Program-made: the position numbers and the translations under genes | Notes under the pieces: generated by a model | What the model saw: the letters and a program-made list of their open reading frames with translations, nothing else | The model's database searches: none | What the model was told of the DNA's origin: nothing | From: Flavobacterium sp. N2038 | GTDB lineage: Bacteria > Bacteroidota > Bacteroidia > Flavobacteriales > Flavobacteriaceae | NCBI RefSeq assembly: GCF_025947185.1 | Contig: NZ_CP110001.1 | Coordinates: 620,001 to 684,000, forward strand | Length of the DNA stretch: 64,000 nt | Direction: 5' to 3' | Part shown: positions 1 to 64,000 of the stretch, one piece after another | How positions within the stretch are numbered: the first letter of the stretch is position 1 | Layout: each line of letters begins with the position of its first letter

Positions 1-509
1 TTAACCTGGATATCCGGATCAATATCAGTAACCAAAGTATTGATGATATCGTATCCGTAAGTAGTCATGGCTTCGTTCAATTCTCTTTTTACTGCAATTG
101 CGATATCGTCTTTTCTTTCAAAAACATCATCCAATTTTAGTTTAGGAACTTCGGCACGAACTACGTCAAATACATAAGCAGTAATCTGATCGTGCGGATA
201 TTCCAGTTTATAAAAGGCATCATATACTTTATCTTGAATCACCTTAAACTGAACAGAAACTTTCATTTTAATGAAAACATTGTCTTTCGTTTTGGTTTCG
301 ATGATAACATCTAATTGCTGAATTTTAAGATTTACACGTCCGGCCAATCTATCAACTAACGGAATTTTAAGCTGTAATCCTGAATTTCTAACACTTTGAA
401 ATTTCCCAAATCTTTCTATAATTACAGATGATTGTTGTTTTACTGTAAAGAAAGACGACATGAAAATAAATAATCCGAAGACTATTAGAATAATAAATGC
501 TGTACCCAT
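1..509 (-). CDS. SPFH/band 7 (stomatin-like) membrane protein, 3' end cut by window edge
   Basis: I translated this by eye from the ATG complementary to 507-509. It starts with a short hydrophobic segment (about residues 3-18), followed by the typical SPFH opening 'VKQQSSVIIERFGKFQSV' and a band-7 core with alternating charged beta/alpha segments ('KVSVQFKVIQDKVYDAFYKL', 'FERKDDIAIAVKRELNEAM'). Family members are anchored in the inner membrane and form large oligomeric rings linked to membrane microdomains and protease control. About 169 residues are visible and the C-terminus lies beyond base 1. The reading frame stays open to the edge. It is transcribed in the same direction as gltX, but the gltX terminator at 585-622 lies between them, so it is probably a separate unit. 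The family assignment is firm; the exact subfamily (stomatin, QmcA or flotillin-like) is not settled. Confidence 0.85.
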   Translation of the reverse strand, partial: MGTAFIILIVFGLFIFMSSFFTVKQQSSVIIERFGKFQSVRNSGLQLKIPLVDRLAGRVNLKIQQLDVIIETKTKDNVFIKMKVSVQFKVIQDKVYDAFYKLEYPHDQITAYVFDVVRAEVPKLKLDDVFERKDDIAIAVKRELNEAMTTYGYDIINTLVTDIDPDIQV

Positions 510-584
510 GGTAATATTAATTTAGTTTTTATGATCTGGTAAATTACGAAAATTCTTCTAAATTAAATTTTTTAAGCATTAAAA

Positions 585-622
585 AAACGCTAAGAACATT
601 TGTAGTTTGTTGCTTAGCGTTT
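585..622 (-). terminator. Intrinsic terminator of gltX
   Basis: The 10-bp arms AAACGCTAAG (585-594) and CTTAGCGTTT (613-622) form a hairpin. On the minus strand it is followed by a run of T. It lies 23 bases past the gltX stop. Confidence 0.8.
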
Positions 623-644
623 CTATATATGTCAGATTTTTTGA

Positions 645-2138
645 TTAAAGTGTTTCAATCGCTTTCTGAATTCTTGAAATTGTTTCTTCTTTTCCGATGA
701 TTTCAACAATGTCAAATAGGTGAGGACCTTTAAGTGCTCCAACCAAACTTAAACGGAAAGGTTGCATTACTTTACCCATTCCAATTTCATTTTTAGTCAA
801 CCAATCTTTTACGATAGTTTCAATATTTACAGATGTAAAATCTTCGATGTTTTCTAAAACAGAAATCAATTCCTGCATTAAAGTTGGAGTTTCTTCTTTC
901 CAGTTTTTGCTTGCTTTTTCATCATATGATGTTGGTACGTGGAAAAAGAAATCAGTTAAATCCCAAATATCATTGGCAAGAACTAAACGATCTTTTATTA
1001 ATGACATTATTTTTATAACAACATCTTTGTTGATTTTAATACCTTTTGATTCTAAAATTGGTTCAAAAATTTCTGCTAAAAAAGCGTCACTTTTATTTGA
1101 TAAGTAATGATGATTTACTGATTTTGCTTTTTCAATATCAAATCTTGCTCCGGCTTTATGAACTCTGCTTAAATCAAAAGCTTCAACTAACTCTTGTAAT
1201 GAAAAATATTCTTTTTCTGTTCCATCATTCCAGCCAATCATAGAAAGGAAATTTATTAATGCATCTGGCAAATATCCATCACCTTTAAATCCTTTTAGTT
1301 CTTTCCAGTCTAAAGGAAATACTGGAAATCCACCAATTTCGCCGTCGCGTTTAGACAATTTTCCTTTTCCATTTGGTTTTAAAATCAATGGTAAATGTGC
1401 AAATTCCGGTGCTTCCCAACCAAAAGCTCTGTATAGTAAAATGTGAAGGGGCATAGATGGCAACCATTCTTCACCACGAATTACATGAGAAGTTTCCATC
1501 AAATGATCATCGACAATATTCGCTAAATGGTAGGTTGGCATTCCGTCACTTTTAAACAAAACTTTATCATCAAGAAGATTAGTTTCAAATTTTACATCAC
1601 CGCGAATGATATCTTTTAATTGTAAAGTTTCATTAACCGGAGTTTTAAAACGAATCACATAATGTTCTCCATTTGCAATTCTTTTAGTAACTTCATCAGT
1701 AGAGATTGCTAAAGACGTATCTAATTTTTCACGGTTTGTATGATTGTAAATAAAAGTTTTTCCTTGAGATTCTTGTTCATTTCTTAATGAAGTTAAGGCT
1801 TCTGGAGTATCAAAAGCATAATACGCCCAACCTGAATTGATCAATTGGTCAGCATAATTTTTATATAATTCTTTACGTTCACTTTGTCTGTACGGACCAA
1901 ATTTTTCATTTTTTCCAACGGTTTCGTCAGGAGAAATTCCTAACCATTCTAAAGCTTCCATAATATAAGCTTCGGCACCTGGAACAAAACGAGTCTGATC
2001 TGTATCTTCAATTCTAAGATAAAAAACACCGTTATGTTTTTTTGCAAATAAATAATTAAATAGGGCAGTACGAACTCCGCCAATATGTAATGCTCCTGTT
2101 GGACTTGGTGCAAAACGCACACGAACTTGCTTTGACAT
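645..2138 (-). CDS. gltX: Glutamate--tRNA ligase
   Basis: Class I aminoacyl-tRNA synthetase that charges tRNA(Glu) with glutamate in the cytoplasm. From the chosen start (ATG complementary to 2136-2138) the protein has 497 residues, a usual length. The HIGH-type signature is 'PSPTGALHIGG' (residues 12-21) and the KMSKS-type loop is 'KLSKR' (260-264). The 'LRIEDTDQTR' segment of the GluRS catalytic fold is at 41-50. An upstream in-frame codon would add 23 residues, but homologues begin with the 'MSKQVRVRFAPSPTG' type of sequence, so I use the later start. It is followed by its own terminator and is divergent from the DUF4175 gene. Whether it also misacylates tRNA(Gln) cannot be judged here. 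Confidence 0.96.
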   Translation of the reverse strand: MSKQVRVRFAPSPTGALHIGGVRTALFNYLFAKKHNGVFYLRIEDTDQTRFVPGAEAYIMEALEWLGISPDETVGKNEKFGPYRQSERKELYKNYADQLINSGWAYYAFDTPEALTSLRNEQESQGKTFIYNHTNREKLDTSLAISTDEVTKRIANGEHYVIRFKTPVNETLQLKDIIRGDVKFETNLLDDKVLFKSDGMPTYHLANIVDDHLMETSHVIRGEEWLPSMPLHILLYRAFGWEAPEFAHLPLILKPNGKGKLSKRDGEIGGFPVFPLDWKELKGFKGDGYLPDALINFLSMIGWNDGTEKEYFSLQELVEAFDLSRVHKAGARFDIEKAKSVNHHYLSNKSDAFLAEIFEPILESKGIKINKDVVIKIMSLIKDRLVLANDIWDLTDFFFHVPTSYDEKASKNWKEETPTLMQELISVLENIEDFTSVNIETIVKDWLTKNEIGMGKVMQPFRLSLVGALKGPHLFDIVEIIGKEETISRIQKAIETL

Positions 2139-2301
2139 TTGTTTATAATTTTGTTGCAAAGATACAACTTTAGATAAATCCCAATTTTTTAAAATTCCAA
2201 ATTCCAACGTAACGTTTAAGTTGGAATTTGGAATTTATTTTTTGGAATTTGAATTGCTATAATTAGTACTTTTATGGGTTATAATCAAAAGAGATTTTAT
2301 T

Positions 2302-5300
2302 TTGAAAACATCATCTGCAATATATCAGAAGTTAGAAGGATTTATTAAAAAGTATTATACAAATGAATTAATAAAAGGAGCACTTCTTTTTATTGGTTTT
2401 GGACTATTGTATTTTCTATTTACCCTTTTTGTTGAGTATTTTCTTTGGTTAAAACCAGCAGGAAGAACTCTTTTATTTTGGCTATTTATCGGAGTAGAAG
2501 TTTTCCTGTTGTTTCGATTTATCTTGTTTCCAATTTTTAAATTGTTCAAACTTCAAAAAGGAATCGATTATAATCAGGCTTCAGCTATTATTGGAAATCA
2601 TTTTACTGAAGTAAGCGATAAACTAACAAACTTTTTGCAGCTTTCTTCAAATGAAAATTCAAGTGAAAGTTCAGAATTAATGTTGGCTTCGATAGAGCAA
2701 AAAGCAAATTCTTTGCAACCAATTCCTTTCGGTAACGCTATTAATTTTGGTACTAATAAGAAGTATTTGCCATTAGCGATAATTCCAATTTTACTTTTTG
2801 CTGTGTTTTATATTTCTGGAAACAGTACAATAATTTCTCAAAGTTTTAATAGAGTAGTACATTTCAATGCTTCGTTTTTGCCACCGGCTCCTTTCAAATT
2901 TGTAGTTTTAAATAGTAATCTTCAAACAGAACAAAATAAGGATTTTGTTGTAAAGGTAGAAACAGAGGGTAAGGTAGTTCCTGAAAATGTCATGATCCAT
3001 ATTGGTAGTGAAAGTTATTTTATGGAATCTTCTCAGCCTGGAAAGTTTGAATTTAAAATTGAAAAGCCAGTTAGTAATATTGTTTTTTCTTTTGAAGGAA
3101 ATACAGTTTCATCTGATGAATATGAATTAAAAGTTGTTACAGTTCCATCAATTGCCAACTTTGAAATGGTGCTGAATTTTCCGGAATATTTAAAAAAGAA
3201 ATCTGAGATTATACAAGGAACCGGAAATGGGATTGTTCCGGAAGGAACTACAGTGACCTGGAAAATGAATACTCAATCAACTCAGGAGATTGTTTGGAAG
3301 GATGAAAAGACTGTATCTAGATTTGTAAAGGCTGAAAATGAGTTTAAACTGGTAAAAAGTATCAGTCAAAATACAGAATATCAAATTCTTACTTCTAACA
3401 ATAAGATCAAAAACTACGAAAAACTAGATTATCAGTTGTCTGTTATCAAAGATCAACATCCTACAATTACAGTTTCGCCTGCACCAGATAGTTTGAAGCT
3501 GGACAAAAATTATGTTTTAGGAAGAATGGGTGATGACTATGGTTTATCAAAATTGCAGATTGTTTATTATGAAAGAGGAAAACCTCAAACTGCAAAGAGA
3601 GGAACTATTCCGGTAAAGCAAGCTGTGTTTGATCAGTTCGTTTTTAATTTTCCCAGTAATCTGGCAGTCGAAGAAGGAGTATCTTATGAATACTATTTTG
3701 AAGTTTTTGATAACGATGCGCCTCATCATTTTAAGAGTACAAAATCTTCTGTGTTTTCAGATAGAGTTTCTACTGCAGATGAAGTTCAGGATGCAGAGTT
3801 GCAACAGCAAAATCAGAACATAAATAGTCTTGAAAAATCTTTAAAGAATCAAACGAAACAGATTTCGGAAATGGATAAGATTCAGAATACCGGAAAAGAA
3901 AAAGATAATTTGGAATTTAAAGATCAGCAAAAGATCAATGATTTTATCAAACGTCAAAAACAACAGGACGAAATGATGAAACAGTTTGCTGAAAAAATGA
4001 ATAAGAATTTAGATAAATTCAAAGACGAGAAGAAAGATAAAACGGCTGAAGATTTACAGAAACGTTTAGATAACGCAGAAAAAGATTTAGAGAAAAATCA
4101 AAAACTGCTAGATGAATTAAAGAACTTAAATGATAAATTAAACAATGAAGATTTGTTTGATAAGATGGAAAAGTTCAAACAAATTAGTAAAAACCAATCT
4201 CGTAATTTAGAACAATTAGTTGAATTAACCAAGCGTTTTTATGTTTCTAAGAAGGCAGAACAGGTTGCTGAAAAGTTGAATAAACTTTCAGATCAGCAAG
4301 AACAACTATCAAATAAAGAGAAAGAAAATACTAAAGAAAAGCAAGATGATATTAATAAGTCTTTCGATAAAATCCAGGAAGATTTAAAAGATTTAAAAGA
4401 AGAAAATAAAACACTTAAAGCTCCTTTAGACATTCAGCAAGATGCTTCAAAAGAAAAAGATCTTGATAATGATTTGCAGAAAGCCTCTGAAGAATTAGAA
4501 AAAAAGAATACTTCTTCGGCTAAACAAAAGCAGAAAAGTGCTGCTCAGAAAATGAAAAGCATGGCAAAGCAAATGGAGTCGAGTATGGATGGAGGAGAAC
4601 AAGAACAATTAGAAGAAGATGTTGCAATGCTTCGTCAGGTTCTGGATAACCTTTTAGCATATTCTTTATCACAGGAAGATGTGATGAAACAATTTAAATC
4701 TATGAAATTGGGTTCATCTGCTTATACTAAAAATATAAAAATTCAGCAGAATTTAAAGCAGCAGTTCAAACATGTTGACGATAGTTTGTTTGCTTTGTCA
4801 TTAAGAAATCCAAAAGTTGCAGAAGATGTTACAAAGGAAATTGGTAATGTACAGTATAATATAGACAAGGCAATTGAAACCTTAACCGATGTTCAGATTC
4901 CGAAAGGAGTTTCGCATCAGCAATACGCCACTTCTTCTGCGAATAAGTTGGCTGACTTTTTAAGTGATTTATTAAATAATATGCAAATGTCTATGTCTAA
5001 ACCAGGATCAGGAAAACCAAAACCAGGAGATGGACAAGGAATGCAATTACCGGATATTATACAGAAACAAAAAGGTTTGGCTGATAAGATGAAAGAAGGA
5101 ATGAAGGAAGGAAATAAACCTGGAGATAGTCAGCAAGGACAAGGAAGCGAAAGTAAGCAAGGTCAGGGTAAAGAAGGACAAGGTAAAAATGGTCAGGGCA
5201 AAGAGGGCCAAGGAAATAAAAACGGTGGAAAAGGTAATGATGGAAAAGACGGAAATGATGGAGAAGGGGATGCCGAAAAGATAATGGAGATTTATAAAGA

Positions 5301-5673
5301 ACAAGTAAAACTTCGTGAAGCATTGCAAAATGAATTGGCTAAAAAAGGTTTAGACGGACAAGGCAGATCTGTTATTGACCAAATGAAGCAGTCAGAAAAG
5401 CAACTTTTAAATAAGGGATTTAAGAATGAGAACTTGCAAAGAATTTTAAATATTCAACAAGAATTGCTAAAATTAAATAATGCAGTGCAGCAACAAGGTC
5501 AGGATACGAAGCGTCAATCTGAAACAAATAAGACTGAATTTTCAAATCGCACGAATGCTTTACCAAGCTCTTTAATTGAATATTTAAACAGTGTAGAGAT
5601 TTTAAACAGACAATCACTACCTTTGCGCTCAAATTTTAACCAAAAGGTTCAAGAATATTTTAATACAAAATGA
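2302..5673 (+). CDS. DUF4175 family large membrane protein with long charged coiled-coil
   Basis: A 1123-residue protein of the Bacteroidota DUF4175 type; the molecular role is unknown. Two hydrophobic segments lie at about residues 23-50 and 56-80, a third at about 155-175. A beta-rich extracytoplasmic part follows (about 180-490), then a Lys/Glu/Gln-rich predicted coiled coil (about 495-800) and a Gly/Gln/Lys low-complexity stretch with repeated 'GQGKEGQG' motifs (about 900-990). The start is TTG at 2302: an in-frame stop lies at 2260-2262 and no in-frame ATG lies between. The overlapping ATG at 2274 is in another frame. The stop overlaps the ybeY start by 4 bases (ATGA), which implies translational coupling. 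The segment between gltX and this gene is short and should hold divergent promoters. Confidence 0.85.
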   Translation: MKTSSAIYQKLEGFIKKYYTNELIKGALLFIGFGLLYFLFTLFVEYFLWLKPAGRTLLFWLFIGVEVFLLFRFILFPIFKLFKLQKGIDYNQASAIIGNHFTEVSDKLTNFLQLSSNENSSESSELMLASIEQKANSLQPIPFGNAINFGTNKKYLPLAIIPILLFAVFYISGNSTIISQSFNRVVHFNASFLPPAPFKFVVLNSNLQTEQNKDFVVKVETEGKVVPENVMIHIGSESYFMESSQPGKFEFKIEKPVSNIVFSFEGNTVSSDEYELKVVTVPSIANFEMVLNFPEYLKKKSEIIQGTGNGIVPEGTTVTWKMNTQSTQEIVWKDEKTVSRFVKAENEFKLVKSISQNTEYQILTSNNKIKNYEKLDYQLSVIKDQHPTITVSPAPDSLKLDKNYVLGRMGDDYGLSKLQIVYYERGKPQTAKRGTIPVKQAVFDQFVFNFPSNLAVEEGVSYEYYFEVFDNDAPHHFKSTKSSVFSDRVSTADEVQDAELQQQNQNINSLEKSLKNQTKQISEMDKIQNTGKEKDNLEFKDQQKINDFIKRQKQQDEMMKQFAEKMNKNLDKFKDEKKDKTAEDLQKRLDNAEKDLEKNQKLLDELKNLNDKLNNEDLFDKMEKFKQISKNQSRNLEQLVELTKRFYVSKKAEQVAEKLNKLSDQQEQLSNKEKENTKEKQDDINKSFDKIQEDLKDLKEENKTLKAPLDIQQDASKEKDLDNDLQKASEELEKKNTSSAKQKQKSAAQKMKSMAKQMESSMDGGEQEQLEEDVAMLRQVLDNLLAYSLSQEDVMKQFKSMKLGSSAYTKNIKIQQNLKQQFKHVDDSLFALSLRNPKVAEDVTKEIGNVQYNIDKAIETLTDVQIPKGVSHQQYATSSANKLADFLSDLLNNMQMSMSKPGSGKPKPGDGQGMQLPDIIQKQKGLADKMKEGMKEGNKPGDSQQGQGSESKQGQGKEGQGKNGQGKEGQGNKNGGKGNDGKDGNDGEGDAEKIMEIYKEQVKLREALQNELAKKGLDGQGRSVIDQMKQSEKQLLNKGFKNENLQRILNIQQELLKLNNAVQQQGQDTKRQSETNKTEFSNRTNALPSSLIEYLNSVEILNRQSLPLRSNFNQKVQEYFNTK

Positions 5674-6089
5674 TCAATTTTAATTACGAAACAGATTTTA
5701 ATTTAGATAACGAAGAAGCCTTTTCTGATTGGTTGAGTGCTGTGATAGTTTCTGAAAACAAAAGCGAAGGAGAAATAAATTACATTTTTTGTGATGATGA
5801 ATATCTTCATAAGATTAATGTAGAGTATCTGGATCACGACACATTAACAGATATTATCAGTTTTGATTATACAGTTGGAAACCAATTAAACGGAGATATT
5901 TTTGTTTCGATTGAAAGAGTAGAGGATAACGCAAAGGATTTTAATGTTTCTTTTGATGAAGAACTAAAGCGTGTTTTAGCCCATGGTATATTACATTACT
6001 GTGGATACAAAGATAAATCAGATGCTGATGCAGATTTAATGCGTTCTAAAGAAGATGAAAAAATCGCAATGTTTCACGTGGAACAGTAA
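5670..6089 (+). CDS. ybeY: Endoribonuclease YbeY (rRNA maturation)
   Basis: Metal-dependent single-strand endoribonuclease involved in 16S rRNA 3'-end maturation and ribosome quality control. The 139-residue length is normal. The signature is 'HGILHYCGYKD' (H105, H109). The third metal ligand, His in the usual HGxLHLxGYDH motif, is replaced by Asp (D115). I believe this variant is shared by other Bacteroidota. The last codons, for 'MFHVEQ', are written with a parS motif (6070-6085). It overlaps the DUF4175 gene by 4 bases. Family assignment is secure. Confidence 0.93.
   Translation: MINFNYETDFNLDNEEAFSDWLSAVIVSENKSEGEINYIFCDDEYLHKINVEYLDHDTLTDIISFDYTVGNQLNGDIFVSIERVEDNAKDFNVSFDEELKRVLAHGILHYCGYKDKSDADADLMRSKEDEKIAMFHVEQ
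6070..6085. promoter_or_regulatory. parS site 1 (inside the 3' end of ybeY)
   Basis: TGTTTCACGTGGAACA, the exact reverse complement of the ParB-binding consensus TGTTCCACGTGAAACA. It encodes the C-terminal FHVEQ residues of YbeY. Confidence 0.88.
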
Positions 6090-6120
6090 TTAAACATCTT
6101 TTTAGTATAAAAGAATTACA

Positions 6121-6136
6121 TGTTCCACGTGAAACA
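6121..6136. promoter_or_regulatory. parS site 2
   Basis: TGTTCCACGTGAAACA, an exact match to the 16-bp ParB centromere consensus known from Bacillus and conserved across phyla. Confidence 0.9.
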
Positions 6137-6166
6137 TTATTTATTTCAAGAGGATATAATAAGACT

Positions 6167-6182
6167 TGTTCCACGTGAAACA
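6167..6182. promoter_or_regulatory. parS site 3
   Basis: TGTTCCACGTGAAACA, exact consensus, 30 bases after site 2. Confidence 0.9.
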
Positions 6183-6220
6183 CTTAAAAGAAATTTTATA
6201 TTTATGAGTTGGCTTTAAAA

Positions 6221-6236
6221 TGTTTCACGTGGAACA
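6221..6236. promoter_or_regulatory. parS site 4
   Basis: TGTTTCACGTGGAACA, exact reverse complement of the consensus. Confidence 0.9.
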
Positions 6237-6272
6237 TGAAATACTAAGCAAGAGGTTAAGTGATTTTTTAAA

Positions 6273-6288
6273 TGTTTCACGTGGAACG
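6273..6288. promoter_or_regulatory. parS site 5 (one end base changed)
   Basis: TGTTTCACGTGGAACG, identical to the reverse-complement consensus except for the last base. Confidence 0.82.
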
Positions 6289-6353
6289 TGTAAAGTAAAG
6301 TTTTGAAGTTTGAATTTGATTCAAAAGATTTCGGTTTTTAACTGAGTTTAATC

Positions 6354-6369
6354 TGTTTCACGTGGAACA
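6354..6369. promoter_or_regulatory. parS site 6
   Basis: TGTTTCACGTGGAACA, exact reverse complement of the consensus. Confidence 0.9.
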
Positions 6370-6429
6370 GATTATTAGGTTTAGATTGGAATTTGGAGTT
6401 TCAAGATTTAAATATTAGCGCATTAGCGC

Positions 6430-6445
6430 CGTTCCACGTGGAACA
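6430..6445. promoter_or_regulatory. parS site 7 (perfect 14-bp palindrome core)
   Basis: CGTTCCACGTGGAACA. The inner GTTCCACGTGGAAC is a perfect palindrome; the first base departs from consensus. It lies 64 bases before the mnmG start. Confidence 0.8.
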
Positions 6446-6509
6446 AAAAAGAGTATAAAGTTAATTCTGAGGACCGCCTTAAACGGTTTGCAGAGAATAA
6501 TAAAACAAA

Positions 6510-8381
6510 ATGTTTTTAGAAGAATACGATGTTATTGTGGTTGGAGCTGGGCATGCCGGTTCAGAGGCCGCAGCAGCGGCCGCAAATTTGGGATCCAAAA
6601 CTTTGTTGGTTACAATGAGTTTGCAGAACATTGCTCAGATGTCTTGTAACCCTGCAATGGGAGGAATCGCAAAAGGACAGATTGTTCGTGAGATTGATGC
6701 GCTTGGAGGTTATTCTGGAATTGTTTCAGATAGAACAGCAATTCAATTTAAGATGTTGAACAAATCAAAAGGTCCTGCAATGTGGTCGCCAAGAGTTCAA
6801 AGTGATCGAATGCGTTTTGCCGAAGAATGGAGAATGATGTTGGAGGGAACTCCAAATTTGGATTTCTATCAGGAAATGGTAAAGGGTTTGATTATTGAGA
6901 ACGGGAAGATAAAAGGAATTAGAACTTCGCTCGGAATTGAAATTCGATCGAAATCTGTTGTTTTGACAAACGGTACTTTTTTAAATGGTTTGATTCATAT
7001 TGGAGACAAACAATTTGGTGGAGGAAGAGCTGGCGAAAGTGCTGCAACAGGAATTACCGAAGATTTAGTTTTGGCAGGTTTTGAAGCCGGAAGAATGAAA
7101 ACAGGAACACCACCACGAGTTGACGGACGTTCTTTGGATTATTCTAAAATGAACGAAGAAAAGGGAGATGCAAAACCGGATAAGTTTTCTTATTCTGATT
7201 TGACAACTCCTTTAACGCATCAAAGATCTTGTCACATGACTTATACGTCATTGGATGTTCATGATATTTTGAGATCTGGTTTTGACCGTTCGCCAATGTT
7301 CAACGGTCGCATTAAAAGTATTGGTCCAAGATACTGTCCTTCGATAGAAGATAAGATTAATCGTTTTGCTGATAAAGAGCGTCACCAATTATTTGTTGAA
7401 CCGGAAGGTTGGAATACTTGTGAAGTTTACGTAAACGGATTTTCAACTTCTCTTCCGGAGGATATTCAGTTTAAAGCATTGCGTACTGTTGTCGGTTTTG
7501 AGAATGTGAAATTCTTTCGTCCGGGTTATGCAATCGAATATGATTATTTCCCACCGACACAATTAAAACATACTTTGGAAACAAAGCTTGTTGAAGGTTT
7601 ATATTTTGCCGGACAAATTAACGGAACAACAGGTTACGAAGAAGCAGCATCTCAAGGTTTGATGGCAGGAATAAATGCGCATTTAAAAGTGCATGAAAAA
7701 GCACCATTAATTTTAAAACGCGATGAAGCTTATATTGGAGTTTTGATCGACGACTTGATTACGAAAGGAACAGAGGAACCTTATCGTATGTTTACATCAA
7801 GAGCAGAATATAGAACATTGTTGCGACAAGATAATGCCGATTTCAGATTGACACCAATGTCGCATGAAATTGGTCTTGCTTCTGAAGCTCGTTTGCGAAG
7901 AATGGAAAAGAAATTAAATGAGTCTGAAAAGATGGTTGCATTCTTTAAAGAAACAAGTGTTTCGGTTGCAGAAACCAATCCTATTTTAGAAGCAAAAGAA
8001 ACTGCTCCAATTACGCAAGGGGATAAAATGTTTAAAGTTTTCTCTCGTCCGCAGATTGATTTGGAGGATATGTTGAAATTTGAAAAAGTGAAAGCATATG
8101 TTGAAGAAAATGATTTGGATAAAGAAATTTTAGAGCAGGCCGAAATCCAGGTTAAATATTCCGGTTATATCGAAAAGGAAAGAAATAACGCTGACAAATT
8201 AACTCGTTTAGAAGAAGTGAAGATTCCGGAGAATTTCGATTATAATAAGATTAAATCGATGTCAATTGAAGCGAAACAAAAATTAAGTAAAATTCGCCCA
8301 GTTACAATTTCGCAGGCGTCAAGAATAAGCGGTGTATCACCAAGTGATATTTCCGTGCTTTTGATTTATATGGGAAGATAA
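6510..8381 (+). CDS. mnmG: tRNA uridine-5-carboxymethylaminomethyl modification enzyme MnmG (GidA)
   Basis: FAD-dependent subunit of the MnmE-MnmG complex that modifies the wobble uridine (U34) of several tRNAs. It has 623 residues, a normal length. The FAD dinucleotide-binding motif 'VGAGHAGSEA' is at residues 11-20, with the family signatures 'SCNPAMGGIAKGQI' and 'GTFLNGLIHIG'. 'YFAGQINGTTGYEEAASQGL' lies in the C-terminal half, and the tRNA-binding helical end finishes 'SQASRISGVSPSDISVLL'. It is flanked on both sides by parS motifs. In many bacteria mnmG lies near oriC, often beside parAB; here its neighbours are ybeY and a GNAT gene, and mnmE and parAB are not in the window. Confidence 0.97.
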   Translation: MFLEEYDVIVVGAGHAGSEAAAAAANLGSKTLLVTMSLQNIAQMSCNPAMGGIAKGQIVREIDALGGYSGIVSDRTAIQFKMLNKSKGPAMWSPRVQSDRMRFAEEWRMMLEGTPNLDFYQEMVKGLIIENGKIKGIRTSLGIEIRSKSVVLTNGTFLNGLIHIGDKQFGGGRAGESAATGITEDLVLAGFEAGRMKTGTPPRVDGRSLDYSKMNEEKGDAKPDKFSYSDLTTPLTHQRSCHMTYTSLDVHDILRSGFDRSPMFNGRIKSIGPRYCPSIEDKINRFADKERHQLFVEPEGWNTCEVYVNGFSTSLPEDIQFKALRTVVGFENVKFFRPGYAIEYDYFPPTQLKHTLETKLVEGLYFAGQINGTTGYEEAASQGLMAGINAHLKVHEKAPLILKRDEAYIGVLIDDLITKGTEEPYRMFTSRAEYRTLLRQDNADFRLTPMSHEIGLASEARLRRMEKKLNESEKMVAFFKETSVSVAETNPILEAKETAPITQGDKMFKVFSRPQIDLEDMLKFEKVKAYVEENDLDKEILEQAEIQVKYSGYIEKERNNADKLTRLEEVKIPENFDYNKIKSMSIEAKQKLSKIRPVTISQASRISGVSPSDISVLLIYMGR

Positions 8382-8430
8382 AAATATGTTTCAGGTTTCA
8401 CGTTATTGTTGAAATCTGAAATTTTGTTTT

Positions 8431-8446
8431 TGTTCCACGTGAAACG
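8431..8446. promoter_or_regulatory. parS site 8 (one end base changed)
   Basis: TGTTCCACGTGAAACG, consensus except for the last base. It lies 50 bases downstream of mnmG. Confidence 0.82.
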
Positions 8447-8536
8447 TAAAACTTGAAACGTAAAACTTGAAACCTGAAACTTTAAACCTGAAACTTCAAA
8501 CCTGAAACTTCAAACCTGAAACTTCAAACCTGAAAC
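8446..8536. repeat. 14-bp tandem repeat between parS sites 8 and 9
   Basis: About 6.5 head-to-tail 14-bp units. The first two read GTAAAACTTGAAAC; the later ones read CTGAAACTTYAAAC (from 8474, 8488, 8502 and 8516) and end with a partial unit. The units share the GAAAC half-motif of parS. An inverted match, GTTTCAGGTTTCA, lies upstream at 8388-8400, so a long stem is possible at the end of the mnmG transcript. There are no spacers, so it is not a CRISPR array. Confidence 0.85.
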
Positions 8537-8544
8537 AAAAAAAA

Positions 8545-8560
8545 TGTTCCACGTGAAACT
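8545..8560. promoter_or_regulatory. parS site 9 (one end base changed)
   Basis: TGTTCCACGTGAAACT, consensus except for the last base. It lies 17 bases before the GNAT gene start. Confidence 0.82.
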
Positions 8561-8577
8561 ATTTTGAAATTCTTATT

Positions 8578-9042
8578 ATGAAGATCATCCAAAAAGAGAT
8601 ATTATCTGCAGAAGAAAAAGAAGTTTTGCGAGAACTTTGGAATAAAGAATATTCAGTAAGATTGTTTTGTAGAACAACTGAAGACTTTGAATTTTATTTA
8701 AGCGGACTCTTAAATATTAATCATTATTTATTGGTTGATGATTCAAATAAAATTAATGGTTGGATTTATACTTTTTTGAGAGAAGAAGAAATTTGGTTTG
8801 GATTAATTCTGGATCATAAAATTCAAGGCAAAGGATTTGGTTCTGTTTTGCTGAATGAAATAAAAAGTAAAAATACAAGTTTGAATGGGTGGGTAAGTGA
8901 TCGTGAAAATGAGATAAAGCAAGATGGGACATTTTATAAATCTCCTATGCAGTTTTATCTTAAAAATGGTTTTACCATTATTCCCGAAATAAGAATTGAA
9001 AACGAAAAATTGTCGGCCGTAAAAATAAATTGGAAGCAATAA
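8578..9042 (+). CDS. GNAT family N-acetyltransferase
   Basis: A 154-residue single-domain protein of the Gcn5-related N-acetyltransferase type. The acetyl-CoA pyrophosphate-binding loop 'QGKGFGSVLL' (about residues 83-92) fits the Q/RxxGxG/A motif A. The C-terminal 'SPMQFYLKNGF' fits the motif B strand-helix. The substrate is unknown. It starts just after parS site 9, so ParB binding could influence its transcription; this is inference only. A hairpin terminator follows. Confidence 0.8.
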   Translation: MKIIQKEILSAEEKEVLRELWNKEYSVRLFCRTTEDFEFYLSGLLNINHYLLVDDSNKINGWIYTFLREEEIWFGLILDHKIQGKGFGSVLLNEIKSKNTSLNGWVSDRENEIKQDGTFYKSPMQFYLKNGFTIIPEIRIENEKLSAVKINWKQ

Positions 9043-9068
9043 AAGAAAAATATAAATATTAAAAATAT

Positions 9069-9103
9069 AAACCCTAAAAGTGAAATTTTTGCTTTTAGGG
9101 TTT
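9069..9103 (+). terminator. Rho-independent-like terminator after the GNAT gene
   Basis: The perfect 12-bp arms AAACCCTAAAAG (9069-9080) and CTTTTAGGGTTT (9092-9103) flank an 11-base loop. Confidence 0.75.
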
Positions 9104-9139
9104 GCTATGAAATTAAACCAAAATACCTGTAATTAAAAA

Positions 9140-9988
9140 ATGGACGTTTTAAACAAAAAACATTTTCTGACTGTAAAAGACCATTCAGTTTCTAAAGAAA
9201 TTTTCGAATTGTATTATGATGAAAATCTGGATATGCTAATTACATCTCCACAACCGGATTTAGAAAATCTTGGCAGATATTATGAAAGTGAAGATTATAT
9301 TTCGCATACAGATAACAAACGTTCATTGTTTGAAAAAGCATATCACTTTGTAAAAAATATTGCTTTAAAAAATAAACTGAGTTTGATTAATTCAGAACAA
9401 ACTCAAAAAGGTAAAATTTTAGACATTGGTGCCGGAACTGGAGATTTTTTATTAACGGCAAAAAATAACGGTTGGGAAACTGTCGGAGTAGAACCAAGCG
9501 AAAGAGCAAAAAATATTGCAAAAGAAAAAGGAATTTCATTTGTTGAAGAAATCAGCCAACTTGAAAATAATTCTTTTGACGTAATTACCATGTGGCACGT
9601 TTTGGAACACGTTCCAAATTTAGAATTTCAAATTCAGGAATTGAAGCGTTTATTAAAGCCAACTGGAACATTAATTGTTGCGGTTCCAAATTTTAAATCT
9701 TTTGATGCAAAACATTACGGAGAATTTTGGGCAGCTTTTGATGTGCCAATTCATTTTTGGCATTTTTCAAAAAAAGCGATTCAATCCCTTTTTGAAAAAG
9801 TTGATATGAAACTCGAAAAAGTATTACCAATGAAATTTGATTCGTTTTATGTTAGTTTATTATCCGAAAAATATAAAAGCGGAAAAATGAATTTCATTAA
9901 CGCATTTTTCATTGGTTTAAGATCAAATTTAAAAGCTGCAAGTACAAAAGAGTATTCGTCGCACATTTATGTCTTAAAAAACAAGTAA
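9140..9988 (+). CDS. Class I SAM-dependent methyltransferase
   Basis: A 282-residue soluble methyltransferase. Motif I 'ILDIGAGTGDFLLTA' (about residues 93-107) binds S-adenosylmethionine. The following acidic strand 'VGVEPSERA' and the motif IV region 'FDVITMWHVLEHV' place it in the Methyltransf_23/UbiE-like group. The N-terminal part ('YYDENLDMLITSPQPDLENL') resembles methyltransferases found in lipid or surface-polysaccharide pathways, but the substrate cannot be named. It stands alone between two hairpins and is probably monocistronic. Confidence 0.85.
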   Translation: MDVLNKKHFLTVKDHSVSKEIFELYYDENLDMLITSPQPDLENLGRYYESEDYISHTDNKRSLFEKAYHFVKNIALKNKLSLINSEQTQKGKILDIGAGTGDFLLTAKNNGWETVGVEPSERAKNIAKEKGISFVEEISQLENNSFDVITMWHVLEHVPNLEFQIQELKRLLKPTGTLIVAVPNFKSFDAKHYGEFWAAFDVPIHFWHFSKKAIQSLFEKVDMKLEKVLPMKFDSFYVSLLSEKYKSGKMNFINAFFIGLRSNLKAASTKEYSSHIYVLKNK

Positions 9989-10136
9989 AACGCAAAATAA
10001 GCATGTTTAAGGCGCTTTTTTATGGTTATTGAGGGTTTGTGTTGTCTTTTTAGAGAAGATTGCTTTAATAAAAGCTATGAAAGCCACTTTTAATAGTGAT
10101 ATTTTATGGTAAAAACTCACTCTATAAATAAAACCA
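9989..10136 (+). repeat. Imperfect 150-bp repeat, copy A
   Basis: It begins right after the methyltransferase stop and aligns without gaps over most of its length to copy B (10404-10554). Shared blocks include 'AAAATAAGC', 'TGTTTAAGG', 'GAGGGTTTGT', 'ATAAAAGCT', 'TGATATTTTAT' and 'CATAAATAAAAC'-like ends. By eye about three quarters of positions agree. No open frame of note is conserved between the copies. Confidence 0.7.
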
Positions 10137-10142
10137 ATGCTG

Positions 10143-10182
10143 AAAAAACAGCACAAAATTTCGAAATTTTGTGCTGTTTTTT
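10143..10182. terminator. Perfect 40-bp palindrome with T tract (bidirectional terminator)
   Basis: A perfect palindrome centred on TCGA (10161-10164) with core arms CAGCACAAAATTTC and GAAATTTTGTGCTG. A and T runs lie on both sides, so it can terminate in either direction. It follows repeat copy A. Confidence 0.8.
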
Positions 10183-10403
10183 TTATGATTTAAAATTTTA
10201 ATTAAAGAGAGAAAAATTGAAGGCAATTTCGGTTTTAATTTTTTTAGGATTTTAAAAATGGTACAATTTGAAATTTTATATAAGTTTTGAAAATTATAAA
10301 ATTGGAGAATGAATTTTGATGTTTCTTTTTTTTTGACTTCAAAATTTAAAGTTTCTCCGGTAAAAAGTATTCACTGCAAATTTGTGCGCTAAAAAACGAT
10401 CAA

Positions 10404-10554
10404 AACGTAAAATAAGCTTGTTTAAGGTGTTTTTTGTAGTAAAACGAGGGTTTGTATTGTTTTTTTATAGAAAACTCCTTAGATAAAAGCTGTGCAAGTT
10501 ACTTTTGATAATGATATTTTATCGTATAATTTTAGTCCATAAATAAAACTAATA
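10404..10554 (+). repeat. Imperfect 150-bp repeat, copy B
   Basis: Second copy of the 9989-10136 element, in the same orientation and starting 415 bases downstream. It lies just before the promoter of the OmpH-like gene. The rest of the 9989-10649 interval is AT-rich and shows no gene that I can support. Confidence 0.7.
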
Positions 10555-10586
10555 TCATAAAATTTGGGCATTTTTTAAACTTTATG

Positions 10587-10615
10587 TTGGTGCTATTTAT
10601 TTTTTTATATTTTTG
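10587..10615 (+). promoter_or_regulatory. Flavobacterial promoter of the OmpH-like gene
   Basis: A -33 TTG at 10587-10589 and a -7 TATTTTTG (TAnnTTTG) at 10608-10615, 18 bases apart. This fits the Bacteroidota sigma-factor consensus. It lies 34 bases before the start codon. Confidence 0.65.
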
Positions 10616-10649
10616 TCTTCAATACTTAAAAAAATTAGAAATTTAGAAA

Positions 10650-11225
10650 ATGAAAAAAGCATTAGTAATTATCGCACTTTCAATTTCGGTTGTTTCGTGT
10701 AATAAAGCAACAGAAGTTAAGGAAGTAAAAACAGCTTACGTAGATACTTCGGTTTTAATGAAAGAGTACACCGAAGCAAAGGACCTTGAAGCTAAATATA
10801 AAGCTCAAGCTGAGGAAAAAGGAAGACAACTGCAAGCTGAAATTACTCGTTTTAAACAAGACGCTGCTAATTTTCAAAGCCAGGCGCAGGCAAATGGTCA
10901 GCAATGGGCACAACAAAGAGGTGCTGAGTTACAAAAAAGAGAGCAACAATTAGGGTACGCTCAACAAGCTTTATCTCAGCAATTACAACAAGAAAGTGGT
11001 ACAGAAATGGATTCTCTTGTAAGTGGAGTTAAAAAATTCATTAAAGAATACGGTAAGAAAAACGGTTACGCTTACATTTATGGAACTGGTGATGCTGCAA
11101 CGATTTTGTATGCAGAAGACAAATTTGATATTACAAAGGATATCATTAAAGCCTTGAATGAAAAATACCAGGCTACTCCAAAAACAGATGCTAAACCAGC
11201 TGTAAAAGAGGAAGCTAAAAAATAA
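10650..11225 (+). CDS. OmpH/Skp-like periplasmic lipoprotein
   Basis: A 191-residue protein with a lipoprotein signal ('ALSISVVSC', lipobox Cys at 17). 'TAYVDTSVLMKEYTEA' is the beta strand typical of the OmpH/Skp fold. A long Gln/Lys/Glu coiled-coil hairpin follows (about residues 48-115), then a returning strand 'YAYIYGTGDAATILYAED'. Skp-type chaperones hold unfolded outer-membrane proteins in the periplasm; the lipid anchor is a variation. The C-terminal tail is Lys/Ala-rich. It has its own promoter and terminator, so it is probably monocistronic. Confidence 0.87.
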   Translation: MKKALVIIALSISVVSCNKATEVKEVKTAYVDTSVLMKEYTEAKDLEAKYKAQAEEKGRQLQAEITRFKQDAANFQSQAQANGQQWAQQRGAELQKREQQLGYAQQALSQQLQQESGTEMDSLVSGVKKFIKEYGKKNGYAYIYGTGDAATILYAEDKFDITKDIIKALNEKYQATPKTDAKPAVKEEAKK

Positions 11226-11249
11226 CTACCCAAAAAACTAACTATTTTA

Positions 11250-11284
11250 AAAACCTAAATCTCCTAAGGATTTAGGTTTTTTCT
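11250..11284 (+). terminator. Terminator of the OmpH-like gene
   Basis: Arms AAAACCTAAATC (11250-11261) and GATTTAGGTTTT (11269-11280) with a following T-rich tract. Confidence 0.85.
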
Positions 11285-11325
11285 TTTATAAAAATGCGCT
11301 ACTTTTAGCATTTAATAAACGCCTA

Positions 11326-13605
11326 ATGCAAAACGTTTCAGAAGCTGCAGCTTACACTTTACAATTCATAAATCAGACGCAAAAATCGATATTTCTTACA
11401 GGTAAAGCCGGTACAGGAAAGACTACTTTGTTGCGCGAAATAATCGCTACAACACATAAAAATACGGTTGTAGTGGCTCCAACAGGTATTGCAGCGTTAA
11501 ATGCAGGAGGAGTTACCATTCATTCCATGTTTCAATTGCCATTTTCGGCATTTATTCCGTCTTATCAGGAGAGTTCTCAGTTTACAGAAACAGTAAAATT
11601 TGAGAATAAAGAATCATTGCGCAGACATTTTAAAATGAACAATGTAAAGCGTAATGTGATTCGAAATATGGAATTGCTGATTATCGATGAAGTAAGTATG
11701 CTTCGTGCTGATTTACTGGATGCTATAGATTTTATGATGCAGACTGTACGTAGAAATACACTGGCTTTTGGTGGTGTTCAGGTACTTTTCATTGGAGATT
11801 TACTACAATTGCCACCAGTAATTCGTGACGAAGAATGGAGAACTTTGCGTAATTATTACAAAGGAAAATTCTTTTTCCATTCGCATGTAATGCAGCAAAA
11901 TCCGCCTTTGTATATTGAATTATCTAAAATTTATCGCCAAAGCGATGATGTTTTTATATCCGTTTTAAACAATCTTCGAAATAATCAGATTACCAAAGAA
12001 GATGTTCAGGTTTTGAATCAATATGTAAAACCTGATTTTGATTTAAAACTGAATCCCGGATTTATAACGCTGACAACACATAATGCAAAAGCAGATGCAA
12101 TCAACGAGCAGGCAATCAATGATTTATCAGGAAATGAATATGCTTTTCAACCGTTTGTTGTAGGTGATTTTCCGGAGAAAATTTTTCCTGTTGAAGAGAA
12201 TTTAAAACTCAAAGTGGGAGCACAGGTAATGTTTGTAAAGAATGATCTGTCTTTTGAAAAGCGTTACTTTAACGGAAAGATGGGTGTTATAAAATCACTT
12301 TCTCCCGAAGAAATTTTTGTTCACTTTCCAGAAGAGAATAAAACGATCGAAGTAGAAAAATACGAATGGAAAAATATTCGCTACAAGGTAAATGAGCAGA
12401 CAAAAGAGATTGAAGAAGAAGTTTTAGGGACATTTGCACATTATCCGCTTAAGTTAGCCTGGGCAATAACGGTGCATAAAAGCCAAGGTTTAACTTTTGA
12501 GAAAGCTGCGCTCGATGTATCGCAAGTTTTTCTTCCCGGACAGGCGTATGTAGCACTTTCGCGTTTAACGTCTTTAAATGGGCTTATTTTGCTTTCTCCG
12601 ATACAAATGAACGGACTGTCGAACGATCAGGATGTAATGGACTATGCTCTGAATAAAGCTACAGAAGAGGTTTTGAAAAACTCGCTGCATTTTGAAACCA
12701 AGAATTTTATTCATAACTATTTGGTTAACAGTTTTAACTGGACAGATCTTGCACAAGAGTGGCGCAATCACCGTTTTAGTTATAATGAAAATGCTGCCAC
12801 ATCAGAGAAAGCAAAACACGCAATCTGGGCACATAAACGATTGGAAACTATTGACGGACTTGTTGATCCTTCACAAAAATTCATTCAGCAGCTTAATAAA
12901 ATTTTTAGTAAAGAGGCAGTAGATTTATATTTTGTCCAGGAGAGAGTAGAGGCAGCTTATGATTATTTTTTCAAACCAATGGATAAACTGGTTTCGGATC
13001 TTTTGAGTAAAATGGCTGAAATTCAGAAATTTAAAAAAGTAAAGGAATTTTACGAAGAACTTGCTTTTCTGGATGATTTACAAACTAAAGCTGTTTTGCG
13101 TTTGATGAAAGCAAAATTACTGATTGAAATTGTCGTTTCCCGTGAAACAATCTGTAAAGAAAAATTGACTTCTCCTGCTATTAAGAACTATAAATCAGAT
13201 AAAGTTTCGAAAATTCGTGAAGAGCATAAAATGACCAATACCGACATTTTTCAGGTTGATGAACCCGTTATCAGGTATTCTGCTAAAAAAGTGGATAAAA
13301 CAGCTCAAAAAGGACCTAAAAAGACCACTGTTGAAGAGACGCACGATCTTTGGTTAGAAAAAAATTCTGTTGAGGATATTGCACGTATCAGAAAACTCAC
13401 TGTACAAACGGTAGAAATGCATCTTATAAAATTAATTCAGGCCAGGAAAGTGGATATTACTGAGGTACTTTCAGATGATAAAATTTTAGCGCTTCGCGAT
13501 GCTTTTGAGTTTTATCAGGAAGAATCGCTGAATGGTTTGAAAGAAAAACATGGAGAGGAATTTACTTGGGATGAACTTAAAATGTTCAAGGCCAGTATAA
13601 ATTGA
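11326..13605 (+). CDS. PIF1/RecD-like superfamily 1 helicase with C-terminal helix-turn-helix
   Basis: A 759-residue ATP-dependent DNA helicase. Walker A is 'GKAGTGKT' (residues 26-33) and Walker B 'LLIIDEVSMLRADLLDAID'. Motif III is 'VLFIGDLLQLPPV' and the UvrD_C_2 end is 'AWAITVHKSQGLTFEKA...VALSRLTSL', an order typical of PIF1-like enzymes that act on replication and recombination intermediates. The C-terminal third (about 520-759) is an added region ending in a helix-turn-helix-like segment 'IARIRKLTVQTVEMHLIKLI' of the HTH_40/HRDC-associated kind seen in Bacteroidota helicases. There is no signal peptide. It stands alone between the OmpH-like gene and a secreted unknown. Confidence 0.88.
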   Translation: MQNVSEAAAYTLQFINQTQKSIFLTGKAGTGKTTLLREIIATTHKNTVVVAPTGIAALNAGGVTIHSMFQLPFSAFIPSYQESSQFTETVKFENKESLRRHFKMNNVKRNVIRNMELLIIDEVSMLRADLLDAIDFMMQTVRRNTLAFGGVQVLFIGDLLQLPPVIRDEEWRTLRNYYKGKFFFHSHVMQQNPPLYIELSKIYRQSDDVFISVLNNLRNNQITKEDVQVLNQYVKPDFDLKLNPGFITLTTHNAKADAINEQAINDLSGNEYAFQPFVVGDFPEKIFPVEENLKLKVGAQVMFVKNDLSFEKRYFNGKMGVIKSLSPEEIFVHFPEENKTIEVEKYEWKNIRYKVNEQTKEIEEEVLGTFAHYPLKLAWAITVHKSQGLTFEKAALDVSQVFLPGQAYVALSRLTSLNGLILLSPIQMNGLSNDQDVMDYALNKATEEVLKNSLHFETKNFIHNYLVNSFNWTDLAQEWRNHRFSYNENAATSEKAKHAIWAHKRLETIDGLVDPSQKFIQQLNKIFSKEAVDLYFVQERVEAAYDYFFKPMDKLVSDLLSKMAEIQKFKKVKEFYEELAFLDDLQTKAVLRLMKAKLLIEIVVSRETICKEKLTSPAIKNYKSDKVSKIREEHKMTNTDIFQVDEPVIRYSAKKVDKTAQKGPKKTTVEETHDLWLEKNSVEDIARIRKLTVQTVEMHLIKLIQARKVDITEVLSDDKILALRDAFEFYQEESLNGLKEKHGEEFTWDELKMFKASIN

Positions 13606-13675
13606 TTTGTAGATTTTGTAACTTAGTCTTTTCATTTTTAGTTTAGTATAAAAACATTATGTAAAATAGAAATTT

Positions 13676-14434
13676 ATGAAAAAGCTAATTTATTTCCTAT
13701 TTGTTGTTTTTTATTTCAACAATAGTTTTTGTCAGGATCTGAAACCGGAGTACAAAAAGATCATCGAGACTTTTATCAATAATGTTAAGACAGACAACAA
13801 AGAAGCACTTGGCGAGATGATTTCTTATCCGCTCAAAAGAGAATACCCAATTCCTGCCATTAGCGATAAAGCAGATTTTATAAAGCGATATCCGGAAGTG
13901 TTTGATGTTACATTAAAAAATGAAATTGTAAAATCGGATCCATTAAAAAACTGGTCCGATATGGGCTGGCGTGGTTTAATGCTTGATCAGGGAAATATTT
14001 GGCTGGATATTGATGGTAAATTGATTGCAGTAAACTACCAGTCGAAATTTGAAAATGAGCTTAAGAACAGGCTCAATGCCGATCAGAAAAAAAAGTTGGA
14101 TCCAAGTATTGCTTTTTTTCAAAGTCCGATTTGTGTTTTGGAGACTTCTAAATTTAAAATCAGAATTGATAATTTAGGGAATAATAATTACCGTTATGCT
14201 TCCTGGTCGATAAAAAAAGAAATGACTGAAAAACCTGATTTGGTGATAAATGGGGGTGAGCTTGTTGTAGAAGGATCAGGAGGAAATCATCAGTATGAAT
14301 TTAAAAAAGATAAATATTTATACGAATGTTCCATTATCGTTTTGGGAGAAAAGAATTCTCCACCGGCAAGGTTGGTTATATATCAATCTAAGAAAGTAAT
14401 TCTTTCACAAGATGCTAAAATTGTTTCACGATAA
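13676..14434 (+). CDS. Secreted protein of unknown function
   Basis: A 252-residue protein with a clear signal peptide (hydrophobic 'LIYFLFVVFYFNNSFC', cleavage near QDLK). The mature part opens with a segment resembling 'nuclear transport factor 2-like' periplasmic proteins ('IIETFINNVKTDNKEALGEM...') and 'GLMLDQGNIWLDIDGKLIAV', followed by a beta-rich C-terminal half. I do not recognise a named family. It converges on the coiled-coil gene at 14471, with a shared bidirectional terminator between. Confidence 0.72.
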   Translation: MKKLIYFLFVVFYFNNSFCQDLKPEYKKIIETFINNVKTDNKEALGEMISYPLKREYPIPAISDKADFIKRYPEVFDVTLKNEIVKSDPLKNWSDMGWRGLMLDQGNIWLDIDGKLIAVNYQSKFENELKNRLNADQKKKLDPSIAFFQSPICVLETSKFKIRIDNLGNNNYRYASWSIKKEMTEKPDLVINGGELVVEGSGGNHQYEFKKDKYLYECSIIVLGEKNSPPARLVIYQSKKVILSQDAKIVSR

Positions 14435-14437
14435 ACA

Positions 14438-14469
14438 AAATGCCTGTTCAATTTGAACAGGCATTTTTA
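14438..14469. terminator. Bidirectional terminator between convergent genes
   Basis: Arms AAAATGCCTGTTCAA (14438-14452) and TTGAACAGGCATTTT (14454-14468), A-rich on one side and T-rich on the other. Confidence 0.85.
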
Positions 14470-14470
14470 T

Positions 14471-14914
14471 TTATAGCGTTGAAATAGCTTTTTCAAGCTC
14501 TTTTTGCTGCGTTGTTTGCGATAATTTTAGTTTTTGGATGTTCACCTCATTCTCTTTGGTTTTGATACTTTGTTTTTGAGTTTCTTCGTCGGATATCGAA
14601 GCGGTAGCTATTTTATTTTCAATTTTTTGATTTTCCAGTTCTAGTTTATTGATCTTTTTTTTTGTTGATTTCAAATTATCCTCGCATTTTGCCAGGCTTT
14701 TCTTTTTGTTTTCAAGTTCTTTTTGTTTCTTTTTTAATTCTGCAATCTGGTTATCTAATTTCTGATGATTTTCCTTCGAAATTATTTGATTTTCAGATTC
14801 ATCCAATTTTAAATTAACTTCTTGTATTTTGTGATTATTTTTAATTTGTTGTGCAAAAAATGACTGTGAATTAAGCAACAAAATAAGAGCCAGGGTTTTA
14901 AAAATTTTATCCAT
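14471..14914 (-). CDS. Small secreted coiled-coil protein of unknown function
   Basis: 147 residues. A signal peptide ('TLALILLLNSQSFFAQ') is followed by an almost continuous Lys/Glu/Gln helix with heptad-like Leu/Ile spacing ('IAELKKKQKELENKKKSLAK'), so the mature protein should be one long periplasmic coiled coil. No catalytic motif is present. It stands alone on the minus strand, downstream of the SPOR gene terminator. A structural or chaperone-like role is possible but not shown. Confidence 0.65.
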   Translation of the reverse strand: MDKIFKTLALILLLNSQSFFAQQIKNNHKIQEVNLKLDESENQIISKENHQKLDNQIAELKKKQKELENKKKSLAKCEDNLKSTKKKINKLELENQKIENKIATASISDEETQKQSIKTKENEVNIQKLKLSQTTQQKELEKAISTL

Positions 14915-15000
14915 TTTTTATAATTTATTTGGGCTAAATTATCCGATGAAATTTATTTAAACTACCATGCAAATGCTTTAGAACAACAGAATAAGCAAAA

Positions 15001-15031
15001 AAAAATCCTATTCGAAGAGAATAGGATTTTT
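15001..15031 (-). terminator. Terminator of the HU/SPOR gene
   Basis: Arms AAAAATCCTATTC (15001-15013) and GAATAGGATTTTT (15019-15031), 8 bases past the stop of the minus-strand gene. Confidence 0.85.
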
Positions 15032-15038
15032 CAATACT

Positions 15039-16003
15039 TTATAAATTTTCAACTAGAATCCAGGCCTCAGGATTTTCGCCTCTCTGTATTTCTTTTTGTG
15101 CTTTTTGAGCTTCTTGCATTGTTGCATAACTGCCATATAAAACAGGAAATAATCCATGTTTGTTTTCTGGCAGCATTCGGGCTTCATAACCATCTTTGAT
15201 CAATTGGTTATAGGCTTTTCTAGCATTTTGTTCGCTTCTGTATGCGCCCGCCATAATGTGGTAAGACATTACTTTGGTTTCTTCAATGGCTACTTTTGCA
15301 GAATCTACTGACAATGTTACAGCGGGTAATGGGTTCTGTATAAAGAAAGTTGCTTCCTGAATTTTATTCTGTACTTTTTTCTGAACCGCACTTTCTACAA
15401 TTAAAGTTTTAGTGTTGATTTGATTTTGGTACAACGGATAACCAATACTTCCTGTAATTCCAAGACCAAGAATAAAAATTGCAGCGTATTTTAAGAAAGA
15501 ATTAGATGATTTTCCTTCTTCATCTCCGTATAAAGTGATTGGTTCTCTTTCTGAAATTGCTTCGATCGTTTTCTCAAAATTTCTTTTTTAAGCATTGGAG
15601 AAACAAATGGACTTAATCCAAAAGAAGTTGCCAAATAGTTGGTTTGATCGTTAGGAGTGAATATGATATTTTTCTCCGAATTAAAACGAAGTTCACCAAT
15701 TCCTTTTAGAAAAATGGTACCGTTTTCTTCCAGTGTTTTTTTCCAGTTAACAACCTCAAAAGCAATAGCGCTTACAGCAAAACCATAAGATGTTTTTTCC
15801 GCATAGGCAATATGATTAGCCAATAGACCGTCATTGTTTTTTAAATGACTATTGAAAGAAATCATTTTTTTTGGTGGAAAAAATGTATTTGTGTTTTCAT
15901 TCAACTGTGCCGATTGAATTTCTGTTAAAAATGCTCCAAATCCTGGAACCGTTACACACTGATAACGATACAATAACTGTCCGATGTAGGTTTCAATTTT
16001 CAT
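15039..16003 (-). pseudogene. HU-CCDC81/SPOR-domain cell-envelope protein, apparent single-base frameshift
   Basis: Two minus-strand open frames (15491-16003 and the frame ending at 15039) are parts of one gene of about 321 codons. The first gives the N-terminal HU-like part ('LLYRYQCVTVPGFGAFL', CCDC81-type prokaryotic HU domain). After the frame change one reads 'EKTIEAISEREPITLYGDEE', a transmembrane segment ('YAAIFILGLGITGSIGYPL'), and a C-terminal SPOR domain that binds denuded peptidoglycan ('SYHIMAGAYRSEQNARKAY'). Continuity needs one extra base near 15574-15590, where AAAAAAG-AAA-TTTT runs occur on the coding strand. The total length of 965 is one short of a multiple of three. It is either a sequencing error or a recent inactivation. 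Confidence 0.8.
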
Positions 16004-16241
16004 AGTAACAAAGTTAGGTAATGAATATAGTTATCAAAATTTTATTCACAATTTTTATTAACAATTGCACTTTTTTTATAGACAATTAGTTTTCAGAAGT
16101 TTAGTTTATATGTTATTATTTTTTTGAGTTTGCAGTTTATTAAAAACATTTAATTTATTAGGAATTTACTTTAATTTTACCATATTTGTAGCTTTTAAAT
16201 CAGTTTGTTTTTTATTCTATTTTACATAATATTTTAAACCA

Positions 16242-17342
16242 ATGTCAGATCAGGAATTGTATTACTTATTAGCCTTACTTAAAGTGGATGGAGTTGGAGA
16301 TATTATGGCTAAAAAATTGCTAACTTATTTTGAAAATGCAGAATCAGTTTTTAAGGCAAAGGCAAGTCAAGTAGCTGCTATAGATGGAGTTGGTTCTGTG
16401 TTGTTAAAGAATTTAAAAGATAAAACTATTTTTGAAAAAGCCAGACAGGAACTGGAATTTATTAAATCTGAGGGTCTAAAAGTTTTCTTTTTTCAGGATA
16501 AAAATTATCCGGATCGGCTTAAACATTGTATAGATTCGCCAGTTTTGATTTTTTCTTCGGGAAATATCGATTTGAAAAATAGAAAGATTATTAGTATAGT
16601 AGGGACGAGGCAAATAACATCGTATGGAGCTGAGTTTTGTCGAAATCTTATTGAAGATCTGGCTCCACTTAATCCGGTTATTGTAAGTGGTTTTGCCTAT
16701 GGAGTTGATATTGTTGCACATCAATTGGCAATAGAAAACAATTTACAAACGATTGGTGTTTTGGCGCATGGTCTAAATCAGATATATCCTAAAACACACA
16801 AAAAGTATGTTGCAAAGATGGAAGAAAATGGTGGTTTTATTACTGAATTTTGGAGTTCCTCAAACCCGGATAAAGAAAATTTTGTTCGACGAAATCGTAT
16901 TGTTGCGGGAATGAGCGAAGCTACAATTGTAATAGAATCTGCAGATAAGGGAGGATCTCTTATTACAGCCAATTTAGCCAATGACTATAATCGGGATGTA
17001 TTTGCTGTTCCTGGGCGGGTTACAGATCGATACAGTCAGGGTTGTAATGATTTAATTAAAACGCAAAAAGCAAATGCTTTAACAAGCGCCGCAGATCTGA
17101 TTTATGTTTTAAACTGGGATATTAATAATAAGCCAAAGCCTATTCAGAAGCAACTTTTTATTGAACTTGAAACTGACGAACAAAAGATTTATGATTTTCT
17201 TTTAAAAAACGGTAAAGAGATGCTGGATATCATAGCGCTAGAATGTAATTTACCCGTTTTTAGAATCTCCGGAATACTTGTAAATATGGAACTTAAGGGT
17301 GTAATTAGGCCTTTGCCGGGCAAAATATTCGAAGCTGTCTAA
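16242..17342 (+). CDS. dprA: DNA-processing protein DprA (Smf)
   Basis: A 366-residue protein that binds incoming single-stranded DNA during natural transformation and loads RecA. It has an N-terminal helix-hairpin-helix-like region ('LLKVDGVGDIMAKKLLTYF', 'AAIDGVGSVLLKNL'), the Rossmann-like core with 'SGFAYGVDIVAHQLAI', 'GVLAHGLNQIYPKTH', 'RRNRIVAGMSEATIVIES' and 'GGSLITANLANDYNRDVFAV', and a C-terminal winged-helix-like part of about 60 residues. It is divergent from the SPOR gene. In this group it may act in genome maintenance even where transformation is not known. Confidence 0.96.
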   Translation: MSDQELYYLLALLKVDGVGDIMAKKLLTYFENAESVFKAKASQVAAIDGVGSVLLKNLKDKTIFEKARQELEFIKSEGLKVFFFQDKNYPDRLKHCIDSPVLIFSSGNIDLKNRKIISIVGTRQITSYGAEFCRNLIEDLAPLNPVIVSGFAYGVDIVAHQLAIENNLQTIGVLAHGLNQIYPKTHKKYVAKMEENGGFITEFWSSSNPDKENFVRRNRIVAGMSEATIVIESADKGGSLITANLANDYNRDVFAVPGRVTDRYSQGCNDLIKTQKANALTSAADLIYVLNWDINNKPKPIQKQLFIELETDEQKIYDFLLKNGKEMLDIIALECNLPVFRISGILVNMELKGVIRPLPGKIFEAV

Positions 17343-17363
17343 TCTAAAAATGAGCCAGGAATT

Positions 17364-17735
17364 TTATTTATGAGATTTTAAAATAGCAATAAAAAACAAG
17401 ATTATAGAGGCCATACAAGCAATAAAACCAGCAATAAAATTTCCAAAAGACATTAAAGCTAATATCAGGATAATCAGTTCAAAATGAGCAAGTGAAATGT
17501 AATAATTGGTCTTTCTTTTTAGACGAAAAATGATAAAATAGCCAAGAATAAAAATAATTTGAGAAAAAGAAAAAATAAGTGAGACCAGAACCTCATTATG
17601 AATACTATAAGCCCATCCAACAGTTTTATTTGTTCCGTAGGATTCCATATTGCCAGATAAATATGCTAATGTAAACCCGAGCGTAAAGAGCGCAATAAGG
17701 AGAAGAAACATATATTCCGTGAATATTTTTTTCAT
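17364..17735 (-). CDS. Four-helix integral membrane protein, unknown function
   Basis: 123 residues with four hydrophobic segments (about residues 7-27, 45-70, 78-98 and 99-119), few charged residues, and a small basic end. No motif places it in a named family. It is convergent with dprA, with only 21 bases between the two stops, and is likely a single-gene transcript. Confidence 0.6.
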   Translation of the reverse strand: MKKIFTEYMFLLLIALFTLGFTLAYLSGNMESYGTNKTVGWAYSIHNEVLVSLIFSFSQIIFILGYFIIFRLKRKTNYYISLAHFELIILILALMSFGNFIAGFIACMASIILFFIAILKSHK

Positions 17736-17815
17736 ATACTAAACTGAATAAAAGAGATTTACAGATGAAGTAAGTCTATTTAACTTTTAGAAATTATGCG
17801 ATTGTTTTATAAAGA

Positions 17816-17849
17816 AAACCCGGTAGATAATTAACAATCTGCCGGGTTT
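17816..17849 (-). terminator. Terminator of trpS
   Basis: Stem AAACCCGG-AGAT paired with ATCT-CCGGGTTT around 17816-17849, immediately past the trpS stop. It is followed by a T-rich run on the minus strand. Confidence 0.8.
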
Positions 17850-17858
17850 CATATTTTT

Positions 17859-18833
17859 TTATTTTTCAAATCCCAAAACGGTTCGAACTTTTGCTAAGAC
17901 ACCATCAGCAATAACTGATGCTTTTGCAGCGCCTTTTTTTAGTAAAGCATCTACTTCTTCGAGATTGTTTATGTAGTAATGATACTTCTCTCTTTCTGTT
18001 TTAAATTTTTCTGTAATTAATTCAAAAAGAGCTTGTTTTGCATGACCATAACCATAATTTCCACCTAGATAATTGGCTCTCATTTCAGCAAGCTGAGTTT
18101 CGTTTGCCATCAAAGAATAAATAGCAAAAGCATTACAAGTATCCGGATTTTTTGGATCTTCAAGCGGTGTGCTGTCCGTTTCAATGCTCATTACCTGCTT
18201 GCGAAGCGTTTTATCATCAAGGAAAATATTGATAATGTTGTTCGCAGATTTACTCATTTTTCCACCGTTTGTTCCCGGAATCAGCATGCTGTCATCCTGA
18301 ATTTTAGCTTCAGGAATTACAAAAATTTCTCCCATTTGATGGTTAAATCTTGAAGCAACATCACGAGTAATCTCTAAGTGTTGCAACTGATCTTTTCCAA
18401 CAGGAACGAATTCTGCATCATAAAGTAAAATATCAGCCGCCATTAACATTGGATAAGTAAAAAGTCCTGCATTAACATCGTCTAAACGATCTGCTTTATC
18501 TTTAAAAGAATGCGCCAAAGTTAAACGTTGAAAAGGAAAAAAACAGCTTAAATACCAGGTTAGTTCAGCAGTTTGAGTAACATCAGATTGTCTGTAAAAA
18601 GTAACTTTTTCAGGATTTAGACCACAAGCCAACCAAGCAGCAGCGGTACTGTACGTGTTTTCTCTTAATGTTTTACCATCTTTAATTTGAGTAATTGAAT
18701 GTAAATCTGCAATAAATAAAAATGATTCATTTGCCGGATTATTCGATAACTCAATTGCCGGGATGATAGCTCCCAATAGATTTCCTAAGTGAGGCGTTCC
18801 AGTACTCTGAACGCCAGTAAGTATTTTTGCCAT
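17859..18833 (-). CDS. trpS: Tryptophan--tRNA ligase
   Basis: Class I aminoacyl-tRNA synthetase, 324 residues, a normal length. The HIGH-type signature is 'GTPHLGNLLGA' and the KMSKS loop 'GGKMSKSANN'. 'DQLQHLEITRDVASRFN' forms the characteristic dimer and active-site part. The start ATG is complementary to 18831-18833. Upstream on the minus strand lies the inverted-repeat-bounded GxxExxY unit. It is closed by its own terminator. Confidence 0.97.
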   Translation of the reverse strand: MAKILTGVQSTGTPHLGNLLGAIIPAIELSNNPANESFLFIADLHSITQIKDGKTLRENTYSTAAAWLACGLNPEKVTFYRQSDVTQTAELTWYLSCFFPFQRLTLAHSFKDKADRLDDVNAGLFTYPMLMAADILLYDAEFVPVGKDQLQHLEITRDVASRFNHQMGEIFVIPEAKIQDDSMLIPGTNGGKMSKSANNIINIFLDDKTLRKQVMSIETDSTPLEDPKNPDTCNAFAIYSLMANETQLAEMRANYLGGNYGYGHAKQALFELITEKFKTEREKYHYYINNLEEVDALLKKGAAKASVIADGVLAKVRTVLGFEK

Positions 18834-18870
18834 TCTAGTTTTTCTTATTCTTTAGTTGCAAAGTTCGTTT

Positions 18871-18904
18871 TTTTAGCGCAGAGTTCGCAGAGTTTTTCGC
18901 AGAG
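18871..18904 (+). repeat. Left arm of inverted repeat bounding the GxxExxY gene
   Basis: 34 bases built from GCAGAG motifs (TTTTAGCGCAGAGTTCGCAG...). It matches the reverse complement of 19483-19516 at 30 of 34 positions by my alignment. It is followed by further GAGTTTTT-type direct repeats up to about 18950. Confidence 0.75.
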
Positions 18905-18954
18905 TTTGGGAAGTTTTTTGAGTTTTTTGAAGTTCATAGAGTTTTTCTATGTTT

Positions 18955-19332
18955 TTAGAAATCGTTTATTACTCTTCTAATACCATTTTTTAATAATGTT
19001 TCGTTGAAGTTTATAAGTAGAGCTAGTCTATATTTTCCCAATTTGAGATAGGTTAAAGTTTGTGCTAAATGATTTATTGTCAAAGATTCAACCGCTTTTA
19101 TTTCAATTACGAATTTGTTTTCAACGAGTAAATCAATGCGATATCCGCAATCTAATTTTATTTCTTCAAAAACTAAGGGCATCGTTTTTTCTTTTTCCAC
19201 AAGAAGTCCACGCTGCTTTATTTTATAGTACAAACATTCTTTATAAACACTTTCTAATAATCCCGGTCCAAGTTTTCTATGTATCTCAATTGCAAGGCCA
19301 ATAATAATTGTTGAAATTTCATTTTCAGTTAT
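18955..19332 (-). CDS. GxxExxY protein (predicted PD-(D/E)XK nuclease-like), non-standard start
   Basis: The frame gives about 125 residues. The family signature GxxExxY is present ('GLLESVY'), followed by 'DCGYRIDLLVENKFVIEIKA', which carries the D...ExK pattern of PD-(D/E)XK nucleases, and 'HLAQTLTYLKLGKYRLALLI'. Homologues as I know them begin 'M(KK)(I)TENEIS'. Here the codons read 'AAA AAA ATA ACT GAA AAT GAA' after an in-frame TAA, so no ATG, GTG or TTG stands before the motif. The only in-frame TTG (19233) would remove the signature. So either a rare ATA/ATT start is used, the A9 run is miscounted, or the gene is decaying. The biological role of this family is not established. Confidence 0.62.
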   Translation of the reverse strand: MTENEISTIIIGLAIEIHRKLGPGLLESVYKECLYYKIKQRGLLVEKEKTMPLVFEEIKLDCGYRIDLLVENKFVIEIKAVESLTINHLAQTLTYLKLGKYRLALLINFNETLLKNGIRRVINDF

Positions 19333-19482
19333 TTTTTTTTAATATGTATTTTCGTATAAAAATATAAATTTTAATGTATTCTGCAATAGTTATTTTGAAA
19401 AGTTTTTGTTTAAGTCAAAGTATTGTTAACAAGTCTTTGTGGACATTTTACGTTGGTATTTACCTCAAAATGAACATTTTTT

Positions 19483-19516
19483 CTTTGCGAAAAACTCTGC
19501 GAGCTCTGTGCTATAA
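19483..19516 (-). repeat. Right arm of inverted repeat bounding the GxxExxY gene
   Basis: Inverted counterpart of 18871-18904 (30 of 34 positions by eye). The identical core, read on the minus strand, is CGCAGAGTTTTTCGCA. Confidence 0.75.
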
Positions 19517-19603
19517 AGAAAAATTTTAGAAGGGTAAATTCTTTTAGAGAATTCACTTCTGTTTTCTTACATTTGAAACCATGAAAGGATTTAAGATTAT
19601 TTT

Positions 19604-20365
19604 TTGGTTTTATGGCGTATTTGGTTTTATGTTTTAATGGCAATTCCAATATTGATTATGCTGCCGTTCTTGCTAGTTTCGATTGCCTCAGAAAGGGGAT
19701 ATCCCTATTTTTTCAGAATGGCCCGCATTTGGGCTAAATTCATCCTTTTCGGCATGGGGTTTTACTACACGGTAAAGCGCGAACAAAAGCTTATTAAAAA
19801 TAAAAGCTACATGATCGTGGCCAACCATACTTCGATGACTGATATTATGCTTATGCTGGCAGTTGTTCGAAATCCTTTTGTTTTTGTTGGTAAAAAAGAA
19901 CTGGTAAAGATCCCGTTGTTTGGATTTTTCTATAAAAGGACCTGTATTTTAGTCGACAGAAACTCTTCTAAAAGTAAAAATGAAGTTTTCAAAAGAGCAC
20001 AAAATCGTCTGAATCAGGGTTTAAGTATTTGTATTTTTCCGGAAGGAGGAGTTCCTGATGATGAATCTATCTTGTTGGATGAGTTTAAAGATGGCGCTTT
20101 CAGATTGGCGATTGAGCATCAAATCCCGATTGTTCCCATCGTTTTTGCAGATAATAAAGAGCGTTTCTCATACACTTTTTTAAGTGGAAGTCCGGGAAAA
20201 ATGCGTGCTAGAATCCTGCCTTTTGTAGAAACTGCACATCTCACAAATGAAAACAGAAAAGAGCTTAGAGATCAGGTTAGAGAAATAATTTATAACGGAT
20301 TGTTAGAGTTTGGAAAAGAGACGATCAAGGAAGAATCATTAATAATAAAACCCGGCAAAATTTAA
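19604..20365 (+). CDS. 1-acyl-sn-glycerol-3-phosphate acyltransferase (PlsC-like), probable N-terminal frameshift
   Basis: Membrane-associated lysophospholipid acyltransferase that would make phosphatidic acid or a related lipid. Motif I is 'NHTSMTD' (catalytic NHX4D) and motif III 'FPEGG'. 'GKKELVKIPLFGFFYKRTCI' lies between and resembles motif II. The frame has only a TTG at 19604. A well-placed ATG at 19581 gives the expected 'MKGFKIIFWF' N-terminus but is off by one base; adding one T in TTTT (19608-19611) or in the T run at 19600-19605 would join it to 'LWRIWFYVLMAIP'. The corrected protein would have about 261 residues. The stop codon lies in the loop of the terminator. A second paralogue is at 63188. 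Confidence 0.88.
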   Translation: MVLWRIWFYVLMAIPILIMLPFLLVSIASERGYPYFFRMARIWAKFILFGMGFYYTVKREQKLIKNKSYMIVANHTSMTDIMLMLAVVRNPFVFVGKKELVKIPLFGFFYKRTCILVDRNSSKSKNEVFKRAQNRLNQGLSICIFPEGGVPDDESILLDEFKDGAFRLAIEHQIPIVPIVFADNKERFSYTFLSGSPGKMRARILPFVETAHLTNENRKELRDQVREIIYNGLLEFGKETIKEESLIIKPGKI

Positions 20366-20384
20366 TTTGCCGGGTTTTTTTTGA
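20347..20384 (+). terminator. Terminator overlapping the end of the plsC-like gene
   Basis: Arms AAAACCCGGCAAA (20347-20359) and TTTGCCGGGTTTT (20366-20378) with T8. The left arm encodes the last residues and the TAA stop (20363-20365) sits in the loop. Confidence 0.9.
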
Positions 20385-20417
20385 ATTAAAATAACCCCTT
20401 ATTTATATTCAAAATTT

Positions 20418-20522
20418 TTATCTGTGTATTATTTTTTCTGAAATAAAACGTAATACTTTTTTAAATTTTAGTCTGGTTTTTTTTCGGTTTTTATTCAACA
20501 ACACTTCTATTTTCTCTTTCAT
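20418..20522 (-). CDS. Possible small basic protein (34 residues)
   Basis: An ATG-initiated minus-strand frame encodes a 34-residue, strongly Lys/Arg-rich helix-like peptide ('MKEKIEVLLNKNRKKTRLKF...'). It lies in the 520-base interval between the plsC-like gene and recA. I see no convincing promoter and no family. It could be chance coding in AT-rich DNA. Confidence 0.22.
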   Translation of the reverse strand: MKEKIEVLLNKNRKKTRLKFKKVLRFISEKIIHR

Positions 20523-20644
20523 GGTTAAAATATTATTTGGTTGATAATAAAGAGTTTAATCCTGTAAAACTCAAGTTAATGTCACATAATATACAGAGAG
20601 TAAAAATTGAAAAAGGTTGCGTCGCCAACCTGATATTGTTTGAA

Positions 20645-20690
20645 AAAAAATTAAAAAAACCCCGTTAGTCCTTGGAAACTAACGGACTTT
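20645..20690 (-). terminator. Second minus-strand terminator downstream of recA
   Basis: Arms CCGTTAGT (20662-20669) and ACTAACGG (20678-20685). On the minus strand a run of seven T follows, so it acts in the recA direction, about 130 bases beyond the recA terminator. Confidence 0.75.
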
Positions 20691-20810
20691 AATTAAATAA
20701 CAAACCAAATTTATTCTAAAAAAAACCGCGAATGCTACTCCAAACAAATCGCATTTGTTTAATAGATGGATGCTTTGTAAAATGGTTGCGTGTTTTTTTT
20801 GCTTTTTTTA

Positions 20811-20849
20811 ATAAAAAAACCCGATTGGGTTTTAAAGTCCAATCGGGTT
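20811..20849 (-). terminator. Terminator of recA
   Basis: Arms AACCCGATTGG (20818-20828) and CCAATCGGGTT (20839-20849), with a T7 tract on the minus strand. Confidence 0.88.
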
Positions 20850-20886
20850 ATGATAAAAATACTGCAAAATACAGATTTATATTGTT

Positions 20887-21894
20887 TTAGGCATTTGCTA
20901 ATTCTTTGATGTGTGCTTTAATTTTAAGCTCTAATTCATCAGCTAATTCCGGATTATCTTTAATTAAAGATTTTACAGCATCACGTCCTTGTCCTAATTT
21001 TGTATCTCCGTAGCTGAACCACGACCCCGCCTTTTTAACGATCTCAAATTCAACTGCTAAGTCAAGAATTTCACCTGTTTTAGAAACCCCTTCTCCATAC
21101 ATAATATCAAATTCTGCGGTTTTAAAAGGTGGTGCAACTTTGTTTTTTACGATCTTAACTTTGGTTCTGTTTCCGATAACATTTTCTCCGTCTTTAATTT
21201 GAGAAGAACGACGAATATCTAAACGAACAGAAGCATAAAATTTTAATGCATTACCTCCGGTAGTGGTTTCAGGATTTCCAAACATTACACCAATTTTCTC
21301 TCTCAACTGGTTGATGAAGAAAACAGTACAATTTGTTTTACTGATAGTTCCGGTTAATTTTCTTAATGCCTGAGACATTAAACGTGCATGAAGACCCATT
21401 TTAGAATCTCCCATTTCTCCTTCGATTTCACTTTTAGGAGTTAAAGCTGCAACAGAGTCAATTACCACAATGTCGATAGCTCCGGAACGAATTAAATTTT
21501 CGGCAATTTCTAAAGCCTGCTCACCATTGTCTGGTTGAGAAATAATCAGGTTCTCGATGTCTACACCTAGTTTTTCAGCATAATTTCTGTCGAAAGCATG
21601 CTCAGCATCAATAAAAGCAGCAATTCCACCTGCTTTTTGAGCTTCGGCAATAGCATGTAGTGTTAATGTGGTCTTACCAGACGATTCTGGCCCGTATATT
21701 TCAATAATTCTTCCTTTTGGATAACCGTTTACTCCAAGAGCTAAATCAACGCCAAGAGAGCCAGAAGAAATCGTTTCTACCTCCACAATGGCTCTGTCGC
21801 CCATTTTCATTACGGTTCCTTTTCCGTAGGTTTTGTCAAGTTTATCAAGCGTTAATTGTAACGCTTTTAATTTGGCTTCTTTGTCTGAACTCAT
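20887..21894 (-). CDS. recA: Recombinase RecA
   Basis: 335 residues, a normal length. It polymerises on single-stranded DNA, carries out strand exchange and triggers repressor self-cleavage. Walker A 'GPESSGKT' is at residues 68-75. The '[20 protein letters not shown]' segment, Walker B '[12 protein letters not shown]' and the L2 region '[20 protein letters not shown]' follow. The C-terminal tail is shorter and less acidic than in E. coli. It is a single-gene unit closed by its own terminator. dprA, which loads RecA, lies about 4 kb away. Confidence 0.98.
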
Positions 21895-22004
21895 CTTTTC
21901 TTAATTATCTGGATTGTTATTTTTAGCTTCGCTTGAATTTGTAAAAATACTTCTTTTTTTGAAGTTTCATTGTTTCAAATTGTTCCAAATTGTCACAATT
22001 TTCA

Positions 22005-22514
22005 TTATAAAAACAAAGCCTTTAATTCTGTTGCTTCAGAAGGTTTCATTTTTCCTGCAAGTACTAAACTCAGTTGTTTACGACGCAAAGCTGCATCAAA
22101 ACGCTGAATTTCGATTTCGGTTTCAGGAATAATTGCCGGAACTTCTACTGGTCTTCCGGTATCGTCAACCGCTACAAAAGTATATATAGCTTCGTTTGCT
22201 TTTGTTCTGCTTCCTGACTCACGGTCTTCTACCCAGACGTCAATGAAAACTTCCATTGAACTTTTGAACGATCTTGAAACTTTTGCTTCAACAGTTACGA
22301 CACTTCCAAGCGAAATAGCTCTGTTGAAAGCAACGTGATTTACAGAGGCCGTAACAACAATTCGACGCGAATGTCTGCGGGCTGCAATACTCGCAGCGCG
22401 ATCCATACGGGCTAATAATTCACCACCAAAAAGATTGTTTAAAGGATTTGTTTCACTTGGTAAAACTAAATCGGTTAGTATAGTTACTGATTCTGAGGGA
22501 TGTTTTGGATTCAT
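22005..22514 (-). CDS. Acyl-CoA thioesterase (hotdog fold)
   Basis: Cytosolic acyl-CoA hydrolase of the YciA/BACH (4HBT) type, about 169 residues from the chosen ATG at 22514 ('MNPKHPSESV...'). An upstream ATG at 22535 adds seven hydrophobic or basic residues and is less likely. The conserved catalytic region 'NPLNNLFGGELLARMDRAAS' is present, followed by the strand 'VVTASVNHVAFNRAISLGSV'. Substrate chain length is not deducible. It is followed by recA on the same strand after about 110 bases. Confidence 0.9.
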   Translation of the reverse strand: MNPKHPSESVTILTDLVLPSETNPLNNLFGGELLARMDRAASIAARRHSRRIVVTASVNHVAFNRAISLGSVVTVEAKVSRSFKSSMEVFIDVWVEDRESGSRTKANEAIYTFVAVDDTGRPVEVPAIIPETEIEIQRFDAALRRKQLSLVLAGKMKPSEATELKALFL

Positions 22515-22627
22515 TTTTTTGATAATAAATTTCATTTTTTTGCCACTGATTTCACAAATTAAAATGATTAAAAAAATCTGTGAAAATTTTTGAAATCAAT
22601 GACTAACTTTTTAATAATTGAGGCTGA

Positions 22628-23011
22628 TTAATTCAACCAGTAAACTGCCATAACAGCAGGAATAAAATATATAACAATGGTTCTTGCACCATCATAATCT
22701 TTTGCAAGTCTTTGCCCGAAAAGCATCATTAATAAAGTGATACATGAAAAAATCGCACCATAAAAACCAAATTCACGTCCGCTGTTTGTAAATAGTTGAA
22801 TTGCACCCACAACAGATAATATTCCTGAAATTAACTCCAGAATTAGTAAATGTAAAAGTGCAAGCGGAACCTGATTTTTTAATGGTGTTTTGGCAAAATG
22901 TTCTTTTAGCCAGGCTACATTATCTTTCCAGTAAAAAATTTTTTCATAGCCTGATTGTAAAAATGTTAGGGCTAAAAACACTAATAAAAAAATGGAGGCA
23001 ACATTATTCAT
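22628..23011 (-). CDS. DoxX family membrane protein
   Basis: 127 residues with four hydrophobic helices and the DoxX-like opening 'LVFLALTFLQSGYEKIFYW'. The middle section is 'ALLHLLILELISGILSVVGA'. Family members are small inner-membrane proteins, some linked to redox or quinone processes; the exact role here is unknown. It lies 6 bases downstream of the holB-like gene, so the two probably share one transcript. Confidence 0.8.
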   Translation of the reverse strand: MNNVASIFLLVFLALTFLQSGYEKIFYWKDNVAWLKEHFAKTPLKNQVPLALLHLLILELISGILSVVGAIQLFTNSGREFGFYGAIFSCITLLMMLFGQRLAKDYDGARTIVIYFIPAVMAVYWLN

Positions 23012-23017
23012 TTTAGA

Positions 23018-24166
23018 TTATTTTTTATGAATTAAACGAGTCAGTTTTATAGATAAATCTGTAAGGATTATTTTTGCATTTCCGTTTCTTTCGATGTGAT
23101 ACATAGCATCCGAAAGTTCCTTAAAAATTTCATGAATGTTGTTCCCATTTACAAAAGGGGCAAAATTTTCAAGTTTGAATTTGTCCACTTTTGGCTCAAT
23201 ATAAACCAAGCCTGGAGCCTGATAATTTAATAAAAGCGCCTGCCTGAACATTTCGATACAAAACTGGATGAATTTTTTCTGGCTTTCACGTCCAAGTGCA
23301 GCGATTTCTTCGCTCCATGAAATCAAATCCTGAATTGCAGCGGCATTTCCTTTTGCTCTAAAAGCTGCTCGAACCCAATTGACAAACCATTGTTCAAAAG
23401 GATATTCTGAGTCATCTTCTTTTAGCAAATGCAACGCTTTGCTAAAATTTCCCTGTGCCTGATGCGCAATTTTTTTGGCAAGATTAGAATCGATATTCTC
23501 TCTTGAAACCAGCGCTTCGGCAATTACTTTTTCAGGAAGTCCGTTAAAGTGAATCACCTGACAACGAGAACGTATGGTTTGAATAATATCCTCTTCGTTT
23601 TCAGAAATTAATATAAAAATTGTTTTATCTGAAGGCTCTTCAAGAAGTTTAAGCAACTTGTTTGAAGCAGCAATATTCATTTTATCTGCCATCCAGATAA
23701 TCATGATTTTATATCCTCCTTCGTATGATTTTAGTGCAAGGGATTTTAGAACTTCCTGTGCATCTTCAACTCTGATTTCTCCTTGCTTATTTTGAACGCC
23801 TAAAACTTTATACCAGTCAAACAATCCCCCGTAAGGCATTTCTTGAATAAAAGTACGCCAATCCTGAATGAAGTCTAAACTTTTGGGTTTGGTTTTTACA
23901 TCTTCTGTGGTAACTGTAGGATAAATAAAATGCAAATCGGGATGCGAAATGTTTTGAAATTTCAGGTTACAGGAATGATTTCCATTTTCATTTTCATCTC
24001 CGGTATTGCCACACAAAATGTACTGGGCATAGGCAATTGCGGTTGATAAAGTTCCGCTTCCTTCCGGCCCAATGAATAATTGTGCATGTGGAATTCTGCC
24101 CGAAGCTGCACTTTTTGTCAAGTGGCTTTTGATGTAATCCTGACCTAAAATTTCTGAAAATTGCAT
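23018..24166 (-). CDS. holB: DNA polymerase III subunit delta' (HolB)
   Basis: 382-residue AAA+ clamp-loader subunit that helps load the sliding clamp. The N-terminal 'QDYIKSHLTKSAASGRIPHA' is typical. The P-loop 'GPEGSGT' lacks the Walker lysine, as expected for delta', which does not hydrolyse ATP. Other signatures are 'MIIWMADKMNIAASNKLLKL' and the sensor-like 'FILISENEEDIIQTIRSRCQ'. The C-terminal collar domain is present. It heads a probable two-gene unit with the DoxX gene. Confidence 0.93.
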   Translation of the reverse strand: MQFSEILGQDYIKSHLTKSAASGRIPHAQLFIGPEGSGTLSTAIAYAQYILCGNTGDENENGNHSCNLKFQNISHPDLHFIYPTVTTEDVKTKPKSLDFIQDWRTFIQEMPYGGLFDWYKVLGVQNKQGEIRVEDAQEVLKSLALKSYEGGYKIMIIWMADKMNIAASNKLLKLLEEPSDKTIFILISENEEDIIQTIRSRCQVIHFNGLPEKVIAEALVSRENIDSNLAKKIAHQAQGNFSKALHLLKEDDSEYPFEQWFVNWVRAAFRAKGNAAAIQDLISWSEEIAALGRESQKKFIQFCIEMFRQALLLNYQAPGLVYIEPKVDKFKLENFAPFVNGNNIHEIFKELSDAMYHIERNGNAKIILTDLSIKLTRLIHKK

Positions 24167-24600
24167 GAAGCAAAGATAGAAGAAAATGATCTAGTCAAAA
24201 ATTTTAGAGTGAAAGTTTGTAAGGCGCTTTTTATTTCTGAGAAATTGAAATTGTTTACTGTAATTTTTTCAGTTTGTTAACGCATTTTTGTTAATAAATG
24301 CTTCAACCTGAGGAGATATTAAGACTTTTTTGTTAATATTTTTTTTGTAAAAGCGTCCAACGTACGTTTTTTTTGGCTATTAATATAAAAATAAATATAC
24401 TTTTAATAGCTTTTGTCTTACAGTTTTTGTTTGATTAATTTTAACAAAAACCTCGTTAAAACGCAGATTTTCTCGACATAAGACAGTTTTTTAAGCTTTT
24501 TTTAAGCTTTTTTTTTTAAAAAAGAAATCAATAAAGTTGCAATTTAAGTTAATTTATATATTTTTGTTTTCATCAACAACCAATTATAATTGCAGAATCT
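24167..24600. other. Divergent intergenic region (holB / spr block)
   Basis: 434 AT-rich bases without a gene. It holds the promoter of the 24601 gene at its right end, a small inverted repeat (GCATTT 24282-24287 with AAATGC 24296-24301), and a doubled TTTTTTAAGC block near 24490-24512. No RNA gene is recognised. Confidence 0.6.
24537..24566 (+). promoter_or_regulatory. Promoter at the head of the spr block
   Basis: A -33 TTG (24537-24539), 19 bases, then TATTTTTG (24559-24566), matching TAnnTTTG. It is 34 bases before the 24601 start. Confidence 0.65.
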
Positions 24601-25053
24601 ATGAAAGGTAAAATTATTCTATTAAGTACACTTTTTTTCTTGGCAACTGGTGCTGTTTCGGCTCAGGCAAAGAATGCTCCAAGAAGTATTATTAGTACGA
24701 CGGCTCTTATTCGCAAATACCATGATCAAAAAGAATTGAGTGGTATGCAAAAAGGTGAACTTTTGGAATTATACATTGAGCGTATTAAAGTTTTAGTAAA
24801 AACGCTCCCTTACATTGCTCTGGTTACTAAACCTGGTGTTACGATGGCAGACTTAGGTATTCCGGATGATAGTGAACACAAAAAAGTATTAGATGCTCAG
24901 GCAGTTGGTACAACTTCATTTTTGGATACTACTGTAGAATTTCAGAGAAAGATGATGCCTTATTCTGATAAGGGTAATTTGATCGCTGCAATTTTGTTTT
25001 ACGAAAGTACATTGAAATCATTACACGAGTTCAACGATTTGAACGAAATGTAA
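24601..25053 (+). CDS. Secreted protein of the spr locus, unknown function
   Basis: 150 residues with a signal peptide ('LSTLFFLATGAVSAQ'). The mature part is mostly helical ('LELYIERIKVLVKTLPYIAL', 'ILFYESTLKSLHEFNDL') with no recognised catalytic motif. Its position upstream of sprC corresponds, as far as I recall, to the small genes that precede sprC in the F. johnsoniae sprB operon. It begins after a strong promoter. A weak terminator-like hairpin (25150-25202) separates it from the next gene, so transcription may be attenuated there. Confidence 0.72.
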   Translation: MKGKIILLSTLFFLATGAVSAQAKNAPRSIISTTALIRKYHDQKELSGMQKGELLELYIERIKVLVKTLPYIALVTKPGVTMADLGIPDDSEHKKVLDAQAVGTTSFLDTTVEFQRKMMPYSDKGNLIAAILFYESTLKSLHEFNDLNEM

Positions 25054-25149
25054 TAAATAAATATTATAATTTTTTAAACTTTTTTGAAGGTGTTTACGTA
25101 GATGATTTAGATTTTACAAAAACAATATTTTTAGAAAAGCTAATAAAAA

Positions 25150-25202
25150 CAACTCGTTCCCGATGTATCTGAACATTTCAGAAAAACCGGGATGAGTTTT
25201 TA
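25150..25202 (+). terminator. Imperfect hairpin with T tract, possible attenuator
   Basis: AACTC-TTCCCG (25151-25162) pairs with CGGGATGAGTT (25188-25198, one bulge). An inner TCTGA/TCAGA stem and a T5 tract are also present. The downstream spr genes would need read-through or a second promoter. Confidence 0.55.
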
Positions 25203-25252
25203 TCATTTACGCATACCCAAATTTATTATTAACCTAATAACACCCCTTTATC

Positions 25253-26545
25253 ATGAAAAAAATTACTCAAATGATCTGCGTTCTTTTGACAGTTACGAGT
25301 ATGAATGCTCAACAAGAGAAAGGAATTATGGGCTACACCAATTGGTTAAACAACTGGACTGAATTTAAGCCTAACAAAGTAGAGTATGGAGAAGCAAACC
25401 AAATTTTAGCAGGAAACATTTCTGTTAATACTAAATTGCTGAAGAGGAATGTTTATGTTTTGCAAGGAAACGTATATGTTACAAATAATGCCGTTTTAAC
25501 AATTGAACCAGGAACATTAATCATCGGTGATTTCGAAACAAAAGGAACATTGGTAGTTACAAAAGGTGCACAAATTGTTGCAGATGGTTTAGAGACGGAT
25601 CCAATCGTATTTACTTCAAACCGCAGCCAGAAAAAAGCTGGAGACTGGGGTGGAGTTGTACTTCTTGGAGATGCACCAATTAATAAATTCGGAAACGTTG
25701 GTTCTTATAACTTAGATCTTGATCCTACACTTACTACTTACGGTGGTGATAATGCAGCTGGAAATTCAGGAATTTTAAGATTTGTGAGAATCGAGTTTGC
25801 TGGAAAAAAAGTTAAAGGTCTAGATACTTTCAACGGGCTTACTGTAGCTGGTGTTGGTAGTAAGACTATCCTTGACAATGTAATGGTTAGCTACTCTGGT
25901 GGTGACTCATTTGCTTTCTTTGGAGGTGATGTAAACGCTTCTAAATTAGTTTCTTACAAGTCAATCAATGATGATTATAAATTTACTCAGGGAGTTCAGT
26001 GTCGTTTATTTAACTCTTTAGCAGTTAGATCATCTTACTTATCAAGTAACAAAGACGGTTCTCGTTGTATGGAAGTAAAATCTTACGAAAAGAAAAACGA
26101 AACAGATTTTACTAAAAAACAAACTCTTGTTGTTGCAACAAACATTACAATGCTAAATGACAGTGATAACATTAAAGCTGATATTCAGGCAGGTTTAGTT
26201 AAAGAAGCAATTTATGTTGCTGAAACGGCTTCTCTTGAAATGAAGCGTACTGTGATCTCTGGGTTTAATCCTGCTGTATTATTAGACAGTAAAACTGAGA
26301 TTAACGATGCCAATCTTAAAAAGATCAAATTTGAAGAAATGTATTTTAACCTATGTAATGGAAATATCTTTACAGAATACAATTCAAACAATGAAGATTT
26401 AGAGAGCTGGTATGGTAACAGCGTGTTTTTTAACGTTATGTCACAAAGTGATAACAAAGAAACATTTATTGATATTTACAATGCTAAAAAACCAGATTTC
26501 AGATTACAATTAGGAAAAATTACAGCGTCTAGCGGAAACAAATAG
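25253..26545 (+). CDS. Secreted beta-helix-like protein of the spr locus
   Basis: 430 residues with a signal peptide ('MICVLLTVTSMNAQ'). The mature protein shows stacked short beta strands typical of right-handed parallel beta helices: 'NVYVLQGNVYVTNNAVLTIE', 'GTLIIGDFETKGTLVVTKGA', 'DWGGVVLLGDAPINKFG'. The GDWGGVxLLG-type motif is common in extracellular Bacteroidota proteins. No sorting domain is evident at the C-terminus. Role unknown; its location in the gliding block suggests an envelope or surface function. Expression may be controlled by the hairpin just upstream. Confidence 0.75.
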   Translation: MKKITQMICVLLTVTSMNAQQEKGIMGYTNWLNNWTEFKPNKVEYGEANQILAGNISVNTKLLKRNVYVLQGNVYVTNNAVLTIEPGTLIIGDFETKGTLVVTKGAQIVADGLETDPIVFTSNRSQKKAGDWGGVVLLGDAPINKFGNVGSYNLDLDPTLTTYGGDNAAGNSGILRFVRIEFAGKKVKGLDTFNGLTVAGVGSKTILDNVMVSYSGGDSFAFFGGDVNASKLVSYKSINDDYKFTQGVQCRLFNSLAVRSSYLSSNKDGSRCMEVKSYEKKNETDFTKKQTLVVATNITMLNDSDNIKADIQAGLVKEAIYVAETASLEMKRTVISGFNPAVLLDSKTEINDANLKKIKFEEMYFNLCNGNIFTEYNSNNEDLESWYGNSVFFNVMSQSDNKETFIDIYNAKKPDFRLQLGKITASSGNK

Positions 26546-26643
26546 ATTATTTCGATTTTTATTTCAGCGTAAATTTTATTAATAAAGTCCCCAGACACAA
26601 TTTATGTGAGTCTCGTACAGGACCAAATAAAGATCAGAACATA

Positions 26644-27051
26644 ATGGCCCCAACTATAAAAAAATATTTTATTTATATTATATTTTTGGTTTCGCCTATA
26701 GCAATAAATGCACAGAATAAAACAGGAAAAACGACAGTTTCTCCAGATTCTTCATGCAAAGCAATGGCGTTTAGCAACAACCAAAATAACGATACAGCTG
26801 GTGTTTCTATCAGCAAATTAGATCATTCTAATCAGCCTATAGTAGGGCTATCCACCCCCGAGGATAGCCTTATTATCGCGACTGGTGATAAGAATGTATC
26901 TACAGAGTGTAACGAAAACCTAATACTTTCAGCAACTTATTCTGTTCTTGCAAAAGACATTATCGAGAACTACAAGTATGATTTTTCGGAAACATTTATT
27001 GATATTTTGTTTTTTGAAAATATAGATTTAGCAAGAACACGCACTATATGA
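26644..27051 (+). CDS. Small secreted protein translationally coupled to sprC
   Basis: 135 residues with a signal sequence ('YFIYIIFLVSPIAINAQ') and a Ser/Thr/Asn-rich mature part without a known motif; the C-terminal segment 'DFSETFIDILFFENIDLART' is hydrophobic or acidic. Its stop overlaps the sprC start (ATGA at 27048-27051), so the two are probably co-translated. I do not recognise a family. Confidence 0.62.
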   Translation: MAPTIKKYFIYIIFLVSPIAINAQNKTGKTTVSPDSSCKAMAFSNNQNNDTAGVSISKLDHSNQPIVGLSTPEDSLIIATGDKNVSTECNENLILSATYSVLAKDIIENYKYDFSETFIDILFFENIDLARTRTI

Positions 27052-28505
27052 TTCAGAAAACTACTTTGTCTTTTTCTAAAATTCTATTTCTATTTGGTAT
27101 AATTCTGTTTACTAAATCGAGCCTGCATGCGCAAACAAAATCAATTAGCCCTCAGCAATTGGGCTTTGACAGGATTTGTGCAGGCCCGGATGGAAACGAT
27201 TATACCGCTACTTTTACCTATGCCGGATTTCCGGCGGGAACGGTATTTGTTGTCGAACTTTCGACCAATAATTTTGCAACTGTTGTTACTACAAATACAA
27301 TAAGTGTTTCTGATCCTGCCGCTAATCAAAGAACGATCAACTTTTCTGTTCCTACAGATTTAGCGGGATCAGATAGTTATAGTCTTAGAGTTTCAACGAC
27401 TGGTTTTTCCAGCCCTAAGTTTGTTTCTTTTGGATTAAAGACTTCTTTCCCTATCTATTACAGAGCACATGACAGACAGTATACCATTAATAATTTTAAT
27501 GGTACAGCTACTTTTTGTGCGGGTGGTAGTTATTTGCTAAGTATTGATCCTGATTCAACAACACCACAAAATGATTCTCCTTTAAAGTTTAAATTTTTAA
27601 CTTATAACTGGTTTAAAGATAATGGGCCTGTGACTCCTCCAACTCTTGTTGCAGGAGCAACAGGACCAACTTATGCAGTAACTGCAGAGGGGGTTTATTA
27701 CGCAGAAACAAATTATGGTACTTGTACATCAGAATCGTATTCAAATCGTGTTACGGTTAGTTCTTCGGCTTCTGGTTCTGCAGTTACTATCAATTCAAAT
27801 TTAGGAAACCCATTTTGTTCTACTGGTACAGGAACTATTTTAACAGCAACAGACGGTAATAAGTTTTTGTGGAAAAAAAATGGTGTAAATGTTCCTGGTG
27901 GAACAACCCGCAGTATTACAACAAATGAGGCCGGAATTTACACTGTAGAAGTAGATTTTGGTGGTTGTGTATCTTCAGGTACAATTGATTTAAAAAGCAA
28001 TAGTTTTTCAGCTAGTATAGATGTCCCGGATACTAGTTCGATAGACGAAGGAGAAACTATTAATGTTTCTGTAACTACTGATGCTGTTAGCCCGACTTTT
28101 GAATGGTTTTTAAACGGAAATGCGATTGCAGGTGCAAACAGCAATTCGTATGTGGTAGCCGTACCAGGTAATTATAAAGCCAAAGTTTCTCAGGCAACAG
28201 GTTGTTTAAGTTCTAAAGAATTTGATTTTAAAGTTACAGGACCGACGCAGCCAACATCAGTAATTCAAAACATTATCAAGTTAAGCAGCCAGAATCCATA
28301 TTGGAACATTCCGGACGTTTATAAGAATGCAAACACCAAAGTAATAATAATAAGCTCCAATGGTGATAAAGTTTTAGATGTTGTCAATTATCAAGGTGAT
28401 TGGCCACAAAATGCAATTGATTTTAAAAATGTAAATCCAGTATATTACTATGTCATTCAAGCAGACACAGGTGAAAAAAAAGGATCAATAACTGTGATAA
28501 AATAA
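27048..28505 (+). CDS. sprC: Gliding motility protein SprC
   Basis: 485 residues with a signal peptide ('ILFLFGIILFTKSSLHAQ'). The body reads as several Ig/PKD-like beta-sandwich modules with repeated 'GVYYAETNYGTC' and 'AGIYTVEVDFGGC' strand patterns. The C-terminal 75 residues ('WNIPDVYKNANTKVIIISSN...YYYVIQADTGEKKGSITVIK') resemble the T9SS type B (CHU_C) sorting domain, so it is likely exported to the surface by T9SS. Identity rests on the gene order sprC-sprD-sprB-sprF known in Flavobacterium johnsoniae, where this operon supports SprB-dependent gliding. sprD follows after 1 base. Confidence 0.8.
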   Translation: MIQKTTLSFSKILFLFGIILFTKSSLHAQTKSISPQQLGFDRICAGPDGNDYTATFTYAGFPAGTVFVVELSTNNFATVVTTNTISVSDPAANQRTINFSVPTDLAGSDSYSLRVSTTGFSSPKFVSFGLKTSFPIYYRAHDRQYTINNFNGTATFCAGGSYLLSIDPDSTTPQNDSPLKFKFLTYNWFKDNGPVTPPTLVAGATGPTYAVTAEGVYYAETNYGTCTSESYSNRVTVSSSASGSAVTINSNLGNPFCSTGTGTILTATDGNKFLWKKNGVNVPGGTTRSITTNEAGIYTVEVDFGGCVSSGTIDLKSNSFSASIDVPDTSSIDEGETINVSVTTDAVSPTFEWFLNGNAIAGANSNSYVVAVPGNYKAKVSQATGCLSSKEFDFKVTGPTQPTSVIQNIIKLSSQNPYWNIPDVYKNANTKVIIISSNGDKVLDVVNYQGDWPQNAIDFKNVNPVYYYVIQADTGEKKGSITVIK

Positions 28506-28506
28506 T

Positions 28507-31500
28507 ATGAAGAAAATCCTACTATTCATAACTTTATTTTACGGTTTTTCAAATGTACTCTATTCCCAGGATCAAACTGAGAATGGAGTTGTTTCGTTTT
28601 CATTACCTATAAGAAATTCATTAAAGTTTAATCGATATTTAATTAATCCTGCATTTAGTTTTGTCAGAGAAACAAATGCCTATGCAAGTTTCTACAACAA
28701 AAGACAATGGGTACAGTTTGAGAACGCTCCACAAACGTATTTAGTAAATTACTCAGGTCGTTTTAGAGAAAACGAGGCATTTGCATTTGGTTTATTTCAA
28801 CAGAATTATGGTTTAATGACTGTTTTTGGCGGAATCGGAAATTTTGCTCACAATATCGTTTTGCAGGAAGACAGTAATTTAACTTTTGGTGTAAATGTCG
28901 GAGTTTATCAAAGCGGTCTTAACAAAGGAAAAATTGTATCTGATGATACAGAAATTTTGAATGGAGACTATCCCTCAAATACTTTACTTACTGTTAATCC
29001 GGGTATTAATTACGGAACTGCTTTTCTGGATTTTGGTTTATCGGTAAACAATTTGATTCTTTACAATTTTGGTTCAGGTGTAGTAAAAGAGGATCCGGAA
29101 AGAGCAATCGAATTGCACGCAATGTACACTGGATATATTGATACTTACGGTTTCTTTGACAGAAGTAAATTTTCAGGTATTATAAAAACCGAAATTAAAA
29201 AAGACAAAACAGTTATTTCCGGACTTGGTATGCTGACCTTACAACAAGGAATCTGGGCACAGGCAGGTTATAATACTTTATATGGAGTTTCGGCAGGTTT
29301 AGGGGTAAATATTTCACCTAGTATTGCTATCGAATATAATTATGAAAGAGGAATGGGGAATTTTACAAACATGGGAGGTTCTCATGAGTTTGCAATTGCC
29401 TACAGATTTAAAAATAAAAATTACTATTACGGAGATGAAGAAGAAGGTTCTATAATAGATCCTGCTAAAGCAAAACCTGTAATGGCTAAAAAGACAGCGA
29501 GCACTCAGGTAACCAGAGTAGATGGTGGTGAGAAAGCGAGATTGGCTGCAGAAGCAAAAGCAATAGCCGATGCAGAAGCAAAACAAGCACGATTAGCAGC
29601 TGCCGAAAAAGTTAAAGCTGATGCCGAAGCTGCAAGACTAAAATTAGTAGCAGATAATAAAGCAAAAGCTGATGCTGCTGAGGCTCAAAAATTAAAATTA
29701 GCCGCAGATGCAAAAGCTAAAGTTGATGCTGCTGAGAGCGAAAAATTAAAACTTGCTGCTGATGCAAAAGCCAAAGCCGATGCCGCCGCTGCTGCAAGAG
29801 CGCAAACAGCCACTACAAACAGAGCTATTGGTGCAGAGCAAAAAACACAAGCACAATTAGCTGCAGATAAAGTGAGAGCAGATGCTGAGGCACGCAGAAT
29901 AAAATTAGCTGCAGATAATAAAGCAAGAGTTGATGCTGCTGCTGCTGCAAGAGCACAAGCAGTTGCAAACAAACCGACAGCAACACCAGAACAAAAAGCA
30001 CAGGCACAATTAGCTGCTGATAAAGTTAAAGCCGATGCTGAGGCTCAAAAATTAAAATTAGCTGCAGACGCCAAAGCCAAAGCCGATGCTGAAGCAACAA
30101 AAGCACAAGCAGCCGCAAACAAACCTGCAGCAGCACCACAAAAAACACAAGCGCAATTAGCAGCAGAAAAAGCGAAAGCCGATGCTGAAGCAGTTGCAAA
30201 AGCAAAATTAGCTGCAGATACAAAAGCCAAAGCCGACGCCGAAGCATTGAAAGTGAAGTTAGCTGCCGATGCGAAAGCAAAAGCTGATGCTGCCGAAGCG
30301 AAGAGAAAAGCAGATGTTAAAGCAAAAGCTGAAGCTGCAGATTTACAATCAATATTAGCTGCAGATGCAAAAGCAAAAGCAGATTCAGATGCGTATCAGG
30401 CTAAACTAGCTGCAGAAGCTAAATTAAAAGCTGCCACAACTGCAAAAACGAAAGCGAATATAGATGCAGCCAACAAAGCAAAATTAGCAGCTGACGCGAA
30501 AGCTAAAGCGGCAGAAGAAGCTGCCTTAAAAGAGAAATTAGCTGCAGATGCAAAAGCAAAAGCAGATGCAGAAGCAAGACAAGCTCTTATAGCTGCAGAA
30601 GCATTAAAAACAAAACAAGCTGCTGAGGCAAAAGTAAAAGCAGAAGAAGATGCACGTCAGGCTAAGCTTGCTGCAGATGCTAAAGCCAAAGCCGATGCAG
30701 AAGCATTGCAAGCTAAACTTGTTGCCGATGCCAAAGCAAAAGCAGATGCTGAAGCGCTTAAAGTGAAACAAGCTGCTGAGGCAAAAGCGAAAGCGGATGC
30801 AGATGCAATTCAGGCAAAATTAGCAGCGGATGCAAAAGCCAAAGCGGATGCAGAAGCATTGCAGGCAAAACTTGTTGCTGATGCCAAAGCCAAAGCAGAT
30901 GCTCAGGTATTACAGGCAAAACAAGCTGCTGAGGCAAAAGTAAAAGCAGAAGAAGATGCACGTCAGGCTAAACTAGCAGCAGATGCCAAAGCTAAAGCCG
31001 ATGCAGAAGCACTTCAGGCGAAACAAGCTGCAGATGCAAAAGCCAAAGCGGATGCAGAGGCATTACAAGCGAAATTAGCTGCCGACGCTAAAGCGAAAGC
31101 AGATGCGGAAGCATTACAGGCAAAATTAGCTGCAGATGCCAAAGCAAAAGCAGATATGGAAGCGCTTCAAGCAAAATTAATTGCTGACGCAAGAGTAAAA
31201 GCCGATGCAGAAGCAACTGCAAAAGCGAAAGCCGATGCAGAAGCAAAACAATTACAGTTAGCTGAAGAAGCGCGTCAGGCGAAATTAGCTGCTGATGCTA
31301 AAGCTAAAGCCGATGCCGAAGCATTACAAGCAAAATTAGCTGCAGACGCTAAAGCGAAAGCTGATGCAGACGCACTTAAAATAAAAGAAGCTCAGGAAGC
31401 AAAAGCAAAAGTTGAAGAAGAGGCTCGTCAGGCGAAATTAGCTGCGGACGCCAAAGCCAAAGCAGACGCCGAAGCATTACAAGCAAAATTAGCTGCAGAC

Positions 31501-33312
31501 GCTAAAGCGAAAGCTGATGCAGAAGCACTTAAAATAAAAGAAGCTCAGGAAGCAAAAGCAAAAGTTGAAGAAGAAGCTCGTCAGGCGAAATTAGCTGCTG
31601 ATGCCAAAGCCAAAGCAGACGCCGAAGCATTACAAGTAAAATTAGCTGCAGACGCCAAAGCGAAAGCCGATGCAGAAGCACTTAAAATAAAAGAAGCACA
31701 GGAAGCAAAAGCAAAAGTTGAAGAAGAGGCTCGTCAGGCGAAATTAGCTGCAGATGCTAAAACCAAAGCAGACGCCGAAGCATTACAAGCTAAACTTGCA
31801 GCTGATGCAAAAGCTAAAGCGGATATGCAAGCATTACAAGCGCAATTACTTGCAGATGCAAAAGTAAAAGCCGATGCTGAAGCTACTGCAAAAGCAAAAG
31901 CCGATGCCGAAGCCAAACAATTACAACTAGCTGAAGAAGCTCGTCAGGCAAAATTAGCTGCTGATGCCAAAGCCAAAGCAGACGCCGAAGCATTACAAGC
32001 AAAACAAGTAGCTGATGCCAAAGCGAAAGCAGATGCTGATGCGCTTAAAGCAAAATTAGCTGCCGATGCAAAAGCTAAAGCAGATGCAGAAGCATTGCAG
32101 GCAAGACAAGCAGCAGAAGAAAAAGCCAAAGCCGACGCTGATGCGCTTAAAGCAAAATTAGCTGCCGATGCAAAAGCTAAAGCAGATGCAGAAGCATTAC
32201 AGGCAAAATTAGCTGCAGATGCCAAAGCCAAAGCAGACGCCGAAGCATTACAAGCAAAATTAGCTGCAGACGCTAAAGTAAAAGCAGATGAAGAAGCTCG
32301 TCAGGCGAAATTAACAGCTGATGCCAAAGCCAAAGCAGATGCAGAAGCATTACAAGCGAGACTTGCAGAAGAAGCGGAGTTAAAAGCAAAATTAGCAGCT
32401 GATGCAGCTGCGGTTGCTGCAGCAAAAGCGGCTTCAGCGCCAAAAGACGATACAGCAAAAGCAATTGATAATTTAACGCTGTCTATAGAAAATGCAGGTA
32501 AAACACAAAAAGATTTATTAGCACAGTTTAACACAACAGTAGCAAATAAACAAAGAGACTTGAATGACTTGAGAGAAGAGAATGATTTAAGTGAAAAAGG
32601 GATCTACAAAGAACCAAAACCATTTAAAAGTGTAGCGGCAGAGAATAGTCAGTTAGAGGCTCTAAAAGCACAACTTGCGGAGGCAAATAAAAATCAGAAA
32701 GATGAAATTGCCAGATTGACAAACCTGTATAATGAAAGACTTAAAAAGGTTCCTAATAAAAATGATGCTGTAAACAGAGCTTATCTTGAAAAGATAAATG
32801 AATTGAAAGCAGCTCAGTTAAAAATGGAAGAAGACAGTGCAACATTACTTTCGAATTTAGAGCGTATTAAAACTGAAACTGAAATCGAGAAAAAACGTAG
32901 AATTAAGCGTGCTGCTTACGAAAACGATCAGGGAAGATACAATCAGGATGTTGCAGCTCTTAAACGTATTAAGGAAACAACAAAATTAAGCAGTACACCG
33001 CTAGTAGCAGCAGATTTTGATTTTGGTGAAGACCAGTCAAATATGCAGATTATCAAGAATATTAAAAATTCTGAAAATGGGTACTATATGATTGTTGCAG
33101 TACACAGCAGTGTTGAAAAGAGAGATGAATTCCTGAAAAAAGCGGTAGCCGCAGGACGATCAGATGTTAATTTCTTTTACAATGTAACAACAAGTAAATA
33201 TTATATCTACTACGAAAAATTCGATGGTTTGCAGGAAGCAACAAAAGCATTGGAGGCAAAAGGGAATAAGCCATACAACGGTAAAATGGCCATCGTAAAA
33301 GTGGAGAATTAA
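28507..33312 (+). CDS. sprD: Gliding motility protein SprD (PorP/SprF-like barrel plus Ala/Lys repeat rod)
   Basis: 1601 residues. After the signal peptide (cleavage near 'YSQDQ') residues about 25-330 form a PorP/SprF-like outer-membrane barrel module ('NRYLINPAFSFVRETNAYAS', 'VGVYQSGLNKGK', 'FAIAYRFKNKN'). Residues about 341-1308 are a low-complexity helical region built on a 17-residue unit (AKLAADAKAKADAEALQ), in part ordered into 51-residue higher repeats with KIKEAQEAKAKVEEEARQ inserts. A second helical segment follows (about 1310-1500), then a C-terminal SPOR-like end ('NGYYMIVAVHSSVEKRDEFL'). It is thought to assist SprB function; the repeat rod resembles the TolA spanning helix in composition only. 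It is followed by a hairpin and sprB. Confidence 0.85.
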   Translation: MKKILLFITLFYGFSNVLYSQDQTENGVVSFSLPIRNSLKFNRYLINPAFSFVRETNAYASFYNKRQWVQFENAPQTYLVNYSGRFRENEAFAFGLFQQNYGLMTVFGGIGNFAHNIVLQEDSNLTFGVNVGVYQSGLNKGKIVSDDTEILNGDYPSNTLLTVNPGINYGTAFLDFGLSVNNLILYNFGSGVVKEDPERAIELHAMYTGYIDTYGFFDRSKFSGIIKTEIKKDKTVISGLGMLTLQQGIWAQAGYNTLYGVSAGLGVNISPSIAIEYNYERGMGNFTNMGGSHEFAIAYRFKNKNYYYGDEEEGSIIDPAKAKPVMAKKTASTQVTRVDGGEKARLAAEAKAIADAEAKQARLAAAEKVKADAEAARLKLVADNKAKADAAEAQKLKLAADAKAKVDAAESEKLKLAADAKAKADAAAAARAQTATTNRAIGAEQKTQAQLAADKVRADAEARRIKLAADNKARVDAAAAARAQAVANKPTATPEQKAQAQLAADKVKADAEAQKLKLAADAKAKADAEATKAQAAANKPAAAPQKTQAQLAAEKAKADAEAVAKAKLAADTKAKADAEALKVKLAADAKAKADAAEAKRKADVKAKAEAADLQSILAADAKAKADSDAYQAKLAAEAKLKAATTAKTKANIDAANKAKLAADAKAKAAEEAALKEKLAADAKAKADAEARQALIAAEALKTKQAAEAKVKAEEDARQAKLAADAKAKADAEALQAKLVADAKAKADAEALKVKQAAEAKAKADADAIQAKLAADAKAKADAEALQAKLVADAKAKADAQVLQAKQAAEAKVKAEEDARQAKLAADAKAKADAEALQAKQAADAKAKADAEALQAKLAADAKAKADAEALQAKLAADAKAKADMEALQAKLIADARVKADAEATAKAKADAEAKQLQLAEEARQAKLAADAKAKADAEALQAKLAADAKAKADADALKIKEAQEAKAKVEEEARQAKLAADAKAKADAEALQAKLAADAKAKADAEALKIKEAQEAKAKVEEEARQAKLAADAKAKADAEALQVKLAADAKAKADAEALKIKEAQEAKAKVEEEARQAKLAADAKTKADAEALQAKLAADAKAKADMQALQAQLLADAKVKADAEATAKAKADAEAKQLQLAEEARQAKLAADAKAKADAEALQAKQVADAKAKADADALKAKLAADAKAKADAEALQARQAAEEKAKADADALKAKLAADAKAKADAEALQAKLAADAKAKADAEALQAKLAADAKVKADEEARQAKLTADAKAKADAEALQARLAEEAELKAKLAADAAAVAAAKAASAPKDDTAKAIDNLTLSIENAGKTQKDLLAQFNTTVANKQRDLNDLREENDLSEKGIYKEPKPFKSVAAENSQLEALKAQLAEANKNQKDEIARLTNLYNERLKKVPNKNDAVNRAYLEKINELKAAQLKMEEDSATLLSNLERIKTETEIEKKRRIKRAAYENDQGRYNQDVAALKRIKETTKLSSTPLVAADFDFGEDQSNMQIIKNIKNSENGYYMIVAVHSSVEKRDEFLKKAVAAGRSDVNFFYNVTTSKYYIYYEKFDGLQEATKALEAKGNKPYNGKMAIVKVEN
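29530..32430 (+). repeat. SprD 51-bp coding repeat array
   Basis: About 2.9 kb of tandem, diverged 51-bp units coding for 17 residues. Nearly identical blocks recur, e.g. around 31370-31760 (three copies of a 153-bp unit) and the matching pair at about 31200-31330 and 31860-31990. All frames are stop-poor, which produces many false antisense frames. Confidence 0.9.
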
Positions 33313-33334
33313 TAGAATATAATTTAGAATGCTC

Positions 33335-33359
33335 GTCCTTCTTAAAAACTAAGAAGGAC
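33335..33359 (+). other. Intercistronic hairpin between sprD and sprB
   Basis: Perfect 10-bp arms GTCCTTCTTA (33335-33344) and TAAGAAGGAC (33350-33359) around a 5-base loop. It is followed only by 'ATTTATAATAAAG', without a good T tract, so it is more like an mRNA stability or partial-attenuation element than a full terminator. Confidence 0.7.
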
Positions 33360-33436
33360 ATTTATAATAAAGTTTTAGAACGCTATAGTTTGTTTTTTAA
33401 TGCCCCTTGGAAAATAAACGAAAAGCCCAAAACAAA

Positions 33437-36400
33437 ATGAAGACTATGAAAAAACCTACTATTTTTAAAGCATTAATTGCAGTCGTATTTTTATTGTTAA
33501 GTTTTTCTTCTTATTCTCAGACTACGTCTGAGTTTCTAAGAAAAAAGTTCGATACACCAGCATATTCTGCCAGTTTAAATGGAGATATTTTGGTGATTGG
33601 AAACAACATCTTAAACAGAGATTTAAATACAAATGGACAACGTGCAAATGATGCTTTTGACGATGTAACCAAGGTGAATGACAATTTCGATATGAAATAT
33701 ATTGATATTGACGGCGACAAAAACACCTTCAATTCAAGTTCTGCTAAACTAGTGATTCCCCAGGCTAGTCAAACATGCTACGAGATTGTTTATGCTGCTT
33801 TGTATTGGGCTGGAACCTATCAGGGTACCGATCGAACTAAAATTTTAAATGTCAAATTAAAAACATCCAAAGCTGGTGCAGCATATAAACCGTTAACCGG
33901 TACATTGATTTATGATGAAGGAGGTACTGGTGTTACCAATCAGTATGCTTCAAAACCATATGCGTGTTTTAAAGAAATTACAGATGAAGTTAAGGATGCC
34001 AAGGATGGTACTTATACCGTAGCAGATATAATGACTTCAGAAGGAAAAGTGACACCAGGAGGTAATTCTGGAGGATGGTCTATTTTTGTAGTTTATAAAG
34101 ATCCGTTATTGCCAAACAAGTTTATAACAAGTTTTAATGGTTTTGGTATTATCAGATCTGGCGATCCGGCGTTAACAATTCCTGTTACTGGTTTTAGAAC
34201 AAATCCATTTGGAGATGTAAATGCAAAATTTGCTTTTGCTGCATTAGAAGGAGATGCTAACTTAAAAGGAGATGGACTTCAAATAAAAGGTGCTAAGTCT
34301 GCTACAGCAGGAAATATTTCTTCACTGGTAAGACCAATTGCTCCGGGTAAACCAGGTACACCAAACTTTTTTAATAGTACAATAACCGATGGTGATATTA
34401 TTCTACCAGGCCGAACTCCTGCCAGTTTAAATACCCTGGGCTATGATACCGGTGTGGTTAAAATTGACAATACAGGTAATACTATTATACAGAATAATGA
34501 AACAGCTGCGGATCTAACGATTAACACTTCTCAGGATTCATATTATATCTTTTTTACAGCTTTATCAGTAGAAATTATTGCTCCTAAAATTGTATTAAAG
34601 AAAAATGTATTAGATGTAAATGATAAGATTATTAACGCTCAGTCGGTAAGTCTGGATCAGGAACTTAGATATGAAATTAAGTTTAAGAATGAAGGAAACG
34701 ATAGTGCCAAGAATTTTACGATTACTGATGTTCTCCCACAAAATGTAATTTTTAATGGGTTATCAGACATCTTAACGATGGATAAAAATATTATCGCAAA
34801 CTATGATGCTGCTACAAGAACACTTCTGTTTACTGTACCAGACTACATGGTGGTTTCTAAACAAGCCGGTGGTAGTGAGTATACCATTAAATTTAAAGTT
34901 CGCGTTGTAAAAGATTGTAACGAATTAGTTGATGCTTGTTCTAACGAGATTAAAAACACGGCGGTTTCTAAATATTTTGGAGTTTTAAATACTACGAAAG
35001 AAGGATTTGGAGAAGGTAGTTACTCCTCAATATCAGAGTGTAATGTTGGAGAACCTACATCAACCAATTTCTTAGTTGGTATTGACAAATGTTTATTCAG
35101 CAGAGATGTTTCTTTATGTGGTACCGCTGTTTTAACGGCTGCTTTGGGTTATACAACTTATGTTTGGAAAGACCAAAACGGTGTTATTTTTGGTGGTAAC
35201 AACAGACAGGTTACTGTAGATAAAGAAGGAATCTACACCGTTGAGAATAGTGGTGCTGCAAATTGTAAACCTATTAAACAGACATTTAATGTAACGGACT
35301 ACCTAAAAGGAACGATTAAAAATCCAATAAAAGGAGACAATATCGATCCGGCTACAAATGAAGCTTATGGTTGCGTTAGGGATAAGAAACCTTTCCCAAA
35401 AATTTTCTTATGTGGTCTGAATGATAAGAGACTTATTGACACCAAAATTGTTGGTGCAACAAGTATCACATGGCAGGAAACAAAAGATGTACCGCCGGCA
35501 AATTCGCCTAATCCGGATAGCTGTCCATACGAGGGAGCTACAAACTGGACGACATTAGCAACCGGACCTACATATACTGTTGATAAAGCAGGTGTATTTA
35601 GACTTTTGGTTAACTATGGTAACACTTGTGTGGTAACACATTATTTTAATGTTTACCAAAACATCCTTGATCCAAAAGCCGAAAAACAAGATATAATTTG
35701 TGATACTAAAGGACAAATTAGAGTTACAAATCCACCGGAAAATTCTGGATATGTATATAGTCTTGATGGTACAAATTATCAGCCATCAAGTACTTTTGAT
35801 AACGTTGCGGCAGGAACTTACAAAGTTCAGATTAGACAATCGGAGTTAATAAACGGTGTTATTTCAACATGTCCATTTTTTGTAGATGTAAATGTTGAAA
35901 AACTTGATTTATCAACAAAACTTGAAGTAACGCACCCAATTTGTACCGGTGAACTTGGAAGTATTAAAGCAATCATTGAAAAAGTTCCTGGAGATTACAA
36001 GTTTATTCTTAGAAAGAAAGGAAGTACAGTAGAGATTGAGAATACCGGATTTATAAAAAATAATTACAAAGTATTTACCGGTGTTGAACCAGGTTTTAAA
36101 TATGAAGTTCTTATGTCTACACTTTACAATGGTTGTGTTGAGACAAAAGAAATTGAAGTATACGATTACCGTTTAACGGCTACGGCTAAAATCACGAAAA
36201 ATCTTTCTGCATGTGGTGACGGACAAATTACAGTAACTGTGACCGGAGGAACTCCAAGACCTGGACCACCACCATATTATATGTATTATGTAAATGGTAA
36301 TCCGGATTACTTTACAAGTCCGGATATTCCTGTAACAGCGGCAACTCTTCCTGCAGATGGAATATATAATATCGTTGTTGTAGACGACAAAGGTTGTTCG

Positions 36401-39400
36401 GTTACTATACCGCCAATCAAGGTAGTTTCAATGCCAAAACCAACAATTACTGTTACTTCAAACGAGGTTGATTGTTATGGTGCTAATAGTGGCTACATTA
36501 AAGTAGACGTTGCTCCGGCAGATTCTGGTTATACAGTTTCTTACAGTATCGACGGTGTTAACTTTAATTCAATTTCGCCAATTACCAATTTAGCTCCTGG
36601 AGATTATTCTTTAATAGTTAAATATTCTTATGACAATGTAGAGTGCGTGGATCCCGCAAGACCTATTACAATTAAAGGTCCAGCTTCTGAATTAACAGCT
36701 TCGGCTGGAGTTTCTGAATTGGCAGGTTGCGGACTTGCAGGATTTGAATATCAGGGAAAAGTTAGAATTACAAATCCGCAAGGAGGGACACCAGGATATC
36801 TTTACAGCTTTGATGGCCAAAAAACATGGATAACTTCAAATGAAGCTTATGTAGATCCGGGAACATATACTTTGTATATAAAAGATAGTAAAGGATGTAT
36901 TTACCCAATGTCGGGTATTGTTTTAGATGCTAAACCAACAGACCCTACAATCGAACTTGCACCTACTGCATATAATTGTAACGGAACAGGAAGAACTACT
37001 GCAACTGTTACAAATAGTGGAGGTAAAAATTATGCATACGAGTATTATATTGATGGGAAACCAAATACACCAATTACAAATAATGTTTTTGATAATGTTG
37101 TTACAGGTTCTCATACAATATCTGTAAAATATAAGTTATTAGATGCCCCAACTTATAGTAATTTATTAAGAGAGGATTTTGGTAGTGGTGCTCCTACTAC
37201 CTCGCCTGGTATTGCAAATGAATTTACAAATCCTCCATATACTGGATATTGTTATAATGATCAGAGAGTAAATGCTCCGTATTTATGTAAATTTCCTGAT
37301 GGAACACCAAGTAGATCTGTAGAAGATAATGCTTATTCAGTAGCAAGTTTCTTTTGGAGAAGTGATGATTATGACAGCGCCGGTAACTTTGTCGGAAATG
37401 GTGCATGGTTTCACTTTAAAGATCACACAACAAATCCGGATAATTTAGATAATGTTGGAGATAAAAATGGTCGATATTTATTAGTTAATGTTGGATCTGC
37501 CGCCGGACCTAATGGTATTTTATATAGTAAACCTATTGTAGATGTTATTCCTTATCAACCCGTAAAGGTTGATATCGCAATAGCTAATTTATTGAAATTA
37601 GGTGTTTCTGGAGCCGCTCCAGCTATATTATTCGAATTAGTAGATCCATCAGGGAAAGTTGTAGCCTCTGCTAATACAGGAGAAATAGCTGCAGCACCTA
37701 ATGATCCTAATAGGAATAAATGGGTAACACCTCCTACAATTTTATTGGATCCGGGGAATAATACTAAGCTAACATTTGTTGTTCGTTCTGGTAGTATTTT
37801 ATATGCTGGTAACGATTTACTTATTGATGATATTTGGGTACGTCAATTACCAAAATCATGTTTGTCTGAGAAAAAATTCGATTTTATTATTGATAGTAAT
37901 AAAGCGTTCAAAGTATCAGAGCCTTTAATTGACGATGCAACTTGTAGTGATAAAAACGACGGACAAATTACATTAACAGTTGAAAATTTTGATCCGGTAA
38001 ATGGTTATAAATATTCAATTGATAACGGTGGAACATGGCATACAGCGACTGTTTCTCCATTTACTATTACTGGTTTAGGAAAAGGAATGTACAATGTTAT
38101 TGTTAAAAATGACGATGCAGGTATATGTTCAAGCAGTTTCCAAAAAGAAATAAAAGCGCCGTTGACTCTTACAACAACAGCTAGTATTACTACAGATCCA
38201 ACTTGTAAAATTGGTGCTACGATTACAGCAGTACCAAATGGTGGAACACCTAAATATGAATACGAACTGCGTTTGGCAGATGGTATTACACCTTACAGAA
38301 TATTCCAGGATTTACCTACATTTACAGATGTTCCTGATGGAACCTACACTGTAGTAGTACGCGATAAATCATCTTGTTCTTCTACGGCTTCAGATGTTGT
38401 AAAGGTTATTGCACCGGTTAAACCAACTATTGAATTGGATGCATCATCTGACTTATGTTATGATGTGGCTAACAAAGCGACTTTAGTTGTTAAAGTAACA
38501 GGAGGAAAAGCACCATTTAATTATAGTCTGGATGGTGGACCATCTCAAACAACTAATAAATTTATAAATGTTACACCAGGTACGCATTCAATTACCGTAA
38601 TTGATGCAAATCTATGTGTGGCTGATGCTATTACAGGAATTGAGATTGGAAAACCTATAATTGTTGATGCTCAGGTAACCAAACTTATTGATTGTACAGG
38701 AAGTCCTGATGCTGAAATAACAGTTACAGGTAAAGATGGAATTGCTCCATATACGTATGCAGTGTCAACTGATGGTGGAATAAATTTTAACCCAATGCTA
38801 ACTAATGTTTACAAAACGCAAACAGTAGGTAGTTATATTTTTAAAGTTACAGACTCAAAAGGATGTTTTGCTACAGGATCAGCAGTTAATGTTGTTACTA
38901 AAGCCGAGCCAACAGGTTCATTAGTAAGCAAAACAGATCCAAAATGTAATAATGATGCAAACGGTCAGTTTACTGTTTCAGCAGCAGGTGGTGCAGGAGC
39001 TCCGTATAAATTTAGTTTTGACGGAGGTACTTTTGGTACATCAGCAACATATTCTGGTTTAAATGCTTATGTAGGTGCTGTAAACAGCAAAAAATATACT
39101 TATCAGATACAAGACAGTAAAGGTTGTGTATCACCAGTATATGATGTTACTCTAAACAACCCAACAAAAGTGGTAGCTTCAGCTACTTTCCCACCTAATA
39201 CAACTTGTAGTAGTACAGTAGTTATTACTTCAAAAGGAGTTGGTGGTTCAGGTACTTACACTTATAGTTTTAAAGGTGGTGCTTATGATAATGTGAATAC
39301 ATTAACAGTTACACTTACAGCTACACCGCAAAAGATTACATATTCTGTAAAAGATGCGCAAGGGTGTATCAGTACAGACGAAATTACGGTTCCGGCATTT

Positions 39401-42400
39401 AACCCGCCAACAAAAATTAATTTCTCTGTACCGGCAGCAATTACTTGTAATTTAACAGCGACAAGTCTTACGCTTACAACTACTGGAGGTATTGCTCCAT
39501 ACAAATATGAAATTACAGCCGGTCCAGTGACCGGAAACAATACTGATGGTATATTTACTGGTTTAACTCCAGGAAGTTATTCATTCAAAGTAACAGATGC
39601 AAATGGTTGTACTGTTACAGGTGATAAAACAATAGATGGCGCAGCTACAATTTCGGCTTCAGGTTCAAAAACTGACGAATTGTGTGTGGGCGACAATAAT
39701 GGTACAGCAACGTTTACAGTTAATGGTGCAAGCAGTACAGGTAATTTCAATTACACTTTAACACCAAATGCTGGAACGGCAAGTATTACAGGAAACGTGG
39801 TTACTTATACTGGTTTACCGGTAGGTACTTATAACTTTGTGGCTACAGATCGTACTACAGGTTGTAAAACAAATACAGAAAAAGTAGTAATTGGTGCAGC
39901 TATAGCGATTGACTTTACTGTTACTGCTTCAAAAATTAACTGTTCAACTACAGTTTCAACATTAGACATAACGGGTATAATCGGTGGAAGACCTGGATAT
40001 CTATATGCATATGCAGCGAGCCCATCTACTGTTCCAACTACAGCTTACGATACAACTCTAAAAGTTGATACAGCAATTTTAACCACTAAGATTGATGTTT
40101 ATGTTAAGGATTTAAATAATTGTTTTGTAAAGAAAACAGTGACTGTTTTAGCAGAAAATGCTCCAAAAATTGATCCTGTTGCAACACAATGTTACCCAGG
40201 TAGCCCAATTACAGTAACCATTACGGGTACGTATGTGGGAACAGCTACATTTAGTAAAGATGGAGTTAATTATGGTACTTCTAATACTTTTAGTTTAACA
40301 CCGGGAACTTATACATTATCTTTAAAAGATGGTTTTGGTTGTCCAGCTTCAATTTCTTATACAGTTGCAGACAAACTAACAATTACTCCGGAAGTTGTAG
40401 AAGATATTGCTTGTACACCAAATACAACAATTAAATTAACTTCTGCGGGAGGTACAGGAACACACACTTATGCGGTGTCGTTCAATAATGGTGCTTATGT
40501 AACAACTACAAGTCCATATACTGCGACCGCAGCAGGAAATTATAAATTTAAAGTTACAGATTCTGCTAATCCAGCTTGTATAGCTGAGACTGCAGTAATA
40601 CCGGTTACATTAAAAGCAACTGTTTTAACAATAAACAAAGAGCAAACAAATGTAAAATGTAACGGAGGTGCTACAGGTACTATTTTAGTAACTCCAACCT
40701 CTGGTAAAGCGCCATATAGCTATACTATTACAAGACAAGGTACACCAGCGACTGTTTACACAGTAAACAACCCTTCAGGATTAATTGAAGGAGTTTATGA
40801 TATAGTAGTTAAAGATGCAATTGGTTGTCAGGCTACTGATCAGATAACAATTACTGAGCCAACTAAATTAGTTGTTTCAGCAAAAGCTGCTCCATTTACT
40901 TGTAATGCTACTAATACAAAACAAGGAACAACAGTTATTATTGATACACCAAATACAGGAACTTCTCCTTATACCTACAGTTTTAATGGAGGATCATTTA
41001 CAGGAGTAAAAACTTTAGATGTTACTGATAATGGTTCAAATCAAACAATTGACTATGCCGTAATGGATGCTAATGGTTGTACTGCAGCAGGTCAATTAAC
41101 TATAAATAAACTTGACCCGCCAAAAATTGCAAAAGTAGATGTAACTCCAATTTATTGTAATCCAGTGGCAAGTCAGACCAGTACAGCAACAATTACATTA
41201 TCGAGAGCAATTTTGCCAACAGATTCATTTGTAATTCTTTCCGGACCAGTAGTAAATACATCTGGTGCAACAACAGGTATTTTCGACAAGCTTACAGCAG
41301 GAAACTATGTGTTTAGAGTAACTGCTGGAAATGGTTGTTATGATGATTTCTATAAAAATATACCTCCTGTAGATCCGTTTACTGCGATAGCAACAAAACT
41401 AAACGATGTGTACTGTTTTGCTACTCCTAAAGAAACTACAGGAAATATCAGATATAACGTAGGTGGATTTACTGGTACGTACAGTTATACCATAAATGGA
41501 GGAACTGCCGTAACAGGTCAGACAGCACCAATTTTTACATTACCAAACCTTGGAGAAGGTACATACAATGTAGATTTTACAGATGAAACAACACTTTGTG
41601 TTGTTCCAACTACAATTACAATTACCCAGCCAGCAGCTGCTTTGATATTAACAGTTGATTCTATCAAAAATGCAAACTGTAAGGTTTCAACAGCTACGGT
41701 TACAGTTAGTGCAGTAGGAGGTACACCAACATACAAATATGCTTTTGTACCAAATAACGTTACACCGTTAGATACAGATTATAAAACATTAACAACAGTT
41801 AGTTTAAATCCTGTTACCAGTTTAGATTGGGATGTATGGGTGAAAGACACTAAAGATTGTACATACAAAGTAGATTTTAGTATTGCAATGGATCCTAAAC
41901 CAACAGTTACGGTTAAGGTTCCTAATCAATGTACAGCTACAGGAAATGCATTCCAGATTGTAGCGACAGGAGCAAGCGGAGTAGCACCATATACATATTC
42001 AATTAGTACTGGTGTTGCGCCAAGTCCGGCTGATACATTTACAGTGTCGGCAGGAACATATACAATCACAGTTACAGATGCTAATGGTTGTACAGGAACA
42101 ACTCCAGTTACGGTATACGACGCTCTTGCAGTGCGTGCAGATTTAGATAAAGATCTAACTTGTACGGCTCTTGCACCAACAGATGCTACGATTACTGTAA
42201 AAGTTGTATCAGGAGGAAAAGCAGGATTTAGTTATAAAGTAAAATTTAACGGAGGTGCTTATTCTGCTACAGGAACAGCTTTCGCTGGAACATCATTCCC
42301 ATACACAACTGCTGCAGATGGTACATATCAGTTTGAAATTACCGATGCAAATGGTTGTACTAAAGAAACAGCGGTAATTACAGTTTCAAAACCAGCTGTA

Positions 42401-45400
42401 GTAACTGCCTCTGCAACACCAAAAGATCCTACTTGTAATGGTTACAAAGATGGTTCTGTTACACTTAAAGGACTTACAGGAGTTGGACCGTTTAAATATA
42501 GTTTTAACGGAAGCACTTTAGCAGATCAGACTGTTTATGGTGGTTTAATAGCCGGAACTTATCCTTACACAGTAAGAGATTCGAAAGGTTGTGAAATTAG
42601 CGGTACAGTAACTTTAGCTGAACCTGCAAGTATTGATCCGGATATAAAAGCAAACGGAATTACATGTAGTAGTACTAAGCCTGGTAGTATCGATGTATTT
42701 TTAAAGCCTACTTCTGGTGGTACAGCTCCATTTAACTATTATCTATATGATAATACGATGAAACAAATTGATACTTACACTGCTACTACAGCAGCTGATG
42801 CAAGTGCGGTTCATAATTTCCCGTCTTTACCTTTTGGAGATTATTTCCTAAACATTGTAGACGCAAATGGTTGTAAATTTGTAAGTAATGCGATAAGAAT
42901 TGCACCTCTACCTTATTTAGAATTTAGTGCAGAAACTATTGGGGCAAGTTGTGCTACAGGTATTTCGGTTAAACTTCAAGTTGCTGGAGGTACTGGTACT
43001 GCACCTTTTATATATTCAATTTATGGTATTGGTACTTCATCAGGATCTACTATGGCGACTGATTATACCTTTACTGGTTTAGACCAAAAGACAAAATATA
43101 CTTTCCTTGTAGTCGATAGCGGTGGTTGTCCATCATATTTAGATTATACAACAGGTAAGATTTCAGATATTACAGTTACCGCTACACCAAAAGATGTAAC
43201 TTGTTTTAATGCTGCAAATGGTGAAGTAAGTTTTGATGTAACACAACTAGGAGTTGGAGTTACAGAACTTTACTATGAGGTTAGAGATAATTTGACCAAT
43301 AAGCCAATTTTAATACCTAAAAATGGTAGTATTACTGCAGCTCCTTATAGTGGTAATATAACAGGATTATCTCCGGGTAACTATACACTTTATATCAAAG
43401 AGGTTGATGGAACTAAATGTTCGACAACAACTATTTTCAAAATCATACAACCAGCCTCTGCGCTTACGGCTAAATTTGATGGTATAACAAACGCAAATTG
43501 TCGTAGCAATGCTTTTGCAACAATAAAAGCAATAGGTGGTACAGGTCCTTATACTTATGCAGCGGCACTTGCTCCGGCAGTTCCAAATCCGGGTGCTTTA
43601 GATACAAATAATGTACTTGAGCTTCCTTATGATGCCTTGACGAGCAATAACTTTAACATCGTTGTTAAAGATGCAAATGGTTGTACATATCCTTTAACTT
43701 TAGTAATTACTAAAGATCCAAGCCCGGTTATTGGATTATCAGTTGCAAACAAATGTGTTGCAGAGGATAACTATGGAATTGTGGTAGCCTTAAACAATGT
43801 GGGAATGACTCCATATAGTATAAAAGTAGATAGTGGAGATTTTGTACCATATACCGGAACATTCCCTTACACCATTACAGGATTACACTCAGGAGATCAT
43901 ACTGTAACAATCAAAGATAAAAACGATTGTACAGATGTTAAAACAATCAAAATTGACGCTCCTTTATTGCTAGTGCCAGAGATTGTAACGCAACCTGATT
44001 GTAGTACAAGCAACGGAGAAATTTTACTGAAACCATCTGGTGGTTCAGGAAGTTATAGTTATACTATATTTCCAATGGATCCAAGTATAGTAATTGCCGG
44101 AAACAGCATTACAGGTCTAAAATATGGTACTTATACCGTAACAATGACCGATAATACAAATATTGGTTGTTCAACTACAGCAGATTTTACATTGAAGGAA
44201 GCAACACCTGTAACTTTTGATGCCGTTGTAACACATCCTCTTTGTAAAGGTGACGCAAACGGAACCATAACAGTAAACTTGTTACCTGGTAACGACGAGC
44301 CAGTATATACTTATGTAATTTCATCAGCGACAGCGACACCGCTTCCTGGAGGAATTGTACAAAACGACAATATATTCTCAAATATTCCGGATGGAAAATA
44401 TACTATTACAGTAACTTCTGGTAAAAAATGTTTTGCATCTAAAGATTATGATGTTACTCAACCAACCCTTGATTTAGGAGCAGATGTAACATTCAAAGAT
44501 TTTGGATGTACTACAGGATCTACGCCAGATCAGGCGGTAGTAACAGTAAAAGGAAAAGGCGGAACAGGTACTTACTTATATAATTTTGACGGTGGTTCTA
44601 TTTATACGAGTACAAACACGATATTAATTAGCGCTAATGAAGCACCAAAAACAGTTACTTATTATGTAATTGATGAAAACGGTTGTAAATTCTCAGGCAC
44701 TCAGGTTATTAATGCTTTCACACCGTTGACAGATATTAAATTTGCCATCACGACAGCTCCGACTTGTCCGGCAAAAGAAAGTACTATTACGTTAACAGTA
44801 GAAGGAGGATATGCTATTGCGAAATATGAAATGATTTCTCCGGTTTATAAGGATAATGGAACTAGTGCAGTATTCGGTAATTTAACAGCAGGTGACTACT
44901 TGTTTAAAGTTACAGATGCACGTAACTGTTCTATTGAAAGACCTTATACAATTGAACCGTTAGATCCAATTGAAATTATTAAAACTTCTGCAGTTAATGT
45001 AAGCTGTAATACAGCAAACGGAATAGATAATAATGGTGTAGCAACATTTACAGTTTCAGGCTTTAGTACAAGCGGAAATTATGATATTGTTGTAACAAGT
45101 ACACCAACAGGATTGGCATACAATCCGCCAACAGTTGCTGGAGGAGCTACTGCTGATGTGATCACAGTAACTGGATTAGTTCAGGGAACATATACAGTAA
45201 CGGTAACAGATAAAACAACATTATGCTCAAAAAGCGATGATGTCACTATTACTATGCCAGCAGCAATTGATTTTACAGCAAATGCTACTACAGTATATTG
45301 TTCACAAACAAGTTCAGATATTACCGTTAGCGGTATAACTGGAGGTACTCCAAATTACAAATATGCAGTGGTTAAAGCGGGAGATCCTAAACCAACAGTT

Positions 45401-48400
45401 TTTGGAGACATTAGTGTACCAGTTACAGTAGCAACAGGCTTAACAGACTTAGACTGGGATGTTTATGTACAAGATGCAAACGGCTGTGTTTCATTAGCGA
45501 AAACAGTATCTGCAAAATACGATGCAGCGCCAGTTCTTAATGTACCTGCTCAGCAATGTTTTGTAGGTACAGATATCACAATTGATTTTGCTGATGCTTT
45601 AATCTCTACAACGTACAATGGTAATAAAACATTTACAGTAGATGGTTTACCAACAGGTAGCAGCATCACATTTAAAGATGCAGGAAAATACAAGATTGTC
45701 CTTACTGACGACCACGGTTGTACAGATGAAATTGATTATATTATTGAAAAACAATTAACAGTAAGTGCAACAATTAGAAAAGAATTGTTCTGTACAGGTG
45801 CAGTAGATGCGATAATTGATGTTGAAGTAAAAGGTGGTAAAGCAGCATATCAATATCAAATGTACTTTAACGGTGCAAAATCTGGTGGATTAACAAATAC
45901 TCCAGGTGACTTTAATGTTGCAGTTAGTGCAGCTGGTGATTATTATTTTGAAATTACAGATAACAATACTCCGGCATGTACAGCTACAAGTATTCCGGTA
46001 AAAGTTAACGCTCCGGTAACACCAACATTAACACCTTCGCAAATCAATGTGAGATGTTGGAATGAAAGTAACGGAAGCTTAACTGTTGTGCCAAGCGGTG
46101 GTGTTGAACCATACAGCTATACAATTACAGGTCCTGTTAACCATACAGGTGATACAAGCGGAACTTATACAGGTTTAAAAGCAGGTTCTTACGATGTAGT
46201 AGCAACAGATGCTAAAGGTTGTTCTAATACAGCTACTATTGTAATTACAGAGCCTAAAGAACTTGAAGCAGATGCTAGTTTCCCACCAAATACAACTTGT
46301 TCTGTTGCAACCGTAATTACCGTAACAGCTCAGTTTGGTACACCAACAGGTATAGGAACTGGATATTATTATAACTTTAATAATAATGGTTATGATACAA
46401 AAAACACGTATACCGTAAACGACGATAACAACGGTACAGTTCAAACGGTTTGGTATACAGTAAGGGATGCAAATGGTTGTGAAACTGCTCCAAAATCAAT
46501 AGTGGTTCAACCATTAAACAGACCTAGTGCTTTAGCATTCTCAGCAACTGCAGTTACATGTGTAGCCGCTACAAGCGATGTTACAGTTACGGCTACAAAT
46601 GGTGTGGGAGCATTAAAGTTTGAGATTATCGAAATTAATGGAGTAGCTGGTACATATACAGCAATTTCAACAACAGGAAATACAGTTCCGGCTGTGTTTA
46701 CAGGATTATTACCTGGTGACTATAAATTTATGGTAACAGATAGTAATGGTTGTTCTTATACGGATTCGTTTACAGTAAAAGATGTAGTTAAAGTTCAGAC
46801 AACTGGTCAGGCTACAGATAAAACTTGTGTTTACACAGATGACGGAACAGCAACATTTACAATTTCTGATTTCAAAGGAACATATACCTATACAATTACT
46901 AAAAATACAGATCCTGCTTCGGCTCCTGTTACAACATCTCTTACTGAAATTGTTTTAACAAACTTAACAATAGGAGATTATAAGATTAGTGTTGTAGATG
47001 ATGCTACGAAGTGTCCTTCAGAATTTACAGTGACGGTAAAAGATCCAATTGCAGTAACAGTTACAGAAGTGACTAATATTCCTGCAAATTGTACAACTGG
47101 CGCTAAAGTTACAGTTGCCGGTCACGGTGGAACTGCAGACTATACGTATTCTTTTGTTCCTGCATTAGCTCCGGCAGGTGCATTTACAGATGAAGCAACA
47201 AGAATATTAGATCCGTTAACACCAGCATGGTATGTTTATGCAAAAGATCAAAAAGGATGTATTTCTGCTCCGATTACAGTAAACATCACAACAGATCCGT
47301 TACCAGCAGGATTTACTGCTGCAGTAACTACTAATTGTGCTGACGCTTTAGGTAATTACGAAATTGTAATTACTCCAGGTACAGGAATGGGACCATTTAC
47401 GTATAGTATTGGTACAGGTTTCCAATCTGAATTAACATTTACTGTAAAAGAAGCTAAGGCTTATGACTTAGTGGTTATGGATAAGTTTGGTTGTACAGCT
47501 ACATTTACTGCAGCGGTAACCATTTTACAACCAGTTGAATTAACTATAAATAGTAAAGTATTACCAACTTGTGCAGATGGAGACGGAAAAGTTACCGTAA
47601 CTGCAACAGGAGGAACAGGAAACTTTAGCTATACTATCGACGGAGTTAAAACGGTTACAACAACACCAGCAGTATTTGATTTGTTAACAGCTGGTTCTCA
47701 TACAATTGTTGCGACAGATTTAGGATCTAACAACTGTACTGATGATGTAACGTTTGAATTAAAAGCGGCAACTAAAATCACAGGATTTAAAGCAGTTCCT
47801 ACACACGTTTCATGTAACGGTGGCAGTGATGGAACGATAACGGCAAGTTTAGAACCAACAAGTACCGATGTAAACGATAACCCAATATACACATACAGTA
47901 TTGATGGTATAACATATACAGATAATCCGGTATTTACAGGATTAAAAGCCGGGTGGTACACAGTAAGTGTAATTTCAGGAAGAGGCTGTCCTGCTTCTGT
48001 ACCCGTTCAAGTTACAGAGCCGGATGCTATTATAGTTCCAAACCCGGATGTAGTTCAATACCGTTGTACTACAGATAATGTGAGCAACTACGCAACGATT
48101 ACTGTAAATGGTGTAACAGGTGGTACAAAAGACTATACTTACGAGTTTATCGAAAACGGAAAAGTAGTGTACAAAGGACTTAGAAATGTATATACAAAAA
48201 CAGACTATACAGGAGGTACTTTTGCAATAAACGTTTACGATCGTAATAATTGTTCAGGTGCGGCTGTTGGAACATTTACAATAGATCCATTTATTGCGAT
48301 GGATAAAGTAGTAGTAGATGTAAACCAACACATTACTTGTGTCGATAAAGAGAACATTACAGTAACTGTAAAATCAAGTGCAGGCGTTAATGTACCAGGT

Positions 48401-51112
48401 ACATTCAAATACACTCTTACAGGAACAAACGGAACGGTTTATGGACCAACTGTTACTACTGATGGAATCTTTACAGATTTAGGAATTGGAAATTATATCG
48501 TTACGGTTTACAATACAGTAACAGGATGTACAATTCAAAATGTTCATTACATTAATAACCCAAATACATTTGAAATCAAAGCTGTTCCGGTTAGTGCTAA
48601 AGTTTGTTATGGAACTATAGATGCTAAAGTGGTATTAACTTTTGTTGATAATCAACTTATTCCAACAAATGATGCAGGAGCATTTAATTATACAATTACT
48701 GGTCCGGTTAATACGAATGGAACAACACTAGATGCAGGTCCATTTGAAGTTGGAAACCTTAAAGCAGGTACATACACTGTAGTTGCCAGATTGGTAGGAA
48801 AACCAGAATGTGAAGTAAATACTGTATTTACAATAGATCAGCCAACAGCAGCGCTTACAGTTACAAAAACACAGTCTGAAATTACTTGTCTTGCAGGTAA
48901 CAACGATGGTATAATTGTAGCTTCGGCAACTGGAGGATGGCCAGGTGAATACTTATACGAATTGAGAATTGGTGCTACTATCGTTAAACCATACAACAGT
49001 TCACCAGTATTCGATAAATTAGTAGCAGGGAACTATACAGTTTGGGTTAAAGACGGTTTAGGTTGCGAAAGTTCTGTAGCTGCAGAATTACTCAATCCAA
49101 AACCAATTAATATTGCAATTAGTGCTACACCAATGCTTACTTGTTTCGACAACGAAGACGGAGTAGTAACAATCAATACAATCAACGGAGGTTCAGGTAA
49201 CTATACTTATACATTGCACGGTGTATTAGTAGACGGAACTGTAATTACGGCTAAATCACAAGGAACTAAGCAGTTCACAGATCTTAAAGCAGGAACATAT
49301 TATGTGACTGTAAATGATACATGGACTTGTACTGCAGAGTCTACCAAAGTGACTATTGCTCAACCACCATTGGTAAAAGCAACACTGGAAATTTTCTCAA
49401 TAGAAACTTGTAAAACAGCTCCGGTTATTACACTTAGAGCTACAGGCGGAACAGGACCTTACACTTACAGTGTAGATGGAGTTAATACTATTGGATCATT
49501 CGCTTCATTTGTTAATATTACATTGCCTGTAACAACTGCTAAAACAGAATACAAGTATTTTGTAACAGATTCTAAAGGATGTAAGAGCTATGTGTCTAAT
49601 ACGACAGAGTTTTTACCAGTTCCTGAGTTAGCATTTGAGCGTCAGAGCGAAATTGATATTAAATGTAAAGGTGGTTCTACAGGATCTATTACAGTACTTG
49701 CAAAAGGAGGTTTAGGTAACTATACTTATACTTTACAAAATGGTGCAGGAGTAAACATTACTCCAGCTCCGGTTCAGACAACGCCAGGTACATTTACAAA
49801 CTTACCTATCGGTAACTATCTTGTAAAAGTAACAAGCTCTGATTGTCAGGCTATATCAATGTTATTCGAGTTAACAGAACCAAACGCTCCATTAGAGGCA
49901 GTAGCAGTTCCGACTGATTTAACTTGTAACGGATTCAATAACGGTAAAATAACTGTAAACGCTAAAGGTGGAACAGGAATTTATAAATACGCTATTGAGC
50001 CTGAATTTAGACAGTTCTTTGATAAAAACGTATTCGAAAACCTTAAACCGGGATTCTATGATGTCTTAGTTCAGGATGAAAACGAATGTTATATCTTCCT
50101 TAAAGATGTTGAAGTAAAAGAACCAGGATTGCTTGTGGCAACCGAAATTCCAAATTCAATGATCCCAGAAGTATGTGTTGGAGACAAAAACGGTGCTTTC
50201 AGTATTGAAATTACTGGTGGAACAGCTCCTTATACAGAAAGTCTGGATAATGATAAAGGACCTTACCTTCCGGTAACGGGTAACACAAGAGATTATACTG
50301 GTCTTACTGGAGGTAAACATACCGTTTACATTATCGATAGTAAAGGATGTAGCAGCGAAGTTGAAATCGATATGCCATTAGCGGTAGTACTTGATCCAAC
50401 TGCTGAAGTAAATTATGACTGTGTTGACAATAAAGCGGCAAACAGAGTTACAATTACAGTTGACGAAAGCATTACAAATCTTGCAGATGTTGATTACCAA
50501 CTTGATGGTACAGGTGCTTTCCAGCCAAGTAACATCTTTATCAATGTTGCTCCTGGTAAACACTATGTGGTGGCAAGACATACAAATGGTTGTGAAGTGC
50601 CAACGGCAAGTTTCGACATCATTGGATATGAAAAATTAGTATTATCATTGTCTGAAGAAAAAGGAGTTTGGAATGTTATTACAGCTTCTGCAGTAGGTGG
50701 AGGTGGTGACTATATGTACAGTATTGATGGCGGCAGCTTCAGTACAGAAAATAAATTTAAAATTTACAAAACTGGTACATATACAATCACAGTAAGAGAC
50801 AAAAACGGATGTACTGATACTAAAGAATATTACATTAAGTATATAGACGTTTGTCTTGACAATTACTTTACTCCAAACGGAGATGGTGTTTACGATACTT
50901 GGGGACCTGGTTGTACTAATATTTACAACAACCTTGAATTCTCAATCTTCGACAGATACGGTCGTGTAATTGCTAAATATCACTATGGTCAAAAATGGGA
51001 CGGAAGATACAATGGAGAGGAATTACCTACAGGTGATTACTGGTATGTTCTTAAACTAAATGATGAGAATGATGCAAGAGAGTTTGTTGGACATTTCACT
51101 TTATACAGATAA
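33437..51112 (+). CDS. sprB: Gliding motility surface adhesin SprB
   Basis: The giant mobile cell-surface adhesin moved along the cell by the gliding motor, about 5891 residues from ATG 33437 (ATG 33446 is equally possible; the open frame extends back to a TTG at 33407). The order is: signal peptide ('ALIAVVFLLLSFSSYSQ'); an N-terminal domain of about 360 residues; a DUF11-like module at about residues 394-508; and many SprB repeats (PF13573 type) from about 755 to 5800, each with 'C...G.I.V...GG..PY.Y' and often ending 'D..GC'. One non-repeat domain lies at about 1238-1478. A T9SS type B sorting domain closes the protein ('YFTPNGDGVYDTWGPG', 'YNNLEFSIFDRYGRVIAKY', 'EFVGHFTLYR'). The F. johnsoniae protein is about 6500 residues, so this one is similar but has fewer repeats. 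sprF follows. Confidence 0.96.
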   Translation: MKTMKKPTIFKALIAVVFLLLSFSSYSQTTSEFLRKKFDTPAYSASLNGDILVIGNNILNRDLNTNGQRANDAFDDVTKVNDNFDMKYIDIDGDKNTFNSSSAKLVIPQASQTCYEIVYAALYWAGTYQGTDRTKILNVKLKTSKAGAAYKPLTGTLIYDEGGTGVTNQYASKPYACFKEITDEVKDAKDGTYTVADIMTSEGKVTPGGNSGGWSIFVVYKDPLLPNKFITSFNGFGIIRSGDPALTIPVTGFRTNPFGDVNAKFAFAALEGDANLKGDGLQIKGAKSATAGNISSLVRPIAPGKPGTPNFFNSTITDGDIILPGRTPASLNTLGYDTGVVKIDNTGNTIIQNNETAADLTINTSQDSYYIFFTALSVEIIAPKIVLKKNVLDVNDKIINAQSVSLDQELRYEIKFKNEGNDSAKNFTITDVLPQNVIFNGLSDILTMDKNIIANYDAATRTLLFTVPDYMVVSKQAGGSEYTIKFKVRVVKDCNELVDACSNEIKNTAVSKYFGVLNTTKEGFGEGSYSSISECNVGEPTSTNFLVGIDKCLFSRDVSLCGTAVLTAALGYTTYVWKDQNGVIFGGNNRQVTVDKEGIYTVENSGAANCKPIKQTFNVTDYLKGTIKNPIKGDNIDPATNEAYGCVRDKKPFPKIFLCGLNDKRLIDTKIVGATSITWQETKDVPPANSPNPDSCPYEGATNWTTLATGPTYTVDKAGVFRLLVNYGNTCVVTHYFNVYQNILDPKAEKQDIICDTKGQIRVTNPPENSGYVYSLDGTNYQPSSTFDNVAAGTYKVQIRQSELINGVISTCPFFVDVNVEKLDLSTKLEVTHPICTGELGSIKAIIEKVPGDYKFILRKKGSTVEIENTGFIKNNYKVFTGVEPGFKYEVLMSTLYNGCVETKEIEVYDYRLTATAKITKNLSACGDGQITVTVTGGTPRPGPPPYYMYYVNGNPDYFTSPDIPVTAATLPADGIYNIVVVDDKGCSVTIPPIKVVSMPKPTITVTSNEVDCYGANSGYIKVDVAPADSGYTVSYSIDGVNFNSISPITNLAPGDYSLIVKYSYDNVECVDPARPITIKGPASELTASAGVSELAGCGLAGFEYQGKVRITNPQGGTPGYLYSFDGQKTWITSNEAYVDPGTYTLYIKDSKGCIYPMSGIVLDAKPTDPTIELAPTAYNCNGTGRTTATVTNSGGKNYAYEYYIDGKPNTPITNNVFDNVVTGSHTISVKYKLLDAPTYSNLLREDFGSGAPTTSPGIANEFTNPPYTGYCYNDQRVNAPYLCKFPDGTPSRSVEDNAYSVASFFWRSDDYDSAGNFVGNGAWFHFKDHTTNPDNLDNVGDKNGRYLLVNVGSAAGPNGILYSKPIVDVIPYQPVKVDIAIANLLKLGVSGAAPAILFELVDPSGKVVASANTGEIAAAPNDPNRNKWVTPPTILLDPGNNTKLTFVVRSGSILYAGNDLLIDDIWVRQLPKSCLSEKKFDFIIDSNKAFKVSEPLIDDATCSDKNDGQITLTVENFDPVNGYKYSIDNGGTWHTATVSPFTITGLGKGMYNVIVKNDDAGICSSSFQKEIKAPLTLTTTASITTDPTCKIGATITAVPNGGTPKYEYELRLADGITPYRIFQDLPTFTDVPDGTYTVVVRDKSSCSSTASDVVKVIAPVKPTIELDASSDLCYDVANKATLVVKVTGGKAPFNYSLDGGPSQTTNKFINVTPGTHSITVIDANLCVADAITGIEIGKPIIVDAQVTKLIDCTGSPDAEITVTGKDGIAPYTYAVSTDGGINFNPMLTNVYKTQTVGSYIFKVTDSKGCFATGSAVNVVTKAEPTGSLVSKTDPKCNNDANGQFTVSAAGGAGAPYKFSFDGGTFGTSATYSGLNAYVGAVNSKKYTYQIQDSKGCVSPVYDVTLNNPTKVVASATFPPNTTCSSTVVITSKGVGGSGTYTYSFKGGAYDNVNTLTVTLTATPQKITYSVKDAQGCISTDEITVPAFNPPTKINFSVPAAITCNLTATSLTLTTTGGIAPYKYEITAGPVTGNNTDGIFTGLTPGSYSFKVTDANGCTVTGDKTIDGAATISASGSKTDELCVGDNNGTATFTVNGASSTGNFNYTLTPNAGTASITGNVVTYTGLPVGTYNFVATDRTTGCKTNTEKVVIGAAIAIDFTVTASKINCSTTVSTLDITGIIGGRPGYLYAYAASPSTVPTTAYDTTLKVDTAILTTKIDVYVKDLNNCFVKKTVTVLAENAPKIDPVATQCYPGSPITVTITGTYVGTATFSKDGVNYGTSNTFSLTPGTYTLSLKDGFGCPASISYTVADKLTITPEVVEDIACTPNTTIKLTSAGGTGTHTYAVSFNNGAYVTTTSPYTATAAGNYKFKVTDSANPACIAETAVIPVTLKATVLTINKEQTNVKCNGGATGTILVTPTSGKAPYSYTITRQGTPATVYTVNNPSGLIEGVYDIVVKDAIGCQATDQITITEPTKLVVSAKAAPFTCNATNTKQGTTVIIDTPNTGTSPYTYSFNGGSFTGVKTLDVTDNGSNQTIDYAVMDANGCTAAGQLTINKLDPPKIAKVDVTPIYCNPVASQTSTATITLSRAILPTDSFVILSGPVVNTSGATTGIFDKLTAGNYVFRVTAGNGCYDDFYKNIPPVDPFTAIATKLNDVYCFATPKETTGNIRYNVGGFTGTYSYTINGGTAVTGQTAPIFTLPNLGEGTYNVDFTDETTLCVVPTTITITQPAAALILTVDSIKNANCKVSTATVTVSAVGGTPTYKYAFVPNNVTPLDTDYKTLTTVSLNPVTSLDWDVWVKDTKDCTYKVDFSIAMDPKPTVTVKVPNQCTATGNAFQIVATGASGVAPYTYSISTGVAPSPADTFTVSAGTYTITVTDANGCTGTTPVTVYDALAVRADLDKDLTCTALAPTDATITVKVVSGGKAGFSYKVKFNGGAYSATGTAFAGTSFPYTTAADGTYQFEITDANGCTKETAVITVSKPAVVTASATPKDPTCNGYKDGSVTLKGLTGVGPFKYSFNGSTLADQTVYGGLIAGTYPYTVRDSKGCEISGTVTLAEPASIDPDIKANGITCSSTKPGSIDVFLKPTSGGTAPFNYYLYDNTMKQIDTYTATTAADASAVHNFPSLPFGDYFLNIVDANGCKFVSNAIRIAPLPYLEFSAETIGASCATGISVKLQVAGGTGTAPFIYSIYGIGTSSGSTMATDYTFTGLDQKTKYTFLVVDSGGCPSYLDYTTGKISDITVTATPKDVTCFNAANGEVSFDVTQLGVGVTELYYEVRDNLTNKPILIPKNGSITAAPYSGNITGLSPGNYTLYIKEVDGTKCSTTTIFKIIQPASALTAKFDGITNANCRSNAFATIKAIGGTGPYTYAAALAPAVPNPGALDTNNVLELPYDALTSNNFNIVVKDANGCTYPLTLVITKDPSPVIGLSVANKCVAEDNYGIVVALNNVGMTPYSIKVDSGDFVPYTGTFPYTITGLHSGDHTVTIKDKNDCTDVKTIKIDAPLLLVPEIVTQPDCSTSNGEILLKPSGGSGSYSYTIFPMDPSIVIAGNSITGLKYGTYTVTMTDNTNIGCSTTADFTLKEATPVTFDAVVTHPLCKGDANGTITVNLLPGNDEPVYTYVISSATATPLPGGIVQNDNIFSNIPDGKYTITVTSGKKCFASKDYDVTQPTLDLGADVTFKDFGCTTGSTPDQAVVTVKGKGGTGTYLYNFDGGSIYTSTNTILISANEAPKTVTYYVIDENGCKFSGTQVINAFTPLTDIKFAITTAPTCPAKESTITLTVEGGYAIAKYEMISPVYKDNGTSAVFGNLTAGDYLFKVTDARNCSIERPYTIEPLDPIEIIKTSAVNVSCNTANGIDNNGVATFTVSGFSTSGNYDIVVTSTPTGLAYNPPTVAGGATADVITVTGLVQGTYTVTVTDKTTLCSKSDDVTITMPAAIDFTANATTVYCSQTSSDITVSGITGGTPNYKYAVVKAGDPKPTVFGDISVPVTVATGLTDLDWDVYVQDANGCVSLAKTVSAKYDAAPVLNVPAQQCFVGTDITIDFADALISTTYNGNKTFTVDGLPTGSSITFKDAGKYKIVLTDDHGCTDEIDYIIEKQLTVSATIRKELFCTGAVDAIIDVEVKGGKAAYQYQMYFNGAKSGGLTNTPGDFNVAVSAAGDYYFEITDNNTPACTATSIPVKVNAPVTPTLTPSQINVRCWNESNGSLTVVPSGGVEPYSYTITGPVNHTGDTSGTYTGLKAGSYDVVATDAKGCSNTATIVITEPKELEADASFPPNTTCSVATVITVTAQFGTPTGIGTGYYYNFNNNGYDTKNTYTVNDDNNGTVQTVWYTVRDANGCETAPKSIVVQPLNRPSALAFSATAVTCVAATSDVTVTATNGVGALKFEIIEINGVAGTYTAISTTGNTVPAVFTGLLPGDYKFMVTDSNGCSYTDSFTVKDVVKVQTTGQATDKTCVYTDDGTATFTISDFKGTYTYTITKNTDPASAPVTTSLTEIVLTNLTIGDYKISVVDDATKCPSEFTVTVKDPIAVTVTEVTNIPANCTTGAKVTVAGHGGTADYTYSFVPALAPAGAFTDEATRILDPLTPAWYVYAKDQKGCISAPITVNITTDPLPAGFTAAVTTNCADALGNYEIVITPGTGMGPFTYSIGTGFQSELTFTVKEAKAYDLVVMDKFGCTATFTAAVTILQPVELTINSKVLPTCADGDGKVTVTATGGTGNFSYTIDGVKTVTTTPAVFDLLTAGSHTIVATDLGSNNCTDDVTFELKAATKITGFKAVPTHVSCNGGSDGTITASLEPTSTDVNDNPIYTYSIDGITYTDNPVFTGLKAGWYTVSVISGRGCPASVPVQVTEPDAIIVPNPDVVQYRCTTDNVSNYATITVNGVTGGTKDYTYEFIENGKVVYKGLRNVYTKTDYTGGTFAINVYDRNNCSGAAVGTFTIDPFIAMDKVVVDVNQHITCVDKENITVTVKSSAGVNVPGTFKYTLTGTNGTVYGPTVTTDGIFTDLGIGNYIVTVYNTVTGCTIQNVHYINNPNTFEIKAVPVSAKVCYGTIDAKVVLTFVDNQLIPTNDAGAFNYTITGPVNTNGTTLDAGPFEVGNLKAGTYTVVARLVGKPECEVNTVFTIDQPTAALTVTKTQSEITCLAGNNDGIIVASATGGWPGEYLYELRIGATIVKPYNSSPVFDKLVAGNYTVWVKDGLGCESSVAAELLNPKPINIAISATPMLTCFDNEDGVVTINTINGGSGNYTYTLHGVLVDGTVITAKSQGTKQFTDLKAGTYYVTVNDTWTCTAESTKVTIAQPPLVKATLEIFSIETCKTAPVITLRATGGTGPYTYSVDGVNTIGSFASFVNITLPVTTAKTEYKYFVTDSKGCKSYVSNTTEFLPVPELAFERQSEIDIKCKGGSTGSITVLAKGGLGNYTYTLQNGAGVNITPAPVQTTPGTFTNLPIGNYLVKVTSSDCQAISMLFELTEPNAPLEAVAVPTDLTCNGFNNGKITVNAKGGTGIYKYAIEPEFRQFFDKNVFENLKPGFYDVLVQDENECYIFLKDVEVKEPGLLVATEIPNSMIPEVCVGDKNGAFSIEITGGTAPYTESLDNDKGPYLPVTGNTRDYTGLTGGKHTVYIIDSKGCSSEVEIDMPLAVVLDPTAEVNYDCVDNKAANRVTITVDESITNLADVDYQLDGTGAFQPSNIFINVAPGKHYVVARHTNGCEVPTASFDIIGYEKLVLSLSEEKGVWNVITASAVGGGGDYMYSIDGGSFSTENKFKIYKTGTYTITVRDKNGCTDTKEYYIKYIDVCLDNYFTPNGDGVYDTWGPGCTNIYNNLEFSIFDRYGRVIAKYHYGQKWDGRYNGEELPTGDYWYVLKLNDENDAREFVGHFTLYR

Positions 51113-51155
51113 CAAATTAGAGCCCCAAATTATGTTATCTAAAAAAATTATTACA

Positions 51156-52130
51156 ATGAAAAAGTTTATTTTATCCTTAGTACTCATGGCTGTAACAACA
51201 AGTTACAGCCAAGAGCTAAACCTACCGGTATTTACGCAGTATTTAGCTGATAACCCTTTTATACTTTCACCTGCTTATGCGGGTATCGGAGACAACCTTA
51301 GAATTCGTGCAAACGGACTTACACAATGGGTTGGGATTAAAGATGCACCCGAAAACCAGTCTTTATATGCTGATTTCAGGATTTTAGACCGTTCGGGAGT
51401 TGGACTTTCTGTTTATAATGATAAAAACGGATATACAAGACAAACCGGTGCCAAGGTATCTTTTGCACATCACCTGACTTTAGATTATTATTCAAAACAA
51501 TACCTGTCTTTTGGTCTTTCGTATAACTTTAATAGTTTCAGAATCGATATCGATGAATTCAATAACACAATTGAACATCCTATTCTGGATCCATCGGTTA
51601 CAGATAATCGTTATACAACAAATAATAACTTTGATATTAGTGCTTTGTACCGAAACAAAAATTTCTATTTGAGTTTCAATGCAAACAACGTTTTAAAGAA
51701 AAATACCGATAAATATCGTGGAGTTGAGCCTAACTTGCTTTCCAATTATCAGGTTTACACCGGAATTGTTTTAACAGATGGAGAAAACAGACGTATTGAG
51801 TACGAACCATCTGTTTATTACCAATACTTTGCCAGTGATAAACGTTCTACAACCGATTTTAACTTCAAATACAGACGTTACAATCGTTACGAAGATTATT
51901 ATTGGATCGGAGTTTCATACCGTTTCTTAAACGACCAGTTTCCAAAACCATTATCAGTTGGGCCAATGGCTGGTTTTATGAAATCCAGATTTTACTTTGG
52001 ATATTCATACCAGGTTATGTTCAACGATCTTGGAAACTATAATTCAGGTACTCACGTAGTAACTATAGGTTTTGATTTCTTGCAGTCAATTAGTAATTGT
52101 CCTTGTACGCAGAGTCCGGTTCACGACTAA
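51156..52130 (+). CDS. sprF: SprF, PorP/SprF family type IX secretion partner of SprB
   Basis: 324 residues from the ATG at 51156, chosen because it gives a standard signal peptide ('FILSLVLMAVTTSYSQ'); earlier in-frame ATGs overlap sprB. The PorP/SprF family features are 'LPVFTQYLADNPFILSPAYA' at the mature N-terminus and amphipathic beta strands to the end ('RFYFGYSYQVMFNDLG'), implying an outer-membrane beta barrel. In F. johnsoniae SprF is needed for SprB secretion or display. It lies 43 bases after sprB and is closed by a strong terminator. Confidence 0.94.
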   Translation: MKKFILSLVLMAVTTSYSQELNLPVFTQYLADNPFILSPAYAGIGDNLRIRANGLTQWVGIKDAPENQSLYADFRILDRSGVGLSVYNDKNGYTRQTGAKVSFAHHLTLDYYSKQYLSFGLSYNFNSFRIDIDEFNNTIEHPILDPSVTDNRYTTNNNFDISALYRNKNFYLSFNANNVLKKNTDKYRGVEPNLLSNYQVYTGIVLTDGENRRIEYEPSVYYQYFASDKRSTTDFNFKYRRYNRYEDYYWIGVSYRFLNDQFPKPLSVGPMAGFMKSRFYFGYSYQVMFNDLGNYNSGTHVVTIGFDFLQSISNCPCTQSPVHD

Positions 52131-52176
52131 ACAAGAAGACAAGACCATTTTTTAAAGGCAAATAAGCCCTTATCAT

Positions 52177-52237
52177 AAAGCGAGTCGCAACATTATATTT
52201 TATGTTTAATTATATAATGTTGTGGCTCGCTTTTTTA
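52177..52237 (+). terminator. Terminator of the spr block
   Basis: A long stem (AAAGCGAG-TCGCAACATTATAT with ATATAATGTTGT-GG-CTCGCTTT) between 52177 and 52233, followed by T6. Confidence 0.9.
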
Positions 52238-52423
52238 TTTTTTTACTTTTTCTGTCAGTTTATAGACGGGAAAATTTTTTTGTATTTCAAAGCCAAACCA
52301 AATGGAGAGGAAAAATTGTGTTTAATATTTAATAAACCAAATTATTTGTGAAATTATAACGTTTTCGTTGTTTTAGTTATTGATTTTTTATTTTTTTCGA
52401 ATTTATTACATCAGTAAAAGGTT

Positions 52424-52431
52424 TATATTTG
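52424..52431 (+). promoter_or_regulatory. Promoter -7 element of pgk
   Basis: TATATTTG (TAnnTTTG), 33 bases before the pgk start. No clear -33 TTG was found at the right distance. Confidence 0.55.
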
Positions 52432-52464
52432 TTGTTCTTTCTAAAAAATTAAAAAAACTATCAA

Positions 52465-53649
52465 ATGAAAACTTTAAACGATTTCGATTTCAAAAATAAA
52501 AAAGCAATAATCCGTGTTGATTTTAATGTGCCTTTAGATGAAAATTTTAATGTAACTGATGCAACACGTATTGAAGCGGCTAAACCAACTATAGATACTA
52601 TTTTATCACAAGGCGGAAGCGTGATTTTAATGTCGCATTTAGGAAGACCAAAAGGCGCTGAAGAAAAATATTCTTTAAAACATATTTTAAAAACAGCTTC
52701 TGAAATTTTAGGCGTTCAGGTTAAATTTGCTGAAAACTGTATTGGTGAAGCAGCACAAACGGCAGCTAAAAACTTAAATCCAGGAGAAGTTTTGCTTCTT
52801 GAAAATTTACGTTTTCATGCAGAAGAAGAAGCTGGAGATGTTGCTTTTGCAAAAGAATTAGCTTCATTAGGAGATATTTATGTAAACGACGCTTTTGGAA
52901 CAGCACACAGAGCACACGCTTCTACAACAATTATTGCACAATTTTTTCCAAATGATAAATGTTTCGGAACATTATTGGCTAAAGAAATTGATAGTTTAAA
53001 TAAAGTACTTAAAAATAGCGAAAAACCGGTTACAGCTGTTCTTGGTGGATCTAAAGTTTCTTCAAAAATTACAGTTATCGAAAACATTTTAGATAAAGTA
53101 GACCATATGATTATTGGTGGAGGTATGACTTTTACTTTCGTTAAAGCACTTGGTGGTAAAATTGGAGACTCAATCTGTGAAGATGACAAACAAGAGTTGG
53201 CACTTGAAATATTAAGATTAGCAAAAGAAAAAGGAGTTCAGATTCATATTCCGGTAGACGTAGTGGCTGCTGATGATTTCTCAAACACAGCAAATACGCA
53301 AATTGTAGACGTAACAGCTATTCCGGACGGTTGGCAAGGTCTTGATGCAGGTCCTAAATCTTTAGAGAACTTCAAAAAAGTAATTTTAGATTCTAAAACT
53401 ATTTTATGGAATGGTCCATTAGGAGTTTTTGAAATGGAAACTTTCTCTAAAGGAACAATTGCATTAGGTGACTATATCGCTGAATCTACTAAAAATGGAG
53501 CTTTTTCATTAGTAGGAGGAGGAGACTCTGTTGCAGCAGTAAAACAGTTCGGTTTTGAAGACAAAATGAGCTATGTTTCTACTGGTGGCGGGGCAATGCT
53601 TGAAATGTTAGAGGGTAAAACACTACCTGGTATAAAGGCAATTTTATAA
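52465..53649 (+). CDS. pgk: Phosphoglycerate kinase
   Basis: Glycolytic enzyme that transfers phosphate from 1,3-bisphosphoglycerate to ADP; cytosolic; 394 residues as expected. N-terminal signature '[15 protein letters not shown]', substrate-binding 'MSHLGRPKG' and '[14 protein letters not shown]'. Nucleotide-binding C-terminal part: '[11 protein letters not shown]', 'GGGMTFTF', '[15 protein letters not shown]', '[14 protein letters not shown]'. It stands as its own unit downstream of the spr block, followed by the lytic transglycosylase gene. Confidence 0.98.
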
Positions 53650-53762
53650 CAGAATAGGACATTTAACATTTTTTTGCGTATTTTTAAGCCTTAAACTTTT
53701 TAAGTTTGCAAAAATACAGAGACTATAATTGTCTGAATTATAGAATTTTAAATTAATGTTAT

Positions 53763-55604
53763 ATGATTATAAAGAAATTATCCATCTTAGCTACTGCACT
53801 TTTTTCGGCAACTATGTTTGCACAGGAAAGTGCATCAGCAAAGTTGGAGATTAAGCCCGAAGTAAAATTATCGTATTTAGATTCTGTTAAAAGTACTTTC
53901 AAAAAGAATGAGATGGCTGCAAAAGCAGACAGTCTTTGGATGAAAGAATTAACCAGCCTTGACATTTACGATGATTTATCAAAAGATATTCAAACCATAA
54001 ATTCAGATGTTACGGTTGATCAGGAATTGCCAACAGAGTTGTTAAAGCAACGTTTACAGGCAATGAACGAAAAATCACCTTTTAATATTGAATATAATCA
54101 GGGTTTAGAAAACATAATAAAGTCATTTCTTAAGAACAGAAAAAAATCGTTTTCACGATTAATGGCTTTGTCAGAATATTACTTTCCTATTTTTGAAGAG
54201 TCTTTTTCAAGACACAATATTCCTTTAGAAATAAAATATTTAGCCGTTGTAGAATCTGCTTTAAACCCTAAAGCAGTTTCTAAAATGGGCGCAACCGGAC
54301 TTTGGCAATTCATGTACGGAACCGGAAAACAATACGCACTTAAAATAGACTCGTATATTGATGAGCGTAGTGATCCTATGAAAGCTACTGCAGCTGCAAG
54401 TGAATATATGACCAAAATGTTTGAAGTTTTTGGTGATTGGGAACTTGTTTTGGCGTCTTACAATTCAGGTCCGGGAAATGTGACAAAAGCAATTCGTCGT
54501 TCTGGCGGACAAACAAAATACTGGGATATTCGTAGTTTCCTTCCAAAAGAAACACAAGGATATGTTCCCGCTTTCTTAGCTACAATGTATCTTTTTGAAT
54601 ATCATAAAGAACACGGAATCAATCCGGAAAGAGCTGTAGTTAAACACTTTGAAACAGACACGCTGAACATTAAAAGAGAAATGACATTTAAACAAATCGC
54701 TGATTTGCTAGATATGCCGCAATCTCAGATCCAGCTTTTAAATCCATCTTACAAATTAAATGTCGTTCCTTATTATCAGGGAGAACAACATTTTCTGCGT
54801 CTTCCAAAAGATAAAATAGCAACATTTGTTTCTAATGAAGATAAGATTTATAATTATGTAGCGTATCAATCTGCAATAAGAACTATACCAGCTAAACTGG
54901 CAATGAAGATTGCACCAAAAATGAGAGCTCAGGCTCAGGTTGATAAAACTATAAACACCAATTTGGAACTCTATAAAGTTCAAAAAGGAGATAATTTGGG
55001 TGCCATTGCCGAAAAGTACAATGTTAATATTTCGGATATTAAAAAATGGAATAACCTGAAGTCTAATGCTGTTGCATTGGGCAGAACGCTTAAAATTAAA
55101 TCTGATGTAGATCCGGCTAAAATTTCTAAAGAAACGAAATCAATACCTGCTATCGAGAAAAAATCTGAAGAAGCTATTGCAAATGTTGATGATAAAGACA
55201 AAAATGCAGGTCAGCCTCAGGAGTATGTAGTAGCTGCCGGAGATAATTTAGGCAACATTGCTAAAAAATTCGGTATGACTATTGCGGAGTTAAAAGAATT
55301 AAATAATTTAACGTCTAATAATATTGGTTTAGGAAAAACATTAGTGATTTCTAAAGATGTGCCTGTAATTGAAGAAACTTCAACGGCTAATACAGCTATT
55401 GCATCAAATGCTTCAATTGATTCTTTCAGGAAAAGTGCAACATCTGCAAAAAATATTAGTGAAGATTATTACGTTAAAAAAGGAGATTCTTTGTACAGTA
55501 TTTCTAAAAAATATCCTGGAGTTACGATTTCAGATATTAAAAAATGGAATGGTATTAAAGATGGAGATATAAAACCCGGAATGAAACTTAAAATAAACGG
55601 ATAG
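53763..55604 (+). CDS. Lytic murein transglycosylase with three LysM domains (MltD-like)
   Basis: 613 residues with a signal peptide ('ILATALFSATMFAQ'). The transglycosylase SLT domain spans about residues 145-270: catalytic Glu164 in 'KYLAVVESALNPKAVS', 'GATGLWQFMYGTGKQY', 'VLASYNSGPGNVTKAI'. Three LysM peptidoglycan-binding domains follow at about 403 ('YKVQKGDNLGAIAEKYN'), 487 ('YVVAAGDNLGNIAKKFG') and 568 ('YYVKKGDSLYSISKKYP'). It cleaves glycan strands in the periplasm. A TTTG at 53705 and TATAATTG at 53724 may form a weak promoter. The DUF4837 gene follows 44 bases later. Confidence 0.92.
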   Translation: MIIKKLSILATALFSATMFAQESASAKLEIKPEVKLSYLDSVKSTFKKNEMAAKADSLWMKELTSLDIYDDLSKDIQTINSDVTVDQELPTELLKQRLQAMNEKSPFNIEYNQGLENIIKSFLKNRKKSFSRLMALSEYYFPIFEESFSRHNIPLEIKYLAVVESALNPKAVSKMGATGLWQFMYGTGKQYALKIDSYIDERSDPMKATAAASEYMTKMFEVFGDWELVLASYNSGPGNVTKAIRRSGGQTKYWDIRSFLPKETQGYVPAFLATMYLFEYHKEHGINPERAVVKHFETDTLNIKREMTFKQIADLLDMPQSQIQLLNPSYKLNVVPYYQGEQHFLRLPKDKIATFVSNEDKIYNYVAYQSAIRTIPAKLAMKIAPKMRAQAQVDKTINTNLELYKVQKGDNLGAIAEKYNVNISDIKKWNNLKSNAVALGRTLKIKSDVDPAKISKETKSIPAIEKKSEEAIANVDDKDKNAGQPQEYVVAAGDNLGNIAKKFGMTIAELKELNNLTSNNIGLGKTLVISKDVPVIEETSTANTAIASNASIDSFRKSATSAKNISEDYYVKKGDSLYSISKKYPGVTISDIKKWNGIKDGDIKPGMKLKING

Positions 55605-55648
55605 TAAAAAAACATCTAAATTTGGGTTTTATTTCATAAATTAAAAAA

Positions 55649-56614
55649 ATGAATAAAACCCATTTTTTATTTCTAATAATACCGTTTTTGCTTCTATCGT
55701 GTTTAAAAACCGATAAGCAGCCGCAACCTGTATCAGGTAAAACCAATACTATTTCTGTAATTATTGACGATCAGCTTTGGTATGGTGAAGTTGGTGACAG
55801 TATTCGTAATAAATTTGCCTCACCCGTTTTGGGACTTACTCAGGAGGAACCCCTTTTTACTATAAATCAATATCCTGCCAAATTACTTGAAGGCTTCGTA
55901 ACCGATAGCCGAAGTATTATCATTGTAAAAAAAGCAGCATCGGAAAAGTTCGAATACATTCGAAGTAAAAACCTTCCGTACAATACCTTTCGCATTTATG
56001 GAAAATCTGTAGAAGATATTATTTGCAGTCTCGAATTAAATTCGGCTCAGATTATCAAGATGATTAGAGATGCAGAGATTAAAAAAATTCAGGAAGACAA
56101 TAGTAAATCATTATTGCATCCTGCAATTATCAAGAATAAATTCCATATCAATATCCAGATTCCGGTTGGTTATGAATATATGCTACATAAAAAAAACTTT
56201 ATCTGGCTTAAAAAAGACATCATCAGCGGAAACACCAGTTTACTTATTTACCAGATTCCACTTCACAACTTTAAAAAGAACAATGTAGTCTCTGATATTA
56301 TCAAGATGCGTGATTCAGTTGGTAATTATATTAAGGGGAGAGAGCCCAATACCCGTATGATTACAGGTGAAGCTTACGCACCTTATTTTTCTACAATACT
56401 TTTAGATGGCAGGAAAACATACGAAACAAAAGGAAACTGGGAACTCAAAAATGATTTCATGGCAGGCCCTTTTATTAATTACGCTATTGTCGATGAGAGA
56501 AATAATAGAATTTTAGTAATCGAAGGATTTTGTTATTCTCCTTCCAATCAGGAGCGCGATTTGATGCTGGATCTTGAAGCAATTATAAAATCAGTTAAGA
56601 TCGATAAGAGGTAA
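55649..56614 (+). CDS. DUF4837 family lipoprotein
   Basis: 321 residues with a lipoprotein signal ('LLIIPFLLLSC' type lipobox, Cys at about 18). The body matches the Bacteroidota DUF4837 pattern: 'ISVIIDDQLWYGEVGDSIRN', 'EEPLFTINQYP', 'SRSIIIVKKA' and 'IQIPVGYEYMLHKKNFIWLK'. The function is not known. It is close behind the transglycosylase gene and probably co-transcribed, which hints at an envelope role. Confidence 0.85.
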   Translation: MNKTHFLFLIIPFLLLSCLKTDKQPQPVSGKTNTISVIIDDQLWYGEVGDSIRNKFASPVLGLTQEEPLFTINQYPAKLLEGFVTDSRSIIIVKKAASEKFEYIRSKNLPYNTFRIYGKSVEDIICSLELNSAQIIKMIRDAEIKKIQEDNSKSLLHPAIIKNKFHINIQIPVGYEYMLHKKNFIWLKKDIISGNTSLLIYQIPLHNFKKNNVVSDIIKMRDSVGNYIKGREPNTRMITGEAYAPYFSTILLDGRKTYETKGNWELKNDFMAGPFINYAIVDERNNRILVIEGFCYSPSNQERDLMLDLEAIIKSVKIDKR

Positions 56615-56699
56615 TGGATTGATTTATTTTAGTATTAAACGACAGACAAACTAAACCTGAAACTTTTGTAACTAAAGCAATTTCATTTATAATTTTTCT

Positions 56700-56707
56700 T
56701 ACTTTTG
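56700..56707 (+). promoter_or_regulatory. Promoter -7 element of the DUF1579 gene
   Basis: TACTTTTG (TAnnTTTG) 29 bases before the start codon; the -33 element is not clear. Confidence 0.45.
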
Positions 56708-56735
56708 CTTGTAACAAACATAAAAACAAATAGTT

Positions 56736-57389
56736 ATGAAAAAGTTAACCGCGACATTAGTAATTTTAGTATTGTGTTTTATTTCTTGTAAAAAAGAAGA
56801 AAAGACCGAAGTTCCAACAACAACAGCTACAGATAGTATCAAAACCGCAGAACCAGTTGCAGAGTCACCTGCAGAAGTGCCTTTGGATTCTGCAGCCCAG
56901 GCAAAAGCATGGCAGGCATATGCTACACCGGGAGAGGCACATAAGTTTTTGTCTGATGAAGTAGGAACGTGGAATTGTGACATGACTTTTTGGTACGAAC
57001 CAAATGCAAAACCGGAGAAAGCAACGTCTATAGCGACTGTAAAAATGATTCTTGGCGGACGCTATCAGGAAACAAATTATAAAGGAACCATTATGGGAGC
57101 GCCTTTTGAAGGAAAAGGAACAGTAGCATACAATAACGCAAGTAAAGAATATACCAATACTTTTATCGATAATATGGGAACCGGAATGATGGTTTCTTTG
57201 GGAACTTATGATGAAGCTACAAAAACTATGGAATTGAAAGGTGATGTAGTAAATCCGATAACAGGTAAAAAATCACCTTATCGTGAAGTGTATACGATTG
57301 TGGATGCAACGACACGAAAACTGGAAATGTACGATACAAAAAATGGTGCCGAGTATAAAAGCATGGAAATTATCATGAAGAAGAAATAA
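56736..57389 (+). CDS. DUF1579 family lipoprotein
   Basis: 217 residues with a lipobox ('VLCFISC', Cys at about 19), then a Thr/Glu-rich linker and a beta-barrel-like domain of the DUF1579 type ('GTWNCDMTFWYEPNAKPEKA', 'GGRYQETNYKGTIMGAPFEG', 'NTFIDNMGTGMMV'). Family members are lipocalin-like and of uncertain function. It is a monocistronic unit with its own promoter and a strong terminator. Confidence 0.85.
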   Translation: MKKLTATLVILVLCFISCKKEEKTEVPTTTATDSIKTAEPVAESPAEVPLDSAAQAKAWQAYATPGEAHKFLSDEVGTWNCDMTFWYEPNAKPEKATSIATVKMILGGRYQETNYKGTIMGAPFEGKGTVAYNNASKEYTNTFIDNMGTGMMVSLGTYDEATKTMELKGDVVNPITGKKSPYREVYTIVDATTRKLEMYDTKNGAEYKSMEIIMKKK

Positions 57390-57410
57390 GCGATAACAAT
57401 AACAGATATA

Positions 57411-57447
57411 CAAAAATGCTGATTACAATTTGTAATCAGCATTTTTG
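57411..57447 (+). terminator. Terminator of the DUF1579 gene
   Basis: A long near-perfect palindrome (CAAAAATGCTGATTACA with TGTAATCAGCATTTTTG), with more T following. Confidence 0.88.
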
Positions 57448-57553
57448 TTTTAATATTTTTTTGGAAAGTTTGTAGCTTTTTTATTAGGTTTACATTTTAC
57501 AGAAAGAATAAACAAACAGTAAAACTATAACTAAGAAAAACAATCACAACGGT

Positions 57554-57982
57554 ATGGCAAAATTTGTAATTCACAAAAGAGGATTTTTTTACACAGACGA
57601 AGCTTTTGAATTGGCTGAAGGAGAAAAAGGAAGTATTGTAGGTACTTTTAAAAACCTGGACGAAGCAAAAAACGAAAAAGCGATACAAGATCTTATTTCA
57701 ATTCAGAATTTAGGAGGAATGAATGCTGTGGATTTCTTTTTTTATAATGACAATTATGATGAAGTTTATGCCCGATTTGAAGATTTTTTTAGTTCAGAGT
57801 TTGATTTGAAAATTGAAGACAAATATTATTTTAATTTCCCTGAGGACATATCAGACGATCAGGCAATAAAAATTCAGGAGATATTGGATGTAACATTCCA
57901 TGATATTGTTGAATACGAAGATGATGAGGTGTTAAATCCCGATGATTTTAATTTGGAAGAATCAGATTTAGGAGAATTTTAA
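57554..57982 (+). CDS. Conserved cytosolic protein of unknown function, acidic C-terminus
   Basis: 142 residues, no signal peptide and no membrane segment. It opens 'MAKFVIHKRGFFYTDEAFEL' and ends in a strongly acidic tail ('DDEVLNPDDFNLEESDLGEF'). I do not recognise a family. The next gene starts 1 base after its stop, so the two form a unit; the partner carries a DUF6915-like domain. Confidence 0.6.
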   Translation: MAKFVIHKRGFFYTDEAFELAEGEKGSIVGTFKNLDEAKNEKAIQDLISIQNLGGMNAVDFFFYNDNYDEVYARFEDFFSSEFDLKIEDKYYFNFPEDISDDQAIKIQEILDVTFHDIVEYEDDEVLNPDDFNLEESDLGEF

Positions 57983-57983
57983 A

Positions 57984-58589
57984 ATGAACTCAGTAATACA
58001 TTCCCAAATTTCGGTTCGTAAACGCGGTGGAGTTATCGAGGATTATCTTAAAATTCATGATTTTATAGATAGTACAAAGGAACTCTGCAGCGACAATAGA
58101 CACAGAATCCTTCATACCATGTGGGGAATTAAAAGAGTTATTGTTCCGGTATTTGGCCATACAATTATAAATAGTGATAATAAGACAGTCAATATAAAAG
58201 ATCTTTGCGAACAAGATCATATTTTGCCCGATTACCAAAATAGATTTATACCAACTTTGTCAGACTTCGTAAATGCCATTGATAACAGTGCCGCGTCAAA
58301 GTATGATTTTAAAGAGTTTGCAAAAGGTTATAAAGATGATCAGGAGCTGGCAGAGCTTTTGTTGTCCCCTTTAAATGTAACCGGTTTGAAAAAATCACTT
58401 TTAATAACACATAATTCATGGTTTATTAATGAAATTGTTCCGAAGGTTTTAAATCGTAAAGTTGAAATTAAAGATTTTGAGATTAACCCTGGAGATTTAT
58501 TTGATAATATGCACTATAAACTCTGGATGGACAATGGAAGTACTTATCCCGAAAGCTGTAAATTTACTTTGGGTAAGATAGTTGGATAA
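57984..58589 (+). CDS. DUF6915-like domain protein
   Basis: 201 residues. The N-terminal half resembles the DUF6915 pattern: 'VRKRGGVIEDYLKIHDFIDS', 'DNRHRILHTMWGI', 'VFGHTI', 'CEQDHILPDYQNRFIPTLSD'. The conserved His residues (in 'IHDF', 'RHRILH' and 'QDHI') could bind metal, but no activity is known. The C-terminal half (about 120-201) has no recognised similarity and may be a second domain. Second gene of a two-gene unit. Confidence 0.65.
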   Translation: MNSVIHSQISVRKRGGVIEDYLKIHDFIDSTKELCSDNRHRILHTMWGIKRVIVPVFGHTIINSDNKTVNIKDLCEQDHILPDYQNRFIPTLSDFVNAIDNSAASKYDFKEFAKGYKDDQELAELLLSPLNVTGLKKSLLITHNSWFINEIVPKVLNRKVEIKDFEINPGDLFDNMHYKLWMDNGSTYPESCKFTLGKIVG

Positions 58590-58617
58590 ATCAACAGAAT
58601 CCTTAGTTCTATAATAT

Positions 58618-58652
58618 ATCCCGGTTACAGCATTGTAATTCGGGATTTTTTA
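58618..58652 (+). terminator. Terminator of the 57554/57984 unit
   Basis: ATCCCG-TTACA (58618-58629) pairs with TGTAA-CGGGAT (58634-58646), followed by T6. Confidence 0.8.
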
Positions 58653-58671
58653 TACCCTGAAAATAAAAAGT

Positions 58672-58679
58672 TAACTTTG
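58672..58679 (+). promoter_or_regulatory. Promoter -7 element of the elaA-like gene
   Basis: TAACTTTG (TAnnTTTG), 36 bases before the start codon. Confidence 0.5.
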
Positions 58680-58714
58680 TCATGTAGTGCCTTTGTGGTG
58701 TAATACTAGTTGTA

Positions 58715-59161
58715 ATGGAATTAAAATGGAAAATAAAGCCTTTTGAGGCATTAACAGTTCATGAGTTATATGATTTACTCAAAGTAAGAAGTGAGATCTT
58801 TGTAGTCGAGCAAAACTGTGTGTATTTGGATCTTGATGGCAAAGACAAGAAAGCTTTGCATTTACTAGGCGAATATGAAGGCAAAATTGTGGCCTATTCC
58901 CGTTTGTTTGATGCCGGAATCAGTTTTGATAATGCTTCAATTGGCAGAGTAACGGTTCACGCAGATTACCGTGACAGAAAATGGGGACATGATTTAATGC
59001 GTGAAGCCATCGCTGGAATTAAAGCCAATTTCGGAAAAGATAAAATCACAATTGGCGCCCAGCTTTATTTGAAAAAATTCTACGAAAGCCACGGTTTTGT
59101 TCAGTCGAGTGAAATGTATCTTGAAGACGATATCGAACATATTGAAATGATTCGTGGGTAA
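58715..59161 (+). CDS. elaA: ElaA family GNAT acetyltransferase
   Basis: 148 residues of the ElaA subgroup of N-acetyltransferases. Typical segments are 'LKVRSEIFVVEQNCVYLDLD', 'IGRVTVHADYRDRKWGHDLM' (acetyl-CoA loop, with K-W-G in place of RGxG) and 'AQLYLKKFYESHGFVQSSEM'. The substrate is unknown. It has its own promoter. Confidence 0.88.
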   Translation: MELKWKIKPFEALTVHELYDLLKVRSEIFVVEQNCVYLDLDGKDKKALHLLGEYEGKIVAYSRLFDAGISFDNASIGRVTVHADYRDRKWGHDLMREAIAGIKANFGKDKITIGAQLYLKKFYESHGFVQSSEMYLEDDIEHIEMIRG

Positions 59162-59301
59162 TGGTTTTGTTTTAATGCAACAAAGTTTCGTTTTGTTGAA
59201 ATTTATTTTTTTAAAGAGTTAAATACTTTATAAACAAAAAAATAACAGTATTGTTTATAGTATTACTTTAGGTCACTTTTCAATGTTTTAGGATTTTGCG
59301 C

Positions 59302-60105
59302 CTAAATTTTGGTTATCAAAAATTCAACCCGTCGGTCAAAATTATCGCCTCTTCCTAAGGGATATTTATTACCACAACCCTGATAAGTCATTCGGTTTTT
59401 AGAAACTTTTTTGGAGCTCAAATAATTGAAAACGGTTTTGGCGCGATTCCAGGAAAGTCTTCTTTCGTTGGTGTCTTTGTCAATTCCGTCGCTGTAAATT
59501 TCGGGAGTACAACAAACGTGACCACGAATTTCAAATTTTAGATTTTTTTGAATTTGTAGTTTACTGGCAATTTTATCAAGTTCTTTTTTTGAAGCCGGTG
59601 TTAGCTTTGAACTTCCAATATCAAATAAAATATTTTCAAGATAAATTTTGTCGCCAACTTTCAGATTATCTTTAAACGAAGTATAAATGCCTTTTCCAAA
59701 ACTGTTTCGTTTTACAACAATCAAATCAACCCGACGGTTTTTGGTTCTTGTTTCGTGAAGATTTTCAACAGTGTCCGGTTTTACAACCACACGGCCTTTG
59801 CCTTCAAGAATTACTATTTTGGTTTGATTGAATCCGGCCGAAACCAGTAAACTCTGAATCGTATTGGCGCGATTATTAGATAAAGTAAAGTTATACTCAT
59901 CGTTACCACGATCATCGCAGTAGCCATAAATTTGTATTGACTCTACTTTTGTAGTGTCAATTGATTTAATAAAATTAGTTACAACTTCGGTTTGTTTGGG
60001 AGTCAGATCATATTTGTCAAACTCAAAATAAATGGTTTCAATGGGTTTTTGCTGTGCCGATAAATTGTAAATAATAAACAGAAATAGGGCTAAACAAATT
60101 TTCAT
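59302..60105 (-). CDS. Protein with two tandem OmpA C-terminal domains
   Basis: 267 residues. The signal peptide ('LALFLFIIYNLSAQ') is followed by two OmpA-like peptidoglycan-binding domains. Domain 1 (about residues 25-135) has 'YFEFDKYDLTPKQ', 'YCDDRGNDEYNFTLSNNRAN' and 'TRTKNRRVDLIV'. Domain 2 (about 150-267) has 'LFDIGSSKLTPASKKELDKI', 'RGHVCC...NERRLSWNRAKT' and 'NFDRRVEFLI'. There is no barrel or lipobox, so it may act as a soluble periplasmic peptidoglycan cross-linker; this is inference. It follows the S41 protease gene by 7 bases and is probably co-transcribed. Confidence 0.85.
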   Translation of the reverse strand: MKICLALFLFIIYNLSAQQKPIETIYFEFDKYDLTPKQTEVVTNFIKSIDTTKVESIQIYGYCDDRGNDEYNFTLSNNRANTIQSLLVSAGFNQTKIVILEGKGRVVVKPDTVENLHETRTKNRRVDLIVVKRNSFGKGIYTSFKDNLKVGDKIYLENILFDIGSSKLTPASKKELDKIASKLQIQKNLKFEIRGHVCCTPEIYSDGIDKDTNERRLSWNRAKTVFNYLSSKKVSKNRMTYQGCGNKYPLGRGDNFDRRVEFLITKI

Positions 60106-60112
60106 TCTTTTT

Positions 60113-61749
60113 TTACATTTTTAAAATCGTTTTGTACTCAGTTTGATTATTTAAAACGTTGACTGCTTTTTTAATTTCTGAATTGTTTTTGATATAAAAT
60201 TGATATAAACCTTCCTGATACTGATATCTTTTGATTAACTCTTCCTGAATCAGATTTCGGATTTCTTTTTGATTTTTGTCTAATAAAGTATTTTCGCTCT
60301 TTTCTAATGCCGCCATTAACTGTTGATATTCCGGAGCAATTGTTTCGTCTATTTTTTCATTTTTAGCAGCATTAAGCGTGTTTTTTAATGCAATTTCAGT
60401 CTCAGTATCAAAACTAATTTTATTTGATTTTAAATACTGCTTAAAACCCGTATAATCAGCATCGGTCACGACAGGGATTTTGTCTCCCAGATTTGGATTT
60501 TTGTAATAATACGTTGTAGCATAATCAAAAATACCATCATTTTTTAACAATGCTGTTGTAATTGGGCTCATTTTGGTTTCATCCAGTTCTATGTCCGGTA
60601 AAACACCGCCACCATCATAAACTGTTCTTCCTTTTCTGGTTTTAAAGGCATTGAAGTTTTTAGCATCCGTTTTTTGAGCCACTCCATTTTTATCTTTATG
60701 AGCATAATCTAGCGCCTGAATACAACGACCCGAAGGGGTGTAGTAACGCGAAATCGTAACTTTTAACTGCGTTCCATAGGTTAAATCAACAGAACGCTGA
60801 ACCAGACCTTTACCAAAGCTACGGCTTCCTAAAATTACAGCACGATCCAGATCCTGCAAAGCTCCAGATACAATTTCAGAGGCAGATGCACTTCTGCCGT
60901 TTACTAAGATAGCCAAAGGAATTTGAGTGTCAACTGGTTCTTTGTTCGTTTTATAAGTGTTGTTATGTTTTTCTATTCTTGATTTGGTCGTTACAATAAC
61001 CTCATTTTTAGGAACAAATAAATTACAGATATCTATAGCTTCATTTAATAAACCACCCGGATTTCCTCTTAGATCAAGAACAATCTGTGTTGCTCCGTCA
61101 GCTTTTAGTTTTTCTAAAGCTTCTTTAACTTCGCTGGCTGCTTTTCGGCTAAAGTGTGCCAAAACAATATAACCGGTTTTGTCATCGATTTTTCCGTAAA
61201 ACGGAACAGATTTGATATCGACTTCATCCAAAACTAATTCCGTTGTGAATGTTTTTCCCTGACGAAGATATTTTACTGCAATTTTGGTGTTTTTAGTTCC
61301 TTTAAGTAATTGCGAAGCATCGTCTTTAAAATCAGCAATTAAAACATCGCCAATCTGTATAATTTCGTCCCGGCTTTTAATCCGGCTTTATCTGCAGGAT
61401 AGTTTTTGTAGGGTTCACGAACAATTAATCTGTCTTTCTTTCTGGCGATCATAGCACCAATTCCGGTGTATTCGCCCGTATTGTTGATCTTGAAATTAAC
61501 AACATCCTGCTCATTAAAATAAACCGTATAGGGATCCAGGCTTCCAAGCATACTTTTGATGGCTTTGTCCATCAAATCACCCGGATTAGTTTCGTCTACA
61601 TAATTTGTATTTACTGCTTTAAACAGCGTTGTAAAAATTTCTATTTGTTTGGCAATTTCAAAAAAATCGTCTTTGAAACTCGTTCCAATAAATAAAAATC
61701 CTGCCGCAACAGTAGGTACAATGAATCGTTTTTTTAAATATGGATACAT
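60113..61749 (-). pseudogene. S41 family C-terminal processing peptidase, apparent single-base frameshift
   Basis: A gene of about 546 codons is split by a missing base. The N-terminal frame (61339-61749) has a membrane anchor ('FIVPTVAAGFLFIGTSF') and the PDZ start. The C-terminal frame carries the rest of PDZ and the protease core: 'IVLDLRGNPGGLLNEAIDIC', catalytic Ser in 'NGRSASASEIVSGAL' and the conserved 'GSRSFGKGLVQ' Lys. At 61369-61371 the coding strand reads GGG; one more G restores 'LKAGDEIIQIGDVL', the normal PDZ continuation. The total of 1637 bases is one short of a multiple of three. If real, the protease is inactive; sequencing error is at least as likely. The OmpA-domain gene lies 7 bases downstream. 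Confidence 0.85.
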
Positions 61750-61751
61750 GA

Positions 61752-62576
61752 TTATTGTTTTTTTCTTTTAAATCTTTTTCTAATAAAATAGGCTAATACA
61801 CAAAATAGGATAATAAACGGCCAAATACTGATAATTGATATTAAAAAATCAGACAAACTAAAAAAACCGGATTTAATTGCGGTCCAGATTTTTGATCCAT
61901 ATGATATTTTAATGCCTTCTTTTTCGGCAATGGTTTTATAAAATTCAATAGTAACAGTGCTTTCAGACACTCGGCTTTCTAAATATTTTAATTGGCCTTC
62001 TTTCGCTTCTATTTCTTCTCGGATAATCGAGATTTGTTTTTCAATTTCAAGAATCTCGCTAATTTTTGTAGCTTTTTGAAGAATCTGCAAATAGCGCTCT
62101 TCAAGTTTTCGCTTATTCTTTAATCTTGAAGTGAGATCAATGTATTCTTCTGTAACATCTTCGGAAGAAATGTCTTTTCTTTCGAAAAAAGAAACTCCTT
62201 TTGAAATTGCATTTATAAAGTTATCAAAATTCTGACTTGGAACTTTAACAGTAAGATTTCTGAAAACTGAATTGTAATCTTTTCCTTCAGAATCTATTAA
62301 AATATTTCCTTTGTTTGCTGTTACCGCAGTTTTGATTTTATTGAATGTGTCTTCTAAGTCATTTGTTTCAAATCGAAGAGAAGCTTCCTTTATAATTTTT
62401 TGTTCAATTTTAGGTGAAGGAGCTTCTAAATTTTTATCGGCACCACCTGATTCATATTTTTTTGCAGGTAACTTTACTGCACTAATTGAAATTGCCTGAT
62501 CTTCATTAGGAGCTTCATGTTTGCTGCAACCAGAAAGAACAGAAAAAAATAAAAACAAAAAGAAAATATAGCGCAT
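61752..62576 (-). CDS. DUF4349 family lipoprotein
   Basis: 274 residues with a lipobox ('FFSVLSGCS', Cys at 17), a DUF4349 domain ('SLRFETNDLEDTFNKIKTAV', 'FRNLTVKVPSQNFDNFINAI'), a predicted coiled coil (about residues 145-200) and one transmembrane segment near the end ('ISIWPFIILFCVLAYFI') before a basic tail. Function unknown. It sits 2 bases before the S41 protease start and downstream of rnpA, within one minus-strand group. Confidence 0.85.
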   Translation of the reverse strand: MRYIFFLFLFFSVLSGCSKHEAPNEDQAISISAVKLPAKKYESGGADKNLEAPSPKIEQKIIKEASLRFETNDLEDTFNKIKTAVTANKGNILIDSEGKDYNSVFRNLTVKVPSQNFDNFINAISKGVSFFERKDISSEDVTEEYIDLTSRLKNKRKLEERYLQILQKATKISEILEIEKQISIIREEIEAKEGQLKYLESRVSESTVTIEFYKTIAEKEGIKISYGSKIWTAIKSGFFSLSDFLISIISIWPFIILFCVLAYFIRKRFKRKKQ

Positions 62577-62657
62577 AAAGTTTCAATTTAGAGCTAAAAC
62601 TACAATTTTTTTATAATTTTTTATCTAATTTGAGAAACAAAGTTGTGTTTGAAGAAA

Positions 62658-63062
62658 CTAGGACTCTTTTTTAGTTTCAGAATCAGGAGTTTTGTTTACT
62701 TGTAGTAAAAATTTTTCAAATAACTGAATCGTTTTGGTATTGATTTCTTCGTAAGATAACCGGTCTTTGCTTTGGTAAAAAAACATGAAGGAATAAGAAC
62801 CTTCTAAGTTATCCCAAAGCAAATGTTTGTTGAGTCTGTAAGTTTCTCTAAGAACTCTTTTAAAGTAATTTCGATCTACGGCTTTTTTGAAATATTTCTT
62901 AGAAACCGAAACACCAAGTTTGATTTTTTTTCCTGAATGGTCTTCCGCTTGACGATAAACCAGACGAAGTGGATATTTTGAGACCGATTTTCCCTCAGAA
63001 AACAGTAATCCAATCGTTGTTTTGCTTTTTAAGCGTTCGTTTTTTGGGTAAGTAAAGTTCAT
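62658..63062 (-). CDS. rnpA: Ribonuclease P protein component
   Basis: 134 residues. Basic protein subunit of RNase P that helps the catalytic RNA cut the 5' leader of tRNA precursors. The RNR motif 'KKAVDRNYFKRVLRETYRL' and the N-terminal 'FTYPKNERLKSKTTIGLLF' are diagnostic. The usual neighbour rpmH is not upstream here; instead a divergent plsC-like gene is. It heads the group rnpA-DUF4349-S41 protease-OmpA. Confidence 0.95.
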   Translation of the reverse strand: MNFTYPKNERLKSKTTIGLLFSEGKSVSKYPLRLVYRQAEDHSGKKIKLGVSVSKKYFKKAVDRNYFKRVLRETYRLNKHLLWDNLEGSYSFMFFYQSKDRLSYEEINTKTIQLFEKFLLQVNKTPDSETKKES

Positions 63063-63161
63063 TTAATTCAGAAAAAATTTGCAAATTTTGAGACAAAGGT
63101 ACAATTAAACCATAAAAACAGTTATTGTTTTTAATTTTTATACGACTAAAAATTAATTTAT

Positions 63162-63169
63162 TACTTTTG
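63162..63169 (+). promoter_or_regulatory. Promoter -7 element of the second plsC-like gene
   Basis: TACTTTTG (TAnnTTTG) 19 bases before the chosen start codon at 63188, which supports this start over the upstream in-frame ATG. Confidence 0.5.
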
Positions 63170-63187
63170 GCAATTAATTTTTTAAGC

Positions 63188-63928
63188 ATGCAAAAGATAA
63201 TTTCGTATCCCATATCCGTTATTTATTATTTATGTTTTGGATTGTGTTTGGTGGTTTTCCATCCAATACAATGGATTTGCTTAAACGTTTTTGGTTATCA
63301 GGCACACAAAAAGAGTGTTGATTATCTGAACTTTTTTCTTTTAAGATGTACAAACCTGGTTGGAACAACTTATAAAGTTACTGGTGTAGATGATATTCCG
63401 AAAGGAGTTCCAATTATTTTTGTTGCAAATCATCAAAGTATGTACGATATCGTCACAATGATTTGGTACTTTAGACGTTTTCATTGTAAATTTGTGAGTA
63501 AGAAAGAGTTAGGAAGCGGAATTCCGAGTGTTTCTTTTAATTTGAAACATGGCGGATCTGTGCTTATTGACCGTAAAGACCCTAAACAGGCTATACCAGT
63601 AATTAAAGGGTTGTCTGAATATATCGAAAAAAATACCAGAGCTGCGGTTATTTTTCCTGAAGGAACACGTAGTAAAACTGGAAAACCTAAAGAATTTGCA
63701 CAAAGCGGTTTAAAAATCTTATGTAAATATGCGCCCTCAGCTTATGTTGTCCCGGTTAGTATAAATAATTCCTGGAAAATGGTACGCTATGGTATGTTTC
63801 CGGTTGGTTTAGGAAATCACCTGACTTTTACAGCTCATAAAGCAATGGCTGTAAAAGATTATGATTTTGCCGATTTGATGGCTTTGACAGAAAAGGCTGT
63901 GGTAGAAGGAGTAAACGAGTATAAATAG
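63188..63928 (+). CDS. 1-acyl-sn-glycerol-3-phosphate acyltransferase (PlsC)
   Basis: 246 residues from the ATG at 63188; an earlier in-frame ATG at 63125 would lie upstream of the likely promoter. A membrane segment is at about residues 5-30. Motif I is 'NHQSMYD', motif II-like 'SKKELGSGIPSVSF', motif III 'FPEGTRSKTGK', and 'VPVSINNSW' lies in the motif IV position. It makes phosphatidic acid from lysophosphatidic acid at the inner membrane. With its intact NHX4D and FPEGTRS motifs, it is the better candidate for the housekeeping enzyme than the gene at 19604. Confidence 0.93.
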   Translation: MQKIISYPISVIYYLCFGLCLVVFHPIQWICLNVFGYQAHKKSVDYLNFFLLRCTNLVGTTYKVTGVDDIPKGVPIIFVANHQSMYDIVTMIWYFRRFHCKFVSKKELGSGIPSVSFNLKHGGSVLIDRKDPKQAIPVIKGLSEYIEKNTRAAVIFPEGTRSKTGKPKEFAQSGLKILCKYAPSAYVVPVSINNSWKMVRYGMFPVGLGNHLTFTAHKAMAVKDYDFADLMALTEKAVVEGVNEYK

Positions 63929-64000
63929 ATTTAAGGTTTAGCATATCTAAAACTTAAATCCCAAATCTAAAATAAGTAATGTCTATAAAAAACATTAGAT

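Follow-up and report, generated by a model that had tools for sequence, protein, structure and literature searches.

The window, by which we mean the whole stretch of 64,000 nucleotides that was analysed, covers positions 620001-684000 of a host genome which consists of one contig of 4,673,854 bases. It contains mnmG (gidA) and upstream of it ybeY, and around mnmG nine copies of a 16-bp palindrome of the parS type (Table 1), all inside 2.5 kb. The host MnmG is 97% identical to that of Flavobacterium sp. MC2016-06, which supports kinship with Flavobacterium.

Table 1. The nine parS-type sites and their neighbours, in window coordinates.
Feature	Position	Strand	Remarks
ybeY, rRNA maturation RNase	5670..6089	+	TIGR00043; overlapped by site 1
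parS site 1	6070..6085	-	exact; within ybeY 3' end
parS site 2	6121..6136	+	exact
parS site 3	6167..6182	+	exact
parS site 4	6221..6236	-	exact
parS site 5	6273..6288	-	1 end-base mismatch
parS site 6	6354..6369	-	exact
parS site 7	6430..6445	.	palindromic core GTTCCACGTGGAAC; 2 mismatches to the 16-mer of the original prediction
mnmG (gidA), tRNA-modifying enzyme	6510..8381	+	TIGR00136, 842.9 bits; bracketed by sites
parS site 8	8431..8446	+	1 end-base mismatch; 3' of mnmG
14-bp tandem repeats, 6.3 copies	8449..8536	+	between sites 8 and 9; without known role
parS site 9	8545..8560	+	1 end-base mismatch; 3' of mnmG

The original prediction listed nine such motifs, and all of them were found where it had placed them. 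Five (sites 1 to 4 and 6) match exactly in one orientation, and the first seven span 376 bp (6070-6445), both as claimed. It also counted four variants deviating at an end base only, which is correct for sites 5, 8 and 9. Site 7 (CGTTCCACGTGGAACA) has one end mismatch and one internal mismatch and is therefore a variant with a fully palindromic core and not an end-base variant; a gap of 64 bp separates it from the mnmG start codon.

When up to 3 mismatches are allowed the window gives 26 strand-wise matches, compared with 0.73 on average (sd 0.84) and 4 at most among 100 shuffled versions. Of the 26, 18 come from the nine sites, each counted once per strand, and the remaining 8, at 6722, 13134, 14422, 22449 and 27890, all have 3 mismatches. 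The genome-wide search with up to 2 mismatches, proposed as a check, returned 11 places, which are the nine sites and two isolated 2-mismatch matches at 399856 and 3949770; as a control the pattern was reversed, and it then matched once on each strand. With nine of 11 places in one cluster the motif is not evenly spread over the genome, and the palindrome occurs above chance expectation. Searches of the window for tRNA genes and Rfam families gave nothing relevant, and promoter-like matches between 5600 and 8700 were not in excess (8 versus 9.3 in shuffles).

Distance to the inferred origin

The density of sites had been taken as a sign that oriC is nearby. In the contiguous 527 kb analysed the cumulative GC skew has its minimum at ~610.0 kb, in the AT-rich sequence that separates rpiB from rnr (names by NCBIfam), and the parS sites start 16 kb from this point. 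The raw skew in 20-kb steps was too noisy, and for this reason the third codon positions of open reading frames were used. All 23 stretches sampled between 1 and 600 kb have a negative third-position skew, and those between 620 kb and ~2.8 Mb a positive one; in the interval of 600-620 kb the value is ~0 and genes on both strands are positive, as expected for a switch inside this interval. The skew plot thus agrees with an origin close to the sites. Exact TTATNCACA boxes (DnaA boxes) number 14 in the 527 kb and form no cluster at the inferred oriC, so that oriC is placed here by the skew, and it is to this skew-inferred oriC that the sites are close. An oriC beside dnaA was rejected for this genome, in which 1.05 Mb separate dnaA from the skew minimum.

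Nine other genomes were analysed in the same way, and in 6 of them the third-position skew goes from minus to plus near parS. The sign change falls inside +/-30 kb of parS in 5 of the 9 (weakly so in G212 and G124), and in G109 between +30 and +80 kb; in G227 the change near parS reverts at +80 kb. Three genomes (G176, G147 and G247) have no sign change at +/-30 kb of parS, which were the flanks examined. In the available part of PMC10197239 most detected parS sites are clustered at the crossing of the secondary Hi-C diagonal in 12 of 12 species; it should be noted that the skew switch taken as ori was there chosen by the parS cluster itself.

ParB, ParA and condensin

A ParB loading zone presupposes a ParB protein, and the host genome has a single ParB_N match, at 1464309-1464587. 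The protein of 300 aa has N-terminal, HTH and C-terminal domains (PF02195, PF17762 and PF23552), that is the CTPase domain, the HTH and the C-terminal dimerisation domain of a ParB. It carries the CTP-binding motif GERR, and solved ParB, Spo0J and Noc chains match it by sequence. Directly upstream is parA, which codes for an ATPase with the P-loop KGGVGKTT (PF13614, 234 bits). ParB is present in all 80 sampled genomes of the phylum.

According to the available text of PMC7383237, R173 and G201 (Caulobacter numbering) are typical of ParB and Q173 and R201 of Noc, and a lysine at the equivalent of 184 is found in Noc and varies among ParBs. The host protein has R at 173 and G at 201, the residues of parS-type specificity, as located by a residue count along the GK-x-R ... 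N ... GHxR motif that the proteins share, and it has a lysine at the equivalent of 184. A Noc/NBS nucleoid occlusion system was rejected because of R/G instead of Q173/R201 and because of a score of 240.7 bits with the Noc model TIGR04285, below its cut-off of 315.

That parAB lies elsewhere was borne out: parB is 0.84 Mb from parS and 18.3% of the chromosome away from the skew minimum. This is outside the usual ori domain for parAB, a location which is usual and not strictly defining, as delimited in the accessible text of PMC7022226. In 22 of the 80 sampled genomes parB and mnmG are on the same contig, the closest being 301 kb apart. The distance was calculated for 22 chromosomes taken as circular, namely the host and 21 of the 22 same-contig genomes (G252, with an incomplete contig, was left out). 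Expressed as a fraction of the chromosome it lies between 0.08 and 0.49, the median being 0.26 compared to 0.25 expected for random positions, and the placement of parB relative to mnmG seems to be random.

ScpA is the partner of the condensin which ParB usually loads. The host genome has no match to ScpA. In the host's order all 15 genomes examined are without a detected ScpA; outside the order 62 of 65 genomes have one, the exceptions being G158, G162 and G189. Nor is a full-length Smc evident in the host, since the 17 SMC_N matches all belong to frames no longer than 731 aa. Smc-ScpAB, a usual and not strictly defining companion of ParABS, was thus not found in a search whose scope was ScpA and SMC_N. 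As ScpA is undetected in the order, ParB probably does not load Smc-ScpAB. PMC10197239, in the part available, reports no known condensin in two Bacteroidetes species having parS clusters.

Judged from these sequence comparisons, the nine sites are very probably (roughly nine chances in ten) the chromosomal parS centromere of a Flavobacterium, belonging to a ParABS system and placed near the inferred oriC. Counting against this are the distance of parAB from the inferred oriC, the lack of a box cluster there, the weak, reverting or missing skew changes in some of the nine other genomes, the eight of 80 genomes that have no exact core near mnmG, and the unequal orientations of the sites downstream of mnmG. 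The best reading is an ordinary ParABS centromere with an unusual layout, in which parS is anchored to mnmG, parAB is free, Smc-ScpAB is apparently absent and the sites have expanded locally in number. From what is known of the protein families, ParB dimers made from the distant parAB would load on the nine sites, bind CTP and shut into clamps that slide over ybeY-mnmG and the adjacent DNA, and ParA would pull the freshly copied origin region apart.

The system is like the ParABS of Bacillus subtilis, Caulobacter crescentus and Pseudomonas aeruginosa in having the same 16-bp palindrome, clustered near the (here inferred) origin, and one ParB with a CTP-binding motif and an adjoining ParA. It is unlike them in the large distance of parAB from the inferred origin and the random-looking place of parB, and in that no ScpA was found, which in B. 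subtilis and Caulobacter is part of the condensin loaded by ParB. Within the host's own phylum, parS clusters are described for Bacteroides caecimuris and Muribaculum intestinale (PMC10197239, available part).

Number of sites and genome size

Family genomes outside Flavobacterium have exactly two sites in 99 of 118 cases, and one site on either side of mnmG is usual there. The genomes of the genus Flavobacterium (199 analysed) have from 2 to 12 copies of the core, mostly at one locus among the matches listed, and a high copy number is found in only part of the genus. The seven-site array 5' of mnmG is probably a local amplification, in which we infer the direction of the change.

In the genus the mean number of sites goes from 2.9 in genomes below 3 Mb (n=40) over 3.3 at 3-4 Mb (n=89), 4.4 at 4-4.9 Mb (n=27) and 7.9 at 4.9-5.5 Mb (n=22) to 8.9 in those above (n=21), and the Spearman correlation with genome size is 0.74 for the 199 genomes. 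With the genomes grouped by how closely their MnmG matches that of the host, the correlation is 0.80 at identities of at least 94% (68 genomes), 0.47 at 90-93% (36 genomes) and 0.20 (p 0.056) below 90% or unlisted (95 genomes). For 36 of the genus genomes phylogenetic contrasts were calculated on a tree of mnmG, and they gave r 0.69 with a permutation p of 0.0005; sizes were here rounded to 0.1 Mb except for the host, and the counts for G201 and G256 cover just the region that was fetched. The other genera of the family show a weak relation (0.29).

The additional sites may have arisen as an adaptation of dosage or through passive growth of the array. The passive explanation postulates that larger genomes have more intergenic DNA and more duplications, and that new sites are tolerated only in the vicinity of those already there; no dosage function is then needed. 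We consider the chances of this explanation to be about even. It fits with a relative (L111) in which a 117-bp tandem repeat in 5.3 copies contains parS variants, with the preference of new parS insertions in Caulobacter for the vicinity of the native cluster, described in the available text of PMC5815017, and with the persistence of two sites in genomes of up to 6.1 Mb from family members outside Flavobacterium. The survival of the correlation in the contrasts and the spacers of the window array, which are mostly dissimilar to each other, speak against it, but both are compatible with a passive cause.

A more far-reaching model, which we find doubtful, is that in Bacteroidota the centromere is bound to mnmG and the origin, with parAB being mobile, that in the Flavobacteriales, where no ScpA was found, the parS sites are adjusted in number to the size of the chromosome, and that ParB replaces a lost condensin. 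If this were true, ParB clusters would take over origin compaction or segregation force, and larger chromosomes would need more loading sites. In Flavobacterium the number of sites at a single locus varies naturally between 2 and 12 and goes with genome size, and the genus belongs to an order in which ScpA was not found.

The linkage of parS and mnmG

The parS core is present in 118 of 120 family genomes (reversed control 2 of 120), in 199 of 199 genomes of the genus (control 3) and in 64 of 67 phylum genomes outside the family (control 4), and mnmG adjoins the first site in 29 of 30 family loci examined. We also analysed 80 named mnmG loci, which according to their titles are nearly all from Flavobacteriales, and in which a site with up to 2 mismatches was counted as parS-like. 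Such a site lies within 600 bp upstream of mnmG in 75 of 77 evaluable loci and within 600 bp downstream in 76 of 79, and never inside mnmG (0 of 80). A Capnocytophaga MAG locus (L175) has no parS-like site by mnmG at this threshold.

Of 148 genomes searched for MnmG, 147 have it. The phylum sample of 80 mnmG regions, 67 from outside the host family and 13 from within it, covers every family seen having a located mnmG; three regions (L195, L234 and L258) are shortened by contig ends. In 72 of the 80 genomes there is an exact core not more than 600 bp from mnmG, and 74 have a site when up to 2 mismatches and 2.5 kb are allowed, G150 and G172 having imperfect sites only. The sites are found on both sides of mnmG in 30 genomes, upstream only in 22 and downstream only in 16. 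Within the same limits G181, G154, G208, G132, G151 and G224 have no site near mnmG; in the first two, which belong to another family, the core is at or in thrC, from its translation presumably the threonine synthase gene.

The occurrence of sites upstream, downstream or on both sides makes the adjacency to mnmG look more like a retained origin-proximal linkage than like regulation of mnmG. In Firmicutes and Proteobacteria a gene cluster mnmG (gidA)-rsmG (gidB)-parA-parB is located near oriC. Both there and here mnmG is a neighbour of the origin; at the present locus parA-parB is absent, whereas parS is present. Since mnmG is an origin neighbour in other phyla too, its link with parS may be ancestral. 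In the phylum the centromere would mostly have stayed by mnmG, near the skew switch in most genomes tested, with parAB having no fixed place, a pattern which suggests that selection holds the position of parS, and not that of parAB, near the origin. A literature search at the level of titles and the beginnings of abstracts recognised no report of a parS-mnmG link in Bacteroidota, and an earlier mention is possible.

It could also be hypothesized that parS mainly serves to regulate mnmG, in that ParB close to the start represses or insulates the gene and so ties tRNA modification to origin copy number. Many of the 80 named Flavobacteriales loci do have one site 6-16 bp before the mnmG start codon, and ParB-dependent repression from an intergenic parS is known in P. 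aeruginosa (PMC7022226, available part). The genomes with downstream sites only are at variance with this, because a start-proximal site is then not a shared feature, and so is the move of parS from mnmG to thrC in G181 and G154. Regulation as the main function is accordingly unlikely, although a ParABS centromere at this place might still have a local regulatory side effect on mnmG.

That the palindromes are RNA hairpins or terminators in a ybeY-mnmG transcript and not ParB sites is highly improbable: GTTCCACGTGGAAC does self-fold and terminator-like matches number 4 compared to 1.8 +/- 1.3 in shuffles, one of them covering site 6, but the motif is of the parS type, the host has ParB, the sites are nearly absent elsewhere, and the two asymmetric orientations, which would differ in pairing (U-G versus C-A), are equally frequent upstream of mnmG (15 versus 15), as they would be for a DNA-bound dimer, and unequal downstream (24 versus 7) with the worse-pairing form being the commoner.

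Site 1 encodes the FHVEQ tail of the ybeY product. Among 76 loci having an exact core upstream of mnmG, the site is read as FHV[E/K] in 35, at the end of an upstream reading frame or close to it (confirmed as ybeY only where ybeY was aligned), and in 38 there is an overlap in any frame.

parS motifs away from mnmG, and contigs with doubtful labels

Two genomes of the same phylum but of another family than the host, G181 and G154, have no parS near mnmG; in both the exact core motif lies at or in a gene which we take, from its translation, to code for threonine synthase. This position, away from mnmG, suggests from sequence that the centromere was relocated in these two genomes. A MAG labelled Capnocytophaga (locus L175) also lacks a parS-like site near mnmG, and its relatives differ from it in this respect. 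Flavobacterium-like mnmG genes with parS on both sides were found on contigs labelled as MAGs of Chitinophaga pinensis (L117, 90%) and Limnohabitans (L120, 82%), which are probably misbinned or mislabelled.

Tandem repeats in a relative and in the host, and other features of the host

In Flavobacterium sp. MC2016-06 a 117-bp tandem repeat (5.3 copies) lies 5' of mnmG and contains parS variants in which CACGTG is replaced by CACATG. In the window the gap between both downstream parS sites is occupied by 14-bp tandem repeats, AAACTTCAAACCTG.

The N2038 assembly has a single dnaA, which is split over several reading frames; the breaks may be sequencing errors or real damage. Between 30 and 32 kb of the window AT skew is high, owing to a 1601-aa ORF with a long alanine/lysine/aspartate-rich stretch encoded by a 51-bp repeat in about 34 copies. 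It is followed by a 5901-aa ORF that resembles a gliding-motility adhesin.

Positions of the features discussed
Feature	Position	Remark
parS core, G181	L289:7927	
parS core, G154	L290:7580	
117-bp repeat, MC2016-06	L111:5321-5941	
14-bp repeats	window 8449-8536	
Broken dnaA	L066:4436-5862	chromosome about 1660.3-1661.7 kb
1601-aa ORF	window 28507-33312	PorP/SprF domain PF11751, N-terminal
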